This document shows, piece by piece, positions 1 to 64,000 of a stretch of 64,000 nt of DNA. A program made the translations under genes and the position numbers. Positions within the stretch are counted from its first letter, which is position 1. Each line of letters begins with the position of its first letter. The notes under the pieces were generated by a model that worked only from the letters and a program-made list of their open reading frames with translations, made no database searches and was not told the DNA's origin. This DNA is from Verrucomicrobia subdivision 6 bacterium (GTDB lineage: Bacteria; Verrucomicrobiota; Verrucomicrobiia; Methylacidiphilales; Verrucolacustridaceae). Where the stretch lies: the NCBI GenBank assembly GCA_947466515.1, contig CANIEM010000001.1, forward strand, positions 1 to 64,000, written 5' to 3'.

Positions 1-190
1 CTGGGGTTTGAGTTGCAAAGCACCAATGTTTCAATCGGAGCATCAGGGATGATGCGCCCTACCTAGGGTTTGAGTTCCAAACCATCAATGTTTCAATCGG
101 CGCATCAGGGATGATGCGCCCTACCTGGGTTTTGAGTTGCAAACCACCAATGTTTCAATCGGCCCCGACGGGGCATGGTTAGGACGGGGA
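1..190. repeat. 62-bp tandem repeat with palindromic cores
   Basis: Two full copies and one diverged partial copy of a 62-bp unit start near 4, 66 and 128. Each copy has a block beginning GGTTTGAGTT and ending TTTCAATCGG, followed by an inverted repeat. In the first two copies the inverted repeat is built on GCATCA/TGATGC. In the third it is replaced by GCCCC-GAC-GGGGC at 162-174. The block lies directly upstream of the TPR gene. It could be an intergenic REP-like element; the left edge is cut by the window. Confidence 0.8.
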
Positions 191-227
191 GGTTGAGCGG
201 GGAGGTGGAGGTTGCTAGGGTTTGGGA

Positions 228-1388
228 ATGAGTGGGTTTGAAAAAATGTTGAGGGTTGGGCTGGCCTGTGGATGGGGCTTGGGAGTGGCGCTTTGGGCAG
301 AGGACAAGGCGCCAGGGAAGGAGGAACCGCCGAAGGAGCTAGTGAAGTTGGATGTTGCGGAGGAGGTTAAGTTGGGTCGGGGGATGGCGTACCAAGCTTT
401 TTCCGCGGAGCAGCAGGAGGCTTGGAGACCGGCGAAGGATTTGTATACGGCGGCATTGCAGAAGGCACCGGAGATTCCTTGGATTCGAATGCGACGCGGG
501 TTTTGTGAAATTAAGTTGGAGGATGAGGAGGCGGCGCGGGCAGATTTTGCCAAGGCTATTTCCCAAGGGGTTTCGACGGAGAAGGCGGATGCGGTGAATG
601 ATCTGCAGTTTTTGATTACGTTGCGTTCCCGTGGCGGGCCGCTGGCTGAATTTAGGGATCCGAAGGGAGCGATGGCTCTCTCGCGGCGTTTGGTAGAGTT
701 GGATCGTACGACCGACAATGTTTTGCTGGAGGCGGCGTGTTTAGCGGAGTCGGACCAGTATCTGCGAGCGCAGGAGGTGCTTTTGGCTCGGCTGCGGGAA
801 GTGGAGGAGGGTGAGGACAAGGCGAGGTTAAAGGCGGCGGTGGAGACTTTTCGGAGGCAATCGAAGTTTGGTCCTGCTTTATCGGGGTTGGAGTTGGAAA
901 AGGATGGAAAGTATGCCGAGGCAATGGATGAGTATACTAAAGTGCTAGACCAAGCGCCCGACACGGCGTGGGTTTTGATTCGGCGTGCCCTTTGTCTGGC
1001 CAAGACTGGGGATCCTGCGGGGGCGAAGGCGGATTTGAGGCGGGCGATGCGCTTGATGCCGGAGACGGCTACGGATCGGGTGATGGTGGCTTGGGCGAAG
1101 GCGAACTGCCCGTTTCTGGAGTTTCGAGATGGGGCGGGAGCGGTGAGTCTGGCCAAGCGGGCGATCCAGGATGAACCACTGATTCCGACGTATGGAATTC
1201 TGGCTTCGGGCTATGCGGAGATGGGCGATTTTCGCAGGGCGCAGGAGACGGCGATGCTGGCTTTGAGCAAGGGTGCGAGTGGAACAGAGAAAAAGGAGTT
1301 GGAGAAAAAGTTGGTGCTATTTCGAGAGAAGAGGGCGGAGGTGGATGACTGGGCTCCAAAAGCGTCCTCGGCGGAGGCAACTTTCTAG
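228..1388 (+). CDS. Exported TPR-repeat protein
   Basis: This predicted protein of 386 residues has a short basic N-terminus and a hydrophobic segment ending at a likely signal-peptidase site (ALWA-E). The rest is helical, with at least two TPR-like units: one near residues 45-85 (DLYTAALQKAPEIPWIRMRR) and a second near 225-265 (EYTKVLDQAPDTAWVLIRRA). Such repeats usually mediate protein-protein contacts; no catalytic domain is visible. The ATG at 228 was chosen over a TTG at 222; an ATG at 246 would also keep a signal peptide. It lies 37 bases upstream of the S9 peptidase and is probably co-transcribed with it. The specific function is unknown. Confidence 0.75.
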   Translation: MSGFEKMLRVGLACGWGLGVALWAEDKAPGKEEPPKELVKLDVAEEVKLGRGMAYQAFSAEQQEAWRPAKDLYTAALQKAPEIPWIRMRRGFCEIKLEDEEAARADFAKAISQGVSTEKADAVNDLQFLITLRSRGGPLAEFRDPKGAMALSRRLVELDRTTDNVLLEAACLAESDQYLRAQEVLLARLREVEEGEDKARLKAAVETFRRQSKFGPALSGLELEKDGKYAEAMDEYTKVLDQAPDTAWVLIRRALCLAKTGDPAGAKADLRRAMRLMPETATDRVMVAWAKANCPFLEFRDGAGAVSLAKRAIQDEPLIPTYGILASGYAEMGDFRRAQETAMLALSKGASGTEKKELEKKLVLFREKRAEVDDWAPKASSAEATF

Positions 1389-1425
1389 AGTTTGGTTGCG
1401 GGGGAGTTCTCGGCTAGCAAAGGAG

Positions 1426-3474
1426 ATGTCTTTGAAGTGGCTTTTATTTGTGGGGCTGGTGGGGTTGAGCTTGGGGTGGGTGGCGTGTGGAAAAAAAAGC
1501 GTGGTGGCGAGTGATTTAATTGATCGGGAGCTTTTTTTTGGTAATCCCGCCTTGGCCAGTCCGCAGCTTTCACCGGATGGGCGTTGGATTGTTTTTTTGC
1601 GGGAGAAGAATGGGATTTTAAATCTTCATTTGGTTGCTTGGGGTCAACCGATGGAGACGGCGAGGCCGTTGACGGATGAGAAGGGGCGACCTCCAGCGGG
1701 TTTTACGTGGACGAGGGATTCGCGCTACCTGCTGGTCTCGCAGGATTCGGGTGGGGATGAGAACTACCGACTGCGACGGTTAGATTTGACGGCGCCGGCG
1801 GATGGAGCGACGGGATTGCCGACGGCGGTAGAGCTGCCCTTAAAGAAGGGGGCACGGGCTAGTGTGATGGCCTTACCGAAGGGGATGCCAGGGGAGGCGT
1901 TACTGCAAGTGAACGAGCGGGATGAAAAATATTTTGATGTGGAGCGGTTGCAGATTGAGTCGATGACGCGGAGTCCAGTCTGGGAAAATAAAGAGGGATG
2001 TGCAGATATTGTAGCGGATCTGGATGGGGTAGTTCGGTTGGCGACGAGGATGACCAAGGATGGGGGGACGGAGTTGATGCGGGTCGAGGGAAAGAAGCTT
2101 TCTGCACCGATTTTGAAGGTAAGTTGGCAGGAGTCGATGGGTGGATTTACTTTTCGGCCTGGGAATCGGACGATGTATTTGGAGACGAACGTGGGGCAGG
2201 AGGATTTGTCTTATTTGGCGGAGATGGATCCGAAGTCGGGCAAATTGAGTAAGATGGAGTCGGATCCGTTGGGTCGGGTGGATTTGGCGCGGGCGGCTTT
2301 TTCGGAGGCGACGGATGAGTTGGTGGGGACGGTTTATTTGGATGATCGAAAGAGAAACTATTGGAGGGATAAGGGCTTTGAGGAGGATTTTCTTTTTCTG
2401 CGGAAGATGTTTGCGAATCGGGAGGTGGGGTTGGCGGATATGTCGGGGGATGATGGTCGTTGGTTGGTTTTGAGTTCGGGGGATACGGATCCTGGGACGT
2501 ACTATTTATTTGATCGTGGGACGAAGGAGGTAACGAAGTTCGGGGCTTTGCGCCCTGATTTACCGCAGGAGAAGTTGGCGCCGATGGTATCGGTGCGGTA
2601 TCGGTCATCGGACGGGATGGAAATTCCTGGGTATTTGACGTTGCCGGTGGGGAAGGTGGCAAAGAATCTGCCATTGCTGGTGATGCCGCATGGGGGGCCT
2701 TGGGCGCGAGATTTCTGGGGGTACAGCGGGACGGTGCAATTTTTTGCAAATCGTGGGTTAGCGGTGTTGCAGCCGAATTTCCGGCAATCGACGGGGTATG
2801 GAAAAAAGTTTTATGCGGCGGGGCGTCACGAGTGGGGGGATAAGATGCAGGATGATTTGACGTGGGGGGTAAAGGATTTGGTGGCGAAGGGGGTGGTGGA
2901 TCCGAAGCGGGTGGCGATTTATGGGGGGAGTTATGGGGGGTATGCGGCGTTGGCGGGGTTAGCGTTTACGCCTGAGGTATATGCGGCGGGGGCGTCTTTT
3001 GTGGGACCCTCGAATCTGTTTACCTTATTGAATTCGATTCCTCCGTATTGGGAATCGGTGCGGCGGCAGTTTGATTATTTTGTGGGGGATCCAAAGAATC
3101 CTGAGGATGAGGCGCGGATGCAGAGGCAGTCTCCGATATTTTCGGTAGGGAAGATGAGGGCGCCCTTGATGGTGGTGCAGGGGGCGAATGATCCTAGGGT
3201 GAAGCAGGCGGAATCGGATCAGATTGTGGAGGCGTATCGGAAGCGGGGTCAAGCGGTGGAGTATCTGGTAGCGGCGGATGAGGGGCATGGGTTTGCGCGT
3301 CCTGACAATCGGATGGCGGCGATGTTGGGGTTGGAGCGTTTTTTGCATCGGCACATTGGGAGTAAGGTGCAGGACGAGGCGCCGAAGTGGTTGGAGGAGA
3401 AGTTAGGATTGCTGGTGAAGGGTGGGGGTGGGGCGGGCGGACAACAAAAAGCAGACACGGTTAAGAATCGCTAA
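1426..3474 (+). CDS. S9 family prolyl oligopeptidase-type lipoprotein
   Basis: This 682-residue protein looks like a serine peptidase of family S9 (dipeptidyl peptidase IV / acylaminoacyl peptidase type). The N-terminus is a lipoprotein signal with a VAC lipobox around residue 20, so it is probably anchored in the envelope. The first two thirds resemble a beta-propeller (for example LSPDGRWIVF). The C-terminal alpha/beta hydrolase carries the nucleophile motif GGSYGG (Ser about 502), then DPRV (Asp) and EGHGF (His). The start is set by the signal peptide; a longer reading frame overlapping the TPR gene is unlikely to be used. A hairpin about 30 bases after the stop probably ends transcription. 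Confidence 0.9.
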   Translation: MSLKWLLFVGLVGLSLGWVACGKKSVVASDLIDRELFFGNPALASPQLSPDGRWIVFLREKNGILNLHLVAWGQPMETARPLTDEKGRPPAGFTWTRDSRYLLVSQDSGGDENYRLRRLDLTAPADGATGLPTAVELPLKKGARASVMALPKGMPGEALLQVNERDEKYFDVERLQIESMTRSPVWENKEGCADIVADLDGVVRLATRMTKDGGTELMRVEGKKLSAPILKVSWQESMGGFTFRPGNRTMYLETNVGQEDLSYLAEMDPKSGKLSKMESDPLGRVDLARAAFSEATDELVGTVYLDDRKRNYWRDKGFEEDFLFLRKMFANREVGLADMSGDDGRWLVLSSGDTDPGTYYLFDRGTKEVTKFGALRPDLPQEKLAPMVSVRYRSSDGMEIPGYLTLPVGKVAKNLPLLVMPHGGPWARDFWGYSGTVQFFANRGLAVLQPNFRQSTGYGKKFYAAGRHEWGDKMQDDLTWGVKDLVAKGVVDPKRVAIYGGSYGGYAALAGLAFTPEVYAAGASFVGPSNLFTLLNSIPPYWESVRRQFDYFVGDPKNPEDEARMQRQSPIFSVGKMRAPLMVVQGANDPRVKQAESDQIVEAYRKRGQAVEYLVAADEGHGFARPDNRMAAMLGLERFLHRHIGSKVQDEAPKWLEEKLGLLVKGGGGAGGQQKADTVKNR

Positions 3475-3506
3475 GCAGTTTTGGATCGTTTTTTTGGGAT
3501 AAGCTT

Positions 3507-3530
3507 TTTTCCCTGTTTTCATAGGGAAAA
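3507..3530. terminator. Hairpin after the S9 peptidase
   Basis: TTTTCCCT at 3507-3514 pairs perfectly with AGGGAAAA at 3523-3530 around an 8-base loop, 32 bases past the S9 stop codon. The T-rich and A-rich arms let it act as a terminator in either direction. It separates the peptidase gene from the structured RNA block. Confidence 0.55.
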
Positions 3531-3531
3531 T

Positions 3532-3562
3532 TTGAACTTTTTGCCAACTTATTCACTATGCA
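3532..3562 (+). promoter_or_regulatory. Possible promoter of the large RNA
   Basis: TTGAAC (3532-3537) and TATGCA (3557-3562) resemble -35 and -10 boxes but are 19 bases apart, longer than ideal. They sit between the hairpin that ends the S9 gene and the first stem of the RNA block. The call rests only on box similarity and position. Confidence 0.3.
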
Positions 3563-4632
3563 AACCCCTTGGGATGGGGTTTGGATTTGGCCTGATAGGT
3601 GGGCTAGGTAAAAAGATCTTAGTTCATTGAAAGAACAGAGTCTGGTGGAAGGGGCGAAAGCCTACTTTCATTTGAAGACTCTCAGGATAGCTCCAGGTAA
3701 CTGGAGAATGGTCGGGGAACCTTGACTGCCCCGGCCCCCGAGTTGGATCACAAGTCCAGTTCGGGCATGTCTCACCGAATCCCGCGGCTGGGGTCGCACC
3801 CAGAAAAGCATCGGCAAAAGAAGAGCGAAAGCGAAACTGATGACGGTGTCCGTAGAATGCGAATAAGGGGTTTGCGAGGCCGGCAGCGATAACTAAAGAA
3901 GCCGCATGCTGGTTAAGTTACGTTGGGGGGGAGGTTTCGGCCCCCTTGGCGGACGCAGTCGCTCCAAGAAAAGGGCGATGGTTGCTACTGTGAGGAAAGT
4001 CAGGTGTCCGTAGTTGGCTTGAGTGAGGAGTTCGTAAGGCTCCTGGCTCTAAGGTTCCTCCTCATGCAGGGGGAACGCGAAAAGGGCTGGCTGGCGGATA
4101 GACGGAGACGGGAGATTAAACCGGCAGGTTTAGTCAACAGCCCGTTTCTGAGTTCGGGGGGCGGACCCGAGAGGGACGTCGCCCGGCTACGAGAAAAAAG
4201 CAACCTGAGAGATAAGAAGCTAGACCCGTGGCGGGGGGCCAACGCGGTGCCAAAAGCACTGGCTGTCCTCCCGACTAAAGGCGGTGACTCGGAAAACAAC
4301 CTGTCACAGGGTAATTCTCGTGGGTGGGTCAACGCCGTGTGTGGCGCGCCCGTACCGGCAGGTACGGACCGAACCAGGCAAAGAGGCTTCACTCAATAGA
4401 TTGCGATCAGGGATGGTCGCGAAGGCCCTGCTATGAGGCCTAAACTTCTCCTCCGCCGTGAAGCGGGGGTGGTGAATAGCGTCGGGAAACTGGCAGCCGA
4501 AGCAAAAAGCAGGATGAATCGAGAGATTGGTCCAGGCGCCAAATAGCCAGTCACTGGGAAAGAGAGCGTGGCGAGCTCCCACTCCCGTATGAACCCTTGG
4601 AGGCAAAACCTCCAAGGGTTCTTTTTTTTTTT
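3562..4632 (+). ncRNA. Large structured non-coding RNA, family unassigned
   Basis: About 1.07 kb holds no convincing protein gene but is full of perfect stems capped by short loops, which suggests a folded RNA. Seen: AAACCCC/GGGGTTT (3562-3582); GAGTCT/AGACTC closing 3638-3682, with GGC-GAAA-GCC inside (3653-3662); CTCCAG-GTAA-CTGGAG (3691-3706); CTGGG/CCCAG near 3788-3803; TAAACC-GGCA-GGTTTA (4117-4132); CCGTACC-GGCA-GGTACGG (4350-4367). Several loops are GNRA tetraloops (GAAA, GTAA). A 13-bp terminator with a T-run ends it. I looked for signatures of RNase P RNA, tmRNA, SRP RNA, rRNA and group I/II introns and did not find them. GAGGAAAGTC near 3991 resembles one RNase P segment, but the partner segments are missing. 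It lies upstream of rplY on the same strand. The exact 5' end is a guess. Confidence 0.6.
4591..4632 (+). terminator. Strong intrinsic terminator of the large RNA
   Basis: GAACCCTTGGAGG (4591-4603) pairs perfectly over 13 bp with CCTCCAAGGGTTC (4609-4621) across a CAAAA loop. An uninterrupted run of T residues follows immediately (4622-4632). This is a textbook Rho-independent terminator. It ends 118 bases before rplY, so the RNA block is transcribed separately from the ribosomal-protein operon. Confidence 0.93.
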
Positions 4633-4750
4633 GTAGTGAACAGGCGTGAGGTGGGGCAGGAGAAATAAAAGCGGGGTGTTGGGGTGAAAGACATTGACCC
4701 CGCAGGGGGAAACTGGTCTACTTTCTAGTTCATCTATACGGAGGTACAAC

Positions 4751-5509
4751 GTGGCTAAAAGGTTAGGAATAAAAGCAAAGATAAGAGTAGAGGTTGGCGG
4801 TCGTCGTCCTCGGCGAGTCCGCAAGAGTGGACGTGTGCCTGCGGTGATGTATGGGGCGGGCACTTCGCAGGTTTTAGAGTTGAATGGGCGTGAGATTGCG
4901 GAAGCATTGCATCGGGCTACTTCGGAAAATGTTTTGGTGGATTTAACGATTGAGGGAGAGGGTGGGGCAACGAGTAAAAAGATTGCCTTGATCCGAGAGG
5001 TGCAGCATCACCCTTTGCGGGATACGATTGAGCATGTGGATTTTTATCAGATTGATGAAAGCAAGAAGTTGCGGGTGGAAGTTCCGGTGCACGAGGTTGG
5101 GGAATCGGTGGGAGTGCGCACGGGTGGTGGAATTTTGGATCACGCTTTGCGAACTTTGCGGGTGGAATGTTTGCCGAAAGATTTGCCTGAGCGGATTGAC
5201 GTGGATGTTTCCAATTTGGCGGTAGGCCAAGCAGTGCATGTGGGCGAGGTGAAACTTCCTGATGGGGTGGTTGTTCTGAATACGAAAGAATTGCCAGTGT
5301 TCATGGTGCTTCTGCCGAAGGTGGAAGAGGAGCCGGTTCCAGGTGCAGCCGCGGCTGCGACGGAGCCTGAAGTAATCCGGCAGAAGAAAGAGGGAGAAGG
5401 GGAAGAGGGTGCGGCACCAGATAAAAAGGATTCGGCCAAGGGAGAAAAGAAAGAACCCGCCAAGGTTGAAGCCAAGGAGGGGACCAAGAAGGAACCGGCC
5501 AAGAAATAA
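4751..5509 (+). CDS. rplY: 50S ribosomal protein L25 (Ctc/TL5 type)
   Basis: This 252-residue protein binds 5S rRNA in the large ribosomal subunit. The N-terminal L25 domain (about residues 5-95) shows RKSGRVPAVMYG and the later HVDFYQID motif. It is followed by the beta-rich Ctc/TL5 domain (GGILDHALRTLRVECLPKDL) and a long Lys/Glu/Pro-rich tail from about residue 200, characteristic of the long bacterial form. GTG at 4751 is chosen because GGAGG (4740-4744) lies six bases upstream and the sequence after it matches the usual N-terminus; an in-frame ATG further upstream has no such support. It heads the run rplY-pth-rpsF-ssb-rplI. Confidence 0.93.
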   Translation: MAKRLGIKAKIRVEVGGRRPRRVRKSGRVPAVMYGAGTSQVLELNGREIAEALHRATSENVLVDLTIEGEGGATSKKIALIREVQHHPLRDTIEHVDFYQIDESKKLRVEVPVHEVGESVGVRTGGGILDHALRTLRVECLPKDLPERIDVDVSNLAVGQAVHVGEVKLPDGVVVLNTKELPVFMVLLPKVEEEPVPGAAAAATEPEVIRQKKEGEGEEGAAPDKKDSAKGEKKEPAKVEAKEGTKKEPAKK

Positions 5510-5524
5510 CGGGCAGGAGGGGCG

Positions 5525-6097
5525 ATGGAGATCGGCCTGGTTACTGGATTGGGGAACGAAGGAAAGTCCTATGAGGGGACTCGTCACAATTTCGGTTTCG
5601 AGGTGGTGGATCGGATCGCAACCCAACATGGGCTCCGATGGGAAAAGTGTCGCTACGCGGAAGCGTGGGCGGCCCGTACCCCGGAAAACCTAGTCTTGCT
5701 CAAGCCGACGACGATGATGAATGCCTCTGGCGAGGCGATTCAAGCGGCGCTGGCCTGGTGGAAAGTCCCCCAAGAAAAATTTATGGTGATATTAGATGAC
5801 GTCGACCTGCCTCTGGGAAAGCTCCGCTTACGGGCGGAGGGTTCTACAGGAGGCCATCGCGGCCTTAGCTCGATCGAAACGCTTTTGGGAACGCGGGCCT
5901 ATTTGCGTTTGCGTGGTGGGGTGGGGCGTCCGGTGGGGGAGCGAGACACGGCGGATCACGTCTTGGAAAAATTTACGCCAGAAGAGCGGCCGTTGGTTGC
6001 TCGGATGGTGGAGGCGGCCGCGGAGGCTGTGGGGGCTTGGAGGCAAGGAGGCTGGGAGGCCGCTTTGCCACTGGGCAACCGGAAAGTGGAAATATGA
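5525..6097 (+). CDS. pth: Peptidyl-tRNA hydrolase
   Basis: This 190-residue protein should cleave peptidyl-tRNA released by stalled ribosomes, recycling the tRNA. The family motifs are in place: GLGNEGKSYEGTRHN near the N-terminus holds the substrate-binding Asn and the catalytic His, KPTTMMNASG follows, and LDDVDLPLGKLRLRAEGSTGGHRGL carries the Asp and the conserved GGHxGL turn. Length matches the family. It lies 15 bases after rplY, the usual rplY-pth pairing. Its stop overlaps the rpsF start as ATGA, so the two are translationally coupled. Confidence 0.96.
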   Translation: MEIGLVTGLGNEGKSYEGTRHNFGFEVVDRIATQHGLRWEKCRYAEAWAARTPENLVLLKPTTMMNASGEAIQAALAWWKVPQEKFMVILDDVDLPLGKLRLRAEGSTGGHRGLSSIETLLGTRAYLRLRGGVGRPVGERDTADHVLEKFTPEERPLVARMVEAAAEAVGAWRQGGWEAALPLGNRKVEI

Positions 6098-6426
6098 AAA
6101 CATACGACCTGTTGGTGATTTTAGATTTAGGGGGCAAAGAGGAATCTCTGCCTGAGGTATTGGCACAAGTTGAGGGTGAGGTGAAAGCGGTAGGCGGGAA
6201 AGTAACCCGGACTCAAAAAATGGAACGCCGAAAATTCGAGTATGTGGCGGGCGATCTTGAGTCGGGTTTCTACGCGAACCTGACTTGTGAATTACCTCCT
6301 GAATCAATTGTGAAATTGCGAGGGAAGTTGGCCCTTTGTGCGCCAGTTTACCGATATCTTCTTGTTTCGATTTCGGCGAAAGAGCTGGCTCGTCAGAAGC
6401 AGGCGCCGGCGGAAGTTGCCGTTTAA
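6094..6426 (+). CDS. rpsF: 30S ribosomal protein S6
   Basis: The protein has 110 residues and matches bacterial S6: the N-terminal strand (MKTYDLLVILDL), the middle motif KMERRKFEYVAGDLESGFY and the helix-strand ending CAPVYRYLLVS. S6 pairs with S18 in the small-subunit platform. The ATG at 6094 overlaps the pth stop codon and gives the normal length. In many bacteria rpsF is followed by ssb, rpsR and rplI; here rpsR is missing from between ssb and rplI. Confidence 0.95.
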   Translation: MKTYDLLVILDLGGKEESLPEVLAQVEGEVKAVGGKVTRTQKMERRKFEYVAGDLESGFYANLTCELPPESIVKLRGKLALCAPVYRYLLVSISAKELARQKQAPAEVAV

Positions 6427-6436
6427 GGAGAGTGTC

Positions 6437-6898
6437 GTGGCCAGCCTGAATAAAGTACTTTTGATGGGGAACCTGACGAGGGATCCCGAGGTAAGGCATA
6501 CACCGAAGGGGACGGCGGTGGGGGATTTGGCGATGGCGATCAACATGACGTACAAGGCGCAGGACGGGACGGAGAAAGAGGAAGTTTGCTATGTGGATGT
6601 GGTGGTCTGGGGTCGGCAAGCGGAGACGTGTCGGGATTATTTGACGAAGGGGGCTCCTGTTTTTGTGGAAGGGCGTCTGCAGTTGGATCAGTGGGAGGGA
6701 CCTGAGGGAGAAAAGAAGAGTCGGATGCGGGTGCGAGCGGATCGGGTGCAGTTTCTTTCGCGTAGCGGGGGCGGTGGTGGCGGTGGAGCGCGTGGGTCGC
6801 GGAGTGATGGAGCTGGGGGTGGAGCGCCGAGCGAAGGGGGAGCCCCCAAGCAGGCTAGCCCGCCTCGGGATCTTCCCGAAGACGACGTACCTTTCTAA
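6437..6898 (+). CDS. ssb: Single-stranded DNA-binding protein
   Basis: This 153-residue protein has an N-terminal OB-fold (about residues 1-108) with the hallmark LNKVLLMGNLTRDPEVR and WGRQAETCRDYLTKG. A Gly/Ser-rich linker follows, then the acidic tip EDDVPF that recruits repair and replication partners. The GTG at 6437 is preceded by AAGGAG (6425-6430). It starts ten bases after rpsF, as in the common rpsF-ssb arrangement. The family binds single-stranded DNA during replication and repair. Confidence 0.96.
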   Translation: MASLNKVLLMGNLTRDPEVRHTPKGTAVGDLAMAINMTYKAQDGTEKEEVCYVDVVVWGRQAETCRDYLTKGAPVFVEGRLQLDQWEGPEGEKKSRMRVRADRVQFLSRSGGGGGGGARGSRSDGAGGGAPSEGGAPKQASPPRDLPEDDVPF

Positions 6899-6931
6899 AC
6901 AAAAACAAAAAGAAACAGGAGAACCAGAAGC

Positions 6932-7474
6932 ATGAACATTGAAGTGATTTTAAAAGGGCCGGTAAAGGGATTGGGAGCGGAAGCGGATATGGTCAAGGTA
7001 CGTCCTGGCTATGCGAGGAACTTTTTATTTCCCAATGGGTTGGCAACGCCGCTGAATGCGGGAAGCCGACGCCAAGTGGAGTCGTTGAAGAAAAAGCGGG
7101 GAGAGCGGGAAGCGGCGGAGGCGGCGGCGGCTCAGGAGAAATGTGGCAAGCTGGCACGGTTGATGTTGGCTTTCGAGCTGAAGCAAGCGCAAGAGGGGGC
7201 GGAAAAGCTTTTTGGAGCGATCACAGCCGCGGAGATTGCGGCGGCCTTAGTGGAAAAAGGTTTCGAAGTAGATCGCCGAGATATTTCGCATGCCAAGGCG
7301 ATTAATCAGGTAGGGGAGCATGAGGTGGTGGTAGACCTAGGTTATTCGATTAAAGCGACGATCAAAATCAAGGTGACTGGGAATACGGATGAGAACTTTG
7401 AAAGAGCGTCGAAAACGAAGCGGCCTCGCAAAGCGGCTGTTTCGGCTGAAGCTAAAGAAGACAAGTCGGAATAA
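6932..7474 (+). CDS. rplI: 50S ribosomal protein L9
   Basis: At 180 residues the protein is a little longer than most L9 proteins because of a basic C-terminal tail. The 23S rRNA-binding N-domain shows the signature VKVRPGYARNFLFPNGLAT. A long charged helix (about residues 50-80) and the C-domain (LFGAITAAEIAAAL, EVVVDLGYSIKATIKIKV) follow. It closes the rplY-pth-rpsF-ssb-rplI run, 33 bases after ssb with AGGAG upstream. Confidence 0.95.
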   Translation: MNIEVILKGPVKGLGAEADMVKVRPGYARNFLFPNGLATPLNAGSRRQVESLKKKRGEREAAEAAAAQEKCGKLARLMLAFELKQAQEGAEKLFGAITAAEIAAALVEKGFEVDRRDISHAKAINQVGEHEVVVDLGYSIKATIKIKVTGNTDENFERASKTKRPRKAAVSAEAKEDKSE

Positions 7475-7483
7475 CCATTTTCA

Positions 7484-7511
7484 AGTTATTGCTCATCAAT
7501 GAGTAATAACT
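7484..7511. other. Stem-loop between rplI and bamA
   Basis: AGTTATTGCTCAT (7484-7496) faces ATGAGTAATAACT (7499-7511): a 13-bp stem with one G-T pair and a very tight turn. No T-run follows, so it is not a classic terminator. It may stabilise the 3' end of the ribosomal-protein mRNA or bind a regulator as an inverted repeat. Confidence 0.5.
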
Positions 7512-7564
7512 CGTGCAACTGGTTATAGACAACTGCTTATAGATAGCTATTTACGTAGTTTACC

Positions 7565-10378
7565 GTGAAAAAATCGGACATGGCAACGGGTGTGCTCATT
7601 GGGGGGTCTTTTGGACCTCGCGGAGGGGTTTTGCCTCTGGCTTTTCTGTTCTTAGTTGGGTTGGGATTGGGCGGAGCTTTGGCCCAGGAACCTGCGCAGA
7701 CGGGGGTGCCTGCTCAGACGAAGCAGAAGCAGTATGTGCCGTCTCCTTCTTCATCGGAAAAAGCGGCGACAGGGCAGATTCGGATTTTAGAGATCGAGTA
7801 CTCTTGTAAGAGGAGTGATGTCACGTTGAACGAAGAAAAGTTGCGACAGAACATGAGAAGCAACAAGGGTGGGGTGTACTCCCAACAGGTGGTGGATGGA
7901 GATATTGAGAGTCTTTATCAGACGGGTGATTACACCAATGTGCAAATTGTGACTTCGCAAGTGACGGTTGATGGGGAGCAGGGGGTGCGCCTAAGTGTGA
8001 TGATCGATCCGAAAGTGCGAGTTTCGGCGGTGGAGGTAAAAAGGAAGCGGGCGGATGGTGGCTTGGATGATGAACTGTCGGTGGATAAGGATGATTTACT
8101 CGATCTTAAATTGAAGGCGTTGACGGCGAATGATGCGAAGGGGGCGGCGGCGATTGCGAATGCATTTACTCCAAAAGAAACAGTGACGAAGGCGGGGGAT
8201 ATTTTGAGTGAGGAGCGGATGCAGCGGGATGCCTTCGCCATGGAGGATTTTTACCGAGATAAAGGGTACAAGGACGTAAAAATCAAATACAAGGAAGTAG
8301 ATGTGAAGGGGGAAGAAGCGAAAGTTGTTTTTGAGATCGAAGAGGGAATCCGAGGATTTATCAGCAAGATCCGATTTATCGGAAATCAAGCGGTGGAGAC
8401 GAAGGACCTAGAGAAGGTGGTAAAGCTGAAGCCAAAGGCGTGGTGGCAGCTTTTTAGTAAATCAGATCGATTTGAGGAACTCGCCATGAAAGACGATTTG
8501 GCACGCTTAAAGAATCTGTATCTGAATCAGGGTTATATCGACGCGAAGATTGATGGTCAGGTGGACTTGCCAAGGAGCATGAAAAACAAGGAAGCGCAGA
8601 CGGATGCGGCGGCGCCGCGCGGGGAGGATTTTGATCCTGATGAAATTCCAGCGGAGGATCTGACCCTTACTTACCGAATTGAGGAAGGGCGACAGTATCG
8701 AGTGGGAACTCTTTCGGTTGAGGGGAATACATTCTTTTCGACCGACGACCTGATGAACGAGCTGACCCTGAAATCGAAGATGGTGGAAATCTTTGATCAG
8801 ATTGATTTAAAAATGGTCAAGGCGGATGGGTTACAAGAAGGTGAAGTTTACTCGGTGAACTCCCTGCAGGCCTCGATCGAAACGCTGCAAAATAAGTATG
8901 GCCGGCGTGGTTTCCGTGAAGCACGGATCGAGTATCGGATGGTGCCGAATGTAGAGACGGGGCGGATCGATGTTGGTTTTTCGGTGAAGGAGGGGGAGAA
9001 GTTTTACGTCGATAAGATAGAAATTCAGGGGAATACCGTGACCAAGGACAAAGTCATTCGTCGTGAAATTGATTTAGCGCCTGGGGAGGTGTTTGACACC
9101 GTTCGGGAAAAGGCGAGTAAGCAGAAGCTGGAGGGCTTGAACTATTTCTCCAAGGTGGAGACCTATGCGGAGGAGACGGACGTACCGAATCGGCAGAAGT
9201 TAATTGTGAAGGTGGAGGAGAAGCCGACGGGAGAAGTTAGTTTCGGGGCTGGATTTAGTTCGGTCGAGTTGCTCACGGGTAATATTACTTTGGGAGAAAA
9301 GAATTTCGATCTGGCAAAGATTTTTGACAGCTTCCCACCGCGTGGCGGCGGGCAGAAGGTGCGCTTGCAAGCCTCGATCGGTTTCCGTTCCCAGAACCTG
9401 AATCTTTCCTTCACGGAGCCTTGGTTTCTGGATAAGCCCCTGCGTTTGGATGCTGGTGGGTACTACAATGGAGCCTCATACTTGAGTGAGTACTATAACC
9501 AGAAGAACTACGGGGCGTTTACGGGTTTGAGTCGGCGATTGGGAGATGATTTCCCCTTGAACAAGTGGTCCACAGGGATTACCTACCGACCAGAGTTTTA
9601 CGATATTTCGGATCTGCAATCCACGGCGCCCCCTTATTTTCAAGCTTCGACAGGGGATACCTTTAAATCTTCTCTGCGGGGTTCTTTGACTTATGACGGG
9701 CGAGATAGTTACATGCTGGCGCGGTCGGGGCAGTACTTTGAGTTGGGGGCGGAGGGTGCGGGAGGACCGCTTCTGGGCAGTGAAAATATTTGGAAGATCA
9801 AGGCGGAGTACAGGTTCTATTACACGTTATGGAAGGAGAAGGACGTGATCTTCTCGGCGCGGGCTTTAGTAGGTTTAGTGGATGGTTATAAGAGCACCCA
9901 GTACGTACCGGTTTGGGATCAGCTTTTCGCGGGGGGATCGGGCTCGGTTCGAGGTTTCGATCCATCGTTGGGTAGTACGGTGAACGGGGGATCGGTGGGG
10001 CCGAAGCAGGACGGGCAACCGGTGGGAGGGAGCACCCAGGGGACTTACCAAGCGGAGATCACGGGTCCTTTCCCTATTTTGGAGAATCGAGTCCGATGGG
10101 CGGCTTTTTGTGACGGTGGTTTCGTGAACGAGAACGTTTTTGATTTCCAGCCCAAGACCTACAATAACACTCAGTCGATTATGGTGAATGGTGTGCAAAC
10201 GAGCTATACTGCCGTAAACGGAGGATTCCAGATTGGTGCGGGGGTGGGGATTCGGATGGATATTGGGATTGGGCCGATGAAGTTTGATATTGGTGTCCCT
10301 GTGATGACGGGAGATTCGGGTAATGGGGGTGGCTTGGGCGCATTCAAAATGTACTTTGACGGCGGGTACCAGTTTTAA
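7565..10378 (+). CDS. bamA: Outer membrane protein assembly factor BamA (Omp85)
   Basis: This 937-residue protein is the core of the machine that inserts beta-barrel proteins into the outer membrane. A signal peptide (hydrophobic run ending ALA-QEP near residue 40) is followed by several POTRA domains between about 75 and 570 (recognisable as VxxIxIxGNxxxxxxxL motifs, for example VDKIEIQGNTVTKDKVIRRE). The C-terminal barrel carries LNLSFTEPWF, GGSGSVRGFD (the VRGF/Y lid-lock motif) and ends in a terminal aromatic (YFDGGYQF). An acidic insert sits between POTRA units near residues 340-365. GTG at 7565 or ATG at 7580 could start it. skp and lpxD follow, a standard envelope-biogenesis order. Confidence 0.95.
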   Translation: MKKSDMATGVLIGGSFGPRGGVLPLAFLFLVGLGLGGALAQEPAQTGVPAQTKQKQYVPSPSSSEKAATGQIRILEIEYSCKRSDVTLNEEKLRQNMRSNKGGVYSQQVVDGDIESLYQTGDYTNVQIVTSQVTVDGEQGVRLSVMIDPKVRVSAVEVKRKRADGGLDDELSVDKDDLLDLKLKALTANDAKGAAAIANAFTPKETVTKAGDILSEERMQRDAFAMEDFYRDKGYKDVKIKYKEVDVKGEEAKVVFEIEEGIRGFISKIRFIGNQAVETKDLEKVVKLKPKAWWQLFSKSDRFEELAMKDDLARLKNLYLNQGYIDAKIDGQVDLPRSMKNKEAQTDAAAPRGEDFDPDEIPAEDLTLTYRIEEGRQYRVGTLSVEGNTFFSTDDLMNELTLKSKMVEIFDQIDLKMVKADGLQEGEVYSVNSLQASIETLQNKYGRRGFREARIEYRMVPNVETGRIDVGFSVKEGEKFYVDKIEIQGNTVTKDKVIRREIDLAPGEVFDTVREKASKQKLEGLNYFSKVETYAEETDVPNRQKLIVKVEEKPTGEVSFGAGFSSVELLTGNITLGEKNFDLAKIFDSFPPRGGGQKVRLQASIGFRSQNLNLSFTEPWFLDKPLRLDAGGYYNGASYLSEYYNQKNYGAFTGLSRRLGDDFPLNKWSTGITYRPEFYDISDLQSTAPPYFQASTGDTFKSSLRGSLTYDGRDSYMLARSGQYFELGAEGAGGPLLGSENIWKIKAEYRFYYTLWKEKDVIFSARALVGLVDGYKSTQYVPVWDQLFAGGSGSVRGFDPSLGSTVNGGSVGPKQDGQPVGGSTQGTYQAEITGPFPILENRVRWAAFCDGGFVNENVFDFQPKTYNNTQSIMVNGVQTSYTAVNGGFQIGAGVGIRMDIGIGPMKFDIGVPVMTGDSGNGGGLGAFKMYFDGGYQF

Positions 10379-10392
10379 TAAGCTTTCTGACT

Positions 10393-10998
10393 ATGAAATC
10401 AACTCTGACTCGTATTGGCCAAGGTGCGCTTGCACTGGCTTTCCTCTCCCTCGGTTCGGTAGCAACTGCGCAAGACTTCACAAAAGTCGCAGTGGTCGAC
10501 TACAACGCGATTTTAAAGGAGTACTACAAGGCGAAGGATTCGCAAAAGCAGATGGAAGAGTTGGCGGGTGGGTACCAAAAGGAGCGGAACGACCGTGAAG
10601 CGGCGTTGAAGACTTTAGTTGAGGGGATTAACGCCCTGCAAAAAGACATGCAAGATCCTGCGATTTCCGATGCAAAGAAAAAGGAAAAGGAGAATCAGTT
10701 GAAGGCGAAAGGGGAAGAGGGACAGGTGAAGCAGCGGGAGATGATGGCTTTCGGACAAACGGCATCGAAAATTCTAGAAGATAAGCGTCAGCGTTTGACT
10801 ACGGAATTGACCGAAGAGGTAAACAAGGCGTTGGCGACGGTGGCGAAGAACAAATACAACATGGTATTTGTGAAGCCCCAAGTTCCAAGCCCTGGGGCCT
10901 TGATCTTTTCTGAAGGAATGGACGATGTGACTCAGCAGATTCTGGGCATCTTGAACAAGGACGCTCCCTCTGGGTCGAAAAAAGAAGAGAAGAAGTAG
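10393..10998 (+). CDS. skp: Skp/OmpH family periplasmic chaperone
   Basis: The 201-residue protein has a clean signal peptide (cleavage near ATA-QDF) and then the Skp/OmpH pattern: a short strand (KVAVVDYNAILKEYYKAKDS), two long charged helices rich in Lys, Glu and Gln that form the jellyfish tentacles, and a final strand (NMVFVKP). The family holds unfolded outer-membrane proteins in the periplasm before BamA inserts them. It lies 15 bases after bamA, so the two are co-expressed. Confidence 0.9.
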   Translation: MKSTLTRIGQGALALAFLSLGSVATAQDFTKVAVVDYNAILKEYYKAKDSQKQMEELAGGYQKERNDREAALKTLVEGINALQKDMQDPAISDAKKKEKENQLKAKGEEGQVKQREMMAFGQTASKILEDKRQRLTTELTEEVNKALATVAKNKYNMVFVKPQVPSPGALIFSEGMDDVTQQILGILNKDAPSGSKKEEKK

Positions 10999-11021
10999 TT
11001 CGGTCTGTGGGACTGAGTGCT

Positions 11022-12077
11022 ATGAGTTCCACGCGGAGCGTGGGTGAACTCGCCGAGTTGGTGGGTGGAGTGGTTGAAGGGGATGGGACATGCCTAATTC
11101 GCGGGGTGGCAGATTTAGCGGGAGCGGGAGTGGGTGAGATATCCTTCTTTGCCCATCCACGGTACGAAAGTGCGGCGCGACAGACGAAGGCTGGGGCCTT
11201 GGTGGTGGGGCCGACAGCTCCTAAAAATTTAGGTAAAGTACGAATTCGAGTTGCGAATCCCTCTGCGGCGTTTACAAAAATCGCGGCACTTTTCGCGCCT
11301 CCACCAGCGGAGCCAATTATGGGAAGTCATCCCACGGCGATTGTGGCTCAGGGGGTGGTGCTAGGGAAAGGGGTGGGGATTGGTGCTTATGTGGTGATTG
11401 AAGAGGGGGTGGAGATTGGGGAGAGGACGCAGATTCGCGCGGGGGTGCATGTGGGGAGGCAGGTGAAGATTGGGGCGGAGTGTGTTGTGCATCCGAGAGT
11501 TTATCTTGGAGAGCGATGTGTGATTGGGAATCGGGTGGTATTACATGCGGGGGCGGTGGTGGGGGCAGATGGGTTTGGATACGAGATGAAAGAGGGGAAG
11601 CACGTGAAGATTCCGCAGTTGGGATATGTGCAGATTGATGATGATGCGGAGATTGGGGCGAACACGACGATTGATCGTGGACGTTTTGCCAGGACTCATA
11701 TTGGGGAAGGGGCGAAGATCGATAATTTAGTGATGATTGCGCACAATTGTGTGGTGGGTCCGCATAGTGTGATTGTGGCGCAGAGTGGGCTCTCGGGCAG
11801 CACTACGATGGGTCATCACGTGGTGATTGCGGGGCATGTGGGGACGGTGGGGCATTTGCATTTGGGTGATGGGGCAATTATTACGGCTAAGGCTGGGGTA
11901 ACGAAGGATGTGCCTGCGGGGCAGACTTGGCGGGGGGCTCCGGCCCGTCCGATCAAGGAGCAGATGGAGATGGAAGCACACATGCAGCAGTTACCGCAGC
12001 TAGCGAAACGGTTGAAGGCTTTGGAGGAAAAGAAGGGGAGGAAGAAGCAGGTGGTCGTGAAAAAAAAGATGAAGTGA
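11022..12077 (+). CDS. lpxD: UDP-3-O-acylglucosamine N-acyltransferase
   Basis: About 351 residues: an N-terminal substrate-binding domain (LAELVGGVVEGDG; FFAHPRYESAARQTKAGALVV), then a left-handed beta-helix of hexapeptide repeats from about residue 100 to 310, and a C-terminal helix. DRGRFARTHIGEGAKIDN and the catalytic-His region MIAHNCVVG are as expected. LpxD adds the second, N-linked acyl chain in lipid A synthesis. A GTG at 11007 is an alternative start; the ATG at 11022 matches the family N-terminus. It lies 23 bases after skp. It implies that this organism makes lipid A. Confidence 0.94.
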   Translation: MSSTRSVGELAELVGGVVEGDGTCLIRGVADLAGAGVGEISFFAHPRYESAARQTKAGALVVGPTAPKNLGKVRIRVANPSAAFTKIAALFAPPPAEPIMGSHPTAIVAQGVVLGKGVGIGAYVVIEEGVEIGERTQIRAGVHVGRQVKIGAECVVHPRVYLGERCVIGNRVVLHAGAVVGADGFGYEMKEGKHVKIPQLGYVQIDDDAEIGANTTIDRGRFARTHIGEGAKIDNLVMIAHNCVVGPHSVIVAQSGLSGSTTMGHHVVIAGHVGTVGHLHLGDGAIITAKAGVTKDVPAGQTWRGAPARPIKEQMEMEAHMQQLPQLAKRLKALEEKKGRKKQVVVKKKMK

Positions 12078-12186
12078 GGTTGGTTGGTGGTAGGTGTCGG
12101 TTGGATTTACAGGTACGTTCAGAAATATTCCACATGAAAAAGTTAGTAGTCGATAAGCTCGATAGGTAACTAAAAAAGGACAGGGT

Positions 12187-15100
12187 ATGCCCAAGATATT
12201 TATTGATCCTTCAGGAAGGCGACAGAAAAGGATTCTAGGGGTACTCGTCGTAGCAGGGTTACTTGCGGCAATCCTGTTGGGAGCGTTTTGGATCGATTTG
12301 GAAAATCTTCCTGTTCGCATTCCGCCGAAATTTTCCGCCGACTACGCCTTCTGTTTGGCTTCGGATTTGGCTCTTCCTCTGATTCCTAGTGAACCGCTGT
12401 GGCGGAAATGGTGGCGTGCTATTCCACCAGTCCATGCAGCGAGAGTAGGACCCGTTCGACTGGCTTTCTTTGATCCAGAGGACGAATCCTCCCGCATTTC
12501 ACTCCAAGAGAATAAAAGTGGGATCACGCACGTAGCCATTACTTGGTGGACGTTAGGTGCATCGGGATACGAGTTGGAGTCTCAAGTGCATGAGGAAGGG
12601 CATATTGCACTTTATGATAAGATTCGTTTGTTACCCGTTCTTACTAATGACGAGGGAGGGGAACGTCAACCTGAGCCAGTTGAGACCCTTTTACGCCTAA
12701 AGCCTGACAGGCAGAGAATTCTTCTTGAATCCTTGATCACTCAGACCCAAGCCCTAGGCGCACCTGGCTTGATGATCGACTGGGGTGAAATTGACCCATC
12801 CTTAAAGTATCAGATGAGTGGTTTTCTTGGACGACTCGCCGACTTGCTTCACGAAAACCATTTGGAGTTATGGGTGATTATGCCAGTTGGGCAGGAGCTA
12901 GAGGCGTATGATCTAGAATCTCTGTGTGACCAAGCGGACCGCCTCGTGGCAATGCTTCACGACGAGACTGGAGAGGCGGATCCTCCTGGTCCGATTGCCT
13001 CCCTCGATTGGTTCGAAGGATGGTTGAAAGCGATGATGTCATATGGGCGTTCAGAGCAGTGGATTATCTCTCTTGGTGTTCATGGGTATGACTGGACGCA
13101 AGGCGAACCACGAGCCGAAACATTAGGTTTTTATGATTCGCTTGCCCGGGCTCATTGGGCGGGCTTGCCAAGGATTGAGTCTTCGAGCCAATCGGATCAG
13201 CCCCATTTTGCCTACCGACTTGGGAAACAGCGTCACGACGTCTGGTTTCTCGATGCAGTCACCATGGCAAATCAAATTAATATCTTGGAGCAGTATGCGC
13301 CGGGAGGGATTGGAATGTGGAAGTTGGGTTTGGAGGATCGCGATGTCTGGAAAGTATTTTCTGCTGAGGGAACAGGAAAAACTAGCTCGTCCGGACTTCC
13401 GCGAACGGTTCGCCCCTCGGGAATGATCGGTCATGTAGGGGAGGGGGATGCGTTGATACCCTACCTTGAAGAGCAGAACGGTCGTCGCGTCCTTCTGCCG
13501 ATGGCCAACGGATATTGGCGCGGAATTTACGACCCTTTACCCCATCCTGCTTCTGTGATGCATAGTGGGAACCAGCGGAGTGACCAAGTTGCGTTAACAT
13601 TTGATGATGGTCCGGACTCTGAGTGGACACCCAAAATACTCGATATCCTGAAGGAGAATAAAGTCTTAGCCACCTTCTTTATTGTTGGAAGTAGCGCCGA
13701 ATCACATCCTGATTTGATCCAGCGTATTCTTGAGGAAGGACACGAACTAGGGAACCATACCTTTACCCATCCTAATCTTTCAGGAATTTCGGATCATCAG
13801 ATTCGCCTTGAACTCAACGCTACCCGAAGGCTCTTGGAGGGTCTCACGGGTCGATCCCTGCTCTTCTTCCGACCTCCCTACAACGCAGATAGTAATCCTG
13901 AGACTTCGAGCGAACTGCGACCTTTACGTATCGCACGAGATCTTGGGTATGTGACAGTCGGTCAGTCGATCGATTCGAAGGATTGGGAGCGCCCAGGGGC
14001 TGAGGCAATTTTCGAGGCCGTTCAGCAAGGACGAGCGCACGGGCAAACCGTCCTCTTTCATGATGGAGGGGGGGACCGAAGCCAGACGGTGGCGGCCTTA
14101 CCAAGAGTGATTTCCTATTTGCGCGAGCGGGGCGACCAAATCACAACCGTAGGTACGCTACTAGGGTTGGCTCCTTCTGAGACAATGCCACATATATTAC
14201 CTGAGCCATGGACTCTCTCTGGGGTGACACATTTCATCTTTTGGTTATGGCGGATCTCGCAAAAAAGCTTGGGTATTTTGTTGCTCTGCACCACCGTATT
14301 TCTTGTTCTACGCTTGGGGGTTGTTTGGATCGGATCCTCTTCTCCGCCCCAACCCGTGCGATTGGAGAAACCCCTAGGTGTCTCTGTTTTACTTCCAGCC
14401 TTTAACGAGGCGCGTGTTCTGGGCGAAACTTTGATTTCGCTCGGGCTCACCTCTTATCCTGGGCCAATCGAATTTATTGTGATCGATGATGGATCTACGG
14501 ATGAAACGGCGGCACTGGTGCAGGAAAGGCTGCAGGTTGACCCACGGTTCCGTCTTTACCGTCAGACGAATCAAGGGAAAGCGGCTGCACTAAATCTAGG
14601 ACTTGGCTCGAGTCGTTATCCTTGGGTGGTAACGCTGGATGCAGATACACACTTTAAAGAGGATACTATTAGTCACCTTGTTGCTCCCCTTTCTGATCGA
14701 AGAGTGGGAGCCGTTTCGGGTAGGGTGCGAGTGGGTAATCGCAGGAGATTTTTACCCTCTTTACAGGAGTTGGAGTACAGTGCTGGGTATCATCTGGACC
14801 GTACGGCTTATGCTCGATGGAACTGTATCACGGTTGTTCCTGGGGCAGTTTCAGCTTTCTGCCGTGAGGCGCTGCAGAGGTGTGGAAACTTTAGCGAAGA
14901 TACCTGGGCGGAGGATGCCGACCTGACGCTGGCCTTGCATCAAGCAGGTTGTTTGATTGCCTATGCCCCCTTGGCCACCGCGTTAACCGAGGCGCCGGAA
15001 GGGCCTGGCTCTTTAATTCGGCAACGTCGCCGATGGACCTACGGAACATTACAGTCCATTTGGAAGCACCGAGGATTATTATTTTCTTCTGATCACGTGT

Positions 15101-15453
15101 CATTGGGTTGGTTCGCCCTTCCTTCGGTGGTGCTCACCCAAACCTTTCTTGCAGTGGCGATCCCAGTAGTGGACTTAGGAGTTTTATTCGCGTTCTTAGA
15201 AGGCCAAGCGTTCGCTTGGCTTCCATGGTGCCTAGCTCTTAGCTTAGGAATGGATGCTTTGCCCGTAGCGATTGCTTTGCGACGGGATGGGGAATCTTGG
15301 ATGGGATTACGTAAGATCTTCTGGATGCGTATTGTGTACCGTCCGTTGCTTGCTCTAGCGGTATGGGCTGCCCTGTCTCGGGCGATCAGCGGAAAATGGC
15401 TTCATTGGAAAAAACGGGAGCAGAAGGCGGGTGTCCTTTTGGCCAAGATATGA
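12187..15453 (+). CDS. Three-part exopolysaccharide protein: GH18-like, NodB deacetylase, GT2 synthase
   Basis: This 1088-residue membrane protein combines three activities. A transmembrane helix (about 18-38) leads to a glycoside-hydrolase-like barrel (about 110-400; GAPGLMIDWGEIDP resembles the GH18 DxxDxDxE strand only loosely). A NodB polysaccharide deacetylase follows (about 465-660) with TFDDGP at 471-476, HTFTHP as the metal-binding His pair and FRPPY. After a further helix near 700 comes a family-2 glycosyltransferase (about 730-960) with VSVLLPAFNEA, DDGSTDE, DADTHF, EDADLTLALHQAG and QRRRW, then C-terminal membrane helices. The domains parallel PgaC (synthase) and PgaB (deacetylase/hydrolase), so a de-N-acetylated beta-linked hexosamine polymer is a likely product (inference). 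Its stop overlaps the next gene as ATGA. Base use is less G-skewed than in flanking genes. Confidence 0.85.
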   Translation: MPKIFIDPSGRRQKRILGVLVVAGLLAAILLGAFWIDLENLPVRIPPKFSADYAFCLASDLALPLIPSEPLWRKWWRAIPPVHAARVGPVRLAFFDPEDESSRISLQENKSGITHVAITWWTLGASGYELESQVHEEGHIALYDKIRLLPVLTNDEGGERQPEPVETLLRLKPDRQRILLESLITQTQALGAPGLMIDWGEIDPSLKYQMSGFLGRLADLLHENHLELWVIMPVGQELEAYDLESLCDQADRLVAMLHDETGEADPPGPIASLDWFEGWLKAMMSYGRSEQWIISLGVHGYDWTQGEPRAETLGFYDSLARAHWAGLPRIESSSQSDQPHFAYRLGKQRHDVWFLDAVTMANQINILEQYAPGGIGMWKLGLEDRDVWKVFSAEGTGKTSSSGLPRTVRPSGMIGHVGEGDALIPYLEEQNGRRVLLPMANGYWRGIYDPLPHPASVMHSGNQRSDQVALTFDDGPDSEWTPKILDILKENKVLATFFIVGSSAESHPDLIQRILEEGHELGNHTFTHPNLSGISDHQIRLELNATRRLLEGLTGRSLLFFRPPYNADSNPETSSELRPLRIARDLGYVTVGQSIDSKDWERPGAEAIFEAVQQGRAHGQTVLFHDGGGDRSQTVAALPRVISYLRERGDQITTVGTLLGLAPSETMPHILPEPWTLSGVTHFIFWLWRISQKSLGILLLCTTVFLVLRLGVVWIGSSSPPQPVRLEKPLGVSVLLPAFNEARVLGETLISLGLTSYPGPIEFIVIDDGSTDETAALVQERLQVDPRFRLYRQTNQGKAAALNLGLGSSRYPWVVTLDADTHFKEDTISHLVAPLSDRRVGAVSGRVRVGNRRRFLPSLQELEYSAGYHLDRTAYARWNCITVVPGAVSAFCREALQRCGNFSEDTWAEDADLTLALHQAGCLIAYAPLATALTEAPEGPGSLIRQRRRWTYGTLQSIWKHRGLLFSSDHVSLGWFALPSVVLTQTFLAVAIPVVDLGVLFAFLEGQAFAWLPWCLALSLGMDALPVAIALRRDGESWMGLRKIFWMRIVYRPLLALAVWAALSRAISGKWLHWKKREQKAGVLLAKI

Positions 15454-16505
15454 AGATTTGTTTCCTTTATATTTCTGTACTTCTTTTCCTAGTTTCTTGG
15501 GGTTTGGCAGCTCCCCAGGAGGTACGACTTCTGAGCAGGCCAGAAAAGGGAATTTACCTAGGAGCGTATCTTGATGGGGGGGATGCGGAGGACAAAGTAA
15601 CGCGCGAAGCGATCGATGCGTATGACAAGCGGGTTGGGCGAAGCCAAGCGATCATTGCCTTTTCGAGTTTCTGGGGCGAACAGACGTTTCCCCGTCAACA
15701 AGTCGACCGAATCTCTGGGTACGGAGCGGTTCCTTTGGTGTACTGGTCTCCGTGGGATAAGCCCTACATGCAAGATGGTGGACCGGATCGATTTAACCTT
15801 CACACCATTGAGGGGGAAAAATGGGATCCATATATTGATCGGTGGGCGGATGAGGCGAAAGCTTATGGAAAACCACTCCTCGTGGCCTGGGGACTGGAAA
15901 TGAATGGAACTTGGTTCCCATGGTCTGGGACATTCTACGGAGGTGAGAAAAAAAGCAAAAGTGGGCACGGCTACGTGGGCTCTGAGCTATACAAAAAGTG
16001 CTATCGGCACGTGATTGAACGGGTTAAGGCACGAGGGGCGAAAAATATCGAGTGGGTCTTTCACGCTAACAATTACTCCTGTCCCCAAGAAATGTGGAAC
16101 ATGATCGCGGAATACTATCCTGGAGCTGACGTGGTGGATTGGTTGGGAATGAGTGTCTATGGGAAACAATTTCGCGATGGGAAATGGGTCTCCTTTCGAG
16201 ATTGCATCGATTACGCTTACGAAGATTTAGGAAAGCTGGACTCAACAAAGCCAATGATTCTGGCTGAAATCGGGGTAGGAGAATTTCCAGACTTTGGTAG
16301 TAAGGCGGATTGGGTCAAGGATGCGCTTCATGATTTACCGCGATTCTTTCCTCGAATTAAAGGGGCGGTCTTCTGGAATGAACGATGGGAAAATAAAGAC
16401 GGGAGCTACAGTAACTTGCGCATGTGGTCATCTCCTGAGTCGATGAAAGCGTTTCGGAATGGTGTCGTAAATCCTCTTTGGCTTAGTAGGCCTGAGTGGC
16501 GGTGA
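15450..16505 (+). CDS. Secreted GH26-like glycoside hydrolase
   Basis: The 351-residue protein begins with a signal peptide (cleavage near GLAAP). Its (beta/alpha)8-type sequence resembles GH26 mannanases: WGLEMNGTWFPWSG supplies the likely acid/base Glu, and MILAEIGVGEFP the likely nucleophile Glu. GH26 enzymes cut beta-mannans or related beta-glycans; the substrate here is not known. Its ATG overlaps the stop of the polysaccharide synthase fusion by four bases, so it probably trims, releases or edits that polymer rather than digesting food. The next 170 bases hold no gene I can see. Confidence 0.8.
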   Translation: MKICFLYISVLLFLVSWGLAAPQEVRLLSRPEKGIYLGAYLDGGDAEDKVTREAIDAYDKRVGRSQAIIAFSSFWGEQTFPRQQVDRISGYGAVPLVYWSPWDKPYMQDGGPDRFNLHTIEGEKWDPYIDRWADEAKAYGKPLLVAWGLEMNGTWFPWSGTFYGGEKKSKSGHGYVGSELYKKCYRHVIERVKARGAKNIEWVFHANNYSCPQEMWNMIAEYYPGADVVDWLGMSVYGKQFRDGKWVSFRDCIDYAYEDLGKLDSTKPMILAEIGVGEFPDFGSKADWVKDALHDLPRFFPRIKGAVFWNERWENKDGSYSNLRMWSSPESMKAFRNGVVNPLWLSRPEWR

Positions 16506-16676
16506 TCATACGCTTGATAACCCATAAGAACGTGGGAGCGAAGGAACTTGGTGTGAAACTACTGTGCAGAAAATGAGCGTGTGGGTTGATCTTTTCCGGT
16601 TCATTCCAGACGTGAATTCTTTACTAGGAATGGGGCTGCAGGAATCTAACCGCTACAGGTGTTTACTAAGTTTAGA

Positions 16677-17090
16677 TTAGGAGCGGAGGCGGGTTTGGAG
16701 GCGGCGCATGGCGAGGGCACCAGCCCTGGTGGAGTCGCGATAGCCAGCTAGATGGAGGAGGCCATGAATAATGTAGGTGAGGAGTTCTTGGCGGAGGGTG
16801 AGGCGGTGAGCCCGATGATTGGCGGCGGCGACGGCGGGGCAGACAACGATTTCACCATGGGGAAAGGCGAGAACATCGGCAGGGGAAGGGTCGCGGAGGT
16901 GAATCTGGTGGAGGCGACCACTCTCGCGTGCGGAGACGAGAATGATGCCAATCTCAGCAGGGAGACGAGATCGGCGCGCCGCGGGGAGGCGCGCGAGGGC
17001 ACGTTCAACCTTGCGACGGAAGAACGGCAGTGCCAGTGGATGACGCCGTTGGCGATTGATCCATTGGATGGGGATGGTTTTTTTGGGCAC
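16677..17090 (-). CDS. ybeY: Endoribonuclease YbeY
   Basis: 137 residues. YbeY is a zinc-dependent RNase that matures rRNA 3' ends and acts in ribosome quality control. The metal motif is HGLLHLAGYRD: His109, His113, and Asp119 where the E. coli protein has a third His. As far as I recall, an Asp here is normal in Bacteroidetes-type YbeY, so the site is probably active. The N-terminus (IPIQWINRQRR) fits the family, which supports the ATG at 17090. That start lies 86 bases inside the 3' end of the upstream HD-domain gene. The trio phoH / 7TM-HD / ybeY is a widely conserved order. Confidence 0.85.
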   Translation of the reverse strand: MPKKTIPIQWINRQRRHPLALPFFRRKVERALARLPAARRSRLPAEIGIILVSARESGRLHQIHLRDPSPADVLAFPHGEIVVCPAVAAANHRAHRLTLRQELLTYIIHGLLHLAGYRDSTRAGALAMRRLQTRLRS

Positions 17091-18555
17091 GGCGATCTCG
17101 AGGGTAGCGGATGCGTGGGCGAAGGATACTCTCGAGGGAGGATGCTATGGCGCGGCGGGCGGTGCGCCACTCGGTTTCGGTAAGTCCGCTGGCGTCCCAG
17201 TGACCTTCTTTGGCGCGGTCGGAAAAAAGTTTTTCGACTAACTTTTCGGCGTCTCCTGGGGTGGGTTTATCCATGGCGCGAGAGGCGGATTCGACTGAGT
17301 CGGCGAGGGAGAGGAGGGCGGTTTCGGGGGATTGGGGGATGGGACCGAGGTAGCGGAAGGAGGAGTCGTCGACGGAGGGGATGTCATCATCGCGGAGACG
17401 GAGAATCTTTCCGCCGGTGCGAGCATCTTTTTCCTGTTGGAGGGCGCGTTGATAAAAGTACCAGACGAGAGTGGCCCCGTGGTGTTCGCGAATGCCTTCG
17501 CGAAGGCGGCGGGGGAGGCGATGTTTTCGGGCGAGGGCGACTCCATCTTTGACGTGGGCGAGGATGATGAGGGCGCTCATGGAGGGGGTGAGGTTGGCGT
17601 GAGGATCGGGATCGGTGGGGTTGAGGTTCTCGGTGAAATACTCGGGTTTTTCTAGTTTCCCAATGTCATGATAGAGAGCCATGGCGCGACAGGCACGCGG
17701 GTTGGCAGAACGGGAGGCGCTGGCGGCGGCTTCGGCAAGGTGACCGACGAGAATGCTGTGAAGGTAGGTTCCTGGGGCTTCGAGGGCTAGGCGACGAAGG
17801 ATGGGGTGGTCGAGGCTGGTTAGTTCGAGCCAGGAAAGATCGGTGGTGCGGTCGAAAGCGGATTCGAGGATAGGAAAGATGGCGCCGACGAGGATTGCGC
17901 CGAGAAGGCCGAGTGCAGCGGCGGAGATAGCTTCGGTGAGGATGAGTTCACGGGCGATGGAGAAGTTGATCCCAGCGGAAAGGACGGTGGAGAAAAGGGC
18001 GACGAGACCGATGCCAGCTCCTGCGCGGAGGAGGTCGGAACGGCGATAGAGTTTCTGAGAAAAGAGGATGGCAGCGATGCCGGTAATGACGGAGGAGATG
18101 AGGTAACGACCATCCGGCTGGAGAAGAAAGAACTCTCCCATGCCGAGTAGAACGACGAGGAGAAGGCCAGCGCGCGGACTGACTAGGGTGGTAAGGACAA
18201 GAGCAGCGAGGGCGGGGGGAATGAGGTAGGAACCTGCTCCGAAGGAGAAGCGTGGGGCGATTTTGAGAAGAATAAGAATAAAGGCGAAGTTACCGATGAG
18301 GGTGAGAAGGAAGAGGGCGAGGAGACGATTACGGATGAGGGCTTCGGGGAGAACAACAGAGAGGATGAGAGGAAGAACAAGGGCAATGAAGGTTGCGGCG
18401 ATCCAAGCGGAGGGACCGGTGCCTGCAGGGGTGAAGAGGGAGAGGCCATAAGCGGAGGCGGCGGTGAGAAGAAAAAGAGTGAAACGAATTCGGCGATCGG
18501 ATTCGAGGCGATTTTCGGTAGCGCCTCGACCCGCGAAGGGTTCGGTGGCGCTCAC
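17005..18555 (-). CDS. 7TM-HD (PgpH-type) membrane phosphodiesterase
   Basis: 516 residues. About seven hydrophobic helices fill residues 25-235. A cytoplasmic HD domain follows, with GTYLHSILVGHLAEAA (His266, His272), YHDIGKLEKP (His296-Asp297), ILAHVKDGVALA and EHHGATLVWYF. The family includes PgpH, which hydrolyses cyclic di-AMP; whether this protein does so is inference. The long extracellular 7TMR-HDED domain of Listeria PgpH is absent, so this is a short version. The start overlaps the phoH stop by four bases, and the 3' end overlaps ybeY by 86 bases. Confidence 0.87.
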   Translation of the reverse strand: MSATEPFAGRGATENRLESDRRIRFTLFLLTAASAYGLSLFTPAGTGPSAWIAATFIALVLPLILSVVLPEALIRNRLLALFLLTLIGNFAFILILLKIAPRFSFGAGSYLIPPALAALVLTTLVSPRAGLLLVVLLGMGEFFLLQPDGRYLISSVITGIAAILFSQKLYRRSDLLRAGAGIGLVALFSTVLSAGINFSIARELILTEAISAAALGLLGAILVGAIFPILESAFDRTTDLSWLELTSLDHPILRRLALEAPGTYLHSILVGHLAEAAASASRSANPRACRAMALYHDIGKLEKPEYFTENLNPTDPDPHANLTPSMSALIILAHVKDGVALARKHRLPRRLREGIREHHGATLVWYFYQRALQQEKDARTGGKILRLRDDDIPSVDDSSFRYLGPIPQSPETALLSLADSVESASRAMDKPTPGDAEKLVEKLFSDRAKEGHWDASGLTETEWRTARRAIASSLESILRPRIRYPRDRRAQKNHPHPMDQSPTASSTGTAVLPSQG

Positions 18556-19526
18556 AAGGTGAGGCTGGTCTGCCGAGCTCCGCGATGGTCCTTGTAGGCG
18601 CGGACAATTTTACCGACGAGTTCGTGGCGGATGACGTCGGTGTCTTGGAAGTGAACGAAGCCGATCCCCTCGACGGGGGTGAGGGCTTGGACGGCCTCGA
18701 TGAGGCCCGATTTACGGCTATGGGGTAGATCGATTTGGGTGGGATCGCCAGTGACGATGCATTTGGATTCGGGTCCGAGGCGGGTGAGGAACATGAACAT
18801 TTGTTCGGTGGTGGCGTTTTGTCCTTCGTCGAGGATGACGAAGGCGCCGTTGAGAGTACGACCGCGCATGTAGGCGAGGGGGGCGATTTCGAGGATTCCC
18901 TTGTCCATCATCTTTTGGATTTCTTCGACATCGAGCATATCGTGGAGGGCGTCGTAGAGGGGGCGGAGGTAGGGAAAAATCTTTTCTTGGAGATCTCCTG
19001 GAAGGAAACCGAGGGCTTCGCCTGCTTCGACGGCGGGGCGGGTGAGGATGATACGGCTAATCTTATCGGATTTGAGGTAGGAGATGGCGAGGGCCATGGC
19101 GAGGTAGGTTTTACCGGTGCCGGCTGGGCCGATGCCGAAAGTGAGATCGTGCTTGCGAATGGTGTCGACGTAAGCCTTTTGGAGGAAGGTTTTCGGTAGA
19201 ATAGCGGGTTTTTTGGCGGAGACCTGAATTCGGCATGACCAGATGCCTTCAAGGTTTTTACCCTCGCCGCGGTGAACGGCTTGGAGGGCGTAGCGAAATT
19301 CGTGACGGCGAACGCGGAGTCCGTGTTGGTGGGCGAGGTGGAGTTGGCGGAAAAGTTCTTGGGCTAAGAGGACGGCGGGTTCGGCGCCTTCGATTTTAAG
19401 GATAGCATCGCGGGAGATGAGTTTGACGCCAAGGAGGGCTTCAGTTTCGCGGAGGAGGGATTCGTCGGAGGCGTAGAGATCGGAGAGGGCGCGTGCGTTA
19501 TCGAAAGTGAGAATCTGTTCGCTCAT
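18552..19526 (-). CDS. phoH: PhoH-like ATPase
   Basis: 324 residues. The P-loop is GIGPAGTGKT (Walker A, 131-140). VILDEGQNAT is the Walker B with its conserved following helix, then MFLTRLGPESKCIVTGDPTQIDLP, the superfamily I helicase-like motif III. The N-terminal region (about 1-110) carries a KH-like segment. PhoH-like proteins are RNA-linked ATPases, almost always next to ybeY, as here. It is the first gene of the three-gene minus-strand unit. Confidence 0.93.
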   Translation of the reverse strand: MSEQILTFDNARALSDLYASDESLLRETEALLGVKLISRDAILKIEGAEPAVLLAQELFRQLHLAHQHGLRVRRHEFRYALQAVHRGEGKNLEGIWSCRIQVSAKKPAILPKTFLQKAYVDTIRKHDLTFGIGPAGTGKTYLAMALAISYLKSDKISRIILTRPAVEAGEALGFLPGDLQEKIFPYLRPLYDALHDMLDVEEIQKMMDKGILEIAPLAYMRGRTLNGAFVILDEGQNATTEQMFMFLTRLGPESKCIVTGDPTQIDLPHSRKSGLIEAVQALTPVEGIGFVHFQDTDVIRHELVGKIVRAYKDHRGARQTSLTL

Positions 19527-19584
19527 CGCCTTTTGGTATTACTAGGGAGGAAGAAGAGGGGGGGAAGCACGATTATGTGACAAG

Positions 19585-20922
19585 TTAGCGAAGAATGGAG
19601 TCGAGGGAGGCGGTGGCTCGTTTGAGTGAGGAGAGGGTTTCGCCGAGGGTGCGTTCGGCACCTTTGGGGTTGAGGGGGAGTGGAAGGCCGGGTTCGAGTG
19701 AGGTGACAAGGGCGCAGATGCGGTCGTTGACCATGATGCCGAGGAATTCACCACCGAGGGTAAGGACCCAATCACCCGAGTTGGGGGCGTATTCGCCTTG
19801 GAGTCGGTTAAGGAAGCGGGAATCCATTTCTAGGTAGCCAGGCAAGTTGGGGGCGAGGCGGAAGGTGCATTCGCCGTAAGATTCGCCGTTAGGGTGGAGG
19901 AGGAGACTTTTGGAAAATCGGAAGGGATCGGTGGCGAGGCGGTAAGTGGAGGAAGCGATACGGTTGGTTTCGGCGGGATCGACGGGCGCGAGGAGAAGGC
20001 GAGGATCGCCTTGTTTGAGGGCGTAGAGGGATGGGATGGGTTGGGGAAAGTTGGAGGGGGGAGGGAGGGTGAGAGTGCCAGAGAGGGAACTCCAGGTGCC
20101 TTGGGCGTCGCCGAGGGTAAAGGGAGTTTGCGAAAGTGGGATGAGGGCGACGGTGCGGGAGCCATCGGTGAGAAGAACCGATTTTGATTCGCGGCGGCGG
20201 GGGGAGGAGCTTTGGGCGGAGGGGCGTTCGGCAAGGAGGAGGACAGTGGCGCGGCGGGTAAGGAAGTCGGCGTAGAGTGCGTTGGGGGCGACGGGGCGAT
20301 ATTCGCGAATTTCCTTGGTGATCTCGCCATTTTTTTCTGCGAGTTGGGTTACTCCTTTGGAGAGGGATTGGTTTTGTTCGAGGAGTTTCTTTTTTTCGTC
20401 TTCGGCGGTGCGCAGGGTGGCTTCGGTGAAGCGGGAACGTTCTTCAGCGCTACGAGCGACGAGATTGGCGGAGGCGACTTGGGCTCGAAGGGTGGCGGTT
20501 TCGGTTTTGAGTTTCTCCTCGGTTTGGCGGAGGGTGATGGCTTCGGCGCGAGCGGATTCGAGGGCGGCGCGGGCGCGTTCTACTTCGAGGCCTGCTTGCT
20601 GGGTGAGGCGGAGGGATTCTTGTTCTTTTTTCTGGAGGCGTTCGGAGAGTTCGGTGGTGCGAGCGCGGGCTTGATCGAGGATGGTAGCACGGGTGGTGGA
20701 CTCGGCTTGAGTGGAGGTTAGGTCGCGGGCGAGTTTTTCGCGGTTGGCGCGTTCTTCTTCGAGAGTGAGGCGGAGGGCGGCGACGACATCTTCGCGGGCG
20801 GAGGTGGGTTGGCTGGCCAGGGGGAGAGGGGGTGGAGGGAGTTCGTTTTTATCCCAGCGGGTGAGGGCGAGGAGATTGAGGAGGAGGAAATCACAGAGGA
20901 TGAGAAGGAGGGTTTTATTCAT
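19585..20922 (-). CDS. Membrane-anchored coiled-coil protein, function unknown
   Basis: 445 residues. The N-terminus is one hydrophobic helix (LLLILCDFLLLNLLAL) that serves as an uncleaved anchor. Residues about 45-205 form a long charged coiled coil rich in Glu, Arg, Ala and Leu. The C-terminal half is a beta-rich globular domain (for example DWVLTLGGEFLGIMVNDRIC) that loosely recalls a trypsin-like fold, but no catalytic triad can be traced. I do not recognise the family. A role as an envelope scaffold is possible. It is 40 bases downstream of another unknown membrane protein and may be co-transcribed with it. Confidence 0.7.
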   Translation of the reverse strand: MNKTLLLILCDFLLLNLLALTRWDKNELPPPPLPLASQPTSAREDVVAALRLTLEEERANREKLARDLTSTQAESTTRATILDQARARTTELSERLQKKEQESLRLTQQAGLEVERARAALESARAEAITLRQTEEKLKTETATLRAQVASANLVARSAEERSRFTEATLRTAEDEKKKLLEQNQSLSKGVTQLAEKNGEITKEIREYRPVAPNALYADFLTRRATVLLLAERPSAQSSSPRRRESKSVLLTDGSRTVALIPLSQTPFTLGDAQGTWSSLSGTLTLPPPSNFPQPIPSLYALKQGDPRLLLAPVDPAETNRIASSTYRLATDPFRFSKSLLLHPNGESYGECTFRLAPNLPGYLEMDSRFLNRLQGEYAPNSGDWVLTLGGEFLGIMVNDRICALVTSLEPGLPLPLNPKGAERTLGETLSSLKRATASLDSILR

Positions 20923-20962
20923 GGCGGGAGCGTCGGCGGGCGGGGCCTCGCGAGTTCACAGT

Positions 20963-22615
20963 TTATGATTTTTGCGGGGGAAGCAGGAGGCGCTGTTTGA
21001 GGGCGCGGACATGAAAGATTTTTACGATGGCTACGCAGGCGATACCAAAGAGGTTGGAGGCGTAGGCGGCGAGGAGGCTGGGTTGGATGACACCGATGAC
21101 TTGGAGGACAAGGGCGGTGGCGGTGCCAGCGATTCCGACGTAGAGACCTGCATCAAAAAGATTGTCCTCATTTTCAAGGAGGCGGAGTTTGAGATTAGGA
21201 TCGCCTGGGCCGTTCTCGATTTGTTGGATGCGGCGGAGGCAGATTCGGTAAACGGTGATTTGCAGGCCAAGGAAGATGGCGAGGGTGATAAGATTAGTGG
21301 GATCCATGGCACTCCTAGGGTGAGATTGTATTGTAGGGGATGGGGCGGGATGGGCGAGACTCAATCGATATTTTGGATATGGGCGAGGGTGGAGGAGGGC
21401 AGGTTCGAGGAGGGTACCGAGTAGGATGGCGAGGAGGGTGGCTTGGGCAAGGCGTGGGGCGGGTCGCCAAGGGCCTGGGCTGGTGGGGGCAAGACCTGGA
21501 AGGAGTTGCCAAAGGGCGGCGATGAGAAACCAGGAACCTAAGAGGAGAAGAGCAAGGCGGAGAAGGAGTAGGGGTTTTTCAAATTGAAGGATTGAGGGGA
21601 TCCATGAGGTGGGGATGGGAACGGAGCTAGAGAGGACGGGGACGTGGCGGGAGACGAGGAGTTGGACGGAGCCGCGACCTGAGGTGATGGCGGTGGAGAG
21701 GGGTTTCCAAGGTTGAGTGGTGGGGAGAGGTAGGAGGGGGAGGAGGTCGGCAGGGTTGGTCCAGAGGGCGGCGGCGAGGAGGAGGTCGGCGGGTTCGGAG
21801 GGGGTGCGGATTTGTTCAGAAAGCCAGAGAAGAGTGGGTAGGGAGTGGATGGTGCCGAGAATTTCTCGGAGAGAATCGTAGTCATAGCGACGGCTGAGGG
21901 AGAGGAGGGCGAGGAGGGTAGGTTGGAGGGGGCGAAGAGATTGTTCTTGGAGGGAATCGGTGGCGGACGTTTTTATTTCGTTGGCGACGGGGGAAGAAAA
22001 AGCGGCGGTATCAAGAAGGTGCGCGGTGAGAAGGAGGACGGCTTCGAGGGGTTGGCCGCCTGGGCTTGTCGCGGGGAGAAGGGGTGGGAGTGGAGGAAGG
22101 GAAAGAGTATCGAGAAGAGTTTGGACGCCAGGGGACGGATTGGATCGGAGGTTTTGACGAAGGCGAAGCCGAACTGATTCACGGAGGAGGAGAGTGAGAG
22201 TGGGCGGAGGTGAGGAGGCGGTAGTTTCGAAGGCGAGGCCGGAGGTGGCGAGGATGAGTTCGAGGCGGGGATCGCGGCTGCCGAGGGAGGCGAGGTCGGG
22301 GCGGGAGGAGAGGAGAGTGCGGGCGGACTGGAGAACGGCATCGCATTCGGGAAGGTGGATGGATTGGGCGAGGAGGGCGAGGCGAAGGCCAGCGCCGAGG
22401 TGTTCGGAATTGAGAAGAGAAGCGGCGAGTTCGGTGAGGGGGGTGGTACCTTGGCCAGCGGCGATGAGGAGACGTTCATCGATGGCTTTGAAGCGTACGG
22501 GGAGAATAGCCGCAGTGAGGAGGGCGGCGAGGCCGAGGACGAGATTGAGGAGGGGAGAAGGTTTCAGGCGGAGAATCTGGGGAGGGATGGGTTGATGCGG
22601 GTAAAGATTTCCCAT
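20963..22615 (-). CDS. Multi-helix membrane protein, function unknown
   Basis: 550 residues, very rich in Leu, Pro, Ser and Thr. A hydrophobic helix lies near residues 25-45, and more at about 350-370, 390-405, 445-460 and 495-540; between them is a long helical, probably alpha-solenoid region. I recognise no domain. The C-terminal 115 residues (from MDPTNLITLAIFLG) look like a self-contained small membrane domain and could be a separate gene that fused or was misread. The start overlaps the 3' end of alr by 52 bases; no later ATG fits. The reading frame is uninterrupted, so I treat it as a real gene. Confidence 0.6.
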   Translation of the reverse strand: MGNLYPHQPIPPQILRLKPSPLLNLVLGLAALLTAAILPVRFKAIDERLLIAAGQGTTPLTELAASLLNSEHLGAGLRLALLAQSIHLPECDAVLQSARTLLSSRPDLASLGSRDPRLELILATSGLAFETTASSPPPTLTLLLRESVRLRLRQNLRSNPSPGVQTLLDTLSLPPLPPLLPATSPGGQPLEAVLLLTAHLLDTAAFSSPVANEIKTSATDSLQEQSLRPLQPTLLALLSLSRRYDYDSLREILGTIHSLPTLLWLSEQIRTPSEPADLLLAAALWTNPADLLPLLPLPTTQPWKPLSTAITSGRGSVQLLVSRHVPVLSSSVPIPTSWIPSILQFEKPLLLLRLALLLLGSWFLIAALWQLLPGLAPTSPGPWRPAPRLAQATLLAILLGTLLEPALLHPRPYPKYRLSLAHPAPSPTIQSHPRSAMDPTNLITLAIFLGLQITVYRICLRRIQQIENGPGDPNLKLRLLENEDNLFDAGLYVGIAGTATALVLQVIGVIQPSLLAAYASNLFGIACVAIVKIFHVRALKQRLLLPPQKS

Positions 22616-23655
22616 GGGATGGTATCGGCTTCACGGGCGAGATCGGTGGCGGTGCGGGTGAGTCGACCCGATTGACCGAGCCAGACGACTTCGTTACCGC
22701 GGCGAGGATTAGGGACGCGGGTAACGTCGAGGAGAGTCATATCCATGGTGACGCGACCAAGGATGGGGCAGAAGCGACCTTGGATGAGGGCGTGACCGCG
22801 ATTGGAAAGGGAGCGGGGTAAACCGTGGGCGTAGCCTGTGGCGACCGTAGCGACGCGAAGATTGCGGGGGGCGCGGAAGCTAGCACCGTAGCTGATGGTT
22901 TCCCCGCGAGCGACGGAGCGGACAAGGAGGATGCGGGATTTCCAGGCAAGGACGGGTTGGAGGGGTGGGGAGGAGCGAGCGGAGGGGTGGATGCCGTAAA
23001 GAGCGAGACCTGGACGAGCGTGGGTAAGGGAAAAGGGATTGGTTTGGAAAGAGGCGGCGGAGTTGGCCCAGTGGTGGGGGAGATTCTTAGGCAAGAGGAA
23101 GGCGGATTTTAACTGGCGGCGGGTGAAGGCGGGATTGGAATCGGCGCAGGCGAGGTGAGTTAAGGTTCCGACGAGGTCGAGGGATGGCTGCTGGGCGATA
23201 AAGAAAAGAAGTTTTAAAAATTCCTGCGGGGTGGCCCCGAGGCGGTTCATGCCGGTATCGAGTTTTGCTTGGACAAGAGCGATGGTCTTGGCTCGGGTGG
23301 CGGCGCGGACGAGCTCGCGGGCTTCGGTGAGAGAGGAGAGGGTGATGGTGAGGCGATGCTGCAGAGCGCAGGGGAATTCGGGAGCAAGAGTGGAGCCGAG
23401 AAGGAGAATGGGTTGGCGGATTCCAGCGCCACGGAGTTGGGCGCCCTCGGAGACAAAGGCGACGCCGAACTCTTCGCATCCAGCTTGAGCAAGGGCACAA
23501 GTGATGGGGATGAGACCGTGACCGTAGGCGTTATCTTTAACAACGGCTAGAATCTGGGTTTTGGGAGGAAGAGAACGGCGTACCGTACGGAGGTTGTGGC
23601 GGAGGGCAGGAAAGGAAATCTCGCACCAGGTGCGGACGTCGCCGGGAATTTTCAT
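22564..23655 (-). CDS. alr: Alanine racemase
   Basis: 363 residues. This PLP enzyme interconverts L- and D-alanine for peptidoglycan. The PLP lysine motif AVVKDNAYGHG lies near the N-terminus; HWANSAAS and ARPGLALYG follow in the barrel. The C-terminal domain has ISYGASF with the second catalytic Tyr, and RVTMDMTLLDVT. The true start is the ATG at 23655 (MKIPGDVRTWCEI); the reading frame stays open much further upstream, but that part is a shadow of tsaB. Length is normal for the family. Confidence 0.94.
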   Translation of the reverse strand: MKIPGDVRTWCEISFPALRHNLRTVRRSLPPKTQILAVVKDNAYGHGLIPITCALAQAGCEEFGVAFVSEGAQLRGAGIRQPILLLGSTLAPEFPCALQHRLTITLSSLTEARELVRAATRAKTIALVQAKLDTGMNRLGATPQEFLKLLFFIAQQPSLDLVGTLTHLACADSNPAFTRRQLKSAFLLPKNLPHHWANSAASFQTNPFSLTHARPGLALYGIHPSARSSPPLQPVLAWKSRILLVRSVARGETISYGASFRAPRNLRVATVATGYAHGLPRSLSNRGHALIQGRFCPILGRVTMDMTLLDVTRVPNPRRGNEVVWLGQSGRLTRTATDLAREADTIPWEIFTRINPSLPRFSA

Positions 23656-23717
23656 AGGATGAGGATAAAGGGTGGGAAAGAGGGGTGAGAGCCTAAAAGT
23701 GTGGTGGTTGGGTAGTT

Positions 23718-24299
23718 TTATTTTGTGGCCATGGTGGGGCGGAGATGGATGGGTTCGAGGGCAAGGTCGGACTCGAGTTCGTGGGTTTGGAGGTAAGAGG
23801 CGAGGTCGGTTGCATGGGTGGAGACCTTTTTTTCGACGCCTGGGAGGGCGTCGGAGGTGACGGCAAGAGTGCAGCGGGTGAGGAGAGAGTGGAGGGAGGT
23901 GGCTGGGTGAACTTGGGTTGGTGTGTGGAGCTTTCCCATGGAGTAGAAAGTAGCGAAGATGTCGCCGCGGCGGGCATCGGAGAAAATACCGAGAAGAGGA
24001 GTGTCGGGATAGTGGTAGGCGATGGCGCCGGTGCTGCGGACAGGGAGGACGGGACAACCCCAGGAGGCGGCCATGCCGTGAGCGGAGGCGATGGCGGAGC
24101 GAATTCCGGAAAAGGAGCCTGGTCCTACTCCGACAAGAATTTGTGAAGGTGCTGGTGGGTTGGATAAAAGAGTTTGCAGAGAGGGGACAAGAGTAGCGGC
24201 GACGGTCCCCGATAGGGTGCCTGAGGCAATGGCTTGGCCTTGTTGGGTGAAAGCCCAGGAGGCGGGAGAGGTTGAGGCTTCGAGGATGAGGCGGGTCAT
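23718..24299 (-). CDS. tsaB: tRNA threonylcarbamoyladenosine protein TsaB
   Basis: 193 residues. TsaB pairs with TsaD (also in this window, near 45 kb) to place t6A at position 37 of ANN-decoding tRNAs. The N-terminal ASKHA-fold half is clear: LILEASTSPASWAF, then VGVGPGSFSGIRSAIASAHG, the TsaB signature. The C-terminal half is divergent, as is usual. The gene lies between a DUF3108 gene and alr on the minus strand. Confidence 0.9.
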   Translation of the reverse strand: MTRLILEASTSPASWAFTQQGQAIASGTLSGTVAATLVPSLQTLLSNPPAPSQILVGVGPGSFSGIRSAIASAHGMAASWGCPVLPVRSTGAIAYHYPDTPLLGIFSDARRGDIFATFYSMGKLHTPTQVHPATSLHSLLTRCTLAVTSDALPGVEKKVSTHATDLASYLQTHELESDLALEPIHLRPTMATK

Positions 24300-24341
24300 A
24301 AAAAAGGCTCGGGCAAGGAGGGTAGAGAGGGGAAGAGAATA

Positions 24342-25151
24342 TTAGGGGGTGGAGGAGGGGTCGGATTCGGAGATGATCGGAACGGGTTGGCCATCGGGTT
24401 GGAAGTCGAGACTGGGACCGCCACCTCGGATGAGGCGGATGAGGAAGGTTCCGTACTGAAATTTGAGTTTTGCGAGGACGGGAATTCGTCGAGCGTCGTC
24501 GGTCATCCAGAGTTTGAGCCAGCCTTGGTGGCGGGTGGAAGGGCCGAAGGGTTGGCCGAGGATTTCAATGAGGGGGCGTGGGGGATCGTCTTCGATTTGG
24601 AGAGTTCCGATTTGTTGGCAGGTCATTTTAGAAAAGAGGGGTTCCTTGTTCTCTAGAACATTCCAGGTGATGGATTCGCCGGCTTTCCATGGGTACGCAC
24701 GAACATGGTAGAGCATGGAACCGAAGTCTTCGGCGGGGCCGTCGGGCAGATCAAAGTTTTCTTCGGGCTTACCTGGGGCTGGAAAGAATCGGCCAAGTTT
24801 GACGGAGTAGTCGGGCAGAGTTCGGCGTTGGCGGACGTTGCCGCCTTCGCTACGGTCCTGAATATATTCGAGAGTACGCCAAGGTTGCAGTTGGGTGAGG
24901 GAAGTGAGGCGACTGCGGATGGGATAAAAGGCTTCGATGGGACCGCGGGAGCGGAGATAAAGTTCAAATCGTTCTACCCCTTCGCGGTTGGGTTCTTTTT
25001 TTGCAGTGAAGATGGCTTCGGCCGCATCTAGGGGACCATACTCGATGAGGTAGGTGAGTTTTTCTCCATCGTGCCATGGAGAAACGGGGAGAGTTTGAGT
25101 CTGGCCTGTGGAGAGAGTGAGGAGAATGAGAAGTAAGAGGGAGGTATGCAT
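24342..25151 (-). CDS. Secreted DUF3108-type protein
   Basis: 269 residues with a signal peptide (first 20 residues) and a beta-rich body that matches the DUF3108 pattern: GEKLTYLIEYGPLDAAEA near the N-terminus, FDLPDGPAEDFGSMLYHVRAYPW in the middle, and WLKLWMTDDARRIPVLAKLKF near the end. The family is periplasmic and of unknown role; the fold may bind lipid (weak inference). It sits nine bases downstream of the nitric oxide synthase gene, so they may share a transcript. Confidence 0.8.
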   Translation of the reverse strand: MHTSLLLLILLTLSTGQTQTLPVSPWHDGEKLTYLIEYGPLDAAEAIFTAKKEPNREGVERFELYLRSRGPIEAFYPIRSRLTSLTQLQPWRTLEYIQDRSEGGNVRQRRTLPDYSVKLGRFFPAPGKPEENFDLPDGPAEDFGSMLYHVRAYPWKAGESITWNVLENKEPLFSKMTCQQIGTLQIEDDPPRPLIEILGQPFGPSTRHQGWLKLWMTDDARRIPVLAKLKFQYGTFLIRLIRGGGPSLDFQPDGQPVPIISESDPSSTP

Positions 25152-25160
25152 GGGGTAAAA

Positions 25161-26306
25161 TTAGTAGGGTCTTTTTTGAGATAGAAAGTTGGGGGAGTAC
25201 TCGGTGGGGTCGTAAGAGCGGTTCCAAAGGGGGGAGGTGGATCCTGAGAGAGGGGGGATAAGCCATTCCCAGAGTCCGCGGACCGACCTTCCTTTTTTCG
25301 ATTCGTCTTGTTCAAAACGTAGATGGGAGGCGGAGGCGGAGTGGTGGTCGATGATGCGCACCCCTGCTTTTTGGAAAGAGTAGAGAACAGCGCGGTTTAG
25401 TTCGACTAGGGCACGATCTTTCCAAAGGGTGGAGGGTCGAGAGGTGTCGAGACGGAGGCGGCGAGCAACATCTGGGAGAAGGTTGTAGCGATTCTCATCG
25501 GCCAAGTTCCGAGTTCCGATTTCGGTTTCCATATACCAGCCGCTGAAGGGGGCGGCGGGAAAGCTGATGCCTCCAATTTCAAGTCTCATATTGGAAACGA
25601 CGGGGAGCGCGACCCAGCGAAGCCGAAGGGAGTTGAGACAGGGGGAGTCCGGATGGCGGATGGAGACTTCTTGGGTGACTTTTTTTGGTGGCGGGAAAAG
25701 GCGGGGTTTTTTTCCAGGCAGAGAAATGACGATGGGTAGGAGATCGTAGGGAGTACGCTTTTTGGGTGGGGTCCAGCGTAAGTGAAGGCAGAGGTCGGTG
25801 AAATCGGCCTCGGCGGGATCGCCGAGGATCTGTTTTTTATTGATTCGGTAGCCAGCGTATCGGCTGAGTTGGTAGTTCCAGATTCGGGGGCCGCGCCCTT
25901 TTGAATCGGCGGGAGGGAATACGGTGACGGTGGAGCGGATGTCGCCTTGGTGGGTGGCGTGTTTTAGGTGGTGAAGGCAACCGTGATAGATGTCCTCTTC
26001 GGTAGAAGCGTGGCGCTGGTCGAGAACATCTAGTTTGGACCAAAAAAAGCGACCGACGCAACGGACGCTGTTGCGCCAGGCGAGTCGGCATCCGTAGGTG
26101 AGTTCGGGGAGGGTAAGTTGGTAGGTGCCTGATTTGGTGATTTGAGCTTGGGCCTGTTGGATGCGGAAAGCGGAGATGGTGGGAGCTTCTTTTTCAGATT
26201 GGAGTAGTTGAAAAAAAGCTTTGGCGGAGTGGGTGAGGGGGATCGGTTTTTTGCGACCGGTTAGGCGAAGGCGCTCGGATAAGGCGAGAAAAGGGCAAGA
26301 GGACAT
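25161..26306 (-). CDS. nos: Bacterial nitric oxide synthase, oxygenase domain only
   Basis: 381 residues. It should oxidise L-arginine to citrulline and nitric oxide using haem and a pterin. Seen: CRLAWRNSVRCVGRFFW with the haem-ligating Cys83; GWYMETEIGTRNLADENRYN with the arginine-binding Glu262; GLWEWLIPPLSG and the C-terminal SPNFLSQKRPY, both typical of NOS oxygenase pterin and dimer regions. There is no flavin reductase domain and none is encoded nearby, so electrons must come from a general flavodoxin or ferredoxin system, as in Bacillus NOS. Length is close to that of known bacterial enzymes. purD is divergent, 101 bases away. Confidence 0.93.
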   Translation of the reverse strand: MSSCPFLALSERLRLTGRKKPIPLTHSAKAFFQLLQSEKEAPTISAFRIQQAQAQITKSGTYQLTLPELTYGCRLAWRNSVRCVGRFFWSKLDVLDQRHASTEEDIYHGCLHHLKHATHQGDIRSTVTVFPPADSKGRGPRIWNYQLSRYAGYRINKKQILGDPAEADFTDLCLHLRWTPPKKRTPYDLLPIVISLPGKKPRLFPPPKKVTQEVSIRHPDSPCLNSLRLRWVALPVVSNMRLEIGGISFPAAPFSGWYMETEIGTRNLADENRYNLLPDVARRLRLDTSRPSTLWKDRALVELNRAVLYSFQKAGVRIIDHHSASASHLRFEQDESKKGRSVRGLWEWLIPPLSGSTSPLWNRSYDPTEYSPNFLSQKRPY

Positions 26307-26407
26307 GAGTAATAGAGTACTCGGTTGGTGAACGGCGTGAAATCTCGTTGCGAGGAAAAAAATCTTTGCTTTCGCATTGGCTTAAAGTTGCGAGAACAGA
26401 ACGCTTC

Positions 26408-27700
26408 ATGGTTGAAACATTTAGTGTGCTGATCATTGGGGGTGGAGGTAGGGAGCATGCCTTGGGGTGGGGTTTTGCGCGGGACCCGCGGATGCAGAAG
26501 ATCTGGTTCGCTCCAGGGAATGCGGGCAGCTCGGAAATTGGGATTAACCTTCCCTTTGGGGTTATGGATTTTGTGGAAATCACCGATTGGGCAAAAAAGG
26601 AGAAGCCGGGATTAGTGGTGGTAGGACCTGAGGTGCCGTTATGTGCAGGATTAGCGGACCGGTTGAGGGAGGCAGGATTGAGGGTTTTTGGTCCTGGGGC
26701 GAATGGAGCGCAGTTGGAGGGGAGTAAATCGTTCTGCAAAGATTTGCTGGTTTCTCAGAAAATCGCTACGGCACGAGCGGGTTCTTTTATAGATCAGAAA
26801 GAGGCGATTCGGTTTAGTGAGTCGCTTCCTCCGCGGCAAGTGGTCAAGGCGGATGGATTGGCTGGGGGAAAGGGGGTGGTGATGGCGGGAAGTCATGCGG
26901 AAGCGGGTCAGGCGATTCGGGAAATGATGGAGGGACGAGTTTTTGGGGAGGCTGGAACGAGGGTGCTGATTGAGGAGTTTTTGGACGGGGAGGAGCTGAG
27001 TATTCATGCGGTGACGGACGGGAAAAGATTGGTGATTTTACCTTCGGCGCAGGATCATAAACGGGTGGGGGATGGGGATAGGGGTTTGAACACCGGAGGA
27101 ATGGGGGCGTACGCGCCGGCTCCGAGGGCGACTCCCGAGCTGCTTCGGGAGGTAGAGGAGAAGGTGCTTCGCCCTACTTTGGAGGGTCTGCGGTCTAGGG
27201 GGATTGAGTATCGGGGGGTTCTTTATGCGGGGTTGATGTTGACGAAAGAGGGACCGAAGGTTTTGGAGTTTAACTGCCGTTTCGGAGATCCCGAAACGGA
27301 GGTGCTCGTACCGTTATTAGAAACGCCACTCTGGGATCTGCTGTGGGCGGCGGCAGATGGGGATTTATCGAACGTTTCGATGAAAATCCGTCAGGGAGCG
27401 GCGTTGACGGTGGTGGTAGCGGCGCCAGGTTATCCTGCGCAGCCGATTTTGGGTCAGAAAATTCAGATGGGCAATGGAGGGGCGGATTCGGTGGTTTTTC
27501 ATGCAGGAACGAAAAAGGAAGGGTCGGAAGTGGTGGTGTCGGGAGGGCGGGTGTTGGCAGCGACGGGCTGGGGGGATGATTTGCGGACAGCGCGTGAGCG
27601 GGCTTATGGGGCGGTGCAGAAGGTTTTCTTTGCGGGAATGTATTTTCGCGGGGATATCGGGCATCGGGCTTTAGGAAAAGTTGTTTACGATGCCCCTTAG
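26408..27700 (+). CDS. purD: Phosphoribosylamine-glycine ligase (GARS)
   Basis: 430 residues. PurD joins glycine to phosphoribosylamine in purine synthesis. The order of motifs is standard: LIIGGGGREHALGW at the N-terminus, FAPGNAG, PEVPLCAG, the ATP-grasp region VVKADGLAGGKGVV, SAQDHKRVGDGDRGLNTGGMG, and LEFNCRFGDPETE. The start is the ATG at 26408. It begins a plus-strand run that leads into the phosphatase-RpiB-GlyA fusion, so glycine use and glycine production are coded close together. Confidence 0.96.
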   Translation: MVETFSVLIIGGGGREHALGWGFARDPRMQKIWFAPGNAGSSEIGINLPFGVMDFVEITDWAKKEKPGLVVVGPEVPLCAGLADRLREAGLRVFGPGANGAQLEGSKSFCKDLLVSQKIATARAGSFIDQKEAIRFSESLPPRQVVKADGLAGGKGVVMAGSHAEAGQAIREMMEGRVFGEAGTRVLIEEFLDGEELSIHAVTDGKRLVILPSAQDHKRVGDGDRGLNTGGMGAYAPAPRATPELLREVEEKVLRPTLEGLRSRGIEYRGVLYAGLMLTKEGPKVLEFNCRFGDPETEVLVPLLETPLWDLLWAAADGDLSNVSMKIRQGAALTVVVAAPGYPAQPILGQKIQMGNGGADSVVFHAGTKKEGSEVVVSGGRVLAATGWGDDLRTARERAYGAVQKVFFAGMYFRGDIGHRALGKVVYDAP

Positions 27701-27744
27701 GCGGGGGTGGCAGAATGAAAGTAAGAGGCTAGGCTAGGAGCTTG

Positions 27745-28947
27745 ATGAAAACGGTTCGCATCCTTTCACTACTAGCGGTGGGGGCTTTTGTTGGTGTTTG
27801 GGTTTCACCCAAGCTTCCTCTGATTGCAGGGAAGGTGACGGGAGTCATGGAAAAGATTCGGGCGCGAAATCGGGCTCCCTCAGCGGCTTCGATGAGTTCG
27901 GTGCCGATGCGGCCTGCGGCCTTGCCTGCACCTCAACCCGTGAGTGTGTTGAAGCCTGTGGAGGCGGTGGAGATCGCACGTCTTTTAGGATTGGAGGCAG
28001 GCGGGATTCCAGCGGAAGCGACGCCGATAAAAATGAGTCGAGTGCTTGAGCAGACCCGAGGGCGGATGGCGGTGACGGAGCCAAGGAAGACGGCATCTCC
28101 TGAGCGACCTTGGGTAGCGGAGTGGCTCCCTAACAATGTGGCGTATTGGAGGGTAAGAAATTTAAGTCCCGCTTTAGCGGAAGCGATCGGAAGAGATTGG
28201 GCGGTATGGCGGCAGAAGAATCCGTTGGGAGCTGTACTTGATTTACGGGAGTGCCTGCCTTCGCAGAGTTTGGAGGCGGTGGCAGAGGTGTGCGGGCTTT
28301 TCGTTACTCCTGGAGAGGTGCTTTTCACTTGGAAGGATGGGGCGGGGCGGGAAAAAGTGTTTCGTTCGGATCGGCAACCTTTGGGCTTGGGTTTGAGCAC
28401 CCCTTTGATTGTTCTGGTAGGGCCAAATCTGCGCGGAGCGGGTGAGTTGGTGGCCTCGATTTTGCAGGAGCGTGGGGGTGGAATTTTATTAGGGCAATCA
28501 ACAGCGGGTCAGTTGGGTTGGCTAGCGGAGACGCGATTATCTTCGGGACGCTCTCTTTTTCGCATGCAGGGAGACATTCTTCTGCCTGGGGGGCAGACGG
28601 AAACGGGTCGGCCTTTGCCTGCGGATGTGGATTTGGCGGGGGGCGGGTTTGTGGATACGGAGATCTGGCCTGGGGGAGAGGCGACGATTGCTTCAACGGT
28701 GGCAGAAGTTCCTCCGATCAAGCGGCCGAATGAAGCGTCGTTGATGAAGGAGGAAGAGATTGATTTAGAGGAGTATATTCCAACAACGGGCTCGGCGAAG
28801 GAGAGCGAAGTGAAAAGGCCTCCGCAGGATCGGGGTTTACAAAGGGCGGGAGACTTGCTCCGCGCGATTCGAAAGATACCACCGACGAGGAGAGCAGCAT
28901 TTGACCCAAGCCTTTTCCGGGGCCAAAATCGATTATCCTTTATTTAG
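27745..28947 (+). CDS. S41-peptidase-like membrane protein lacking catalytic residues
   Basis: 400 residues with an N-terminal membrane helix (about 5-25) and a Pro/Ala-rich linker. From about residue 130 to 330 the sequence follows the tail-specific protease fold: [18 protein letters not shown] matches the GLILDLRxNPGG strand, and [20 protein letters not shown] matches the strand-plus-nucleophile segment. Where active S41 enzymes have TASAAE and FGKG, this protein has LRGAGE (Gly at about 231 replaces Ser) and STAGQ (no Lys). No PDZ domain is visible. It is therefore probably a non-catalytic binding or structural protein. AGGAG (27736-27740) supports the ATG at 27745. It ends 11 bases before the fusion gene. 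Confidence 0.65.
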
Positions 28948-28958
28948 GGATTCCCAAG

Positions 28959-31136
28959 ATGAAACATGTGCTTTTTATTTGTACGGGTAATGTTTGCCGA
29001 AGCCCGATGGCAGAGGGGTTGTCGCGCCTAGCCTGGGCTGAGAGTCGGGAGGTTACTTTTAGTTCAGCGGGAATCGGTGCAGTTTTAGGACAGGCGCCTA
29101 GTCCCTACGCGGTTGAGGTGATGAGGGATTTGGGATGTGATATTTCGCGGCAAAGGAGTCAACCAACCACGGCAGAGTTGGTGCGTAAGGCGGACTATAT
29201 TTTTGTCATGACCTATGGGCATCTTGATTCGATGCTTCTGCTTTATCCTGCGGCAGCGGATAAGATTTTTCTAATGCGTGAATTCCAACCTGGTCTCTCC
29301 CCTGATGAGCGAGAGGTAGATGATCCGATTGGACAACCGGTGGGTGTATATCGGGCATGTCGGGATCAGATTCAACAGTCGATCCCGTTCTTGATGGAAA
29401 TGGTGCAGAGTGGGGTGGTGGCGACATCCGCGAGTGTGGCGACCGGGCAGATCTGTATTGGTTTGGCTGGAGATTCAGCAGGACGAGTTCTTTTATCGGA
29501 AGCTAGGGAGGTGCTGAGGCAAGAGGGTTGTACGGTTTTGAATTTGCCGGCAGGGGACGGGGCGGAGTATCCCGAGATTGCGCAGGTGGTGGCACAAGCA
29601 ATTCGAGGAGGAAGGGTTCAAGGGGCGGTGGTGGTTGGAAGATCGGGGATGGGATTGTGCATGGCATCAAACCGTTTTCCCAAGGTGCGGGCGGTGGTGG
29701 CCGGATCGCCCGAGGCGGCGCGTTGTGCGCGGGAGCGGTATCACGCAAATGTATTGTGCTTGGGGGCGGATGAGTTGGGTGCGGCAGATGCGCGGGCGTG
29801 CGTGCAGGAGTGGATTGCGACTCCCTTTGCGGGCGCGCGGTATGAGGAGAAAATTAATCGACTGGAAGGAATGGGGGGATCGAACTCCGGGGATCCAGTG
29901 GGCGCTGATTTGGCGAGGACAGATGGATTGGTGGCCGAAGCGATTCGGCGTGAGCATAGGCGCCAGTCGGAAAATATTGAGCTGATCGCTTCGGAAAACT
30001 TTACCAGTCCTGCGGTGATGCAGGCGCAGGGGTCTTGTCTGACGAATAAGTATGCTGAGGGCTATCCTGGTAAGCGGTGGTATGGGGGATGCGAGTTTGT
30101 GGATGAGGTGGAGCAAGCGGCGATTGATCGGGCGAAGGAGTTGTTTGGGGCAGAGCATGCTAATGTGCAACCGCATTCAGGAGCGCAAGCGAACACGGCG
30201 GTTTATTTTGCCTTTCTCAAGCATGGGGACAAAATTCTGACGATGGATTTGGCGCACGGTGGGCACTTGACCCATGGGCATCCGAAGAACTTTTCCGGAA
30301 TGTTCTACACCGTGCGACATTATGGGGTTGATCCGACAACGGAGCGGATCGATTACGAATTATTGGAGAAGGCGGCGTTGGAGTTCCGACCGAAGATGAT
30401 TACGGTGGGGGCATCTGCTTACTCTCGCCTGCTGGACTATGCCAGAATGAGGGAGATTGCAGACAAGGTGGGGGCGCTACTTTTTGCGGATATGGCGCAC
30501 GTGTCTGGGTTGGTGGCGGGGGGGGTACATCCGAGTCCGGTGCCGTATGCGGATTTTGTGACGACGACGACGCACAAGGGGTTGAGAGGTCCGCGGGGGG
30601 GGATTATTTTATGCAAAGCAAAGTACGCGAAGGAGATTGATTCGATGGTATTTCCTGGAGTACAGGGAGGGCCTTTGATGCACGTAATTGCGGCGAAGGC
30701 GGTCTGTTTTCTGGAGGCGTTGAAGCCTGAGTTTAAGTTGTATCAAGCGCAGGTGGTGAGAAATGCGCGTGCCTTAGCCGAGGGATTGAAGAAACACGGG
30801 TACAAGATTGTTTCTGGGGGAACAGATAATCATTTGATGTTGGTGGATCTAAGACCTGCGGGGATGGATGGCAAGGTTGCGCAGGAGGCGTTGGATGCAG
30901 CTGGAATTACAGCGAATAAGAACTCGATTCCGTTTGATACGGCTTCGCCGATGCGGCCTTCGGGGATTCGATTGGGGACGCCTGCGATGACGACGCGGGG
31001 GATGAAGGAGTCAGAAATGTTCGATATTGCGAATTTGATCCATCAGGCCTTACAAAAACGGAATGATCCTGCAGGGTTGGAAGTCGTGCGGGGTGAAGTG
31101 CGTCGATTGACGGCGCTATTTCCGTTGGCGAGCTAG
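28959..31136 (+). CDS. Fusion: low-MW phosphatase, degenerate RpiB, serine hydroxymethyltransferase
   Basis: A single open frame of 725 residues holds three domains. Residues 1-150 are a low-molecular-weight protein phosphatase with an intact P-loop CTGNVCRS (Cys8, Arg14) and DDP (Asp121-122). Residues about 163-303 align along their length with RpiB, but the E. coli catalytic Cys66 is Val226, His99 is Arg260 and His10 is Ser173, so isomerase activity is unlikely. Residues about 311-725 are a complete GlyA with PLP Lys540 (TTTTHKG), making glycine and methylene-tetrahydrofolate from serine. An in-frame ATG at 29871 (residue 305), with GGAAGGA before it, could also yield free GlyA. In B. subtilis ywlE, ywlF (rpiB) and glyA occur in this order in one cluster, so this is that cluster fused. 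Sequencing frameshifts cannot explain three intact domains in one frame. Confidence 0.92.
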
Positions 31137-31144
31137 GGGTTTCT

Positions 31145-31450
31145 CTGGCGACTCCGGCGGACTTACAGGTCATTGGGGCGGAGTTGGCTATTCGATGGCC
31201 CGATGGAAAGGAAAGTTATCTGGCGCTGGAGGAGTTGAGAAAAAGTTGTCCTTGTGCGGCATGTGCTGGGGAACCTGGGTTGACGCGATCGGTGCCAGGG
31301 TTGGGGCAAAAGTTGACGGAGGAGAGTTTTCGTTTGAAAGGAATGCAGAGGGTTGGGGGTTATGCGATTCAGCCGACGTGGGAAGATGGCCATGGGAGTG
31401 GAATTTATTCGTGGGATTATTTGCAGAAGATTGCGCCTCCGACGCCATGA
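31145..31450 (+). CDS. DUF971 family protein
   Basis: A small protein of about 100 residues matching the DUF971 domain (the N-terminal domain of gamma-butyrobetaine hydroxylase): LAIRWPDGKESYLALEELRK, CPCAAC, and the C-terminal GSGIYSWDYLQKI. The Cys pair and His-rich end may bind metal. No ATG or GTG fits the N-terminus: CTG at 31145, just after the glyA stop and a GGGG stretch, gives the full domain, while TTG at 31184 would cut off the first strand. The start is therefore uncertain. The stop overlaps the MFS start as ATGA. Confidence 0.75.
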   Translation: MATPADLQVIGAELAIRWPDGKESYLALEELRKSCPCAACAGEPGLTRSVPGLGQKLTEESFRLKGMQRVGGYAIQPTWEDGHGSGIYSWDYLQKIAPPTP

Positions 31451-32691
31451 AGGGGCGAGAGAGAGTTGGGCCTGCGGGGAAGGGAGAGGTTTTTGCTTGG
31501 TGTTGGTACGACTTTGCAAACAGCGCGTTTGTTACGGTGGTGATCACGGTGGTGGGTGGAGTTTATTTCACGAAAACCATCTGTGACGCGGCGAGTTGGG
31601 CGGAGTTTGCTTGGGGTACGACGTTATCGGTCTCGGCTGGGCTGGCGATGGGGGTGGGTCCATTTCTAGGGCGTTGGGCGGATCGGCGGGCGTCGAAAAA
31701 AAAGGCGCTGGTGGTGGCGACGGTGGTGTGTGTGGTGGGGACGGTGCTTTTTGGTGGGGTGAGGTGGGGGGTGATTGGGGCGATGATGGTGCTGGTAATA
31801 GCGAACGGGGCTTTTTTATTAGGGGAGAATCTGGTGGCGTCGTTTTTGCCTGAGTTAGCTGAATCAGGGAAGAGGGGTCGGGTAAGTGCGTATGGTTGGG
31901 CTTTTGGGTATTTGGGCGGTTTGAGTTCCTTGGGCTTGGCGTTATTTCTTTTGCGCGAGGGTGGGGAATGGGCGGCGAGGAAGGTCTTTTTGGCGACGGC
32001 TGTTTTTATGTTTTTGGCGTCTTTGCCGACGATGATTTTTCTGCGGGAGCGAGCGTTACCAAAGATGGGTGAGGCGGTTGAGCTGGGTTGGAGAATGATT
32101 TGGCGGACGCTGAGTGAGCATCCCGAACTGGTGTGGTTATTGACGGGTCTGGCGGTGGCGTTATCGGGGCTGAGTGCGGTGGTGGGGTTTGCTTCGATTT
32201 ATGCGACGCAGGAGATTGGTTTTACGTTGGAGGGGACGGTGAAGCTGTTCGTCTGTTTGCAGGTGGCGGCGGCGGTGGGAGCACTGGCGACAGGGCCTTG
32301 GCAGGATCGGGTGGGGTCGAGGTGGGTGTTGTTGAGCTCCTTGGGGGTCTGGGTGTTGGTGAGTGTAGCGGCGTTTTACAGTCGATCGGTGGAATCCTTT
32401 TACGGTGTAGCAGCGTTGGCGGGGGTGGGAATGGGTTGGTTGCAGTCAGCAGGGCGAGCGGCGGTGGCGGAACTTACGCCAGAGGGGAGGGAGGGGGAGT
32501 TATTTGGTTTGTGGGGGTTTGCGGGAAAGTTAGCGGGGATTGTGGGGCCTTTGCTCTTTGGCGGTTTGGTGGTGTTATTCGGAATGCGTGGGGCGATTTT
32601 GCTCAATGGGGTCTGGTTTTTGCTGGGGGCTATACTTTTGGCGCGGGTAGGGTGGAGGGGTGAAAGATCGTTCGTGGAGCCAAGGAGATAG
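31447..32691 (+). CDS. MFS transporter, UMF1 (Atg22-like) family
   Basis: 414 residues with about twelve membrane helices. The signature WCWYDFANSAFVTVVIT at the N-terminus is typical of the UMF1 / Atg22-like family, followed by GPFLGRWADRRASKKKAL, the MFS loop 2-3 motif. Members are thought to export small molecules such as amino acids; the substrate here is unknown. The ATG at 31447 overlaps the DUF971 stop; the longer open frame from 31195 overlaps DUF971 and is rejected. The coding strand is strikingly G- and T-rich. Confidence 0.87.
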   Translation: MKGRERVGPAGKGEVFAWCWYDFANSAFVTVVITVVGGVYFTKTICDAASWAEFAWGTTLSVSAGLAMGVGPFLGRWADRRASKKKALVVATVVCVVGTVLFGGVRWGVIGAMMVLVIANGAFLLGENLVASFLPELAESGKRGRVSAYGWAFGYLGGLSSLGLALFLLREGGEWAARKVFLATAVFMFLASLPTMIFLRERALPKMGEAVELGWRMIWRTLSEHPELVWLLTGLAVALSGLSAVVGFASIYATQEIGFTLEGTVKLFVCLQVAAAVGALATGPWQDRVGSRWVLLSSLGVWVLVSVAAFYSRSVESFYGVAALAGVGMGWLQSAGRAAVAELTPEGREGELFGLWGFAGKLAGIVGPLLFGGLVVLFGMRGAILLNGVWFLLGAILLARVGWRGERSFVEPRR

Positions 32692-33376
32692 CGAGGACAA
32701 GAGGAAAGAGCTTGGAGCGTATCGGATGCTGGGGTTAGGGCGGGAGATGAAATCGATTCGGCGCAGGTCGGCCACTGATCAAATTGGGCTCTACCGTTAC
32801 ATTGGGGAAGGGACAGCAGAGCGGCCTTGGTTGAAGGTGACGCGGGCGGAGTATTTAATCACGAGAAGAAAGGCGCAGGTCGAATGTTTGGGGATGAGGT
32901 CGGCGACGGATGTGGATCAGTTGAAAATTGAGAGAAAGACCTATGATCAGTTGGCGGCAAGGGAATCGACCGCGGCAGGATTGCGGGAGGCGTTTCGGCA
33001 GGCGCATGGGCGGGGGATGACGGCTCGGGAGCTGGAGTTATATGGCAAGGCAGCTGGGGAGGCGGGCCTTGAATTTAAGCCTGATTTAAAGGCGAAGGCC
33101 ACAGGGATGCGGAGGAGGTTGATGGCGGAGGTGGTGGAGAAAGTGGAGAATCGAGTACGTGGCGGGCAGATTCAAATGCAGGAGGTTTGGGCAGCGGTGG
33201 CGGGGGAGGAGACAGCTCAGGAATCGATGTTGGAGTATATCAATGGCTTTAAGGGGGTGGCGTGGATTCGTTGTTTAAGTTCGACGAGGCGACATGAGAT
33301 CGGACGGAGGATGGGGCTAAAGGAAAAGCTTTCGGAGAAGCTGGGGGTGAAGATTCGGCGGTTGGCGTTTCGGTAG
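32660..33376 (+). CDS. DciA-like (DUF721) protein with N-terminal extension
   Basis: 238 residues. The C-terminal 75 residues resemble the DUF721/DciA domain: VWAAVAGEETAQESM (compare W..vvG..la.ht), then GVAWIRCLSSTRRHEIGRR and GVKIRRLAFR, the usual last strand. DciA loads the replicative helicase in bacteria without DnaC or DnaI. The first 150 residues are basic, helical and unlike anything I recognise. The GTG at 32660 overlaps the MFS gene by 32 bases; ATGs at about 32727 and 32748 are alternatives. The assignment is by pattern only. Confidence 0.55.
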   Translation: MKDRSWSQGDSEDKRKELGAYRMLGLGREMKSIRRRSATDQIGLYRYIGEGTAERPWLKVTRAEYLITRRKAQVECLGMRSATDVDQLKIERKTYDQLAARESTAAGLREAFRQAHGRGMTARELELYGKAAGEAGLEFKPDLKAKATGMRRRLMAEVVEKVENRVRGGQIQMQEVWAAVAGEETAQESMLEYINGFKGVAWIRCLSSTRRHEIGRRMGLKEKLSEKLGVKIRRLAFR

Positions 33377-33418
33377 GGTGCTAACTAGCTAGGCGAGTGG
33401 GCGCTGAGGAGCTAGAAG

Positions 33419-34021
33419 TCAGTATTTTACGCTGCAACCGTAGGATTTTGTCTGGGGAGTAGGGACGGGTTTGCCAGCGAGGGCGGCGTCGAGAGTTTCG
33501 CGAACGTAGTTGGTTGCTTTGGCACAATCGGCGGGGTTGGCAGATGGGATACTATCGATAGCACCCGCGTAGATAACTTTTCCATCGGGGTTGATAATAA
33601 AGATATCGGGAGTGGTTTTTGCGCCGTATTTCTGGCCAACATCCCCAGAGGGATCGAGGAGAACGGCGGTGGAAGAGGCCCCCATATCTTTGCGGTTAGC
33701 TTCGGCTTGGGGTCCAGTGCAGTGGCCCTGTTTGCCTGGGGCGGATGAGATGATCGAGAGCCAGATGACGCCTTTGGCGGTGTACTCCTTTTGGAGCTTT
33801 TGCATATTTCCGCTGGAGTACTGTTTTTTGACAAAGGGACAGTCGTGGTTCATCCATTCGAGGACGACGAATTTACCATTGTAGGTTGAAAGTTTTTGAG
33901 AATTATCCTTCGAGTCTTTGAGGTTAAAGTCGGGTGCGGGCTCCCCTGGTTCGACTTGGGCGAGGGCAGGCAGGCAGAGAGCGAAGAAGGCGAAGCTGGT
34001 AAGGAGGAGGTTTTTGATCAT
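33419..34021 (-). CDS. Exported thioredoxin-fold redoxin
   Basis: 200 residues with a signal peptide ending LALA-QVE, so it acts in the periplasm or is membrane-tethered. The thioredoxin/peroxiredoxin fold is clear: GEPAPDFNLKDSKDN, VVLEWMNHDCPFVKKQY with a single active-site Cys, and KTTPDIFIINPDGKVIY with the cis-Pro. A further Cys pair lies near the C-terminus (NPADCAKA, SYGCSVKY). This one-Cys NHDCPFVKK type is common in Gram-negative bacteria and is usually annotated as AhpC/TSA-like; the substrate is unknown. Confidence 0.82.
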   Translation of the reverse strand: MIKNLLLTSFAFFALCLPALAQVEPGEPAPDFNLKDSKDNSQKLSTYNGKFVVLEWMNHDCPFVKKQYSSGNMQKLQKEYTAKGVIWLSIISSAPGKQGHCTGPQAEANRKDMGASSTAVLLDPSGDVGQKYGAKTTPDIFIINPDGKVIYAGAIDSIPSANPADCAKATNYVRETLDAALAGKPVPTPQTKSYGCSVKY

Positions 34022-34128
34022 CCACTTACTTTTTCATTAAGGATTCGAAAGTCAAGATGAGGCAGCAGCGAGGAGATTGAGCTCAAACCAGAGATTCGGA
34101 TGGAAGAAAGGGTCGAGGCCCTATCTGG

Positions 34129-34605
34129 TTAGCAGGAGCTTAGGGCAGCTTTGATTTTTTCGAAATTGGGCAATTCAAGAGGGGTGGGGGTTTGTTCGGA
34201 GTAGCGGATGACTCCCGTTTTATCGATGACGAAGGCGGCACGGGCGCTGACGGATCCTAGACCGATGAGATCGGGCAAGAGGGTGCCGTAGGCTTTGCTT
34301 ACTTCTTTATTTAGGTCGCTGAGGAGGGTGAGGGAGATCTTCTCCTTATCGGCCCAGGCTTCCTGTGCGAAGGGAGAATCGACGCTGAGGGCATAGACGG
34401 TGGCATCTAGTTTTTCGTAGGCAGCGAGACCGCCGGAAACTTCGCAGAGTTCTTTGGTACAGACACCGGTGAAGGCGAGGGGAAAGAAAAGAAGGACTGT
34501 CTTTTTCTTGCCGAAATTATCGGAAAGTTTGACGTCCTTGAGGTCTTCACCTCGTTTGGTTTTGAGGGTGAAGTCGGGTGCTTTTGTTCCTATAGCGATG
34601 GCCAT
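34129..34605 (-). CDS. Peroxiredoxin, PrxQ/AhpE type
   Basis: 158 residues. KAPDFTLKTKRGEDLKDVKL and VLLFFPLAFTGVCTKELCEVS identify a peroxiredoxin; the peroxidatic Cys and a second Cys five residues on (CTKELC) are spaced as in PrxQ/BCP proteins. It should reduce hydrogen peroxide and organic peroxides in the cytoplasm. AGGAGAAA precedes the ATG at 34605, which was chosen over a longer frame. It lies close to the exported redoxin on the same strand. Confidence 0.9.
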   Translation of the reverse strand: MAIAIGTKAPDFTLKTKRGEDLKDVKLSDNFGKKKTVLLFFPLAFTGVCTKELCEVSGGLAAYEKLDATVYALSVDSPFAQEAWADKEKISLTLLSDLNKEVSKAYGTLLPDLIGLGSVSARAAFVIDKTGVIRYSEQTPTPLELPNFEKIKAALSSC

Positions 34606-34624
34606 GGTTTTTCTCCTACTAGGA

Positions 34625-36772
34625 TTAGTTGCGTCCTGGCGAGCCGTTAGTGCCAGCGGCATCGCGGAGGGCGGCTTTGCGGGAGAGTTTTACTCGGCCC
34701 TTATCATCGACGCCGATGCACTTCACTTCGACAAGGTCGCCCATTTTGACGGCATCGTCGACGCGTTCGATCCTACCTTCAGCCAGTTCAGAGATATGAA
34801 CGAGGCCGTCGCGACCTGGGAAGATTTCAACAAAGGCGCCGAAATCTTTAAGGGAGACCACACGACCTTTGTAAGTTTTTCCGACTTCGATATCCCCTGT
34901 GAGGCCCGAGATAAGTTCTTTGGCGCGGACCATGGCTGGACTGGTGTTAGCGTAGATACGCACCGTGCCATCGTCCTCGACGTTGACTTCGGCACCCGTT
35001 TCGGCGCAGATGCCTTTGATGGTTTTGCCACCGGGTCCGATAAGGAGTCCGATTTTGTCTTGGGGAATCTTAAGGGTTTCGATCTGCGGAGCGTAGGGCG
35101 AGAGTTTGGCACGATGCGCAGGGATGACGGAGGCCATAAATTTAAGAATTTCGTGACGGGCGGTGGTGGCACGATCGATCGCATCGTTGAGAAGCGAAAG
35201 AGGTAGGCCAGGGAGTTTGAGATCGAGTTGGAACCCAGTGACGCCTGTGGGGGTGCCGCACAATTTGAAGTCCATGTCTCCGAAATGGTCTTCACTGCCG
35301 ATGATATCGGTGAGCATTTGGTGGCGGAGCATTTTCTTGCCAGCGGCATCGAACTCGGTGACGAGTCCTACGCTGATTCCGGCGACGGGCGCTTTGATGG
35401 GTACGCCTGCGTCGAGAAGGGCTAGGGTGCCACCGCAAACGGAGGCCATGGAGGTGGAACCGTTGGACTCCATAATTTCTGAGGAGATTCGAACAGCGTA
35501 ACCGAACTCGGCTCCTGAGGGGATGACGGGTTCGATAGACCGTTCAGCAAGGGCGCCGTGGCCGATTTCGCGACGGCTTTGGCCTCCGAAGCGGCCAGTT
35601 TCACCGACGGAGAAAGGAGGGAAGTTGTAGTGAAGGAGGAAGCGTTTGCTGCTGACGCCACCGGTGTAAGCGTCGATCTGTTGGGCTTCGTCTAACGGTC
35701 CGAGGGTGGCCAAGCAGACGGCTTGGGTTTCTCCTCGAGCGAAGAGGGAAGAACCGTGGGAGCGAGGAAGAATGCCAACCTCGCCCGTGAGAGTACGAAC
35801 CTTGTCGGCGGGACGTCCGTCGCATCGTTTATTTTTGTCGAGGATGCTGGTGCGGAAGGCCTTTTTCTGGAGGTAATCGAAAGCTTGCGAGATCTCAAAT
35901 GGGGTGGCAGTGGCGAATTTCTCGAGGATCTTGGCCTTAACCTCATCTTTGAGGGCGTTAACAGCTTGGTGGCGTGCGACCTTGGAAGGTTGGTAGATGG
36001 CGGCTTCAATACGGGAGCCCGCAACGCTGTAGGCGATCTCGAGAAGTTCGTCTTTGACGAGAAGGAGAGGGGCTTGACGCTTTGTCTTGCCGCAGGAAGC
36101 GGCGAGTTCTTTTTGAATTTTGATGATGGGTTGGATGGCGTCTTGGGCGAAGGCGAGGGCGGCTTTAAACTCTTTTTCGGGGAGTTCGCGGGCGCTTCCT
36201 TCGATCATGAGTGGTTCGGTTTCGGTTCCGACGTAAACGAGGTCGAGATCGCTCTCGGAATTTTCGTTATGGGTGGGATTGGCGATAAATTTTCCGGCAA
36301 CGCGAGCGACGCGTACGGCGGCGATAGGGCCTGCCCAAGGAATATCGGAGACCATGAGGGCGGCAGAGGCGCCGTTGAGGGCAAGGATATCGGGATCATT
36401 TTGGCCGTCGGCGCTGAGGAGGATGGCGATGACTTGGGTGTCGTAGTAGTAGCCTTTGGGAAAGAGGGGGCGCAGGGGGCGATCGATCATTCGGCAGGTG
36501 AGGATCTCTTTCTCGGTGGGGCGGCCTTCACGGCGGAAGTAGCTTCCGGGGATGCGACCGACGGCGGCGGCTTTTTCTTTGTATTCGACGGTGAGGGGGA
36601 AAAAGTCTTGGCCATCTTTAACTTTGGTGGCGGAGACGGCGGTGACGATGATGATGGTTTCACCCATGGTGACGAGGGCGGCGCCGTCGGCGAGTTTGGC
36701 AAGTTTTCCTGTTTCGATGGTGAGGTCGCGATCGCCGACATGGGCGGTTAGGGATTTGTGGTTTTGGCTCAT
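34625..36772 (-). CDS. pnp: Polyribonucleotide nucleotidyltransferase (PNPase)
   Basis: 715 residues. Two RNase PH domains (about 10-230 and 310-540), a KH domain (PQDKIGLLIGPGGKTIKGIC, about 560) and a C-terminal S1 domain (GKTYKGRVVSLKDFGAFVEI, about 630-700) are all present, as are RREGRPTEKEILTCRMIDRP and GRREIGHGALAERS. PNPase degrades RNA 3'-5' using phosphate. The ATG at 36772 gives the standard N-terminus. It follows rpsO in the classic rpsO-pnp pair, separated by a 200-base spacer that contains a long stem-loop. Confidence 0.97.
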   Translation of the reverse strand: MSQNHKSLTAHVGDRDLTIETGKLAKLADGAALVTMGETIIIVTAVSATKVKDGQDFFPLTVEYKEKAAAVGRIPGSYFRREGRPTEKEILTCRMIDRPLRPLFPKGYYYDTQVIAILLSADGQNDPDILALNGASAALMVSDIPWAGPIAAVRVARVAGKFIANPTHNENSESDLDLVYVGTETEPLMIEGSARELPEKEFKAALAFAQDAIQPIIKIQKELAASCGKTKRQAPLLLVKDELLEIAYSVAGSRIEAAIYQPSKVARHQAVNALKDEVKAKILEKFATATPFEISQAFDYLQKKAFRTSILDKNKRCDGRPADKVRTLTGEVGILPRSHGSSLFARGETQAVCLATLGPLDEAQQIDAYTGGVSSKRFLLHYNFPPFSVGETGRFGGQSRREIGHGALAERSIEPVIPSGAEFGYAVRISSEIMESNGSTSMASVCGGTLALLDAGVPIKAPVAGISVGLVTEFDAAGKKMLRHQMLTDIIGSEDHFGDMDFKLCGTPTGVTGFQLDLKLPGLPLSLLNDAIDRATTARHEILKFMASVIPAHRAKLSPYAPQIETLKIPQDKIGLLIGPGGKTIKGICAETGAEVNVEDDGTVRIYANTSPAMVRAKELISGLTGDIEVGKTYKGRVVSLKDFGAFVEIFPGRDGLVHISELAEGRIERVDDAVKMGDLVEVKCIGVDDKGRVKLSRKAALRDAAGTNGSPGRN

Positions 36773-36866
36773 AGTTTTAAGGTGGGTCACGGCAGAGCAC
36801 GGCCCAGAGAGAGGAAATTCTTGGGACGGGGAAGGAAACTTAGATCCAGCTCGGGTGGCTTCAGAG

Positions 36867-36900
36867 GACACCGCGAAGGCCAGGGAGCCTGCGTGGTGTC
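36867..36900 (-). promoter_or_regulatory. Stem-loop in the rpsO-pnp spacer
   Basis: On the + strand GACACCGCG (36867-36875) pairs with CGTGGTGTC (36892-36900), with one G-T pair. Inside it, after a single A/G mismatch, AGGC pairs with GCCT around a 6-base loop. The 13-bp irregular hairpin lies between rpsO and pnp. In E. coli a hairpin at this place is cut by RNase III and lets PNPase repress itself; the same role is inferred here from position only. Confidence 0.55.
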
Positions 36901-36972
36901 ATCTGCTCAGCTCGGGCTGGAGATGGGGTTTCCCGCTCGGAGGGGACTTGGGGGGTAGTGGGTTTCGGTGAG

Positions 36973-37236
36973 TTATTTCCTCAGGTTTAGTTTCTCAAGA
37001 AGAGTGCGATAGCGTTTGGGTTCGGTGCGATGGAGGTAGTCGAGGAGGCGGCGGCGCCGACTGACCATAGAGAGGAGGCCACGCCGTGAAGCGAAGTCTT
37101 TGACTGATTTTTGTAAATGGATGGAAAGATGATTAATACGCTCGGTGAGGAGGGCGACTTGGACATCGGAAGAGCCGGTATCCTTCGCATGAAGGCGATT
37201 GCCGGTGATGATCTTGCTTTTGGTTGCGAGGGCCAT
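36973..37236 (-). CDS. rpsO: 30S ribosomal protein S15
   Basis: 87 residues and a full match to S15: the N-terminal helix, [49 protein letters not shown], and the C-terminal [14 protein letters not shown]15 binds 16S rRNA early in small-subunit assembly. It is followed by pnp. The start codon is only 19 bases from the start of a divergent plus-strand gene. Confidence 0.96.
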
Positions 37237-37250
37237 GAGTTAAGAATAAA

Positions 37251-37278
37251 ACCCTATGGTAAAAAGATTTCGAGTCAA
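37251..37278 (-). promoter_or_regulatory. Possible rpsO promoter
   Basis: Reading the minus strand, TTGACT (37278-37273) is a near-perfect -35 box and TAGGGT (37256-37251) a poor -10, 16 bases apart. The -10 overlaps the ATG of the divergent gene at 37256, so the rpsO promoter would lie within that gene. Support is limited to the -35 match. Confidence 0.35.
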
Positions 37279-38362
37279 GACTGGAAGATTGCTGGGGACG
37301 CTATGCCTGTTAGGGCTGGCAAGTGGCTGGGCGCAGGTGGGGGGGGAGGTGACGCTACGGGAGGGGGAAAAATCGGTGGGGTTGAGGGGTGATTCGATAC
37401 TGGTGGGTAAGGAGGGGAAGGAGTTTAGCTGGAAGGCGGATTTAGCGAGAATGGGTTTTACGGTGCCGATTGAGGAGCTGAATCAAGGCGAAGTGGTGGG
37501 ACAGAAGTGGTTAGTGGGTGGGGGGAGACCAGGTTTTCTAGGGGCGAAGGTTTTCTTTTTTGCGGATGGGAGTCCAGAAAAGGTGGCGCAAATCATTTTG
37601 GGTTTTGACCCGACGAATGGGAAGGATTTTGCTTGGACGGAGGGAGGGGCGGTAAAAATATTTCAAAGTTTTACGCGCCCACCTAAGGAGGTAGTTTGGG
37701 GAAAATTTCGGGAGGCGTTGGGAAGGGGACCTTTTGATATACTTTTGAGTGCGGCTGACCAGAAAGTGGGAAAATACCATCTGCAACCGGAGCAGATGGG
37801 AATGATTAGGGCTGACAAGGTGGATGGGTGGGTGAGAATTTTGCAGGATATTGTGGCGGCCTATCATCGGGGAGGTTGGAAAGAGAATGGGAAGGTGCCA
37901 TCTGGGCCAGAGAGCGCGGTGGACTTTGATGAGGAGCTGAGGGAGGTGCTGGAGGAGAATAGACCGGTGCGAGATGAGTTTCGCAAGGTGCTGACGGCAG
38001 TAGCGATGGGGGGGCGGAATGCGAAAGAGAAAATTTTGGTGAACGATTACTGGCAGTTGATGGAGGTGGATAAGTCGCCTGCGGTGGGGTTGGGTTGTGG
38101 GGTGGCTCGGGCTGGGGTTGGAGGACGATGGGAGGTTGCGGATATGGGATACTGGGTTTCGAGTGGGTACTTTGGCTCGATTAGCCTTTATGGAATTTGG
38201 CCCTATGGGGAGGGGAAGTCGCTCGTTTGTCGGGTGGATGTGGTAGAAACTGACCCACATCAGCTCGCTCAAGCAACGGCGAGGATGGTGGGTGAAGGAA
38301 TGTTTATGCGGGAGGTGAAGGGGGCTTGTGAGGAGATTGCCAAGAGAATTAAGGGAGGTTAA
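37256..38362 (+). CDS. Exported protein of unknown function
   Basis: 368 residues with a basic N-terminus and a signal peptide ending near GWA-QVG. No domain is recognised. The middle is mixed alpha/beta (for example VFFFADGSPEKVAQIILGF), with an acidic helical stretch near 225-245. The C-terminal third has Gly-rich strands (GYWVSSGYFGSISLYGIWPYG). The open frame is intact and its codon composition matches its neighbours. It is divergent from rpsO by 19 bases and followed by an outer-membrane protein gene 50 bases on. Confidence 0.7.
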   Translation: MVKRFRVKTGRLLGTLCLLGLASGWAQVGGEVTLREGEKSVGLRGDSILVGKEGKEFSWKADLARMGFTVPIEELNQGEVVGQKWLVGGGRPGFLGAKVFFFADGSPEKVAQIILGFDPTNGKDFAWTEGGAVKIFQSFTRPPKEVVWGKFREALGRGPFDILLSAADQKVGKYHLQPEQMGMIRADKVDGWVRILQDIVAAYHRGGWKENGKVPSGPESAVDFDEELREVLEENRPVRDEFRKVLTAVAMGGRNAKEKILVNDYWQLMEVDKSPAVGLGCGVARAGVGGRWEVADMGYWVSSGYFGSISLYGIWPYGEGKSLVCRVDVVETDPHQLAQATARMVGEGMFMREVKGACEEIAKRIKGG

Positions 38363-38412
38363 GGAGGGATGGGTTTAGGCTTGGAATTTAAGGTTAATGG
38401 TGTAATAACTCG

Positions 38413-39414
38413 TTGGTCATGAGTAGGTTCTTACACCTTAAATATCTGGGAATAATGGCCTTAGGATTGGCTGTTGGTGGGGTGCTTTTTGCACAAGAGG
38501 CAGGGCCTGGGCCGATCACACCGGAGGGGGAGATTGAGGATCCGCTAGCGCCGGTGCGTTTGGCACCTGGCAGGTCCGCATTCGGGCCGGCGAAAAGCCA
38601 GGCCACGGAGGATTGGAATTTTGAAGTGGGTGCGGACTACGGGTATGTGGCGTCGGCGAGTTTAAAGCAGGGATTAGGAACGATCACGGAGCAGTCGGCG
38701 GAGGTGGGGGTATTGGCGAGTCGGCGAATTGAGGATGGGTTGGTGGGTATTGTAGGGGCGGACTGGCAGACTTTCTCGTTTGGGTACAGCGGATCGAATA
38801 TTCCACTCCCGCAAAATCTGCAGGGGTTGAATGCGATTTTCGGGGTGGATGTGCAGTTGGATGATGCGAGTGAGTGGCTGATGCGAATTCAGCTGGAGCC
38901 TGGGGTCTATGGGACGCTGCAAAGTTTAGGTTGGCATCAGGTGAATATGCCTGGGGTGGCGGCTTTCACGAATGTGATTGATGACGATTTCCAGTGGTTT
39001 ATTGCGATTCGAGCGGATGTTTTTAATTTCTTCCCCGTGTTGCCGATTCCGGGGTTTCGCTGGCGATTTGCGAAGGACTGGTTGCTGAATGGAAGTGCGC
39101 CGAAGCCGACGATTGATTGGAGGCCGATCGAGGGAATGCGACTGTTTGTGGGGGGTGATATTCTGAATTTGAATGTGCGCTTGCCGGATAGTGATCCGGA
39201 GGTGTTGGGGAATCGGAGTTTATCGGGCGCTTTGCTTAATTATTTCGAGGCGCGGGTGGGAGGAGGGGTTTCGTACGAAGTATCGCCGGGTCTTTCGGTG
39301 CAGGCGGAGGGGGGTGCGATGGTGTGGCGGACGTTCACTTTTCCGCGGATCAACGATAATGTGAACAGCACGATGGCGCCGTATTTCCAGATTGCGCTGC
39401 GCGGTCAGTTTTGA
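38413..39414 (+). CDS. Outer-membrane beta-barrel protein (DUF6268-like)
   Basis: 333 residues. A signal peptide (ending VLFAQ-E) is followed by alternating amphipathic strands and a terminal Phe (QIALRGQF), the normal signal for BamA-dependent insertion. The order of segments, including FNFFPVLPIPGFRW and WLLNGSAPKPTIDWRP, resembles DUF6268 outer-membrane proteins. The ligand and function are unknown. An ATG six bases downstream is an alternative start. It probably shares a transcript with the FKBP gene that follows. Confidence 0.75.
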   Translation: MVMSRFLHLKYLGIMALGLAVGGVLFAQEAGPGPITPEGEIEDPLAPVRLAPGRSAFGPAKSQATEDWNFEVGADYGYVASASLKQGLGTITEQSAEVGVLASRRIEDGLVGIVGADWQTFSFGYSGSNIPLPQNLQGLNAIFGVDVQLDDASEWLMRIQLEPGVYGTLQSLGWHQVNMPGVAAFTNVIDDDFQWFIAIRADVFNFFPVLPIPGFRWRFAKDWLLNGSAPKPTIDWRPIEGMRLFVGGDILNLNVRLPDSDPEVLGNRSLSGALLNYFEARVGGGVSYEVSPGLSVQAEGGAMVWRTFTFPRINDNVNSTMAPYFQIALRGQF

Positions 39415-39467
39415 GGAGTTGGGTTGAGCGGGAGGAGTTGGCAGAAAGTGGGGGAGGTGGGTAGAGT

Positions 39468-40040
39468 ATGAGGATGAAAACCTTGCCGGTGTGGCCGTGG
39501 GTGTTTGCCTTGTGTCTTACGGGTATGGTGAGGGCGGAAGTGGGGGATGGTGGGGCGGACTCGGCAAGCGAGGAAGCGGTTAAGCAGAAGATGCAGGACG
39601 GGGTGGAAACGGGAGCGAGGCGAAATATTACTTTAGGGGCGATGTATTGCGAAGAGTTTAAGCAGCAAGAGGGGGTGCAGACGTTAAAGAATGGGATTAT
39701 GTACAAGGTGGAGGCGACGGGAAAGGGGAAGACACCAAAGACAAGCGACTGGATTAAGGTGAATTATGCGGGGAAGCATGTGGATGGAAAAGTTTTTGAT
39801 AAATCGAAGGAAGGGGAGCCGGCACGGTTGAGGGTGGATCGGACGGTGATGGGTTGGCAGGAGGTGCTCCCGCGGATGAGGGAGGGAGATAAGTGGGAGG
39901 TGGTGATTCCTTCGCACTTGGCCTATGGGGCTAGAGGAACGGCGGCGGGGAGTATTGGGGCGAATGAGACGCTGGTTTTTACAATTGATCTGGTGGAGGT
40001 AGAGGATCCGGCGAAAAAAGTGGAGGCTAAACAACCTTAG
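39468..40040 (+). CDS. FKBP-type peptidyl-prolyl isomerase, exported
   Basis: 190 residues. The signal peptide ends MVRA-EVG. A helical dimerisation-like segment (about 30-65) precedes the FKBP domain (about 80-180), with NGIMYKVEATGKGKTPK, VNYAGKHVDGKVFDKS, MREGDKWEVVIPSHLAYG and a terminal FTIDLVEV. The layout matches FkpA/Mip-like periplasmic isomerases that aid envelope protein folding. It ends two bases from the end of the convergent queA. Confidence 0.9.
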   Translation: MRMKTLPVWPWVFALCLTGMVRAEVGDGGADSASEEAVKQKMQDGVETGARRNITLGAMYCEEFKQQEGVQTLKNGIMYKVEATGKGKTPKTSDWIKVNYAGKHVDGKVFDKSKEGEPARLRVDRTVMGWQEVLPRMREGDKWEVVIPSHLAYGARGTAAGSIGANETLVFTIDLVEVEDPAKKVEAKQP

Positions 40041-40041
40041 T

Positions 40042-41073
40042 TTATAGAATAAGCATAGCATCGCCGAAGCTGAAGAAGCGGTACTTGTTCTCGAGGGCGT
40101 GGCGGTAAGCGCGGAGGGTGAGGTCGGGGCCGGCGAAGGCAGCGACGAGAAGGAGGAGCGTGGAGTGGGCGAGGTGGAAGTTGGTGAGGAGACCGCCGAC
40201 CCTTTTAAATTCGTAAGGGGGATAAATGAATGCGGAGGTGGTGCCTTGATGAGGGGCGAGGGAGGGGGCGGATTCGAGTACGCGGGCGGAGGTGGTGCCG
40301 ACAGCGATAAGTTTGTCGGCGGCGGCGGCTTTTTCGGCGAAGCCAGTTGGGATTTCATAATGTTCCGAGTGCATGGGGTGATCGCGAAAGTCTTCTGTTT
40401 TGATGGGGCGAAAGGTGCCGAGTCCGACGTGGAGAGTGACGAAGGTGTGGGAAAAGTGGGCGAGGAGTTCTGGGGTAAAGTGGAGGCCAGCGGTGGGGGC
40501 GGCGACGGAGCCTGGGGGTTGGGCGTAGGTGGTTTGGTAGTCGGTGGGGTCGGAGGGCTGGAAATCGGGTTGGCCTTGAACTTTGCGTGACTTGAGAATG
40601 TAGGGGGGGAGTGGAGGTAGGCCATAGTGCTCCAAATTGAGGGAGTCACCGAGAACGCGCAGAACGAGTTGACCGCCAGGGATCGATTTTTCGACTCGGA
40701 GTTGGGGGGCGGGACCGACGGGGGTAGATCCTGGGATGGGATCGGGGAAAACGGTGGTACCGGGTTGGAGGCGTTTGGAGGGGGTGCCGAGGGCGGTCCA
40801 CCAACCTGGGCTGGTTTCTTCTAGGAGGAGGAGTTCGGTGCGGTTTTGGGAGCAGATGAGGCGGGCGGGGATGACCTTCGAGTTGTTGAGGACGAGGAGG
40901 TCTGTGGGGGAAAGAAGGGAGGGTAGGTCACGAATGGTGAGATCGGTGAGTTCACCAGTGGCGCGGCGGAGGAGGAGGAGGCGGGCGGACTCGCGGGGGT
41001 GAGCGGGGGAGGTGGCGATTCGGTCATGGGGGATGGTGACGGAGAGGAGTTGATCTAGGGCTGGGCTGGTCAT
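40042..41073 (-). CDS. queA: S-adenosylmethionine:tRNA ribosyltransferase-isomerase
   Basis: 343 residues. QueA moves the ribosyl part of SAM onto preQ1 in tRNA, making epoxyqueuosine. Seen: LVLNNSKVIPARL, LPPYI, SVAAPTAGLHFTPELL, VTLHVGLGTFRPI and VGTTSARVLES, all standard. The ATG at 41073 gives the normal N-terminus; a longer frame would run into the pseudopilin promoter region. It overlaps no neighbour. Confidence 0.95.
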   Translation of the reverse strand: MTSPALDQLLSVTIPHDRIATSPAHPRESARLLLLRRATGELTDLTIRDLPSLLSPTDLLVLNNSKVIPARLICSQNRTELLLLEETSPGWWTALGTPSKRLQPGTTVFPDPIPGSTPVGPAPQLRVEKSIPGGQLVLRVLGDSLNLEHYGLPPLPPYILKSRKVQGQPDFQPSDPTDYQTTYAQPPGSVAAPTAGLHFTPELLAHFSHTFVTLHVGLGTFRPIKTEDFRDHPMHSEHYEIPTGFAEKAAAADKLIAVGTTSARVLESAPSLAPHQGTTSAFIYPPYEFKRVGGLLTNFHLAHSTLLLLVAAFAGPDLTLRAYRHALENKYRFFSFGDAMLIL

Positions 41074-41114
41074 GGCGATTTGACAGAGTGTGCCGAGTGG
41101 GGCACATTTCAACT

Positions 41115-41723
41115 ATGAGAAAAATCCTTCGCGGTCTAAACACATTAAAAGCCAACTCGTTTACACTGGTCGAACTTTTGGTGGTCATCAGTATCATCGG
41201 GCTCTTGGCGGGGATGGCGGTGCCAGCAATTCAAGGGGGATTGGACAAGGCGAAGCAACAGGTGGATGTATCGAATGCGCGCCAAGTTGGAATGATTCTT
41301 TTCAGCGATGCGAATGACAACGATGGAACCTATTCGACCAACGGGACAACCTCTCTAATGATTTTCACTAATTTGATCGGCAAAGGTGCTTTAAGCAGCA
41401 CCAAAGTATTAGCTGGCCAAGGTTATCCCGCAGCAGCGAGCACAAGTAGTATCACCGCTTCCAATATTGCGATGGCTTATGTTTCCGGATTAACCACTTC
41501 AGATGACGGGCAAACGCCAGTTTTGATCTCGAAAGGATTAACGACGCTGACCGCTACGCAGGTCATCTCCGCAATCACAACAGGATGGAAGTCAAAGGGA
41601 ATCGTGATCTACCGAGTGGGTAATTCAGCTGAGTTCCTTAAGTCTGGAAATAACGGAGCCCCTGTCGGCTCAGTTAACTTGTCTTTGAGTACTAATTCTA
41701 TTACCAACCAAGTGTATCAGTAA
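41115..41723 (+). CDS. Type IV pilin-like / type II secretion pseudopilin
   Basis: 202 residues. The N-terminus has the prepilin signature SFTLVELLVVISIIGLLAGMAVPAI with the conserved Glu5, but Ser rather than Gly stands just before the Phe, where prepilin peptidase cuts. A soluble Ser/Thr/Asn-rich domain follows. Single genes with this N-terminus are very common in PVC bacteria. No assembly genes are nearby. Base composition is more balanced and more A-rich than in flanking genes. The function is unknown; it may form a short surface fibre or a secretion component. Confidence 0.75.
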   Translation: MRKILRGLNTLKANSFTLVELLVVISIIGLLAGMAVPAIQGGLDKAKQQVDVSNARQVGMILFSDANDNDGTYSTNGTTSLMIFTNLIGKGALSSTKVLAGQGYPAAASTSSITASNIAMAYVSGLTTSDDGQTPVLISKGLTTLTATQVISAITTGWKSKGIVIYRVGNSAEFLKSGNNGAPVGSVNLSLSTNSITNQVYQ

Positions 41724-41729
41724 AATACA

Positions 41730-42566
41730 CTATATTCGCCGTAGTGCATCCGCTAGCTGACTAATTAATTCAGCATAGCTTGACCAGCGTGAGTCTGGTT
41801 TCTTTCCGAGACATTTATCGATGGTAAAAACGGTCTGCTCTTGGGCGTCTGGGCAGAAAGTCCGTAGCGGAGGTGGACGATCCGAAATGTGCCGCTTGGC
41901 TACCTCCTCGGCGGTCTCAGCTTCAAAAGGTGGGCGACCTGCGATGGCGTGGTATAATGTGGCACCGAGGGAATAAATATCGCTACGAATATCTTCTGAT
42001 TCGCGCAGAAGTCTTTCGGGGGAGACGTAGTAGGGAGTGCCCCAAATCTCATCCTGTTGCCCGAGGGCTGACCTTGCCCCTGCGGCCAGACCAAAATCAG
42101 CTAGTTTGGGAATATTCCCTCGGCCGAATAAGATATTACCCGGTTTGATGTCGCGGTGAATTAAGCCTGTTTCTTCATGGGCAAACTGCAGGGCGGAGGC
42201 GATGCCAAGACCGACTTCGAGGACATCTTTTTCCGGCAATTTGGCCTGTTTTTCCATGCGGTGCTCTAAGCTGGGTTCATCGAGATGTTCCATGACAAGG
42301 TAAAGTCGTCCGTCTTGCTCCCCAAGGGTAAAGACGCGAATGATATTGGGATGGGCGAGCGAAGCGGTGACCTCCACCTCCTCGAGAAACTTTTTGGCGA
42401 AGGCAATATCTTCGCCGAGATCAGATCGCAGAATCTTAAGGGCGACCTTGCGATTTAAGCCAGTGTCTTTGGCGAGATAAACGGTGCCCATTCCTCCTTG
42501 GCCCAGTTCCCGCTCAATCTGGTAGTTGCCGAAAGACATTCCTGCTGTGATTAACCCCTCCTGCAT
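41730..42566 (-). CDS. Soluble Ser/Thr protein kinase
   Basis: 278 residues: almost only a Hanks-type kinase domain. Seen: glycine loop GQGGMGTVYLAKD, VALKIL (ATP-binding Lys), IHRDIKPGNILF (catalytic loop), ADFGLAAG, and GTPYYVSPE. There is no membrane helix or sensor domain, so it is cytoplasmic. The target is unknown. An ATG at 42539 is an alternative start. It converges with the pseudopilin, seven bases apart, and diverges from the UDP-sugar enzyme. Confidence 0.9.
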   Translation of the reverse strand: MQEGLITAGMSFGNYQIERELGQGGMGTVYLAKDTGLNRKVALKILRSDLGEDIAFAKKFLEEVEVTASLAHPNIIRVFTLGEQDGRLYLVMEHLDEPSLEHRMEKQAKLPEKDVLEVGLGIASALQFAHEETGLIHRDIKPGNILFGRGNIPKLADFGLAAGARSALGQQDEIWGTPYYVSPERLLRESEDIRSDIYSLGATLYHAIAGRPPFEAETAEEVAKRHISDRPPPLRTFCPDAQEQTVFTIDKCLGKKPDSRWSSYAELISQLADALRRI

Positions 42567-42646
42567 TAGTTTAAGTTGGCTTATTTATTGTGGCGGAGCG
42601 AGTCCGTTGGCTTGCCTTTTGATGAGAACCTTTCTAGGCCAAGAGG

Positions 42647-43597
42647 ATGCCAATTAGCGTTGTCACGGGGGGGGCTGGGTTCCTCGGGTCCCATTTAACC
42701 GATCGCCTTCTCAAGGAGGGTCATGAGGTGATCGCGGTGGATAATCTTTTAACTGGGAATGAGCGTAACTTGGATCACCTGAGAACCGAAAAGAGGTTTC
42801 GTTTTCTTCGGCATGATGTGACCAAGTTTATTGCGGTGGAGGGACCAGTGGACTACGTCTTTCATTTTGCCTCCCCCGCCAGCCCCATTGATTATTTAGA
42901 GCTCCCGATCCAAACACTGAAAGTGGGCTCGCTTGGAACCCACAACGCGCTCGGACTGGCCAAAGCTAAAGGAGCGACCTTCCTTCTAGCCTCTACCAGC
43001 GAATGTTATGGGGATCCTTTGGTGCATCCTCAAAAAGAGGAGTACTGGGGAAATGTTAACCCGATTGGTCCAAGGGGAGTTTACGATGAGGCCAAGCGTT
43101 TTGCGGAAGCGATGACGATGGCCTATCATCGTTTTCATAAGGTGAACACTAAGATTGTCCGAATCTTTAACACCTATGGGCCACGCATGCGTTTGCGGGA
43201 TGGGCGGGTGGTTCCTGCTTTTGTCGGCCAGGCCCTGCGAGGGGAGCCGATGACCGTTTTTGGTGAGGGTAAGCAAACGCGGAGCTTTTGTTTTGTGAGT
43301 GACCTAATTGATGGAATTTATCGACTCTCCCAAGCCGACTTTCACGAACCAGTAAATATCGGAAATCCCGTAGAGCTCACCATCATGGAATTCGCTGAGA
43401 GAATCCGCCGACTGACGGGAAGTCAAAGCTCTATCGTGAAAAAACCGCTCCCCGTGGATGACCCCCAACAGCGACAGCCCGATATCACACGCGCCAAGAA
43501 GGTTCTTGGTTGGGAGCCAAAGATTTTGTTGGAGGATGGGCTCCGTGAAACGATTCAGTGGTTTCAGGCAAATCTGAATAGTCCAGGACGAGCGTGA
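42647..43597 (+). CDS. UDP-glucuronate decarboxylase / UDP-xylose synthase-type epimerase
   Basis: 316 residues, extended SDR fold. [12 protein letters not shown] is the NAD motif, [20 protein letters not shown] and [14 protein letters not shown] are typical of UDP-glucuronate decarboxylases, YDEAKR is the catalytic Tyr-x-x-x-Lys, and [11 protein letters not shown] follows. It likely makes UDP-xylose for surface polysaccharide. Its stop overlaps the ctpA start (GTGA), although the two functions are unrelated. Confidence 0.9.
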
Positions 43598-44889
43598 TTT
43601 CGTTGTATCGATACGGATGGGCGGGCTTATTTTGGATTGCGGCCTCGGCTTGGGCGGCACCGGAAGGCACTAAAACAAACTCGGCTACACAAGCTGAAGA
43701 GGGGCGGTACCGCAGTGCGCTGCTTTTTGCCAACGTAGTGGAGTTGATACGGGACGAGTACTTGGATATCGAAAAGACCGATTACGACAAAATGACCTAT
43801 GCGGCTCTCCGGGGGTTGCTGTCATCTCTGGATCCGCACAGTCAGTTCCTTGATCCAGAAAATTATAAACTGATTCGGACGGAGACGGAGGGGCAGTTTG
43901 GTGGGCTGGGTATTTCAATCGGGTTGCTTGAAAACCAGCTGACGATCAATGTGCCGATTGAGGGGGGTCCAGCCTACCGTGCGGGTCTTCTGCCAGGGGA
44001 TCGAATCGTTAAAATTGATGGGGCGGGTACGCAGAAGCTCACCCTAGGAGAGGCGATTCGGAAATTAAGGGGCCGGCCTGGAGGTGTGGTAAAGTTAACG
44101 GTCTATCGCCCTTCTGAAACGAGGACCATGGAAGTTTCAGTTGTTCGCGAAATGATTCAAGTGCCCACAATTACCGATGTGGGTCTACTTTCTGAAAATA
44201 CGACACGTGGCGAAAAAATCGGATATCTCAGAGTTACTCAATTTGGAGAGAAGACAGGCCATGAGTTTGACGCCGCCTTGTCGCGGTTGGAGGCCCAAGG
44301 AGCGGTCGCTTTGATTCTTGATCTGAGAGATAACCCGGGTGGCCTAGTCGATGCGGCTGTGGAGGTGGTGAGTCGGTTTGTGCCCAAGGACACTTTAGTA
44401 GTGGCAACTGAAGGTCGGAAAGCAACGGCAGAACGGGTGGAGTACCTTTCCCGAGCCTGTACGCGAAGAATTAAACTGCCGACGGTAGTTTTAGTAAATG
44501 GTAATACGGCGAGTGCGGCGGAAATCGTGGCGGGTGCACTGCAGGATTTGGGGAAGGCAGTGATTGTGGGGGAGACAACATTTGGAAAGGGTTCGGTCCA
44601 GACGGTGCAGCGATTAGATCTCAGCGTGACACCCGATGTGGGGGTACGTTTGACGACGGCGCACTACACCACCCCTTCAAGAAAAAAGATTCACGGAGTT
44701 GGGATTGAACCTGACATTACGGCCCGATTAACTCGTGGTGAGGAACAAAGTATTTATCGGCAGAGAAGTCCAGGTTTACAGAAGAGCGGATTGCCTGTGG
44801 TTGAGATTCAGGACGAGCCCTTGGACCGGGCGGTGGATCTACTGCGTGGGTGGAAAGTGGTGGCCCGTCGATCCTATCCCACTCGTTAA
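43594..44889 (+). CDS. C-terminal processing peptidase (S41)
   Basis: 431 residues. Signal peptide (ending SAWA-APE), PDZ domain (about 95-180; [20 protein letters not shown]), then the S41 core with [26 protein letters not shown] (Ser307) and FGKGSVQ (Lys332), the catalytic pair. It is a periplasmic tail-specific protease. It contrasts with the S41-like gene at 27.7 kb, which lacks these residues. The start GTG overlaps the upstream stop codon. Confidence 0.93.
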
Positions 44890-44895
44890 GATGCC

Positions 44896-45921
44896 GTGGC
44901 GACGATTTGCGCTTTAGGGATTGAAACATCCTGCGATGAGACGGCAGTGGCCGTCGTCGAAGCGAATGCACAGGGCTGTCGGCTACTAGGGGAATCACTG
45001 GCTACTAGGCCAGAAGAACACGCTCGATTAGGCGGAATCATTCCTGAGCTTACGGCGCGGCAACATCTGGAACTCCTGCCTAAGATCACGGCCGAAGTGA
45101 GAGGTAAGATTGGGCGTTCAGGTTTTCAAGTTGTGGGGGCAACGGCTGGACCTGGATTAGCCCCTGCATTGCTGGTGGGGTTATCTTTCGGCAAGGGTCT
45201 AGCTTACGCGAAAAACTGTGCCTTTCACGCGATCAATCATTTGGAGGGACATCTTTTTAGTCCCTTTGTTTCCGCAGGAGTATGGCCCGAGTATCCTCAT
45301 TTGTCGTTGATTGTCAGCGGGGGTCATACCTTGCTGGTGGATGCGGCGAGTCCCACGGAGCGGAAGATTTTGGGCACGACACGCGACGATGCGGCGGGGG
45401 AGGCTTTTGATAAGTTGGCACGAATGGTGGGGTTGGGTTATCCAGGAGGTCCCGCGATGGAGATCGAATCAAGACAGGGAAAGGCGGGTCGCTATCAACT
45501 TCCTCGACCGATGAAAGGAAGCGAGGGGTGTGACTTTAGTTTTAGCGGACTTAAAAACGCCGCTCGATTATTACTGGTTAAAAACCCTGATATTGTTCTG
45601 CCTGGTCAAGCAAGGGCGGACTTCTGTGCGGAAGTTCAGGCGGCGATTGAGGAGTCGGTGGCGGACCGGTGCGAGCGAGCTTTCGAAAAAACCGATAGAA
45701 AAATTTTAACGGTGAGTGGCGGGGTGAGTGCCAATCGTGGCCTGGTACGGGCCTTGGAGGTGGTTGCGCAGAAGTCGGGGGTCAAACTGCGCCAGGCCTT
45801 GGCAGGATGGAACACAGACAATGCTTCGATGGTTGCGGCGGTGACGGCACGCCGGGCTTTGGATGGAGTATCTTCCGACTGGGAGCGCGACGTTGATCCG
45901 CGTTGGTCGGTTTCGGTCTGA
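44896..45921 (+). CDS. tsaD: tRNA N6-threonylcarbamoyltransferase TsaD
   Basis: 341 residues. GIETSCDETAVAVVE is the N-terminal signature. INHLEGHLFSPF carries the metal-binding His pair. LSLIVSGGHT, DDAAGEAFDKLARMVGLGYPGG and SGGVSANRGLV are also conserved. TsaD transfers threonylcarbamoyl to A37 of tRNA with TsaB. The start is GTG at 44896, six bases after ctpA. An ATG at 44891 is out of frame. Confidence 0.96.
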   Translation: MATICALGIETSCDETAVAVVEANAQGCRLLGESLATRPEEHARLGGIIPELTARQHLELLPKITAEVRGKIGRSGFQVVGATAGPGLAPALLVGLSFGKGLAYAKNCAFHAINHLEGHLFSPFVSAGVWPEYPHLSLIVSGGHTLLVDAASPTERKILGTTRDDAAGEAFDKLARMVGLGYPGGPAMEIESRQGKAGRYQLPRPMKGSEGCDFSFSGLKNAARLLLVKNPDIVLPGQARADFCAEVQAAIEESVADRCERAFEKTDRKILTVSGGVSANRGLVRALEVVAQKSGVKLRQALAGWNTDNASMVAAVTARRALDGVSSDWERDVDPRWSVSV

Positions 45922-45947
45922 GTTTTATTTTAGTTGAAGAAGAGATA

Positions 45948-46592
45948 TTAGGAAGGGACGAGCCAAGGGAGAAGAGGGGATGGAAGTTTGGGGACGGAGG
46001 CGGGGAGTTGGAGTAGCGGGAGACCGGTAAGCTCTTCGAGAAGGGCAGGATTGGTGCGGGTGGCGAGGTCGTCTGGGGCTTGATGAAGGTTGAGAATAAT
46101 TCCAAGAAGTGGAAGCTTCGCTTGGCGAATCGAGTCCACAGTCAGGAGAGTATGATTAAGAGTCCCTAGGGTGGCTCGCGCTACGAGGAGGACAGGTAGG
46201 GCAAGTTCTTGTGCCCACTCGCGTATTCCGTTGGATCGATCGAAAGGAACTCGCCACCCGCCAACTCCTTCCACGAGGAATGGTCCTGAATAGTTGGAGA
46301 CTAGTTTTTGCATTCGCTCGCGGAGGATGGCCCAAGGGAATGGGCGAACCTCAAGAATGGAGGCGGCGTAAGGGGAGAGCGGTGCTGCGAAATGGATAGG
46401 ATTTATTTCTATGGGAGAAATTGCGCCGTTAGATGCCTCGGCGAGGCGGAGGGCATCCTCGCGGTCTCCACAAGAAATAGGTTTTAGGGGGAGCGCGGGA
46501 ATTCCCTGTTCTCGGAGTGCTTTTGTTAGGAGGGCAGTGAAAAAGGTTTTACCCACTCCGGTATCCGTTCCTGTAATGAAGATGCCTTTCAT
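45948..46592 (-). CDS. bioD: Dethiobiotin synthetase
   Basis: 214 residues. The P-loop GTDTGVGKTFFTALL opens the protein, and LPLKPISCG holds the substrate-binding Lys. FLVEGVGGWRVPF is the family motif. BioD closes the ureido ring of dethiobiotin using CO2 and ATP. Its ATG overlaps the bioA stop by four bases. Confidence 0.94.
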   Translation of the reverse strand: MKGIFITGTDTGVGKTFFTALLTKALREQGIPALPLKPISCGDREDALRLAEASNGAISPIEINPIHFAAPLSPYAASILEVRPFPWAILRERMQKLVSNYSGPFLVEGVGGWRVPFDRSNGIREWAQELALPVLLVARATLGTLNHTLLTVDSIRQAKLPLLGIILNLHQAPDDLATRTNPALLEELTGLPLLQLPASVPKLPSPLLPWLVPS

Positions 46593-47980
46593 GTTGGGAT
46601 CACTTTGTTCAGGGCAAGAAGAAGTGCATCCACCATCTTTTCTAGTTCGTTGTCCGTGGTGCAGTATGGAGGCATCAAAACTAAAACGTCGCCGATGGGA
46701 CGGGTTAGGAGTCCAAATTCACGAGCGACATGGCAAACCTTGTGGCCTGTGCGGTTGGCGGCAAGCAAAGGTGTGCGGCTCGTACTATCTGCGATCAGCT
46801 CGATCGCGAGGATTGCCCCCTCTTGACGAACATCGCCCACATTGGGGTGTGCCCAAAAGCGGGCAGAAAGGGACTGGAGATGTTGAGCCAAAGAATCAAA
46901 ATGAATCTGGGTTTTGGGTTGATGCAAAAGCTCTAGATTGGCTAAAGCGGCGGAACAGCCGAGTGGATTGGCGGTGTAACTATGGCCGTGATAGAAAGTG
47001 CGCTCGGGGCCTCCTGAGAAGGATTGAAAAATATCTTCTGTGGTGAGGGTTGCTGCAAGGGGGAGATAGCCGCCGGTCAGTCCTTTGGCGACGGCAAGAA
47101 CGTCAGGCATGACGTCTTCGGCATGGGATGCCAATGGGTAACCTGTCCGACCGAAGCCAGTAAGGACTTCGTCAAAGAAAACCTTAGCCCCCACTTGGCG
47201 AGCGGCGGCGGAGGTGCGCTTGGCGTAGCCGTGCGGCTGCATGATCATGCCAGCGGCTCCTTGGACTCGTGGTTCCAAAACCCAAGCGGCAAGTGTGTCG
47301 CCAGATTGATGAATCTTCTCTTCAGCAAGGGTGGCGCATTCGAACTTACATTTTCGGTAGGTACGGGCATCAGCTTTTTCAGGTTTGGCTTGATTGAATG
47401 GGCAACGGTAGCAGGCGGGGGTCATTACCTTGCCTGAGGAGAAGAGAACGGGCTGATAGTGGTGGTGAAAGGTGTGGCTGTGGCCAAGGCTCATCGCGCC
47501 GACGGTGTCACCGTGGTAAGCCCCATCGGGGGATATAAAATGAGTGCGTTTGGGTTGGCCGTTTTGGGCGAAAGCCTGGAGGATCATCTTCAGACCTGCT
47601 TCCATTGCGGTAGATCCATCATCGGAGAAGAAAACGCGTTCTAGGGTAGGAGAGAGTCCTTTTGCATTGGCATAGTGCACCAATTCCTGTGCCAAGCGGA
47701 TGGCAGGTTCGTGAGTGAGGCCGAGAAAAGAGGAGTGGGCGATCTTGTCCAGTTGGGTTCGAATCGCCTGATCAATGATGGGATTGCGATGTCCGTGGAG
47801 GTTAGTCCAGATGGAAGAGTTGCCGTCGAGGTAGCGTTTCCCGTCGGCACCGAGGAGCCAGGCGCCTTCGCCAGAGGCGATGACGAGTGGTTCGAAAGAT
47901 GGATCCATCCACTGCGCATGAGGAGTAAAGGGATGCCAGAGATGCTTCCGATCGAAACGGATACTTTCAGCAGAGTTCAT
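46589..47980 (-). CDS. bioA: Adenosylmethionine-8-amino-7-oxononanoate aminotransferase
   Basis: 463 residues, PLP fold type I. HLWHPFTPHAQW is the BioA N-terminal motif, FFSDDGSTAMEAGLKM and FFDEVLTGFGRTG follow, and VAKGLTGGYLPLAATL holds the PLP Lys. BioA converts KAPA to DAPA with SAM as amino donor. It overlaps bioF by one base and bioD by four, so the three are translationally coupled. Confidence 0.95.
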   Translation of the reverse strand: MNSAESIRFDRKHLWHPFTPHAQWMDPSFEPLVIASGEGAWLLGADGKRYLDGNSSIWTNLHGHRNPIIDQAIRTQLDKIAHSSFLGLTHEPAIRLAQELVHYANAKGLSPTLERVFFSDDGSTAMEAGLKMILQAFAQNGQPKRTHFISPDGAYHGDTVGAMSLGHSHTFHHHYQPVLFSSGKVMTPACYRCPFNQAKPEKADARTYRKCKFECATLAEEKIHQSGDTLAAWVLEPRVQGAAGMIMQPHGYAKRTSAAARQVGAKVFFDEVLTGFGRTGYPLASHAEDVMPDVLAVAKGLTGGYLPLAATLTTEDIFQSFSGGPERTFYHGHSYTANPLGCSAALANLELLHQPKTQIHFDSLAQHLQSLSARFWAHPNVGDVRQEGAILAIELIADSTSRTPLLAANRTGHKVCHVAREFGLLTRPIGDVLVLMPPYCTTDNELEKMVDALLLALNKVIPT

Positions 47981-49170
47981 CAGGAGGAAGAAATTGGCAA
48001 AATAGAGAGGGCAGAGGTGAGGTTCTGGATATCTTTTGGGGTGTGGCGGGAGGAAAAACTAAGGCGGAGGCGAGCCGTGCCCTCGGGAACGGTGGGAAAT
48101 CGAATGGCGGGGACGTCGATACCTAGATTACGGAGGAAAGTCGAAGCAGTGAGGGCAGTGGAGTTCTCACGGCAAGCGATGAAATGAATTGGACCGGAGA
48201 GAGGGGAAGGATAAGTGGCGGTGAATTGGGCGATGTTTTGCTGGAGCGTTTGGCGAAGGGAGTCACCCTCGGTTGAGCGGACAATTTCGAGACTGGCCAG
48301 CGCGGCGGAAGCGGATGCGGGAGAAAGGGCTGTTCCGAAAAGGAAGGTGCGCGATTCATTGAGGAGATGATTAATGATGAAATCGGAAGCTGCGACGAAG
48401 CCACCTGAAGATCCGAGTGTCTTTCCGAGGGTTCCCATCTGGATGTCGATCTGGTGGGTGCAGTTGAGCTGGGCAGCGAGGCCAGCGCCCGCAGGTCCAC
48501 AGATCCCGTTGGCGTGAGCTTCGTCGAGAAGAAGCCACGCGCCGAATTGAATTTTGAGCTGGATGATTTCTAGTAAAGGAGCCCAGTCGCCATCCATGGA
48601 GTGGAGGGATTCCACAACGAGAAGAATCTTTCCTGATGGGTGGAGTTGGGTGGTGGAGGTTAAAACCTTTTGCAGTTCTTTGGTGTCCTGCCGATTGAAA
48701 ATGCGGAGGCGGGCACCAGAAAGTTTGGCACCGTCAAAGAGACAGGAGTGGGCGTTTCGCTCCAGAATAACCGTATCTTGGGGTCCGATGATTGCGGGAA
48801 TTACGCCCAACGGAGTGAGGTAGCCTGCAGAAAAAAGGAGGGCTTGCTCGCTTGATTTCCATGAAGCGAGAGATTTCTCAAGTTGGCGATGGATGGGGGA
48901 TGAGCCTGCAAGAAGGCGGGCAGCGGAGGCACTGGTTCCAAAATCCTGGACAGCCTTGACTGCCGATTGACGGACAGAAGGGTGGCGAGAAAGGCCAAGG
49001 TAATCGTTATCGGAGAAGGAGAGTGAGGGGGGATGGGAGGGGAGGGATCGCTGAGAATGATTCTCGGTGCGGCGCTGGTTTCGGTGGATAATATCGTCTT
49101 GAAACGATGGGGAGGTCGAGTGCATCTGGCTTTCAGCGTGGCGAAGAGAGGGGGGTAGGGACGAGGTCAA
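47980..49170 (-). CDS. bioF: 8-amino-7-oxononanoate synthase
   Basis: 396 residues. SFSDNDYLGLSRHP, SASAARLLAGSSPIHRQLE, HSMDGDWAPL and GTLGKTLGSSGGFV with the PLP Lys identify the alpha-oxoamine synthase family. In the context of bioA and bioD the substrate is pimeloyl-ACP or -CoA plus alanine. An ATG internal to the N-terminus is an alternative start. It is three bases from the preceding amidohydrolase. Confidence 0.93.
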   Translation of the reverse strand: MTSSLPPSLRHAESQMHSTSPSFQDDIIHRNQRRTENHSQRSLPSHPPSLSFSDNDYLGLSRHPSVRQSAVKAVQDFGTSASAARLLAGSSPIHRQLEKSLASWKSSEQALLFSAGYLTPLGVIPAIIGPQDTVILERNAHSCLFDGAKLSGARLRIFNRQDTKELQKVLTSTTQLHPSGKILLVVESLHSMDGDWAPLLEIIQLKIQFGAWLLLDEAHANGICGPAGAGLAAQLNCTHQIDIQMGTLGKTLGSSGGFVAASDFIINHLLNESRTFLFGTALSPASASAALASLEIVRSTEGDSLRQTLQQNIAQFTATYPSPLSGPIHFIACRENSTALTASTFLRNLGIDVPAIRFPTVPEGTARLRLSFSSRHTPKDIQNLTSALSILPISSS

Positions 49171-49173
49171 AAC

Positions 49174-50394
49174 TTAGATGGGGTCGTGTTGGGTGATGCG
49201 TCCCGCAACGCAACTTACTTGGGCTGGGTCGTTAGACCGAAGAATCCATGAAACTGGGTCATGATGGGCAGGAATTTTCCAACCGATCCAGTCGGCCCAG
49301 CGTCCGACTTGGAGAGTGCCGAGCTTATCTTCGAGTTTGAGAGCACGCGCGGGGGTGGTGGTCAAGCTGGCCCAGGCTTCTTGAGAAGTAAGGGAGGGTA
49401 AAGTTTCTTGGAATAAGCGAATTTCTTGGCGCAGATCAAGTTTCAGATTGAGAGAGGAGGCGGGGCTATCGGTGCCTACGCAGATTGGGATTTTGTGTGC
49501 ACGGAGAAGATCGGCCTGGAAAGAGTTCCGTTGAAACCATCGGTGGGAAGAAGGGCAGTGGACCACGGTGGCATGGGTTTCGCAAAGGTAAGGGAGATCG
49601 GATTCGGACAGTTCATTGAGATGAGCGAGAATGGGTTTGTGGGGGAGGGCCTGATGACGGCTACACCAGTCGAGGGCAGAGCGGTTGCCCGAAAAATCAT
49701 CTCGTTTGAGGTCAGCTGGTAAAAGATTCTGAAGGGGGCTTTTCTTTCCGCAGAGAAGTTGGGTTTCATCGGTTGATTCGGCTAAGTGAGTGGTGAAAGG
49801 AAGGCAGTGACTGTTGGTGAGCTGGACGAGTTTTTGAAAAAGAGAAGGGGAAGCGGTGTAGGGAGCGTGGGGAGAGAGGGCGAGGTGCCAAGCGCTTGAG
49901 GGATGGCGTGCGAGCCAAGCAGTGACGCGATCGAGCCCCTCAGCTGGGTGGGCAGGCGCGTGAAGATCCATAAACTCCAAGGCCCACCAGACTCGGGTGG
50001 CGGTGGAGGTGAGACCCGCCAACGCGGAGACATCGGAGGTGATGGAAAGGATCGAGGTGGTGCCACAGAGAAGGGCGTTTTGGGAAGACTGTGTGATGGA
50101 GCGGCGACGGACTTCTGGGGTAAGTCCAGGGAGGAGGGGAATGATTTGGCGAAGCCAATCGGTGAAGGTGTCTGTGGGGGAGAGGGTATTGGCCAGAGAA
50201 GAGAGTTCGAGGTGGGCGTGGAGATTGATGAAGCCAGGCGTAAGGGTCAGACCTGGAAGGCGAAGAACTTCCTCTCCAGGATGGGGGGAAAGAGAGGAAC
50301 CGACTTCAGAAATCGTGTCGCCGTTAATGCGGAGGCAACCGGGGCGGTGAATTTTTCCCAGAGATTCGAGGACGGCGTCCGCCAAGATTAACAT
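49174..50394 (-). CDS. Amidohydrolase, deaminase type
   Basis: 406 residues. Metal-site motifs are LTPGFINLHAHLELS (HxH), SPHAPYT, THLAEST and VGTDSPASS. The pattern is that of the aminodeoxyfutalosine / guanine / S-adenosylhomocysteine deaminase group; LHAHLEL plus SPHAPYT is most like MqnX-type enzymes of futalosine-dependent menaquinone synthesis, but the substrate cannot be fixed from sequence alone. The ATG at 50394 is chosen because it begins the beta-sandwich strand normal for the family; the open frame extends further into def. It is directly upstream of bioF and four bases after def. Confidence 0.78.
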   Translation of the reverse strand: MLILADAVLESLGKIHRPGCLRINGDTISEVGSSLSPHPGEEVLRLPGLTLTPGFINLHAHLELSSLANTLSPTDTFTDWLRQIIPLLPGLTPEVRRRSITQSSQNALLCGTTSILSITSDVSALAGLTSTATRVWWALEFMDLHAPAHPAEGLDRVTAWLARHPSSAWHLALSPHAPYTASPSLFQKLVQLTNSHCLPFTTHLAESTDETQLLCGKKSPLQNLLPADLKRDDFSGNRSALDWCSRHQALPHKPILAHLNELSESDLPYLCETHATVVHCPSSHRWFQRNSFQADLLRAHKIPICVGTDSPASSLNLKLDLRQEIRLFQETLPSLTSQEAWASLTTTPARALKLEDKLGTLQVGRWADWIGWKIPAHHDPVSWILRSNDPAQVSCVAGRITQHDPI

Positions 50395-50398
50395 TCGG

Positions 50399-50986
50399 TT
50401 AGCGGGCTCCTTTAGGTGTGGGGTGGTTTTGTAAAATCTCAGCAAGGGCAGGTGCGATGGAACGACGAATCTCGGCAGACATGCGATCGATGAAAAGGAT
50501 GCCGAGGAGGTGGTCGACCTCATGTTGAAGGGCGCGAGCGAGAAGCCCGCCCGCAGTGAGGGTGTTAGATTTGCCTTGGAGATCGAGGTAGTCCATTTGA
50601 ATGCGAAGGCTACGTCGTACGTCGCCACTGACGCCCGGGAAGCTAAGGCATCCTTCATCGGCGTCCTCGCGCTTGCGGGTTAGGGTTAGAACGGGGTTAC
50701 AGAAAAACAGAGGCATGTGGAGGCGCCAATCGACGGGTTTGCCCGCAAGTTCCATGGTGGAGGGGCGTTTGGCGACTTTACGTAGATCGACGACTGCCAT
50801 TTGGAGGGAGACGCCGATTTGAGGGGCAGCGAGTCCGATGCCTTCGGATTCATGCATGGTCGCCTCGAGGCAGTTGGCGAGTTGGTTTAGCTTTTCGTTC
50901 GGGGGGCGAACGAGGAGAGCCGGTTGGCGCAAGACGGGATCACCGTAAATGCGGACGGGTAGAATTGGATTGGAGGATGGTTTCAG
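50399..50986 (-). CDS. def: Peptide deformylase with non-canonical start
   Basis: About 195 residues. The three metal motifs are intact: GIGLAAPQIG, EGCLSFPG (Cys ligand) and QHEVDHLLG (two His and the catalytic Glu). Def removes formyl from new proteins. The conserved N-terminus (ILPVRIYGDPVLRQPA) is encoded upstream of any ATG, GTG or TTG. The first usable codon is CTG at 50986, whose bases overlap the exbD stop as CTGA; an ATT at about 50967 is another option. A TTG at 50932 would delete the first strand. The start is therefore uncertain but the gene is clear. Confidence 0.88.
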   Translation of the reverse strand: MKPSSNPILPVRIYGDPVLRQPALLVRPPNEKLNQLANCLEATMHESEGIGLAAPQIGVSLQMAVVDLRKVAKRPSTMELAGKPVDWRLHMPLFFCNPVLTLTRKREDADEGCLSFPGVSGDVRRSLRIQMDYLDLQGKSNTLTAGGLLARALQHEVDHLLGILFIDRMSAEIRRSIAPALAEILQNHPTPKGAR

Positions 50987-51465
50987 GGGGCGGCAGTGGC
51001 GCCGCCGATCTTGGTGGTACGAACGGAGATCGGGACACCTGCGTCCTCACACGCGTCGAAGAACTTAAAGAAGATGGAAATGGGGGTTGTCTCGTCAAAG
51101 ACAAGAGTAACATTTTTAATACCCTTATCTTTGAGGAGTTTCGCGAGGTCCGCGCGGAAAGTAGCAGATTTTGGGTCGACATTGAGAGTTTGCTCGCCAA
51201 GGGAGAGGGGAAATTTGTCCGCTTCGAAGAGTTTAGCATATTCAGCCGCCTTGGCCGATTTCATGGTTAATTCAGGCGGAGCTTTTTTAGAGTCCTCGAC
51301 TTTTTCCGTGCCCTTTTCGGATTTGGGTGGAGTGACATCGACCGAAGCGGTTTTCTTTTTAAAACTTGTGGTGACGATGAAAAAGATGAGAAGCATGCAT
51401 AGGATATCGATCAACGGGATGACGTTGATTTCGACGCGGCGTCGGCGGGTTGGGTTGAACTTCAT
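50983..51465 (-). CDS. exbD: ExbD/TolR-type biopolymer transport protein
   Basis: 160 residues. A cytoplasmic tip (RRRRVEINVIPLID) leads into one membrane helix with the proton-path Asp (PLIDILCMLLIFFIV), then a periplasmic domain. It works with ExbB to power TonB or Tol systems. The periplasmic linker is Lys- and Ser-rich. It follows exbB by 21 bases and overlaps the probable def start. Confidence 0.9.
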   Translation of the reverse strand: MKFNPTRRRRVEINVIPLIDILCMLLIFFIVTTSFKKKTASVDVTPPKSEKGTEKVEDSKKAPPELTMKSAKAAEYAKLFEADKFPLSLGEQTLNVDPKSATFRADLAKLLKDKGIKNVTLVFDETTPISIFFKFFDACEDAGVPISVRTTKIGGATAAP

Positions 51466-51486
51466 CGCGGGCGGACCCGGAGCTCG

Positions 51487-52131
51487 TTAGGCGGAGACTT
51501 CTTCGGTGTAGAGTTTCTTCAAGAGGAGCATGGAAAACTCCTCAAGTTCTACGGAAAGTACGTCGATCTTTTTACTGAAGAAGGTGAAGGGGAATAGCAT
51601 GACGATGGCGGTGCCGATGCCGAGAACGGTGGTGTGTAGGGCTTCGGCGATGCCGGTGGCGATTTTTTCGGGGTCGGCATTAGTCGAACCGACGGCGGCA
51701 AAGATGGTGATAAGACCTGTAACGGTTCCGACGAGACCGAGGAGAGGGGAGGCGCCGACGAAGATTTCTAGGTAGACGATACCGCGTTCGAGGCGAGCGA
51801 CTTCAGTGCGGGCAAGAGTTTGTAGGACCTCGACGTTTTCGGCACGGGGAAGGGAGGCGTGTTCCAGAGAGCTGTTGACGAGGCGGGCGAGGGCGGAGTC
51901 GTTACGGACACAGAGGCGGACGAGGGTTTCGGTGTTGCCGCCTGGTTTGAGAGCCCGAATGGCGTCAATGACTTCTCGGGGGGTGACGCGTTCGCGACGG
52001 AGGCGAAGAAAGATGAGGACAGAGAGGAAGACTCCTATGATTAAGGAAGCGACTAGAGGGAAGATGATAAGGATCAATACAAAGGGGGATATTCCGAGAG
52101 CAGTTAAATGGCCGATGACGGGTAGATTCAT
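51487..52131 (-). CDS. exbB: MotA/TolQ/ExbB proton channel protein
   Basis: 214 residues with three membrane helices (about 12-38, 125-150, 165-190). LASTEVARLERGIVYLEIFVGASPLLGLVGTVTGLITIF-type segments (here LEIFVGASPLLGLVGTVTGL) and IATGIAEALHTTVLGIGTAI match ExbB/TolQ. It forms the pentameric channel around ExbD. It lies between the tonB-like gene and exbD. Confidence 0.92.
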   Translation of the reverse strand: MNLPVIGHLTALGISPFVLILIIFPLVASLIIGVFLSVLIFLRLRRERVTPREVIDAIRALKPGGNTETLVRLCVRNDSALARLVNSSLEHASLPRAENVEVLQTLARTEVARLERGIVYLEIFVGASPLLGLVGTVTGLITIFAAVGSTNADPEKIATGIAEALHTTVLGIGTAIVMLFPFTFFSKKIDVLSVELEEFSMLLLKKLYTEEVSA

Positions 52132-52179
52132 AAAAATTAAACGTAGGTGGGAATATTAGAAAGGCGAGCCCTGATCTTT

Positions 52180-53256
52180 TTAGTAGATGCGAAAAGCAAG
52201 TTGCCAAGGGAAGCCTTTAGGCATTTCTTTGAGGAGAGCATCAGGGAACGGACCGATAAGATTACTGGATTGGTTGATGGCATCGCCACTGATTTGGCCA
52301 AGGATGGAATTAGGGTCGCCTTGAACGACATCGAGTTGCGAGATGGAACCGTCGGGATTGACGAAGAAACGAATGACGACTCGATTCACTCCGATTTGGG
52401 CCATGGTTTGTTGAACTTTTAAATTCCAGCGGGAGCCGATGCCGAGGTAGAGCTTATGTTGATAGCGACCGAGAGCGGTCCCCATGGAAGCAAAGGAGGC
52501 ATCTTGGCCCATTTGGGCACCACCCGAAACGGCGCTACGATCGCGGAAAATGTCTGGGGGGGGAGCCATGGCCGAGGAGGAGTCGGACGCCTCGGAAGCG
52601 GCTTGGGCTTGGGATGGAGGGGTGGAGTCTTGGCTTTGATTCTGGTTGGGGTTGGCGTCGGGAGGAGTTTCCTCGGCAGGTTTTTGGATGGCTTCGCCTG
52701 GGCCTGGAGTGGGTTTGAGGAGTTCGGTTTTGGGAAGGGGTGGGGCGGGGTCGGGTTTGGCTTGTGGAGGGGGCTTGGCTGCGGAGGGGCTGAGGCGGGC
52801 GGAGGGCGGGGGGGATGCTTGGTTGGGGGAAAACTGGGAATTCTGCATGGTGAGAGAGTCGTTGTTTTTGCCTTCTTGGCCGCCGAGGGTTAGGTCGGTG
52901 CCATTGACGACCTTGCTGGAGGCGGCGGTGTTGCGGTCACTTTGCAGAGCGGTGCGGGGATCTGGCTTGTCGGTTTCTTTAAGGCCTGAGGCGTCGACGA
53001 ACTGGCTAGCCATGGGAGGGGCGGCGATGGGAGGAGCCTGAGCCAAGCGCTGGATTTTTAGATTCGTGCGCACAGGGGCGGCGTCCGCCTTTTTGGTTAA
53101 ACGAGATATGGCATCGGAAGAAAACCAGAAAAATGCGAAGAGGAAAAAATAAAGCAGAGTGAAGGCAGTGGCGATGATCAGGTCGCGACGTTCCCGAGGA
53201 TCTTGTCCTGAGTAGGGCAAGGGAGAGTTCTCTTCGGTGGGCATGGCCAACGTCAT
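52180..53256 (-). CDS. TonB/TolA-like energy-transducing protein
   Basis: 358 residues. One N-terminal membrane helix (LIIATAFTLLYFFLFAFFWF) is followed by a long Pro/Ser/Gln/Ala-rich linker (about 70-245) that would span the periplasm. A C-terminal domain of about 100 residues (VNRVVIRFFVNPDGSISQLDV) resembles the TonB/TolA end. With ExbB and ExbD just downstream it should pass proton-motive force to outer-membrane receptors; no receptor is in the window. ATG at 53244 is an alternative start. Confidence 0.8.
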   Translation of the reverse strand: MTLAMPTEENSPLPYSGQDPRERRDLIIATAFTLLYFFLFAFFWFSSDAISRLTKKADAAPVRTNLKIQRLAQAPPIAAPPMASQFVDASGLKETDKPDPRTALQSDRNTAASSKVVNGTDLTLGGQEGKNNDSLTMQNSQFSPNQASPPPSARLSPSAAKPPPQAKPDPAPPLPKTELLKPTPGPGEAIQKPAEETPPDANPNQNQSQDSTPPSQAQAASEASDSSSAMAPPPDIFRDRSAVSGGAQMGQDASFASMGTALGRYQHKLYLGIGSRWNLKVQQTMAQIGVNRVVIRFFVNPDGSISQLDVVQGDPNSILGQISGDAINQSSNLIGPFPDALLKEMPKGFPWQLAFRIY

Positions 53257-53282
53257 AATTTGAAATTAGGACGCAAAGTGAG

Positions 53283-56200
53283 TTAGGACAAGGTCGGCGG
53301 GTAGGCGGGGTGAGAAACAGGCCGACGAGGTCGGAATCGATCCACGGTGATATAAAAGGCGGGGACGAGATAGAGAGTGAGGAAGGTAGAGGAAAGCATT
53401 CCTCCGACAACGGCGACTCCGAGTGGGCGGCGACTTTCGGCCCCCGCGCCGAGGCCGAGTGCGATGGGAAGAATTCCGATGATGGTGGAGAGGGCGGTCA
53501 TGAGGATGGGGCGAAGCCGAAGGCGACCGGATTCGAGCATGGCTTCGAGGGCGGGGACACCGAGGGCTCGTTGCTGATTGGCGAACTCCACAAGAAGAAT
53601 GGAATTTTTGGTAACGAGACCCAAAAGAAGGACCAGGCCGATCAAGCTGTAAAGATTGAGATTCATGGAGGGAATTTCTGGAATCATTCCAAAAAGGAGG
53701 GCAAGTGGTTTGGGTAGGGCACCTGGGGGGGCGTACTGGGGTATAACGGCCAACCCGTTGAGAAAACCGAGAACATAAATAAGTAGAAGCGCACCGACCG
53801 CGGCCAAGGGTAGGGCGATCATGATGGTAAGAGGGTGGACGAAGCTTTCGAACTGGGCGGCGAGGGCCATGTAAACGATAAGAACTGCGAGGAGAAGGAT
53901 CTGCCAAGCTTCGCCGCGGCCAGAGCGCAGTTCGCGAGCTTCCCCGTCGAATTCCATTTTGATTCCAGGCGGAAGAATTCTCCGCCCAATTTCCTCGGTT
54001 TTTTCGATGGCTTGGCCAAGAGTACACCCTTGCGGTTGGCCACTGACTTGGGCGCAACGTTGGCGGGCAAAGTGGGAGATGGAGTTGACCGAGCCTTTTT
54101 CTTTGGCGCGGACGAGATCACGAATGGGAACGAGTTGTCCGCTGCGGGCGCGGACGTAGAGGGAATTTAGTTCGTCGGGTACCAGCCGATCCACGCGGCG
54201 AAGTTGGGCAATGACGTCGTACTGTTTGCCCTCGAAGTTGAAGCGGGAAATGTCGAGTCCTCCGAGAAGAATCTGCAGAGACTCGGAGATGTCGCGAACG
54301 GAGATCCCGAGGGCGGCAGCACGATTGCGATCGATTTCAAGATTGAGCTGAGGTTTTTCGTAGTTGAAGTTAGTGCGGGGTTGGCTGAGGAAGCCTGCTT
54401 GATCAATCTCGTCGCGTAATTCGCGTGCGCTTTTTTCTAATTGGACAAGATTGGGGCCTTGGAGAATGACTTGGAAAGAGGCGTCGAAACCGCGTCCGAT
54501 GGCTTTGGGGAGAAAGGGGATGACGACCGCTCCACGAATTTCACTGATCATGCGAGTGAACATGGAACCGCGAGCTCCTGGGCGGGCGAGTTGGAGTCCT
54601 GTGCGCTCTCGATCAGGTTTGAGGCGCATAAACATAATGCCGAGATTGGATTGTCCTGGGGAACCGCGAGCGAGGGCGACGGCGGAAAAGTAGCCTTCGA
54701 CCTCTGGATATTCGGAAGCGATTTTTTCGGCCTGGCGGATATAGCGGTCGGTGGCTTCGGTGGTGGAGCCTTCTGGGGTGACGACGACGGCAACGATGGT
54801 GCCTTTATCTTCGTCTGGAAGAAATTCTTGGGGGATGGCCTGATAGAGTAGGACGGTGAGTGCGAGGATTCCTGCGCCGAGTCCGAGGAGGGCGCGGGGG
54901 TGACCCAGCGCAGCCGCGAGGCTTTTGGTGTAGAAAAGGGAGATACGATGTAAAACTGATTCGAGAAACTTGGCATAGGCGGGAGGATTGGCGGAAGGCG
55001 GTTTCAGGAAATAGGCACCGAGAGCAGGACTAAGGGTGAGAGCAACAAAGGCGGAGATGGTAACGGAGCCAGCCAAGGTTACGGCAAATTCGCGGAAGAG
55101 AATTCCAGTGGTTCCGCTTTGAAAAGCGATGGGAAGAAAGACGACGACGAGGCTGGCGGTGATGGCGAGAATAGCTCCAGTGATTTCCTTCATGGAGGTA
55201 AGGCTGGCTTCAAGGGGGGTCATGCCCTCTTCAATGTGGCGGACGATGTTTTCGAGTACGACGATGGCGTCGTCGACAACGATCCCGATAGCGAGAACGA
55301 GGGCAAGAAGAGTGAGAATATTAACGCTATAACCGAGTGCGTAGAGCAAGCCGAAGGTCCCAAGAACGGAGATGGGAATGGCAGCAGCAGGGATGAGAGT
55401 GGAGCGGGCTTCTCGTAGAAAAAGGAAGATGAGGACGACGACGAGGAGAACGGAAATAATGAGGGAGACAACGACTTCGTGAATGGCGTTCTCGACATAA
55501 AGAGAAGAGTCGAAGGGGATATCGATTTTAACGTCGGCAGGGAGGAGGGGTTTGATTTTTTCTAGTTCACGACGAACTCTTTGAGCGACCTCGACGGCGT
55601 TGGCATCGGACTGTTTAACTACGCCTAAGCCGACGGCGGGTTGACCTCGAAAGCGGGCAATGGTCTGTTCAACGGCTGGCCCTATTTCCACGGTGGCGAT
55701 GTCACGCAAGCGGATGGGAGTGCCCTCTGTATCCCGGACGATGAGATCGGCGTACTGGTCGGGGCGATCCATTCTCCCTCTTGCTAAGATACTAAGAGAG
55801 CGCTCCTTGCCTTCAATTTGTCCTGAGGGAAGTTCCACATTTTCCCGTGCGAGGAGGGCGCGGATATCGGCCGCAGTGATTTGGCGAGCGGCCATTTTTT
55901 CTGAATCGAGCCAGATCCGCATGGAGGTTCTCTTCTCCCCTCCGAAGTTGATGCCGCCTACGCCTGAGAGAACTTGGAGGCGATCTTTGATTTGGCGTTC
56001 GGCCAGATTAGTGAGATCGAGGGTGGAGCGAGTCGGACTGGAAAGGGCAACCCACATAACTTCTTGGGCATCGGCGTCTTGTTTGGCGACGATGGGTTCT
56101 TTGATGTCGTCAGGGAGTTTATCGCGGACTCGACTAATTCGATCGCGGACGTCTTGGGCTCCGATATCGACGTCACGGTTGAGTTCAAATTCAACTGTGA

Positions 56201-56471
56201 TACTGCTGACCTGCTCCCGCGATTCACTGCGTAGGATTTTAATGCCAGGGATATTATTGATTTCTTGCTCCATGGGTTCGGTGACATCGGCTTCGACAAG
56301 TTCGGCGTTGGCGCCCGGATAGATGGTGATGACGGAGACGACGGGAGGGTCGATGTTAGGGAGTTCGCGGACGGGGAGGCGGGATAGGGCAACGATGCCG
56401 ATGAGGGCAATCGCCAGGTTAGCCATGGTGGCGGCCACGGGGCGCCGAATGCAAAACTCTGGAAGATTCAT
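53283..56471 (-). CDS. RND efflux transporter, HAE1 (AcrB-like) family
   Basis: 1062 residues. Twelve membrane helices and two large periplasmic loops. FCIRRPVAATMANLAI is the usual N-terminus; SVLGTFGLLYALGYSVNILTLLALVLAIGIVVDDAIVVLEN is the TM4 region with the proton-relay Asp pair (within AIGIVVDDAIVV), and GLVLLLGLVTKNSILLVEFAN is TM10. It forms a tripartite pump with the adjacent membrane-fusion protein, which overlaps by four bases. No TolC gene is here. Substrate unknown, probably drugs or lipophilic compounds. Confidence 0.94.
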   Translation of the reverse strand: MNLPEFCIRRPVAATMANLAIALIGIVALSRLPVRELPNIDPPVVSVITIYPGANAELVEADVTEPMEQEINNIPGIKILRSESREQVSSITVEFELNRDVDIGAQDVRDRISRVRDKLPDDIKEPIVAKQDADAQEVMWVALSSPTRSTLDLTNLAERQIKDRLQVLSGVGGINFGGEKRTSMRIWLDSEKMAARQITAADIRALLARENVELPSGQIEGKERSLSILARGRMDRPDQYADLIVRDTEGTPIRLRDIATVEIGPAVEQTIARFRGQPAVGLGVVKQSDANAVEVAQRVRRELEKIKPLLPADVKIDIPFDSSLYVENAIHEVVVSLIISVLLVVVLIFLFLREARSTLIPAAAIPISVLGTFGLLYALGYSVNILTLLALVLAIGIVVDDAIVVLENIVRHIEEGMTPLEASLTSMKEITGAILAITASLVVVFLPIAFQSGTTGILFREFAVTLAGSVTISAFVALTLSPALGAYFLKPPSANPPAYAKFLESVLHRISLFYTKSLAAALGHPRALLGLGAGILALTVLLYQAIPQEFLPDEDKGTIVAVVVTPEGSTTEATDRYIRQAEKIASEYPEVEGYFSAVALARGSPGQSNLGIMFMRLKPDRERTGLQLARPGARGSMFTRMISEIRGAVVIPFLPKAIGRGFDASFQVILQGPNLVQLEKSARELRDEIDQAGFLSQPRTNFNYEKPQLNLEIDRNRAAALGISVRDISESLQILLGGLDISRFNFEGKQYDVIAQLRRVDRLVPDELNSLYVRARSGQLVPIRDLVRAKEKGSVNSISHFARQRCAQVSGQPQGCTLGQAIEKTEEIGRRILPPGIKMEFDGEARELRSGRGEAWQILLLAVLIVYMALAAQFESFVHPLTIMIALPLAAVGALLLIYVLGFLNGLAVIPQYAPPGALPKPLALLFGMIPEIPSMNLNLYSLIGLVLLLGLVTKNSILLVEFANQQRALGVPALEAMLESGRLRLRPILMTALSTIIGILPIALGLGAGAESRRPLGVAVVGGMLSSTFLTLYLVPAFYITVDRFRPRRPVSHPAYPPTLS

Positions 56472-57517
56472 GGAGCGGGAGTCGTGGAGGATTGGGGTGT
56501 GGAAGGGGTTTCGGGGAGAAGCTTACGACCTGGGGACAGGCGGAGATTGCCTGAGCGTGCGACGAGATCGCCTGGGCGAAGTCCGCTGAGGATTTCGATC
56601 CGTCCTGGGATACGGAGACCGGTTTCGATGGGAACGAGTTCGGCCACTCCATCGGTATCACGGTAGGTAGCGAACCCTCCTTCGTGGGGAAAGATGCAAT
56701 CTTCTGGGAGGGTGAGAGCTTTTTCTTTCGTGCCGATGCCGAGGTTAACATTGGCGAACATCCCAGGTTTGAGTCGGTGATCGGTGTTGGGGATAAAAGC
56801 GCGGGCTTGGACGGTGCGGGTGGCCATATCGATCTGAGGTTCGACGAGATATATCTCGCCAACGAAAACCTCGTCTCCGTAAGCGGCGACTTTGAGATGG
56901 ATGGGTTGGCCGGGTTGGACACGTGCACCGTACCGTTCGGGAACACCGAAGGTAAGCTTCATGCGATTGAGGGCGTAAAGGCTAACGAGAATAGTCTGAG
57001 GATTGACGTACTGACCGACGCTAACGGTGCGGTGGCCGAGGACACCGGCAAAGGGGGCGGTGAGGGTGTACTCCTCCATCCGTTTACGGGAAAGTTTTAG
57101 AGCGGCTGCGGTGCGTTCTGAATTGGCGCGGGTTTGGTCGTGTTCTTGTTGGGAAATGGTGCCGTCGGCAAGAAGGGCATCGGCGCGCTTGAGGGTTTCT
57201 TTCGCGTAAAGCTGATCGGCTTCGGATTCGGCTACTGCAGAGGCCTGTTTCGATTCATCGATCTGGAGAAGAATATCGCCTTTTTGAACTACGGCCCCTT
57301 CGACCATAGTGATGGAGGTTATTTCACCATCGACCTCGGGTTTGATGTCGACGGATTCTTCCGCCTCAAGGGTGCCGATGGCGGCGAGGGTTTCGAGGAG
57401 GGGACCTTCTTGAACGGCAACCAGCTCGACGGGAACAGGTCGATCTTTAGGCGGGCCGCCGCCTTTCTGACAGGCGCTCAGAGCCAAGAAAGCTAGAAGA
57501 ATGATAAAATGATTCAT
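56468..57517 (-). CDS. RND periplasmic adaptor (membrane-fusion) lipoprotein
   Basis: 349 residues. A lipoprotein signal with lipobox LSAC near residue 14, a biotinyl-lipoyl-like strand set (VEGAVVQKGDILLQID), an alpha-hairpin (about 90-140) with TLKRADALLADGTISQQEHD-type sequence, and beta domains with TAPFAGVLGHRTVSVGQYV. The start at 57517 (MNHFIILL) is preferred to the longer frame. It couples the inner-membrane pump to an outer-membrane channel. It is transcribed first, before the RND gene. Confidence 0.92.
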   Translation of the reverse strand: MNHFIILLAFLALSACQKGGGPPKDRPVPVELVAVQEGPLLETLAAIGTLEAEESVDIKPEVDGEITSITMVEGAVVQKGDILLQIDESKQASAVAESEADQLYAKETLKRADALLADGTISQQEHDQTRANSERTAAALKLSRKRMEEYTLTAPFAGVLGHRTVSVGQYVNPQTILVSLYALNRMKLTFGVPERYGARVQPGQPIHLKVAAYGDEVFVGEIYLVEPQIDMATRTVQARAFIPNTDHRLKPGMFANVNLGIGTKEKALTLPEDCIFPHEGGFATYRDTDGVAELVPIETGLRIPGRIEILSGLRPGDLVARSGNLRLSPGRKLLPETPSTPQSSTTPAP

Positions 57518-57558
57518 ATGATGAATGGTTAACAATGTGAAGCATCTCCTGACCTAGG

Positions 57559-59743
<2,185 letters not shown>

Positions 59744-59823
59744 ATTTAAACCTTAGCGGAAATCTGGGAAATGGCGAAGGGGAACCGGATTGAAAAAAGC
59801 TGTTAAGGAACTAGGATGGCGGA

Positions 59824-60129
59824 GTGAAAAGTGGCACGATCGAATTACCGACAGAAAGCCCGACGCAAGAGGCTGACTTTTCGGAGGCTTTTGCCAAGGG
59901 GTGGCGGGTGCTGGTCTGGAATGATCCGATCAACCTTATGAGCTATGTGGTTTTCGTTTTTCAAAAAGTATTAGGTTTCGATGAGCCCAAGGCGAAAAAG
60001 CATATGTTGGAGGTGCATGAGCAGGGGCGGAGCATGGTGGCGATGGAAACGCGGGAAAAGGCGGAGATGTACTGCCAGCGGTTGCAGGAGTTCGGTTTAA
60101 AATCAACTTTGGAGGTGGCGCCCGCATGA
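59824..60129 (+). CDS. clpS: ATP-dependent Clp protease adaptor ClpS
   Basis: 101 residues. After a disordered tail, WRVLVWNDPINLMSYVVFVF holds the N-degron pocket (Asn-Asp-Pro), and HMLEVHEQGRSMVAMETREKAEMY completes the fold. ClpS delivers N-end-rule substrates to a ClpA/ClpC unfoldase. The start is GTG at 59824. Its stop overlaps the next gene as ATGA. No clpA is next to it. Confidence 0.93.
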   Translation: MKSGTIELPTESPTQEADFSEAFAKGWRVLVWNDPINLMSYVVFVFQKVLGFDEPKAKKHMLEVHEQGRSMVAMETREKAEMYCQRLQEFGLKSTLEVAPA

Positions 60130-60617
60130 GGGTGAGTCAGGAGGGAACTGGGGATAGGCAAATTGAGTTTGCGGCTCCTGAGGCAGCACTTTTGCGGCAA
60201 GCGTTGCAGAGCACGGTGGAGGCGTATGAGACTGATCCAAGCGAGTTGGATCCGATGGTGGGGAATGCTTGGTATGGGCAGGCAGGTTTGCGGGAGGCGG
60301 GGATTCGTGGGGAGGATGCGGTGCATTGGGTGGCAGGCTTGCACGAGGCGCGGATGGGGAGAGGAGCGGCGATGAAGAGTTGGCTCAAGACGTTGCCTCC
60401 AGTTGGGCAAGCGGGGCGGTGGATTTTGCCGAAAGACGAGGTGGAATCTTTTTTGGCGACGTGCAATGACCATCGGTTAAGGCGGGCGGCCGAGTTCGAT
60501 TTGGGAGAGGGAGACTTGGAAGTGAGGGCAATGGAAAGGGCCAAAGGGGATAAAAGAATCGCCTTAGTGGAAGTTCATTTCCTGGCCTGGATAATTGAAC
60601 TCATTCTTCATGAATGA
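60126..60617 (+). CDS. ClpS-coupled protein of unknown function
   Basis: 163 residues, mainly helical and acidic, without a signal peptide. It overlaps the clpS stop by four bases (ATGA), so it is made together with ClpS. I do not recognise the family. In Actinobacteria a DUF2017 gene commonly follows clpS; a loose resemblance (helix-rich, FLATCNDHRLRRAAEFDL, LVEVHFLAWIIELIL) and equal position make it a possible analogue, but this is weak. Confidence 0.6.
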   Translation: MRVSQEGTGDRQIEFAAPEAALLRQALQSTVEAYETDPSELDPMVGNAWYGQAGLREAGIRGEDAVHWVAGLHEARMGRGAAMKSWLKTLPPVGQAGRWILPKDEVESFLATCNDHRLRRAAEFDLGEGDLEVRAMERAKGDKRIALVEVHFLAWIIELILHE

Positions 60618-60690
60618 ATTGCAAGCAATTCGCATCTCTTTTACTTGGAATTATGCGGATGGGTGCTAAGAACTCTTCATCGCAAACCGA

Positions 60691-61965
60691 ATGAACAAAC
60701 GTACCAATGTGATTGTGGTGGGGGCTGGGCCAGCAGGATGTGCCGTGGCTCGTGCTTATGCTATGGCTGGGCGGTCGGTGGTTTTACTGGAAGCAGAGCC
60801 GGAAGGAAAAAGTCGCAAGCGTTTTGCGGGGGAATGGCTCCATCCTCAGGGGGTCGATGCGCTGAAGAAACTAGGATTTGGTTCGATTACATCGATGCAG
60901 GGGCGGCCGCGAGGGCGCGGTTTTGTGGTTTATCCTGGGCACGGCGAATCTCCGGTGAAGCTCGACTACGTGCAGGGTCAGCTCGGTTTGGCTTTTCATC
61001 ACGGAGATTTGGTAGACGAGATGCGTCAGATGGTCGCAACGACAGATGGCGTAACTTTTCGCCACGGAGTGAGAGTAGCTTCGGTAGATGATGAGGGGGT
61101 TGTTTTGGAAGGTGGAGAAAGGCTGGAAGCAGGAATTGTGGTGGGTGCAGATGGTCGGTCGAGTGTTGTTCGGCGAAGTTTACGAGGGGCGACTTCCCAT
61201 AAGCCGATGTCTGCCATGACCGGGATTTTGCTCGAAGGGGTGAAGGCGCCCTATCCTGATTACGGTCACGTTTTTTTAGGAAAGCCTAGTTTTCTTCTTG
61301 GGTACGAGATTGCTCCTTCGGTGGTGAGGATATGTGTAGACGTACCCCTAAAATATAAAGCAGAGATGAAAGATCCGGAATGGTTGATTGCGGCGACGCG
61401 CGAGACCTTGCCTCCCGTTTGGAGGCAGCCGTGTGAACAGCAGATTCGTGGTGGGCATTTGCGCTGGCAGGCGAATCACTTTTTGGCTCGGGCCGATTAT
61501 GGGAATGGGCAGCGAGTTTTGATTGGGGATGCGGCGGGTCACACTCATCCTCTGACGGCTACGGGAATTACCAATGGATTGGTCGATGCGATTGAGTTAG
61601 TCGAGACAGCCAATTTTCAGGCTTTTGCCAAAAGCCGGCGTCGGGCTTGCCGAGTGCCAGAGCTGCTCTCTCGTGCGCTTTATGATTGCTTCTCGAAAGA
61701 GGATGCCTTCTCTAATTCGCTACGGCGGGCGGTAGTTTCGCTTTGGCGCAGCGATGAAAAGGAGCGGGAGCGGACGATGGGTCTGCTGATGGGCAATGGC
61801 CGTTCCTTCCTTACTTTTGCTGGACCGTTTCTGCGGGCGTTGCTTGGGGCTTGGAGAGGACGGGACAAAAGCACGACGGTGGGTGCGGATATTGCTTCGA
61901 TTGCGAGTTGGATTCGGTTGCCGATGGCGTATGCGATGGCGGGTTGGGTTCGTCCTAAAGCATAA
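60691..61965 (+). CDS. Squalene epoxidase-like FAD monooxygenase
   Basis: 424 residues. GAGPAGCAVARAYAMAG (11-16 is GxGxxG) with VVLLEAEPE is the dinucleotide fold; GADGRSSVVRR (152-) is the DG motif; and GDAAGHTHPLTATGITNGL (GD at 279-280) strongly echoes the GDAxNxRHPLTGGGMT motif of squalene epoxidase. Squalene epoxidase adds one oxygen to squalene with FAD and NADPH-derived electrons, giving 2,3-oxidosqualene. A cyclase with a DCTAE motif is convergent 45 bases away, which supports that substrate. Geranylgeranyl reductases share the fold and are the main alternative. The C-terminus is hydrophobic, as expected for a membrane-bound enzyme. Confidence 0.8.
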   Translation: MNKRTNVIVVGAGPAGCAVARAYAMAGRSVVLLEAEPEGKSRKRFAGEWLHPQGVDALKKLGFGSITSMQGRPRGRGFVVYPGHGESPVKLDYVQGQLGLAFHHGDLVDEMRQMVATTDGVTFRHGVRVASVDDEGVVLEGGERLEAGIVVGADGRSSVVRRSLRGATSHKPMSAMTGILLEGVKAPYPDYGHVFLGKPSFLLGYEIAPSVVRICVDVPLKYKAEMKDPEWLIAATRETLPPVWRQPCEQQIRGGHLRWQANHFLARADYGNGQRVLIGDAAGHTHPLTATGITNGLVDAIELVETANFQAFAKSRRRACRVPELLSRALYDCFSKEDAFSNSLRRAVVSLWRSDEKERERTMGLLMGNGRSFLTFAGPFLRALLGAWRGRDKSTTVGADIASIASWIRLPMAYAMAGWVRPKA

Positions 61966-61988
61966 ATTCTTCGCAACAAAGGGTTCTA

Positions 61989-62006
61989 CTCAGATTCGTT
62001 TCTGAG
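61989..62006. other. Short hairpin between convergent sterol genes
   Basis: CTCAGA (61989-61994) pairs with TCTGAG (62001-62006) around a 6-base loop, in the 45-base gap between the two convergent genes. No long T-run follows on either strand, so it is at best a weak bidirectional terminator. Confidence 0.35.
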
Positions 62007-62010
62007 GAGT

Positions 62011-63954
62011 TTAGGATTGGAGGAAAGTAGCGAAGGCTTTGAGTGGGAAGGCTCGTTTGTAATGGTCGTAGCGGATGAGGGTGGTCCGATAAAAAAGCCC
62101 AGGAATCGGTTGAGGCGGAAAATCTCCATCGGCTTGTTGGGTTTTGAGAAGAAAATCCAGTCCTCTGATCACGGCAGGATCATCCTTCGGTCCTGTGGCG
62201 AGAAGGGCGATAACCGCCAACGCGGTGGGCTCAACCAAACCCACCTCACTCGGAATCGGTCGACGTTGCAGGCAAGAGTCTGGATGCTCGCCCCATCCAC
62301 CGTCGGCGAGCTGTTGGGAGAGAAGAAAATTACGCCCTCGAACTATTCGAGGGTCGTGAATGGGAAGGCCAGCTGCCAGGAGGCCTGGAAGGGCGAACGA
62401 GGTTCCATAATTAAAGCAGATGCCCCAGACCGCTTCCCAAGAGCCGTCCTGTTTTTGGGTGTTGGTTAAATAACGGATGCCGTGCTGAATGGCTCGATCG
62501 ACCGCGGTGGATTCCATTTCGGGAAACTTTTTTTGCACCAAGGCCAACGCCGCAAGAACCGATCCGGTGCACTCGGCGTACGAGTGATCGACCATGATGT
62601 CGGCGAAGACGTGGGAGGCGTTAAAGATTTCAATCCAAGAAGGGCCGATGACTCGGTCGCAACTGCCCCAACCTCCGTCCCGGTTCTGGTAGCTGAGGAT
62701 AAAATGGAGTCCGTCGGTAATGATCTTTGCAGAGATGGGCTGAGGAAGAAAAGGAGTGGCCTCGACTAGGGCGAGGATACTTTCGGCGGTGCAATCGGCA
62801 ATGGACCAACCATTGCGACGTTCGCTGAAAGGCCAACCTCCTTTGCGGGGAAGGCGATGGTAGCGGCGGGGGGAAGGTAGTTCATCGATCACCTGATTTT
62901 CGACAAGATAACGGCAACCGTTTTCGATTCCCTTACGGGGTGCTAAGTTTGAACCTAGAAGGTTCATCCCCTGTAGGGTGAAAGCGGTGTCCCAGACTTT
63001 GGAGGAGGTGAACCCCTGACACGCGGTGTATGCGGGAAATTGCCAAAGGTATCGAGGCAGTTCGCGCCAACTGCGATCGAGGAGTGCGGTCTTACCTTCG
63101 ACGAAATGGGCTAAGGTGTTGTAGCAGGCATTAACGGGGGCTTGGCGGGTAAAATCAGACTGCTCGTCCTCGTAGACGATGTGTTCGTATGTGAGGCGGA
63201 TGGCTTTTTTGCGCAGAAAGGAGGGGATCCATTTTTCTAGGATACGAACAGCAGGCATGATGAGGCGGACGACGAGGGTTTCTGGGACGATATGGTCGGT
63301 AGGGGCGAGATCGGCGCGATGCTGGGGCCAGTCGATCGTCTCGAATCCTTGCGGATAAAGTTCGGTGCGGAGTTGGAGGAGAATGGGATCGAGAGGAGCT
63401 TGCCAACGGCGTCCGTAGAAATAGGCCATAGGAAGATAAACAATTCGGACATAGCCAGAGATATTCGCGGGATGGATCGGAATCCATTTTGGCAAAAGAT
63501 AGAGTTCGGGCGGGACTGGGGTGACTCCCTCCCATGAGTAGAGGTTGAGGATGGAGAGAATAAATTTTCCCCAAGCAGCGGCTTTGATGGGAGTTCCAGA
63601 GGTGTGGATCCAGGTGCGGAGTCGGGCGAGTTCATGGCGTTCTGGTTTTTCTCCGAGCAGACGAAGGGCGACGTAGGAGATGGCACTGGTAAAGACGGCC
63701 CCGCGGACCGATTCCTCGTGAAGACCGATGGAGCCGTCGGAGATTTGGGGCTGGAGAAGACCTGCGACAAATCTTGGCCGATCTTTTTTTGAAATGGGTC
63801 GTTGGGTGAGGTAGGCGGTAATGACGTAGAGCGGGAGAAGAAAGTTGGGTCCGGTGTAGGGAACGCACCAACTCCCGTCGGCGATTTGGGTGCGCTCGAG
63901 AAAACCGAGAAGGCGACGGGTGGCTTGGGTTACGGAATCGTGGCGAGTGGTCAT
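62011..63954 (-). CDS. osc: Oxidosqualene cyclase (sterol-type triterpene cyclase)
   Basis: 647 residues. The catalytic acid motif is DCTAE (387-391) within GWSIADCTAES; this is the oxidosqualene-cyclase form. Squalene-hopene cyclases have DxDD. TYEHIVYEDE and SSKVWDTAFTLQGM also match oxidosqualene cyclases, and QW-type repeats occur (IADGSW, DGGWGSC, DGSWEAVWGICFNYGT, DGGWGEH). Product should be a protosterol-derived tetracycle (lanosterol, cycloartenol or parkeol). Around the active site Phe315, Asn381 and Ile385 fall at the positions that differ between lanosterol and cycloartenol synthases. It is somewhat shorter than eukaryotic enzymes. The squalene-epoxidase-like gene is convergent with it. 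Confidence 0.9.
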   Translation of the reverse strand: MTTRHDSVTQATRRLLGFLERTQIADGSWCVPYTGPNFLLPLYVITAYLTQRPISKKDRPRFVAGLLQPQISDGSIGLHEESVRGAVFTSAISYVALRLLGEKPERHELARLRTWIHTSGTPIKAAAWGKFILSILNLYSWEGVTPVPPELYLLPKWIPIHPANISGYVRIVYLPMAYFYGRRWQAPLDPILLQLRTELYPQGFETIDWPQHRADLAPTDHIVPETLVVRLIMPAVRILEKWIPSFLRKKAIRLTYEHIVYEDEQSDFTRQAPVNACYNTLAHFVEGKTALLDRSWRELPRYLWQFPAYTACQGFTSSKVWDTAFTLQGMNLLGSNLAPRKGIENGCRYLVENQVIDELPSPRRYHRLPRKGGWPFSERRNGWSIADCTAESILALVEATPFLPQPISAKIITDGLHFILSYQNRDGGWGSCDRVIGPSWIEIFNASHVFADIMVDHSYAECTGSVLAALALVQKKFPEMESTAVDRAIQHGIRYLTNTQKQDGSWEAVWGICFNYGTSFALPGLLAAGLPIHDPRIVRGRNFLLSQQLADGGWGEHPDSCLQRRPIPSEVGLVEPTALAVIALLATGPKDDPAVIRGLDFLLKTQQADGDFPPQPIPGLFYRTTLIRYDHYKRAFPLKAFATFLQS

Positions 63955-64000
63955 TTCTTAGCGCCTAATTTTGCCAGACGAGCGATTGTTTCTGTGCGAA

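Follow-up and report, generated by a model that had tools for sequence, protein, structure and literature searches.

The RNA encoded on the forward strand from position 3621 to about 4629 of the window (the whole 64-kb stretch of DNA that was analysed, from a bacterium of Verrucomicrobia subdivision 6) is a member of the MISL family (Rfam RF03079). The family itself was already catalogued. What the present analysis adds is that the RNA begins with a boxA-like element in nearly every species examined, and that it contains at least five conserved pseudoknots. On balance, we favour the view that MISL is, throughout the family, a large, non-ribosomal structural RNA that the antitermination machinery of rRNA transcribes and that is made and folded like rRNA, with a boxA in its first nucleotides, a fold with multiple pseudoknots, and conservation across the Verrucomicrobiota.

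The family assignment comes from a cmscan match at 3685–4579 (+), which we take as the RNA core. It scores 358.2 bits (E 1.2e-106), exceeding the gathering threshold of 274.6 bits for RF03079, and is full length, covering all 751 model positions on the same strand. In the model alignment the MISL consensus helices and sequence blocks are present, and two segments are invariant or nearly so among the loci compared, AGACCCGT (69/69 loci) and GCGTCGGG (68/69). This rules out a new RNA class, and with it the suggestion, made when the sequence was first read without database searches, that the region held a large RNA of no recognised family. That sequence-only reading also allowed for a known class with a strongly expanded member, and this alternative is the better fit. 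The copy in the window has 895 nt against 751 model positions and, when aligned to locus L015 as a typical MISL, carries five inserts of 9–46 nt (46, 9, 17, 11 and 25 nt). The biggest of these is a lineage-specific 46-nt insert at 3810–3855 (+), which forms a weak hairpin (z −1.7), and the same expansion is found throughout the genus of the window. No second Rfam family reached its gathering score in the 64-kb window, nor was any tRNA or tmRNA found there (Rfam scan, with ARAGORN for tmRNA), and a relaxed-threshold Rfam search of the window added only chance-level matches. Neither RNase P, an intron or another catalytic RNA family, nor OLE, GOLLD or ROOL, was matched in the window at gathering or relaxed threshold; RNase P, tmRNA and introns were the classes that might have explained the RNA away. 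In the literature searched, no functional study of MISL was found; the Ribonanza preprint includes a MISL segment among its chemically mapped RNAs.

The source genome, a MAG (2.06 Mb in 84 contigs, 88% complete), belongs to a freshwater genus of 'Verrucomicrobia subdivision 6' and has a single copy of MISL. Of 20 other genomes examined from this genus, mostly incomplete MAGs, 12 have the RNA; among 39 genomes from other families of the order, one does. In the class as a whole, 93 of 384 genomes are positive and 291 negative, and two genomes elsewhere in the phylum carry MISL as well. A conserved 3' pattern, when run against named genomes, gave at least 118 matches, nearly all in Verrucomicrobiota, and these included Opitutaceae, Limisphaerales/Pedosphaera types, and subdivisions 3 and 6. 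Two pattern matches titled Bryobacterales and Desulfatitalea (L128, L140) were due to chance and are without MISL. The same pattern gave no match in viral contigs, and a phage or mobile origin was rejected on this ground. A tree of 68 MISL copies keeps nearly every bacterial family monophyletic (25 changes, with a minimum of 24 and a shuffled mean of 46), the pattern that mainly vertical descent would give, with the caveat that the deep branches are long and the branching order there is unsure.

Some genomes depart from the single full-length copy. Two genomes of an Opitutaceae-type family (G188 and G277, family f20) each carry two full-length, diverged copies. Genome G324 has a shortened MISL of about 576 nt (C27:150611–151186) that scores 352 bits and still reaches model ends 1–751, and which may be an internally deleted variant; a separate partial copy lies on its contig C33. 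In many metagenome assemblies MISL is found no more than a few hundred bases from a contig end (L005, L008, L011, L013, L014, L066), probably owing to its conservation among strains that occur together. Ribosomal RNA operons also often sit near contig ends in such assemblies.

For analysis of flanks and covariation, 139 distinct full-length loci were extracted. When 137 of them are aligned on the boxA-like element, TTG is enriched at −35 to −33 and TA...T at −13 to −8. This spacing places the predicted start at the element or 1–2 bases before it. The predicted sigma-70-type promoter in the window (3587–3614, +) has a −35 hexamer TTGGCC at 3587–3592, a 16-nt spacer, and a −10 hexamer TAAAAA at 3609–3614. 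The positions fit the 137-locus alignment and the hexamers are weak; a simple consensus scan misses this promoter. At the other end, an intrinsic terminator lies just 3' of the core in 118 of 135 loci, versus 7 of 135 after shuffling, with stems of 11–15 bp in all but two of the terminator-bearing loci. The window terminator (4591–4632, +; fold z-score −6.8) is exactly as it had been described from the sequence, with a 13-bp stem at 4591–4621 and a run of T at 4622–4632. Together, the start and the terminator predict a discrete window transcript of about 3621–4629, roughly 1.0 kb. The limits proposed earlier, 3562–4632, enclose a genuine structured RNA, while about 3562–3618 falls upstream of the predicted transcript.

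The 5' element matches the rRNA boxA of its own lineage. In bacteria, boxA is a signal for the transcription of rRNA without premature stops. The near-invariant sequence GTTCnTTGAnAGAAC (15 nt), or one closely similar to it, directly precedes P1 and the Rfam core in all 139 distinct loci; 134 of these match a strict regular expression and the other five are near matches, against a background of 0.008 per 120 nt. In the window the element reads GTTCATTGAAAGAAC (3622–3636, +), forms the predicted 5' end of the transcript, and could fold into a 4-bp hairpin. The motif occurs once in the whole 2.06-Mb source genome, at this site. In these genomes the boxA of the 16S leaders is of the GYTCTTTGAAA type, and between MISL and rRNA boxA of the same genome a mean of 9.05 of 11 positions agree, versus 3.2 with shuffled letters (20 genomes), the agreement being only 7–8 of 11 in the window's own genus. 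The 16S search found no 16S gene in the window's own MAG, and the rRNA boxA on the window side was taken from congeners. Using the 16S model and the 27F pattern, there was also no 16S match in several single-contig, ~100% complete genomes (G080, G138, G132 and others), so the search looks insensitive there, and absence of the gene is not implied.

The MISL element and the rRNA boxA share a short sequence, and both lie downstream of the promoter of a long untranslated RNA. They differ in placement, the MISL boxA being at the predicted +1, at the very 5' end, whereas rRNA boxA in these genomes lies 105–260 nt upstream of the 16S start. They also differ at position 5, which is A or C in most MISL copies and T in most rRNA copies, although in two genomes (G292, G128) the 16S-leader boxA is GCTCATTGAAA, with A at this position as in most MISL copies. 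MISL boxA varies at positions 5 and 10. Position 10 is free in the published gamma-proteobacterial consensus GYTCTTTAANA (PMC5725501). A further difference from the rRNA leader is that most MISL copies have no boxB or boxC. In three divergent copies (L068, L069, L071) a short hairpin occurs directly 5' of boxA, an arrangement reminiscent of the boxB–boxA order of rRNA leaders. The genes for NusB and Rho are present in the source genome, and the MISL boxA is proposed to recruit NusB/S10 for antitermination as on rRNA, which would protect the transcript from Rho.

A doubtful, though by no means negligible, alternative is that GTTCnTTGAnAGAAC is not a boxA, being instead a terminal stem-loop that protects the 5' end, or simply the first structural hairpin of MISL. 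Pairing of GTTC with GAAC is possible in most copies, and GAAC is conserved nearly as well as GTTC. However, the four pairs are broken 10, 9, 5 and 1 times and compensated 0, 0, 0 and 1 times, the loop letters TTGA are nearly invariant, and divergent copies without the hairpin still keep GATCTTTGACAG, as do their rRNA leaders. It is also conceivable, but very unlikely, that the main role of a 5' boxA on an abundant, stable RNA is that of a decoy, titrating NusB/S10 and thereby adjusting rRNA synthesis. Lying at the predicted +1, the boxA would be retained unless the 5' end is processed, but a decoy role leaves unexplained a knotted core of about 900 nt that is conserved across many families. 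An antitermination signal in the manner of rRNA is the reading that we retain for the element.

A hairpin, P1 (3637–3682, +; fold z-score −3.8 for 3619–3683), separates boxA from the Rfam core. Its arms co-vary, with −12.5 kcal/mol for the native duplex against −7.3 kcal/mol for species-swapped arms (91 distinct combinations; p 7e-34, not corrected for relatedness). When the alignment of 139 sequences (effective number about 47) was scanned for covariation, it returned Rfam helices and the terminator, together with five long-range helices that have no place in the Rfam structure line. The many stems seen in the single sequence are real, and they co-vary across the 139 loci; the covariation analysis adds five pseudoknots to them. 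All five are on the plus strand, each shows compensatory changes, and the window sequence satisfies every one. Pseudoknot a pairs 3721–3726 (CTTGAC) with 3999–4004 (GTCAGG), with pair counts of, for example, TA 101/CG 23 and GC 79/AT 27 of 139. Pseudoknot b joins 3795–3798 (CGCA) to 3858–3861 (TGCG; CG 92/TA 42, GC 80/AT 38), and c joins 3980–3985 (GGTTGC) to 4200–4205 (GCAACC; GC 108/AT 18, TA 115/CG 16/AT 4). Further downstream, d is formed by 4187–4192 (CTACGA) and 4318–4323 (TCGTGG; CG 66/TA 40/AT 7, GC 68/AT 58/CG 4), and e by 4429–4434 (TGCTAT) and 4476–4481 (ATAGCG; TA 67/CG 40/TG 30, AT 121/GC 16). A sixth, f, is tentative (3898–3902 with 3934–3938, +), its pairs being kept in 127–136 of 139 loci with little compensatory change. 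AGACCCGT and GCGTCGGG are complementary over 4 nt in every case, which was weighed as an extra pseudoknot and rejected, there being no variation and no support from the alignment.

Compared with the RF03079 model, the functional unit described here adds boxA, P1, the terminator, and the pseudoknots that the structure line of the model lacks. Covariance models cannot represent pseudoknots, so the five may already have been annotated by the authors of the MISL family. A knotted fold with several pseudoknots and with the invariant segments noted above might suggest that MISL is not a scaffold and instead works as a ribozyme or as the RNA subunit of an enzyme. We regard this as unlikely, as no partner gene is linked to MISL and the Rfam scans gave no match to a catalytic RNA family.

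The RNA is non-coding. In an alignment with eight other congeneric sequences, three of these have frameshifts in the longest plus-strand ORF (3923–4399, 158 aa), and substitutions in this region are even over the three codon positions. A protein-coding gene was rejected, no frame being conserved among congeners, and the earlier judgement that the RNA has no credible coding potential holds.

The genes that flank MISL are lineage-specific (names are from reading the proteins, not from a family search). In the window's genus they are an S9 peptidase and rplY-pth, at some Opitutaceae copies a helicase and typA, and in many Limisphaerales-type genomes cysK. The window continues after MISL, at 4755–7474, with rplY, pth, rpsF, ssb and rplI-like genes in one direction, a cluster of ribosomal and replication genes (named by eye from ORF translations). 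No conserved neighbour gene was found across the lineages compared, and a conserved position upstream of rplY is seen only in the window's genus, other lineages having other neighbours; MISL is thus a free-standing gene, not an rplY leader. That it might be a cis-acting leader controlling the downstream rplY-pth operon is suggested by its place directly upstream of rplY in this genus, and by the link of boxA to translation genes elsewhere. Since a strong terminator closes the RNA, and the downstream genes are quite different in most other lineages (typA, cysK), such control is extremely improbable.

MISL ranks among the larger orphan RNA families of bacteria. Like OLE, ROOL and GOLLD (PMC12286853), it is a large, ornate, pseudoknotted bacterial ncRNA. 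As to kind, the analogy with these RNAs drawn in the sequence-only reading is reasonable, but MISL forms an unrelated Rfam family of its own. The only ROOL copy examined, that of plasmid pMP118, lacks a comparable boxA-like start, and on this single test giant RNAs do not carry boxA as a general feature. ROOL and GOLLD are borne by phages or prophages (PMC12286853), in contrast to the lack of matches to the MISL 3' pattern in viral contigs. A precedent for the 5' element is given by the CRISPR arrays, long untranslated, non-ribosomal RNAs that are served by boxA according to PMC7862264 (citing Stringer et al. 2020). MISL would likewise carry a boxA on a long untranslated RNA that is not ribosomal; CRISPR arrays are processed precursors, whereas MISL is a single structured RNA.

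The joint explanation that accounts best for these observations, and which we hold to be probable, is that of a free-standing MISL gene with boxA/Nus antitermination, producing a pseudoknotted, trans-acting structural RNA. The gene (window 3621 to about 4629, +) would encode a large non-coding RNA acting in trans. RNA polymerase would start at the sigma-70-type promoter, and the first 15 nt or so (boxA) would bring NusB/S10 and the remaining Nus factors to the polymerase, as happens on rRNA. The untranslated 1-kb RNA could then be made without termination by Rho and fold in an orderly manner during transcription, into domains locked by at least five pseudoknots, before ending at the intrinsic terminator. 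The mature MISL, presumably abundant, would most likely be a stable structural scaffold, in a ribonucleoprotein or an RNA-only assembly. Counting against this explanation are the weak promoter hexamers of the window, the departures of the MISL boxA from the rRNA form in letters and placement, and the chance that the 4-bp hairpin sequesters the element. Membership of the family, the promoter–boxA–P1–core–terminator anatomy, the covariation of helices and pseudoknots, the non-coding character, the inheritance by family and the lack of a conserved neighbour are all shown by the sequences; for the steps beyond them our confidence is highest for a discrete transcript, and falls through Nus-dependent antitermination and a stable trans-acting structural RNA to the scaffold or assembly.

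With its predicted 5' and 3' ends, the conserved, putative antitermination signal at +1, and five pseudoknots in hand, an exact construct is available for expression and structural work. If the proposed mechanism is true, MISL output would depend on boxA and NusB, like the output of rRNA, and a stand-alone structural RNA would join rRNA, some mRNA leaders and CRISPR arrays as a user of boxA.

Follow-up and report, generated by a model that had tools for sequence, protein, structure and literature searches.

A stand-alone nitric oxide synthase oxygenase with a valine gate and a terminal Cys-Pro-Phe arm in planktonic freshwater Verrucomicrobia

Results

An intact NOS oxygenase gene in a conserved neighbourhood

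The window, by which we mean the whole 64,000-nucleotide stretch of DNA analysed here, contains on its minus strand (25161..26306) an ATG-initiated open reading frame for a 381-aa protein with a single Pfam domain, the nitric oxide synthase (NOS) oxygenase domain PF02898, spanning residues 24-380 (E 1e-140). The domain scores 469 bits against a cut-off of 22.7 and covers positions 5-361 of the 362-position profile. The AlphaFold model of the protein has a pLDDT of 89. In a Foldseek comparison it aligns along its whole length (~360 residues) with B. subtilis NOS at a TM of 0.88-0.90, and with human eNOS at a TM of 0.90. In an alignment of 30 NOS sequences, the haem thiolate ligand Cys83 (26058..26060, minus strand) and the arginine guanidinium ligand Glu262 (25521..25523, minus strand) are invariant, as are Trp77, Gln146, Trp257, Tyr258, Arg266, Trp346, and Trp348; in mouse iNOS the equivalent residues are, in the same order, C194, E371, W188, Q257, W366, Y367, R375, W455, and W457. 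The proximal cysteine is accompanied by the haem-stacking Trp77, the pterin-site residues Arg266, Trp346, and Trp348 are retained, and the position of Phe470 is occupied by Trp361. An earlier note on this DNA had described the haem motif, the arginine motif, and the C-terminal pterin region as intact and had named an alignment with lost haem or pterin residues as the result that would speak against it; the alignment uncovered no such loss, and the description held.

The same note had found no reductase fused to the gene or near it, and this was borne out. A stop codon directly follows the NOS domain, and the one open frame upstream runs antisense. In relatives, frames of 530-553 aa were considered as a fused upstream domain and rejected because they are antisense to purD. 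None of the neighbourhood genes encodes a reductase by Pfam, the genome has no PF00258 match, and its only PF00175 reductase lies on another contig. We conclude that the gene is a real, intact stand-alone oxygenase.

NOS is flanked by the divergent purD (26402..27700, plus strand; PF01071/PF02844/PF02843), which lies beside it in the genus loci wherever the contig reaches. On the other side, a gene for a DUF3108 protein (24342..25151, minus strand; PF11306) begins 9 bases downstream of NOS and is probably co-transcribed with it; a tsaB-like gene (23718..24299, minus strand; PF00814) and the alanine racemase gene alr (22564..23667, minus strand; PF01168/PF00842), both also recognised by synteny, come next in the cluster. 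The order NOS-DUF3108-tsaB-alr is kept in the main clade of the genus; in a deep branch purD is kept beside NOS, and at one locus of this branch (L010) other genes follow NOS, with no DUF3108. The regions between purD and NOS could be aligned only among close relatives and gave no convincing regulatory motif, and an Rfam search gave no riboswitch near NOS. Two peroxide-related genes, which encode AhpC/TSA-family thioredoxin-fold proteins (Pfam), lie 7-8 kb from NOS and outside its cluster, in agreement with the earlier view that they are not linked to it. Elsewhere in the window, a stretch at 3685-4579 (plus strand) matches the MISL RNA family (RF03079) over the full model length with 358 bits (gathering score 275), and throughout positions 1-64000 the GC skew has large positive values, between 0.12 and 0.47.

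The host belongs to a small-genome planktonic freshwater lineage of Verrucomicrobia 'subdivision 6'; its genome measures 2.06 Mb in 84 contigs and is 88% complete. The closest NOS records (96% identity) bear the name of the same subdivision and are mostly from lake MAGs; one close record carries the title Akkermansia muciniphila, probably through mislabelling. Of 21 genus genomes, most of them incomplete, 13 have NOS, among them all three that are at least 90% complete. Across the phylum it was found in 18 of 387 sampled genomes, and the seven other genomes of the same order in this sample gave no match. We conclude that the gene is ancestral in the genus.

Phylogeny and selection

The phylogeny of NOS oxygenase domains proposed in the earlier note was run as an 84-row maximum-likelihood tree, in which the midpoint root is arbitrary, the bootstrap is not settled, the iNOS branch is long, and Synechococcus NOS is not included. 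In this tree, the Bacillota group does not include the genus sequences, which form one clade of their own with a long stem (0.73) and a support of 100/100, and 14 of the 15 other sampled verrucomicrobial NOS form a separate clade to which the genus clade does not belong. Comparisons within the genus gave dN/dS values of 0.07-0.15; for several of the pairs dS is close to saturation. Taken from the sequences, this is the signature of an old gene under purifying selection in a housekeeping neighbourhood. That the gene came recently by horizontal transfer from Bacillota and has no settled role would be suggested by the best matches outside the genus, which are Bacillota proteins of ~50% identity. 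However, the genus has its own deep clade, which argues that NOS is not a recent Firmicute import, a result to be read with the arbitrary root and unsettled bootstrap in mind, and the locus is conserved within the genus. We therefore regard such an import as very improbable. An ancient transfer may have occurred and is compatible with the data, including the lack of a match in the seven same-order genomes.

Gate and pterin-pocket residues

Several residues are distinctive of the genus. At the 'NO gate', the position that governs NO escape (iNOS V346, isoleucine in B. subtilis), Val237 (25596..25598, minus strand) is conserved in 24 of 24 genus rows, and Trp361 (25224..25226, minus strand), at the position of iNOS Phe470 where pterin is stacked across the dimer, is likewise found in 24 of 24; these rows contain duplicates because the same genomes were taken from two collections. 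Bacillota have isoleucine at the gate in 60 of 66 sequences and valine in six, as do some sequences of other phyla, and they have phenylalanine at the Phe470 position in 61 of 66. In addition, Asp or Glu stands at the Ile456 position and Asn at the Asn348 position in 22 of the 24 genus rows each. The serine before GWYM is shared with eNOS.

Gate isoleucine, a feature called typical of or universal among bacteria and not a defining one, is thus absent from this enzyme. It has been said to occur in all bacterial NOS (PMC6104048) and in the majority of them (PMC6120233). The sequences compared here support the 'majority' statement, and the statement that all bacterial NOS carry the isoleucine would be corrected accordingly. 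Going by the reported effect of valine versus isoleucine at the gate (PMC6120233, PMC6104048), Val237 predicts that NO would be released faster than from Bacillus NOS.

Probable pterin cofactor and electron donor

Among the H4F pathway genes for which the earlier note had suggested a search, FolE2 and serine hydroxymethyltransferase (SHMT) were found and FolE-I and FolA were not. Specifically, FolE-I was not found in any of the 20 genomes searched and FolA in none of 13 genus genomes; FolE2 is present in nine of these 13, including the window's genome, and in 7/7 genomes of the order, and a tetrahydrofolate (THF)-using SHMT is encoded within the window. FolE2 and SHMT together imply folate metabolism. 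Because FolA was not found in the 13 genus genomes, dihydrofolate reduction must use another enzyme, as it does in other bacteria that lack FolA. We consider THF the likely pterin cofactor of NOS. The SHMT (GlyA) is part of a 725-aa open reading frame (28959-31136, plus strand) that also comprises a low-molecular-weight phosphatase and an RpiB-type isomerase, and this frame aligns end to end in relatives (L002, L004, L006, L007, L009, and L010).

The search for a flavodoxin or reductase partner, also suggested earlier, gave no flavodoxin and instead a distant pair consisting of a CysJ-type FNR and a ferredoxin. PF00258 had no match in 13 genus genomes, with B. subtilis as a positive control. 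All 13 encode exactly one PF00175 protein. That of the window's genome is a 376-aa CysJ-like FAD/NADPH module that lacks the flavodoxin half (L135, 808-1938), and a 4Fe-4S ferredoxin gene lies directly upstream of the FNR gene (L143/L144/L145). Three genomes were read at this place: in G001 the upstream gene encodes a single-cluster 4Fe-4S ferredoxin by Pfam match (PF13370), and in the window's genome (G000) and G019 a homologous small ferredoxin gene was recognised by translation. Two Fer2-type matches in the window's genome lie in frames of 258 and 1250 aa, neither of which is the size of a stand-alone ferredoxin.

The most economical chain to the NOS haem would therefore start from NADPH and pass through the CysJ-type FAD reductase and the [4Fe-4S] ferredoxin, and NOS is probably reduced by this general NADPH chain of the cell. 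Because the FNR/ferredoxin pair is not linked to NOS, it must serve other enzymes, which counts against the proposed chain. Bacterial NOS have been described as drawing on general reductases of the cell (PMC3701330), and linkage of a reductase to NOS is for this reason not expected.

Proposed function of the enzyme

From the gene, its residues, fold, conservation, phylogeny, and synteny, and from the presence or absence of partner genes, we infer catalysis, pterin identity, electron donor, release kinetics, and physiological role as follows. Our working hypothesis, to which we assign a probability of about 0.7, is that this is a working bacterial NOS that uses a THF pterin, is reduced by FNR and ferredoxin, releases NO fast owing to Val237, and produces an intracellular NO signal that eases oxidative stress. 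In a haem-thiolate dimer, oxidation of L-arginine would yield citrulline and NO, and tetrahydrofolate is the most likely pterin. The NO would most likely be used within the cell, where it would ease oxidative stress by redox or nitrosation signalling. Candidate targets are the CPF thiol arms of NOS itself and of the KatG of the genome (G000:C10; see below). KatG gave no match in a 96% complete genome that has NOS (G005), and it cannot therefore be the sole NO target. A search of 13 genus genomes for globin/Hmp gave no match. A streamlined lineage of freshwater plankton keeps a NOS with a mammal-like gate in genomes where flavodoxin, Hmp, and P450 were not found, so that the enzyme would have to run on a ferredoxin chain reduced to the minimum, with the standard NO sink missing.

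We also considered that the NOS fold may no longer produce NO and may instead serve as a haem or arginine binder or as a peroxidase-like protein. Trp361 and Glu347, which alter the pterin pocket, would fit such a protein, as would the failure to find the classic FolA and FolE-I enzymes and flavodoxin. On the other hand, the catalytic residues are all intact, purifying selection is strong, and FolE2 and the FNR/ferredoxin pair are present; loss of NO production is in our view improbable. A second alternative holds that NOS supplies NO to a pathway of natural-product nitration, like TxtD/TxtE of Streptomyces, as some stand-alone bacterial NOS do (PMC9500659, PMC10831120). The neighbours here are housekeeping genes in the same locus across the genus, and no P450 was found in the window's genome or in four other genus genomes of the class sample, which argues against NOS/P450 nitration chemistry. 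We rejected this alternative, which seems to us very improbable. A producing, signalling NOS is the preferred reading.

A terminal CPF arm on NOS and KatG

Residues 1-19 of NOS (MSSCPFLALSERLRLTGRK; 26250..26306, minus strand) form a flexible arm that is predicted to be disordered (pLDDT below 50 in the AlphaFold model) and carries a CPF motif at residues 4-6. The motif is kept in every full-length NOS of the genus, including the deep branch, and it resembles haem regulatory motifs. Among 63 non-redundant NOS, 24 have a terminal CP[FYVIL] motif compared to 0.5 expected with shuffled tails, and the N-terminal part of this count is a lower estimate due to start-site choice. The motif is N-terminal in NOS of Verrucomicrobia, Actinobacteria, and Rhizobium and C-terminal in those of Paenibacillaceae, Jeotgalibacillus, Bacteroidota, Nostoc, and Deinococcus. 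The background is ~2 N-terminal and ~3 C-terminal motifs in some 796 non-NOS ORFs (~0.6%), stray NOS genes discounted. In KatG, CP[FV] is present in the N-terminal tail at 30/30 class loci read (L154-L183), and the KatG of the window's genome has its CP arm in MSTQSKCPFSGS. In E. coli KatG (MSTSDDIHNTTATGKCPFH) the motif cysteine is Cys16; it undergoes S-nitrosylation in vivo, and the C16S exchange makes the strain more sensitive to H2O2 (PMC8044216). The motif occurs in just one of 19 Verrucomicrobiae P450s read, so the arm is not a general haem-enzyme tag, an idea that we rejected on this count. A literature search, which had incomplete coverage, found no paper that describes the motif as common to NOS and KatG.

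The terminal Cys-Pro-Phe/Val arm may be a portable thiol module that responds to NO or haem and is common to the unrelated haem enzymes NOS and KatG. NO from NOS would nitrosate the arm cysteine of NOS itself and of KatG, or haem would occupy it, and NO synthesis would thereby be coupled to peroxide defence in a genus where Hmp, the usual NO detoxifier, was not found; we consider this unlikely but conceivable. Alternatively, the arm may have nothing to do with sensing of NO or haem and serve only as a dimer lock, which could be left over from the mammalian Zn-cysteine site or could be an intersubunit disulfide. This is a possibility that we hold tentatively. It fits NOS and KatG both being dimers with terminal arms, and it gains from the N-terminal CxxxxC zinc site that joins mammalian NOS dimers, the description of S. 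turgidiscabies NOS as Cys-X4-His (PMC3701330), the N-terminal dimer hook of KatG (PMC8355310), and the rarity of the motif in the P450s. In many NOS, however, the motif lies at the C terminus, Pro-[FVY] is conserved along with the cysteine, and the KatG cysteine is nitrosylated in E. coli (PMC8044216). The arm common to NOS and KatG is the part that most deserves experiment: because it overlaps an in vivo S-nitrosylation site, single cysteine mutants would make the question of NO and peroxide protection testable.

Comparison with known systems

The earlier note was right that this is a stand-alone NOS outside Firmicutes and overstated how unusual that is. It had made no mention of the valine gate, of Trp at the Phe470 position, of the CPF arm, of the distant pair of FNR and ferredoxin, or of the failure to find flavodoxin and Hmp in the genus. 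In sequence searches, NOS was also found in Actinobacteria, Cyanobacteria, Bacteroidota, Deinococcota, Alphaproteobacteria, and haloarchaea, and judged from these sequences a stand-alone NOS outside Firmicutes is normal. Unannotated NOS matches in two Staphylococcus phage records are probably host DNA. On alphaproteobacterial plasmids (L121, L122), NOS comes directly after a gene for a radical SAM protein, a glycosyltransferase gene lies close by, and these two NOS look like a biosynthetic group.

NOS in several freshwater Verrucomicrobia MAGs, with no adjacent toxin genes, was described by Cabello-Yeves 2017 (PMC5673642), and its presence alone is therefore not new. Phylum and habitat are the same as here; the headline MAG of that paper is from Opitutae, and the passage on NOS gives no analysis of residues, phylogeny, partners, or motifs. 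The other Verrucomicrobiae NOS examined here (L095-L110) are likewise stand-alone, and several have an N-terminal CPF or CPY; they differ in that they mostly fall into a separate clade, have I, L, or V at the gate, and have Phe at the 470 position. Self-sufficient NOS of the scNOS/SyNOS/mammalian type have a fused reductase, whereas the present protein has a single domain. With the mammalian eNOS/iNOS oxygenase it shares Val at the NO gate and Asn at the 348 position, and its overall similarity to mammalian NOS almost equals that to bsNOS (phmmer, 346 vs 355 bits), but it is without a reductase, a CaM site, and the CxxxxC zinc site. The Bacillus subtilis and Geobacillus enzymes (bsNOS, gsNOS; ~43-51% identity) are the same in being stand-alone oxygenases and in fold and catalytic residues. 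Unlike Bacillus, the verrucomicrobial host is without a YkuN/P-type flavodoxin, and the genus enzyme has Val237 in place of Ile, Trp361 in place of Phe, Asn239 in place of Asp, and the N-terminal CPF arm. We conclude that this is an enzyme of a known kind, to which the present analysis adds the residue changes specific to the genus.

Follow-up and report, generated by a model that had tools for sequence, protein, structure and literature searches.

What is made by an enzyme pair, consisting of a cyclase and a flavoprotein, in a bacterial genus of fresh and brackish waters that includes 'Verrucomicrobia subdivision 6' MAGs? The first-pass annotation had read the two neighbouring genes as oxidosqualene cyclase (OSC) and squalene epoxidase (SQE), and had inferred that the organism makes a cyclic sterol precursor. 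The window, that is, the whole stretch of 64,000 nucleotides analysed, comes from a MAG that is 87.8% complete with contamination of 0.03%. Both open reading frames were recovered where that annotation had placed them, within the following set of features:

59824..60617, plus strand: clpS and DUF2017 genes upstream of the epoxidase (conserved context)
60691..61965, plus strand: predicted squalene epoxidase (squalene monooxygenase), 424 aa (Pfam SE, human SQLE, OSC-adjacent and OSC-fused SQEs)
60721..60738, plus strand: GAGPAG FAD-binding motif, residues 11-16 (translation, alignment A3)
61150..61155, plus strand: DG motif, residues 154-155 (invariant in alignment A3, 13 sequences)
61525..61557, plus strand: GD.....HPLT motif, residues 279-289 (alignment A3)
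62011..63954, minus strand: OSC by sequence scores, trees and fold, 647 aa, a divergent genus-specific form
62782..62796, minus strand: DCTAE catalytic acid motif, residues 387-391, corresponding to human D455 and C456 (translation, alignment)
63951..64000, minus strand, continuing to C1:64805: PIG-L/LmbE-type de-N-acetylase, 284 aa, the gene upstream of the cyclase, of which the end falls in the window
C1:64802-65296, outside the window: GtrA-family membrane protein, upstream of PIG-L

The epoxidase and cyclase genes are convergent, tail to tail, with 45 bp between them, and they do not form an operon. The PIG-L gene overlaps the start of the cyclase by 4 bases and the PIG-L/GtrA/cyclase neighbourhood is conserved in the genus; clpS and DUF2017 are probably not part of the pathway. 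Judged by GC content (0.549 in SQE, 0.550 in OSC and 0.551 in the window), there is no signal of recent transfer.

Identity of the two enzymes

As judged from sequence and fold comparisons, the cyclase is an OSC and not a squalene-hopene cyclase (SHC). Both Pfam SQHop_cyclase domains, C and N, match it (5.5e-48 and 5.7e-44), and in phmmer searches human lanosterol synthase reaches 447 bits (1.1e-132) against 113 bits for SHC. It scores 722 bits with a profile of 46 bacterial OSC rows from outside the genus and 277 bits with a four-row SHC profile, whereas for the SHC encoded by the same genome the order is reversed (267 and 968 bits). The fold is likewise nearer to human OSC 1w6k (E 3.5e-48, TM 0.95, 1.9 A) than to SHC (1.2e-30). 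Phylogeny had been named beforehand as the analysis in which an SHC affinity would come to light; in the tree the split from SHC is supported by 100/100 and the cyclase falls on the OSC side, nested among bacterial OSCs in a 16-row clade (100/99) that unites the genus with OSCs from Myxococcota and Verrucomicrobiota, from one Spirochaete and from two MAGs, one of them gammaproteobacterial and the other unassigned. Among NCBIfam models, TIGR03463 gives 546 bits and the hopene cyclase model 202 (cut-off 431). The TIGR03463 score is below the cut-off of 851 bits and is the lowest of nine bacterial OSCs, but this cut-off is not diagnostic, because seven of the eight other bacterial OSCs also miss it (688-742 bits), only that of Corallococcus lying above (893); failure at this model was therefore dropped as a sign of non-membership. 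Taken over sequence scores, NCBIfam, profiles, fold and tree, SHC identity is ruled out.

The catalytic residues agree with this assignment. The DCTAE motif noted earlier is confirmed residue by residue (D387, C388, T389, A390 and E391). Equivalents of human D455, C456 and C533 are present in 12/12 genus rows, where the five SHC rows show D, D and either I or L, and the equivalents of W387, F444, W581 and F696 are also kept in all 12. The DxDDTA motif of SHC is absent from the window cyclase, which reads IADCTAE, whereas the separate SHC of the genome has DIDDTA. Human lanosterol synthase has the same fold as the genus cyclase, and the two agree in the catalytic Asp, in both cysteines and in the principal aromatic residues; the human enzyme differs in overall sequence (about 36% identity), in the region before human residue 83, which is unmatched, and in positions 232, 503, 381, 449 and 453, all of which are different.

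The flavoprotein is best read as a squalene epoxidase, in keeping with the earlier annotation. Pfam SE (PF08491) matches it with 75.4 bits (5.2e-21, cut-off 20.1), which by itself is weak evidence because the E. coli and Caulobacter control genomes are matched too. However, human SQLE is its nearest solved structure both by sequence (96 bits, 2.4e-26, the next chain at 37) and by fold (E 2e-28, the next molecule at 9e-21), and profile A3, which includes other SQEs, gives SQLE 339 bits against 112, with geranylgeranyl reductase (GGR) 3oz2 at 62. The protein groups with OSC-adjacent and OSC-fused SQEs. The reported FAD-binding, DG and GD..HPLT motifs are all present, G279, D280, H286 and P287 being invariant in alignment A3 and L288 and T289 nearly so. 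FHHG and GE.L.P.G are common to the flavoprotein and human SQLE, and the flavoprotein has blocks of the type GHVFLG..S..L.Y in common with other SQEs.

The altered active site of the cyclase

The OSC of this genus is new in two respects: it lies on a very long stem, and both H232 and Y503 (human numbering) are replaced. Four replacements stand out within the active site:

63451..63453, minus strand: Y168, replacing human H232 (Y in 12/12 genus rows, H in 47/48 other OSC rows)
62659..62661, minus strand: C432, replacing human Y503 (C in 12/12 genus rows, Y in 47/48 other OSC rows)
63457..63459, minus strand: S166, replacing human W230 (S in 12/12 genus rows, W or Y in 48/48 others)
63010..63012, minus strand: F315, replacing human T381 (F in 12/12 genus rows and in 1/48 others, a plant; Y in 38/48 others)

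H232Y and Y503C are each found in 19/19 genus genomes with sequence covering the site (the window and 18 more), whereas bacterial OSC loci outside the genus have His at 232 and Tyr at 503 in 62/62 cases (46 + 16), as does the human enzyme. G579A and W654L are further changes; the V453 equivalent is Ile, as in cycloartenol-type OSCs, and Ile also occurs in 35/48 other OSC rows. A role in placing the late cation and in bringing the cyclisation cascade to its close is ascribed to H232 and Y503, together with W230 and the usual Tyr at 381, and we take the His 232 and Tyr 503 pair as the mark of the canonical protosteryl OSC class, an assumption with which the 62-locus pattern agrees; the genus rows, having Y and C, lack this signature. 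Since both residues are replaced, the enzyme may well make something other than a protosterol. The claim that the organism makes a cyclic sterol precursor is therefore not borne out in that wording, a sterol precursor being only one possible product of the pair.

The nearest OSCs in the trees, from Myxococcota and other Verrucomicrobiota (L060, L062, L085 and L104), are 38-43% identical and have the catalytic Asp-Cys, and in L085 and L104 an epoxidase adjoins the OSC as in the genus. However, they keep W230, H232, Y503, G579, W654 and Tyr at 381, where the genus residues are S, Y, C, A, L and F. The sole other row without both H232 and Y503 is plant TwOSC1 (8j5z), a pentacyclic triterpene synthase: it agrees with the genus at 232 (Tyr) and 381 (Phe), but has Trp at 503, keeps W230, G579 and W654, and is 35% identical. 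This likeness is probably convergent, because the plant enzyme takes a separate, long-branched position in the tree. Most residue-to-product rules were derived from mutants of yeast and plant enzymes and cannot safely be carried over, and no rule for position 232 emerged from the literature consulted. According to PMC11951148, non-canonical plant OSCs did not go over to canonical products in the mutants tried.

In the careful tree the genus stem measures 1.61, whereas the next OSC stem, at 0.88, is little more than half as long; a larger quick tree gives 1.82 for the genus. The acceleration is specific to OSC: the mean distance to 12 outgroup rows, window minus L104, is +1.87 for OSC and -0.48 for SQE. 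It is clear against L104, L085, L067, L082 and L084 (+1.6 to +2.5) but slight when the comparison is with the long-branched L117 (+0.66) or L120 (+0.20), while SQE is not slower in every comparison (+0.93 against L082). OSC branch lengths are themselves unstable, with the distance from the window to L104 being 4.35 in a reduced quick tree and 2.54 in the careful one. Purifying selection on the cyclase is strong in the genus: omega is 0.04-0.08 in 15/15 pairs of six genus sequences, the more distant pairs being close to saturation at synonymous sites; for SQE the two pairs computed gave 0.035 and 0.047. Under purifying selection and with both residues gone, the genus OSC is a natural test of the roles of H232 and Y503.

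Distribution and the probable product

OSC is found in 21/21 genus genomes and in 0/41 others of the order (cut-off 1e-60), and PF08491 matches are likewise found in 21/21. SQE adjoins OSC in 19/21; in G019 adjacency is not assessable, and in G009 the epoxidase match is on a different contig from the OSC fragment, with none in the sequenced stretch after OSC. Outside the genus an epoxidase match lies inside 29/62 OSC loci, many of which have incomplete flanks, and is fused to OSC in four. As the genus genomes are 63-96% complete, a single absence proves little, but 21 together weigh more.

The genome searches proposed in the first-pass annotation returned matches to SQS_PSY (squalene/phytoene synthase) in 21/21 genus genomes and almost none to the demethylase families. 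CYP51 was not found in the 21 genomes; a P450 occurs in one of them, is not CYP51-like and has BioI, PksS and CYP267B1 as its best structural relatives. Among families of C-4 demethylation, Rieske matches in 1/21 (a 765-aa ORF in G013) and FA_hydroxylase (ERG3/25-type) in 0/21. Neither single match is in the window's genome, and a role in the pathway for one or the other is still conceivable, as is C-4 demethylation by an enzyme of some other, so far unrecognised family. That genome also has HpnC/D/E-like genes, HpnH and an SHC (C9:38156-39109), which belongs to the same superfamily as the window cyclase, both matching the SQHop_cyclase Pfams, but passes the hopene cyclase cut-off with 672 bits. 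The genome thus encodes a bona fide SHC, and therefore hopanoids are expected too.

We consider it rather probable that the two genes work as a pathway to a non-canonical C30 3-hydroxy triterpenol. Squalene would be supplied by the HpnC/HpnD/HpnE-like enzymes and epoxidised by the flavoprotein, with O2 and FAD, to 2,3-oxidosqualene; the D-C acid of DCTAE would then open the epoxide in the cyclase and the folded chain would yield a polycyclic 3-hydroxy C30 alcohol. This alcohol is probably not lanosterol or cycloartenol, because H232, Y503, W230 and the usual Tyr381 are replaced together and fixed in the genus; candidates are parkeol- and protostadienol-like triterpenols, dammarane-type ones and pentacyclic ones, for example of the arborane type. 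The alcohol would likely be an end product, located in the membrane beside hopanoids, because sterol-modifying enzymes of recognised kinds, acting at C-4, C-14 or C-5, are missing from nearly all genomes. A narrower proposal is that a bacterial sterol-type cyclase has changed in this genus, without any connection to the plant enzymes, into a synthase of non-sterol triterpenols (dammarane-type or pentacyclic, e.g. arborane) that makes the organism's end product; this proposal is tentative and seems on balance doubtful.

Ordinary bacterial protosterol synthesis, in which lanosterol, parkeol or cycloartenol is made and the pathway stops there, has an appreciable chance while being unlikely overall. 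A protosterol pathway that stops at the cyclase product is described for Gemmata, and the retained acid motif, most of the aromatic cavity residues and the widely shared Ile at the V453 equivalent are consistent with such a product. Banta in 2017 is said to have described an arborinol-type OSC in Eudoraea adriatica. According to PMC4919349, OSC and SQE with few or no other listed sterol genes are a known bacterial pattern (Eudoraea, Fluviicola), the table row of E. adriatica holding OSC, the epoxidase and no other gene. The joint loss of H232 and Y503 against 62/62 loci, together with W230S, F at 381, G579A, W654L and the long genus stem, argues against ordinary protosterol synthesis.

It is improbable that the flavoprotein is GGR- or UbiH-like and that squalene or some other polyprenoid is the substrate of the cyclase. 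The top NCBIfam models do point that way (GG-reductase subfamily 71.7 bits, cut-off 158.8; UbiH/UbiF/COQ6 67.7, cut-off 224.65), though all remain below cut-off, and a GGR homologue is required for cholesterol in Myxococcota according to PMC12004948. However, no GGR-named chain matches at E 0.001, fold ranks 1-3 are all SQLE with no GGR among the best 50 matches listed, the OSC keeps the epoxide-type acid and C533, and the only second PF08491 match above 24 bits in the genus is one of 36 bits in G012; with the SQLE scores, profile A3 and shared motif blocks given above, GGR identity is disfavoured. An assembly contaminant or a decaying gene is more improbable still, and very unlikely because the genes are conserved over 21 genomes: the source is an incomplete MAG and the public records of two relatives (L047, L050) bear names that are implausible, but the same locus and gene order recur in other MAGs of the genus, the GC content of both genes equals that of the window, contamination is minimal, and the low omega speaks against decay.

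Possible lipid record and neighbouring genes

When found in sediments, protosteroids and oxygenated polycyclic triterpenoids serve to trace eukaryotes, plants and oxygen. The genus would be a new possible bacterial source of such triterpenoids, because SQE and OSC candidates are present in 21/21 genomes, demethylase families are nearly absent and the active site is unlike that of the 62 loci. If the narrower proposal of a remodelled, non-sterol synthase is true, the genus would be a candidate source of the orphan 3-oxygenated triterpenoids of lake sediments, e.g. isoarborinol, and bacteria would have contributed to the rock record polycyclic triterpenols retaining C-4 and C-14 methyl groups. 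An OSC in a Verrucomicrobia genome has already been reported (Wei 2016, PMC4919349). In the literature searched, no title or opening of an abstract treats OSC in this lineage, which Banta 2017 and Hoshino and Gaucher 2021 may mention, and the match for isoarborinol in lakes concerns plant fossils.

The triterpenol is perhaps conjugated through the neighbouring PIG-L and GtrA genes. PIG-L orthologues are found in 17/39 OSC-less relatives of the order (41-50% identity, best match per genome), and at eight of these OSC-less loci, covering a few kb each, no GtrA, SQE or OSC homologue was found. Neither PIG-L nor GtrA is matched at any of the 62 OSC loci outside the genus, many with incomplete flanks, and in G002 both SQE and OSC are present although GtrA and the first part of PIG-L are missing. 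These observations weaken the idea that PIG-L and GtrA were part of a transferred sterol cassette, and their coupling to the cyclase is therefore a genus-level recruitment at most.

The two enzymes and their identification

The first-pass annotation had placed a squalene epoxidase (SQE) and an oxidosqualene cyclase (OSC) side by side, and its coordinates for both genes, together with their motifs, hold under open reading frame (ORF) calls and alignments.

60691-61965, + strand: flavoprotein (SQE), 424 aa, preceded by clpS and DUF2017
62011-63954, - strand: cyclase, 647 aa, facing the SQE gene

Against solved structures (phmmer), the cyclase scores 447 bits with human lanosterol synthase, 394 with the plant chain 8j5z and 113 with squalene-hopene cyclase (SHC). 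The NCBIfam oxidosqualene cyclase model ranks first at 546 bits, which is below its cut-off of 851, as is the score of seven of the eight other bacterial OSCs tried; the hopene cyclase model gives only 202 bits (cut-off 431), and is passed at 672 bits by the second cyclase of the same genome, on contig C9. A profile of 46 bacterial OSC rows from outside the host's genus gives 722 bits, and a four-row SHC profile 277. Of 348 confirmed relatives the best 80 were compared, including 18 from the genus, so that more distant OSCs lie outside the comparison. Our chosen 65-row set consists of the window, 11 further genus loci, 46 of the 62 non-genus loci, the human and plant enzymes and five SHC sequences; the 16 non-genus loci omitted were fusions, fragments or near-copies. 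The genus cyclases nest within bacterial OSC both in the quick tree of this set and in a bootstrapped 36-row tree, where the OSC/SHC split is supported at 100/100 and the 16-row clade containing them at 100/99. The predicted cyclase model (mean pLDDT 88.4) matches human OSC with a TM of 0.95 at 1.9 A, and plant TwOSC1 and SHC rank behind.

The best Pfam family of the flavoprotein is SE (75.4 bits), which also matches E. coli and Caulobacter among 14 control genomes, and in NCBIfam geranylgeranyl-reductase and UbiH-type models come out on top, all below cut-off. The sharper tests of sequence, fold and tree agree on a squalene epoxidase: human squalene epoxidase scores 96 bits among solved structures, the next chain 37; it takes ranks 1 to 3 in the fold search; and the flavoprotein groups at 100/97 with nine others, either encoded in OSC loci (records L067, L075, L085, L104, L117) or fused to OSC (L115, L118, L120, L123), the fine order being unsure because several long branches converge under a midpoint root only. 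Each apparent fusion is one ORF of 1114-1115 aa with matches to both enzymes; two are in Chloroflexota MAGs, the others in Calothrix and Rivularia.

L115:957-4304: fusion ORF
L118:6609-9953: fusion ORF
L120:6573-9920: fusion ORF
L123:6573-9920: fusion ORF

In a Polyangiaceae MAG, a 1141-aa ORF directly 5' of OSC matches the epoxidase in part (L067:4484-7909).

Active site and divergence of the genus cyclase

Among 108 columns conserved at 90% or more in 48 other OSC rows, the commonest residue of the genus deviates in 16, including those of H232 and Y503 (human numbering), which form a functional pair in human OSC. His232 and Tyr503 are present in human OSC and in all 62 non-genus bacterial loci among the best 80 of 348 relatives (46 aligned, and the 16 initially omitted checked afterwards), whereas the genus has Tyr at 232 and Cys at 503 in all 19 genomes with sequence covering each site. 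Both residues are lacking in only one further row, plant TwOSC1, where Tyr and Trp take their places and position 381 is also Phe. The genus is altered at W230, G579 and W654 as well; it retains the acid D455-C456 with C533, and W387, F444, W581 and F696.

The stem of the genus is the longest OSC stem in both trees, with 1.82 changes per site in the 65-row tree and 1.61 in the 36-row tree (next 0.88), absolute lengths being tree-dependent (window to L104, 4.35 in a 34-taxon set and 2.54 in the 36-row tree). Over 34 shared taxa, distances to 12 outgroup rows exceed those of the L085 and L104 proteins by 1.6-1.9 for the window OSC but fall short of them by 0.5-0.6 for its SQE, so in this comparison only the cyclase shows an excess. 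It is small against L117 (0.66) and L120 (0.20), and against L082 the window SQE is longer as well (+0.93). Among genus members, strong purifying selection acts on the cyclase. Taken together, the replaced residues, the long stem and this selection read as a past change of function that has since been conserved.

Epoxide opening by the DCTAE motif followed by polycyclisation is very likely the reaction performed. Because the H232/Y503 pair is lost, our best estimate, with somewhat better than even confidence, is that the product would be other than canonical lanosterol or cycloartenol; a conventional protosterol, from a cyclase which does retain the acid and the residues listed with it, is the less likely product.

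Distribution and pathway context

OSC is found in 21 of 21 genus genomes (in some as fragments) and, at 1e-60, in none of the 41 other genomes of the order, all 62 of which were searched; in a phylum sample of 387 genomes only the window's own passes 1e-70. The best 80 of 348 relatives include at least four further OSC-bearing Verrucomicrobiota records (L078, L085, L104, L110). Among named matches, the top ones are MAGs entitled 'Verrucomicrobia subdivision 6 bacterium' or simply Verrucomicrobia; Lanier, K_Offshore_surface and BACL9 appear in the titles and point to lakes and the Baltic Sea. Given the further records, and since Wei et al. (2016; PMC4919349) report a single Verrucomicrobia genome among the 34 that have OSC, OSC in Verrucomicrobia is already known, and what stands out is the genus-wide form. 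Two records titled Akkermansia muciniphila (L047) and Candidatus Paceibacterota (L050) are genus MAGs by OSC identity (80% and 78%) and probably mislabelled.

Squalene/phytoene-synthase matches occur in all 21 genus genomes, mostly three each. In the window's genome, two lie near SHC and an HpnG-like gene, one of them fused to an HpnE-like part.

C9 (L034:5116-11151) and C11:22681-23634: hopanoid set in the window's genome

The set comprises SHC and, named by sequence and SQS_PSY matches, an HpnC-like protein, a 775-aa protein resembling HpnD fused to HpnE, and a nucleosidase of the HpnG type, with HpnH elsewhere; 19 of the 21 genus genomes score above the cut-off for HpnH. The search for sterol modifiers covered P450, Rieske and FA_hydroxylase families. 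It returned a P450 in one of 21 genus genomes (nearest BioI, PksS and CYP267B1, not CYP51), a Rieske match in one, and FA_hydroxylase (the ERG3/ERG25 kind) in none; the window's own genome has no match to any of the three. The host is therefore expected to make hopanoids too, and the oxidosqualene branch appears to stop at the cyclase product or at a tailoring step outside the families searched.

Conservation of the gene neighbourhood

The window ends within a conserved locus. The OSC start shares 4 bases with the 3' end of a PIG-L-type de-N-acetylase gene, which in turn overlaps a GtrA-family gene by 4 bases, both lying almost entirely past the window; these overlaps suggest translational coupling.

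L033:3952-5297 (window's genome): GtrA, PIG-L and OSC reading frames, overlapping by 4 bases each

Nineteen of the 21 genus genomes have SQE adjoining OSC: 18 from one locus set, and G004 from genome searches. G009 has no SQE in the available stretch beside OSC, and in G019 the contig stops before the SQE position. A PIG-L match adjoins OSC in 17 of 21 loci, shortened in G002 and, in G011, broken into two ORFs; G008 and G013 have it with an OSC start fragment on another contig, and the remaining two (G009, G010) are not judgeable. GtrA is present in 14 of 21 and missing in G002, the contigs or loci of the others stopping first. The SQE/OSC pair of G002 (L042:797-2186) has no GtrA beside it and only a PIG-L without its N-terminal portion, through either a deletion or an assembly error.

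Outside the genus, PIG-L orthologues give no link to OSC, and that these neighbours conjugate a triterpenol is a guess we consider improbable. In the OSC-less relatives the orthologue stands beside other genes (L139:4125-6482, L137:422-2733); in L139 a nearby ORF resembles, by eye over its first residues only, glucosamine-6-phosphate deaminase, which would suit an amino-sugar role. Past the window on contig C1, the + strand carries a 2030-aa ORF (L033:8606-14698) with, as judged from sequence, a subtilisin-like N-terminal part and C-terminal repeated stretches.
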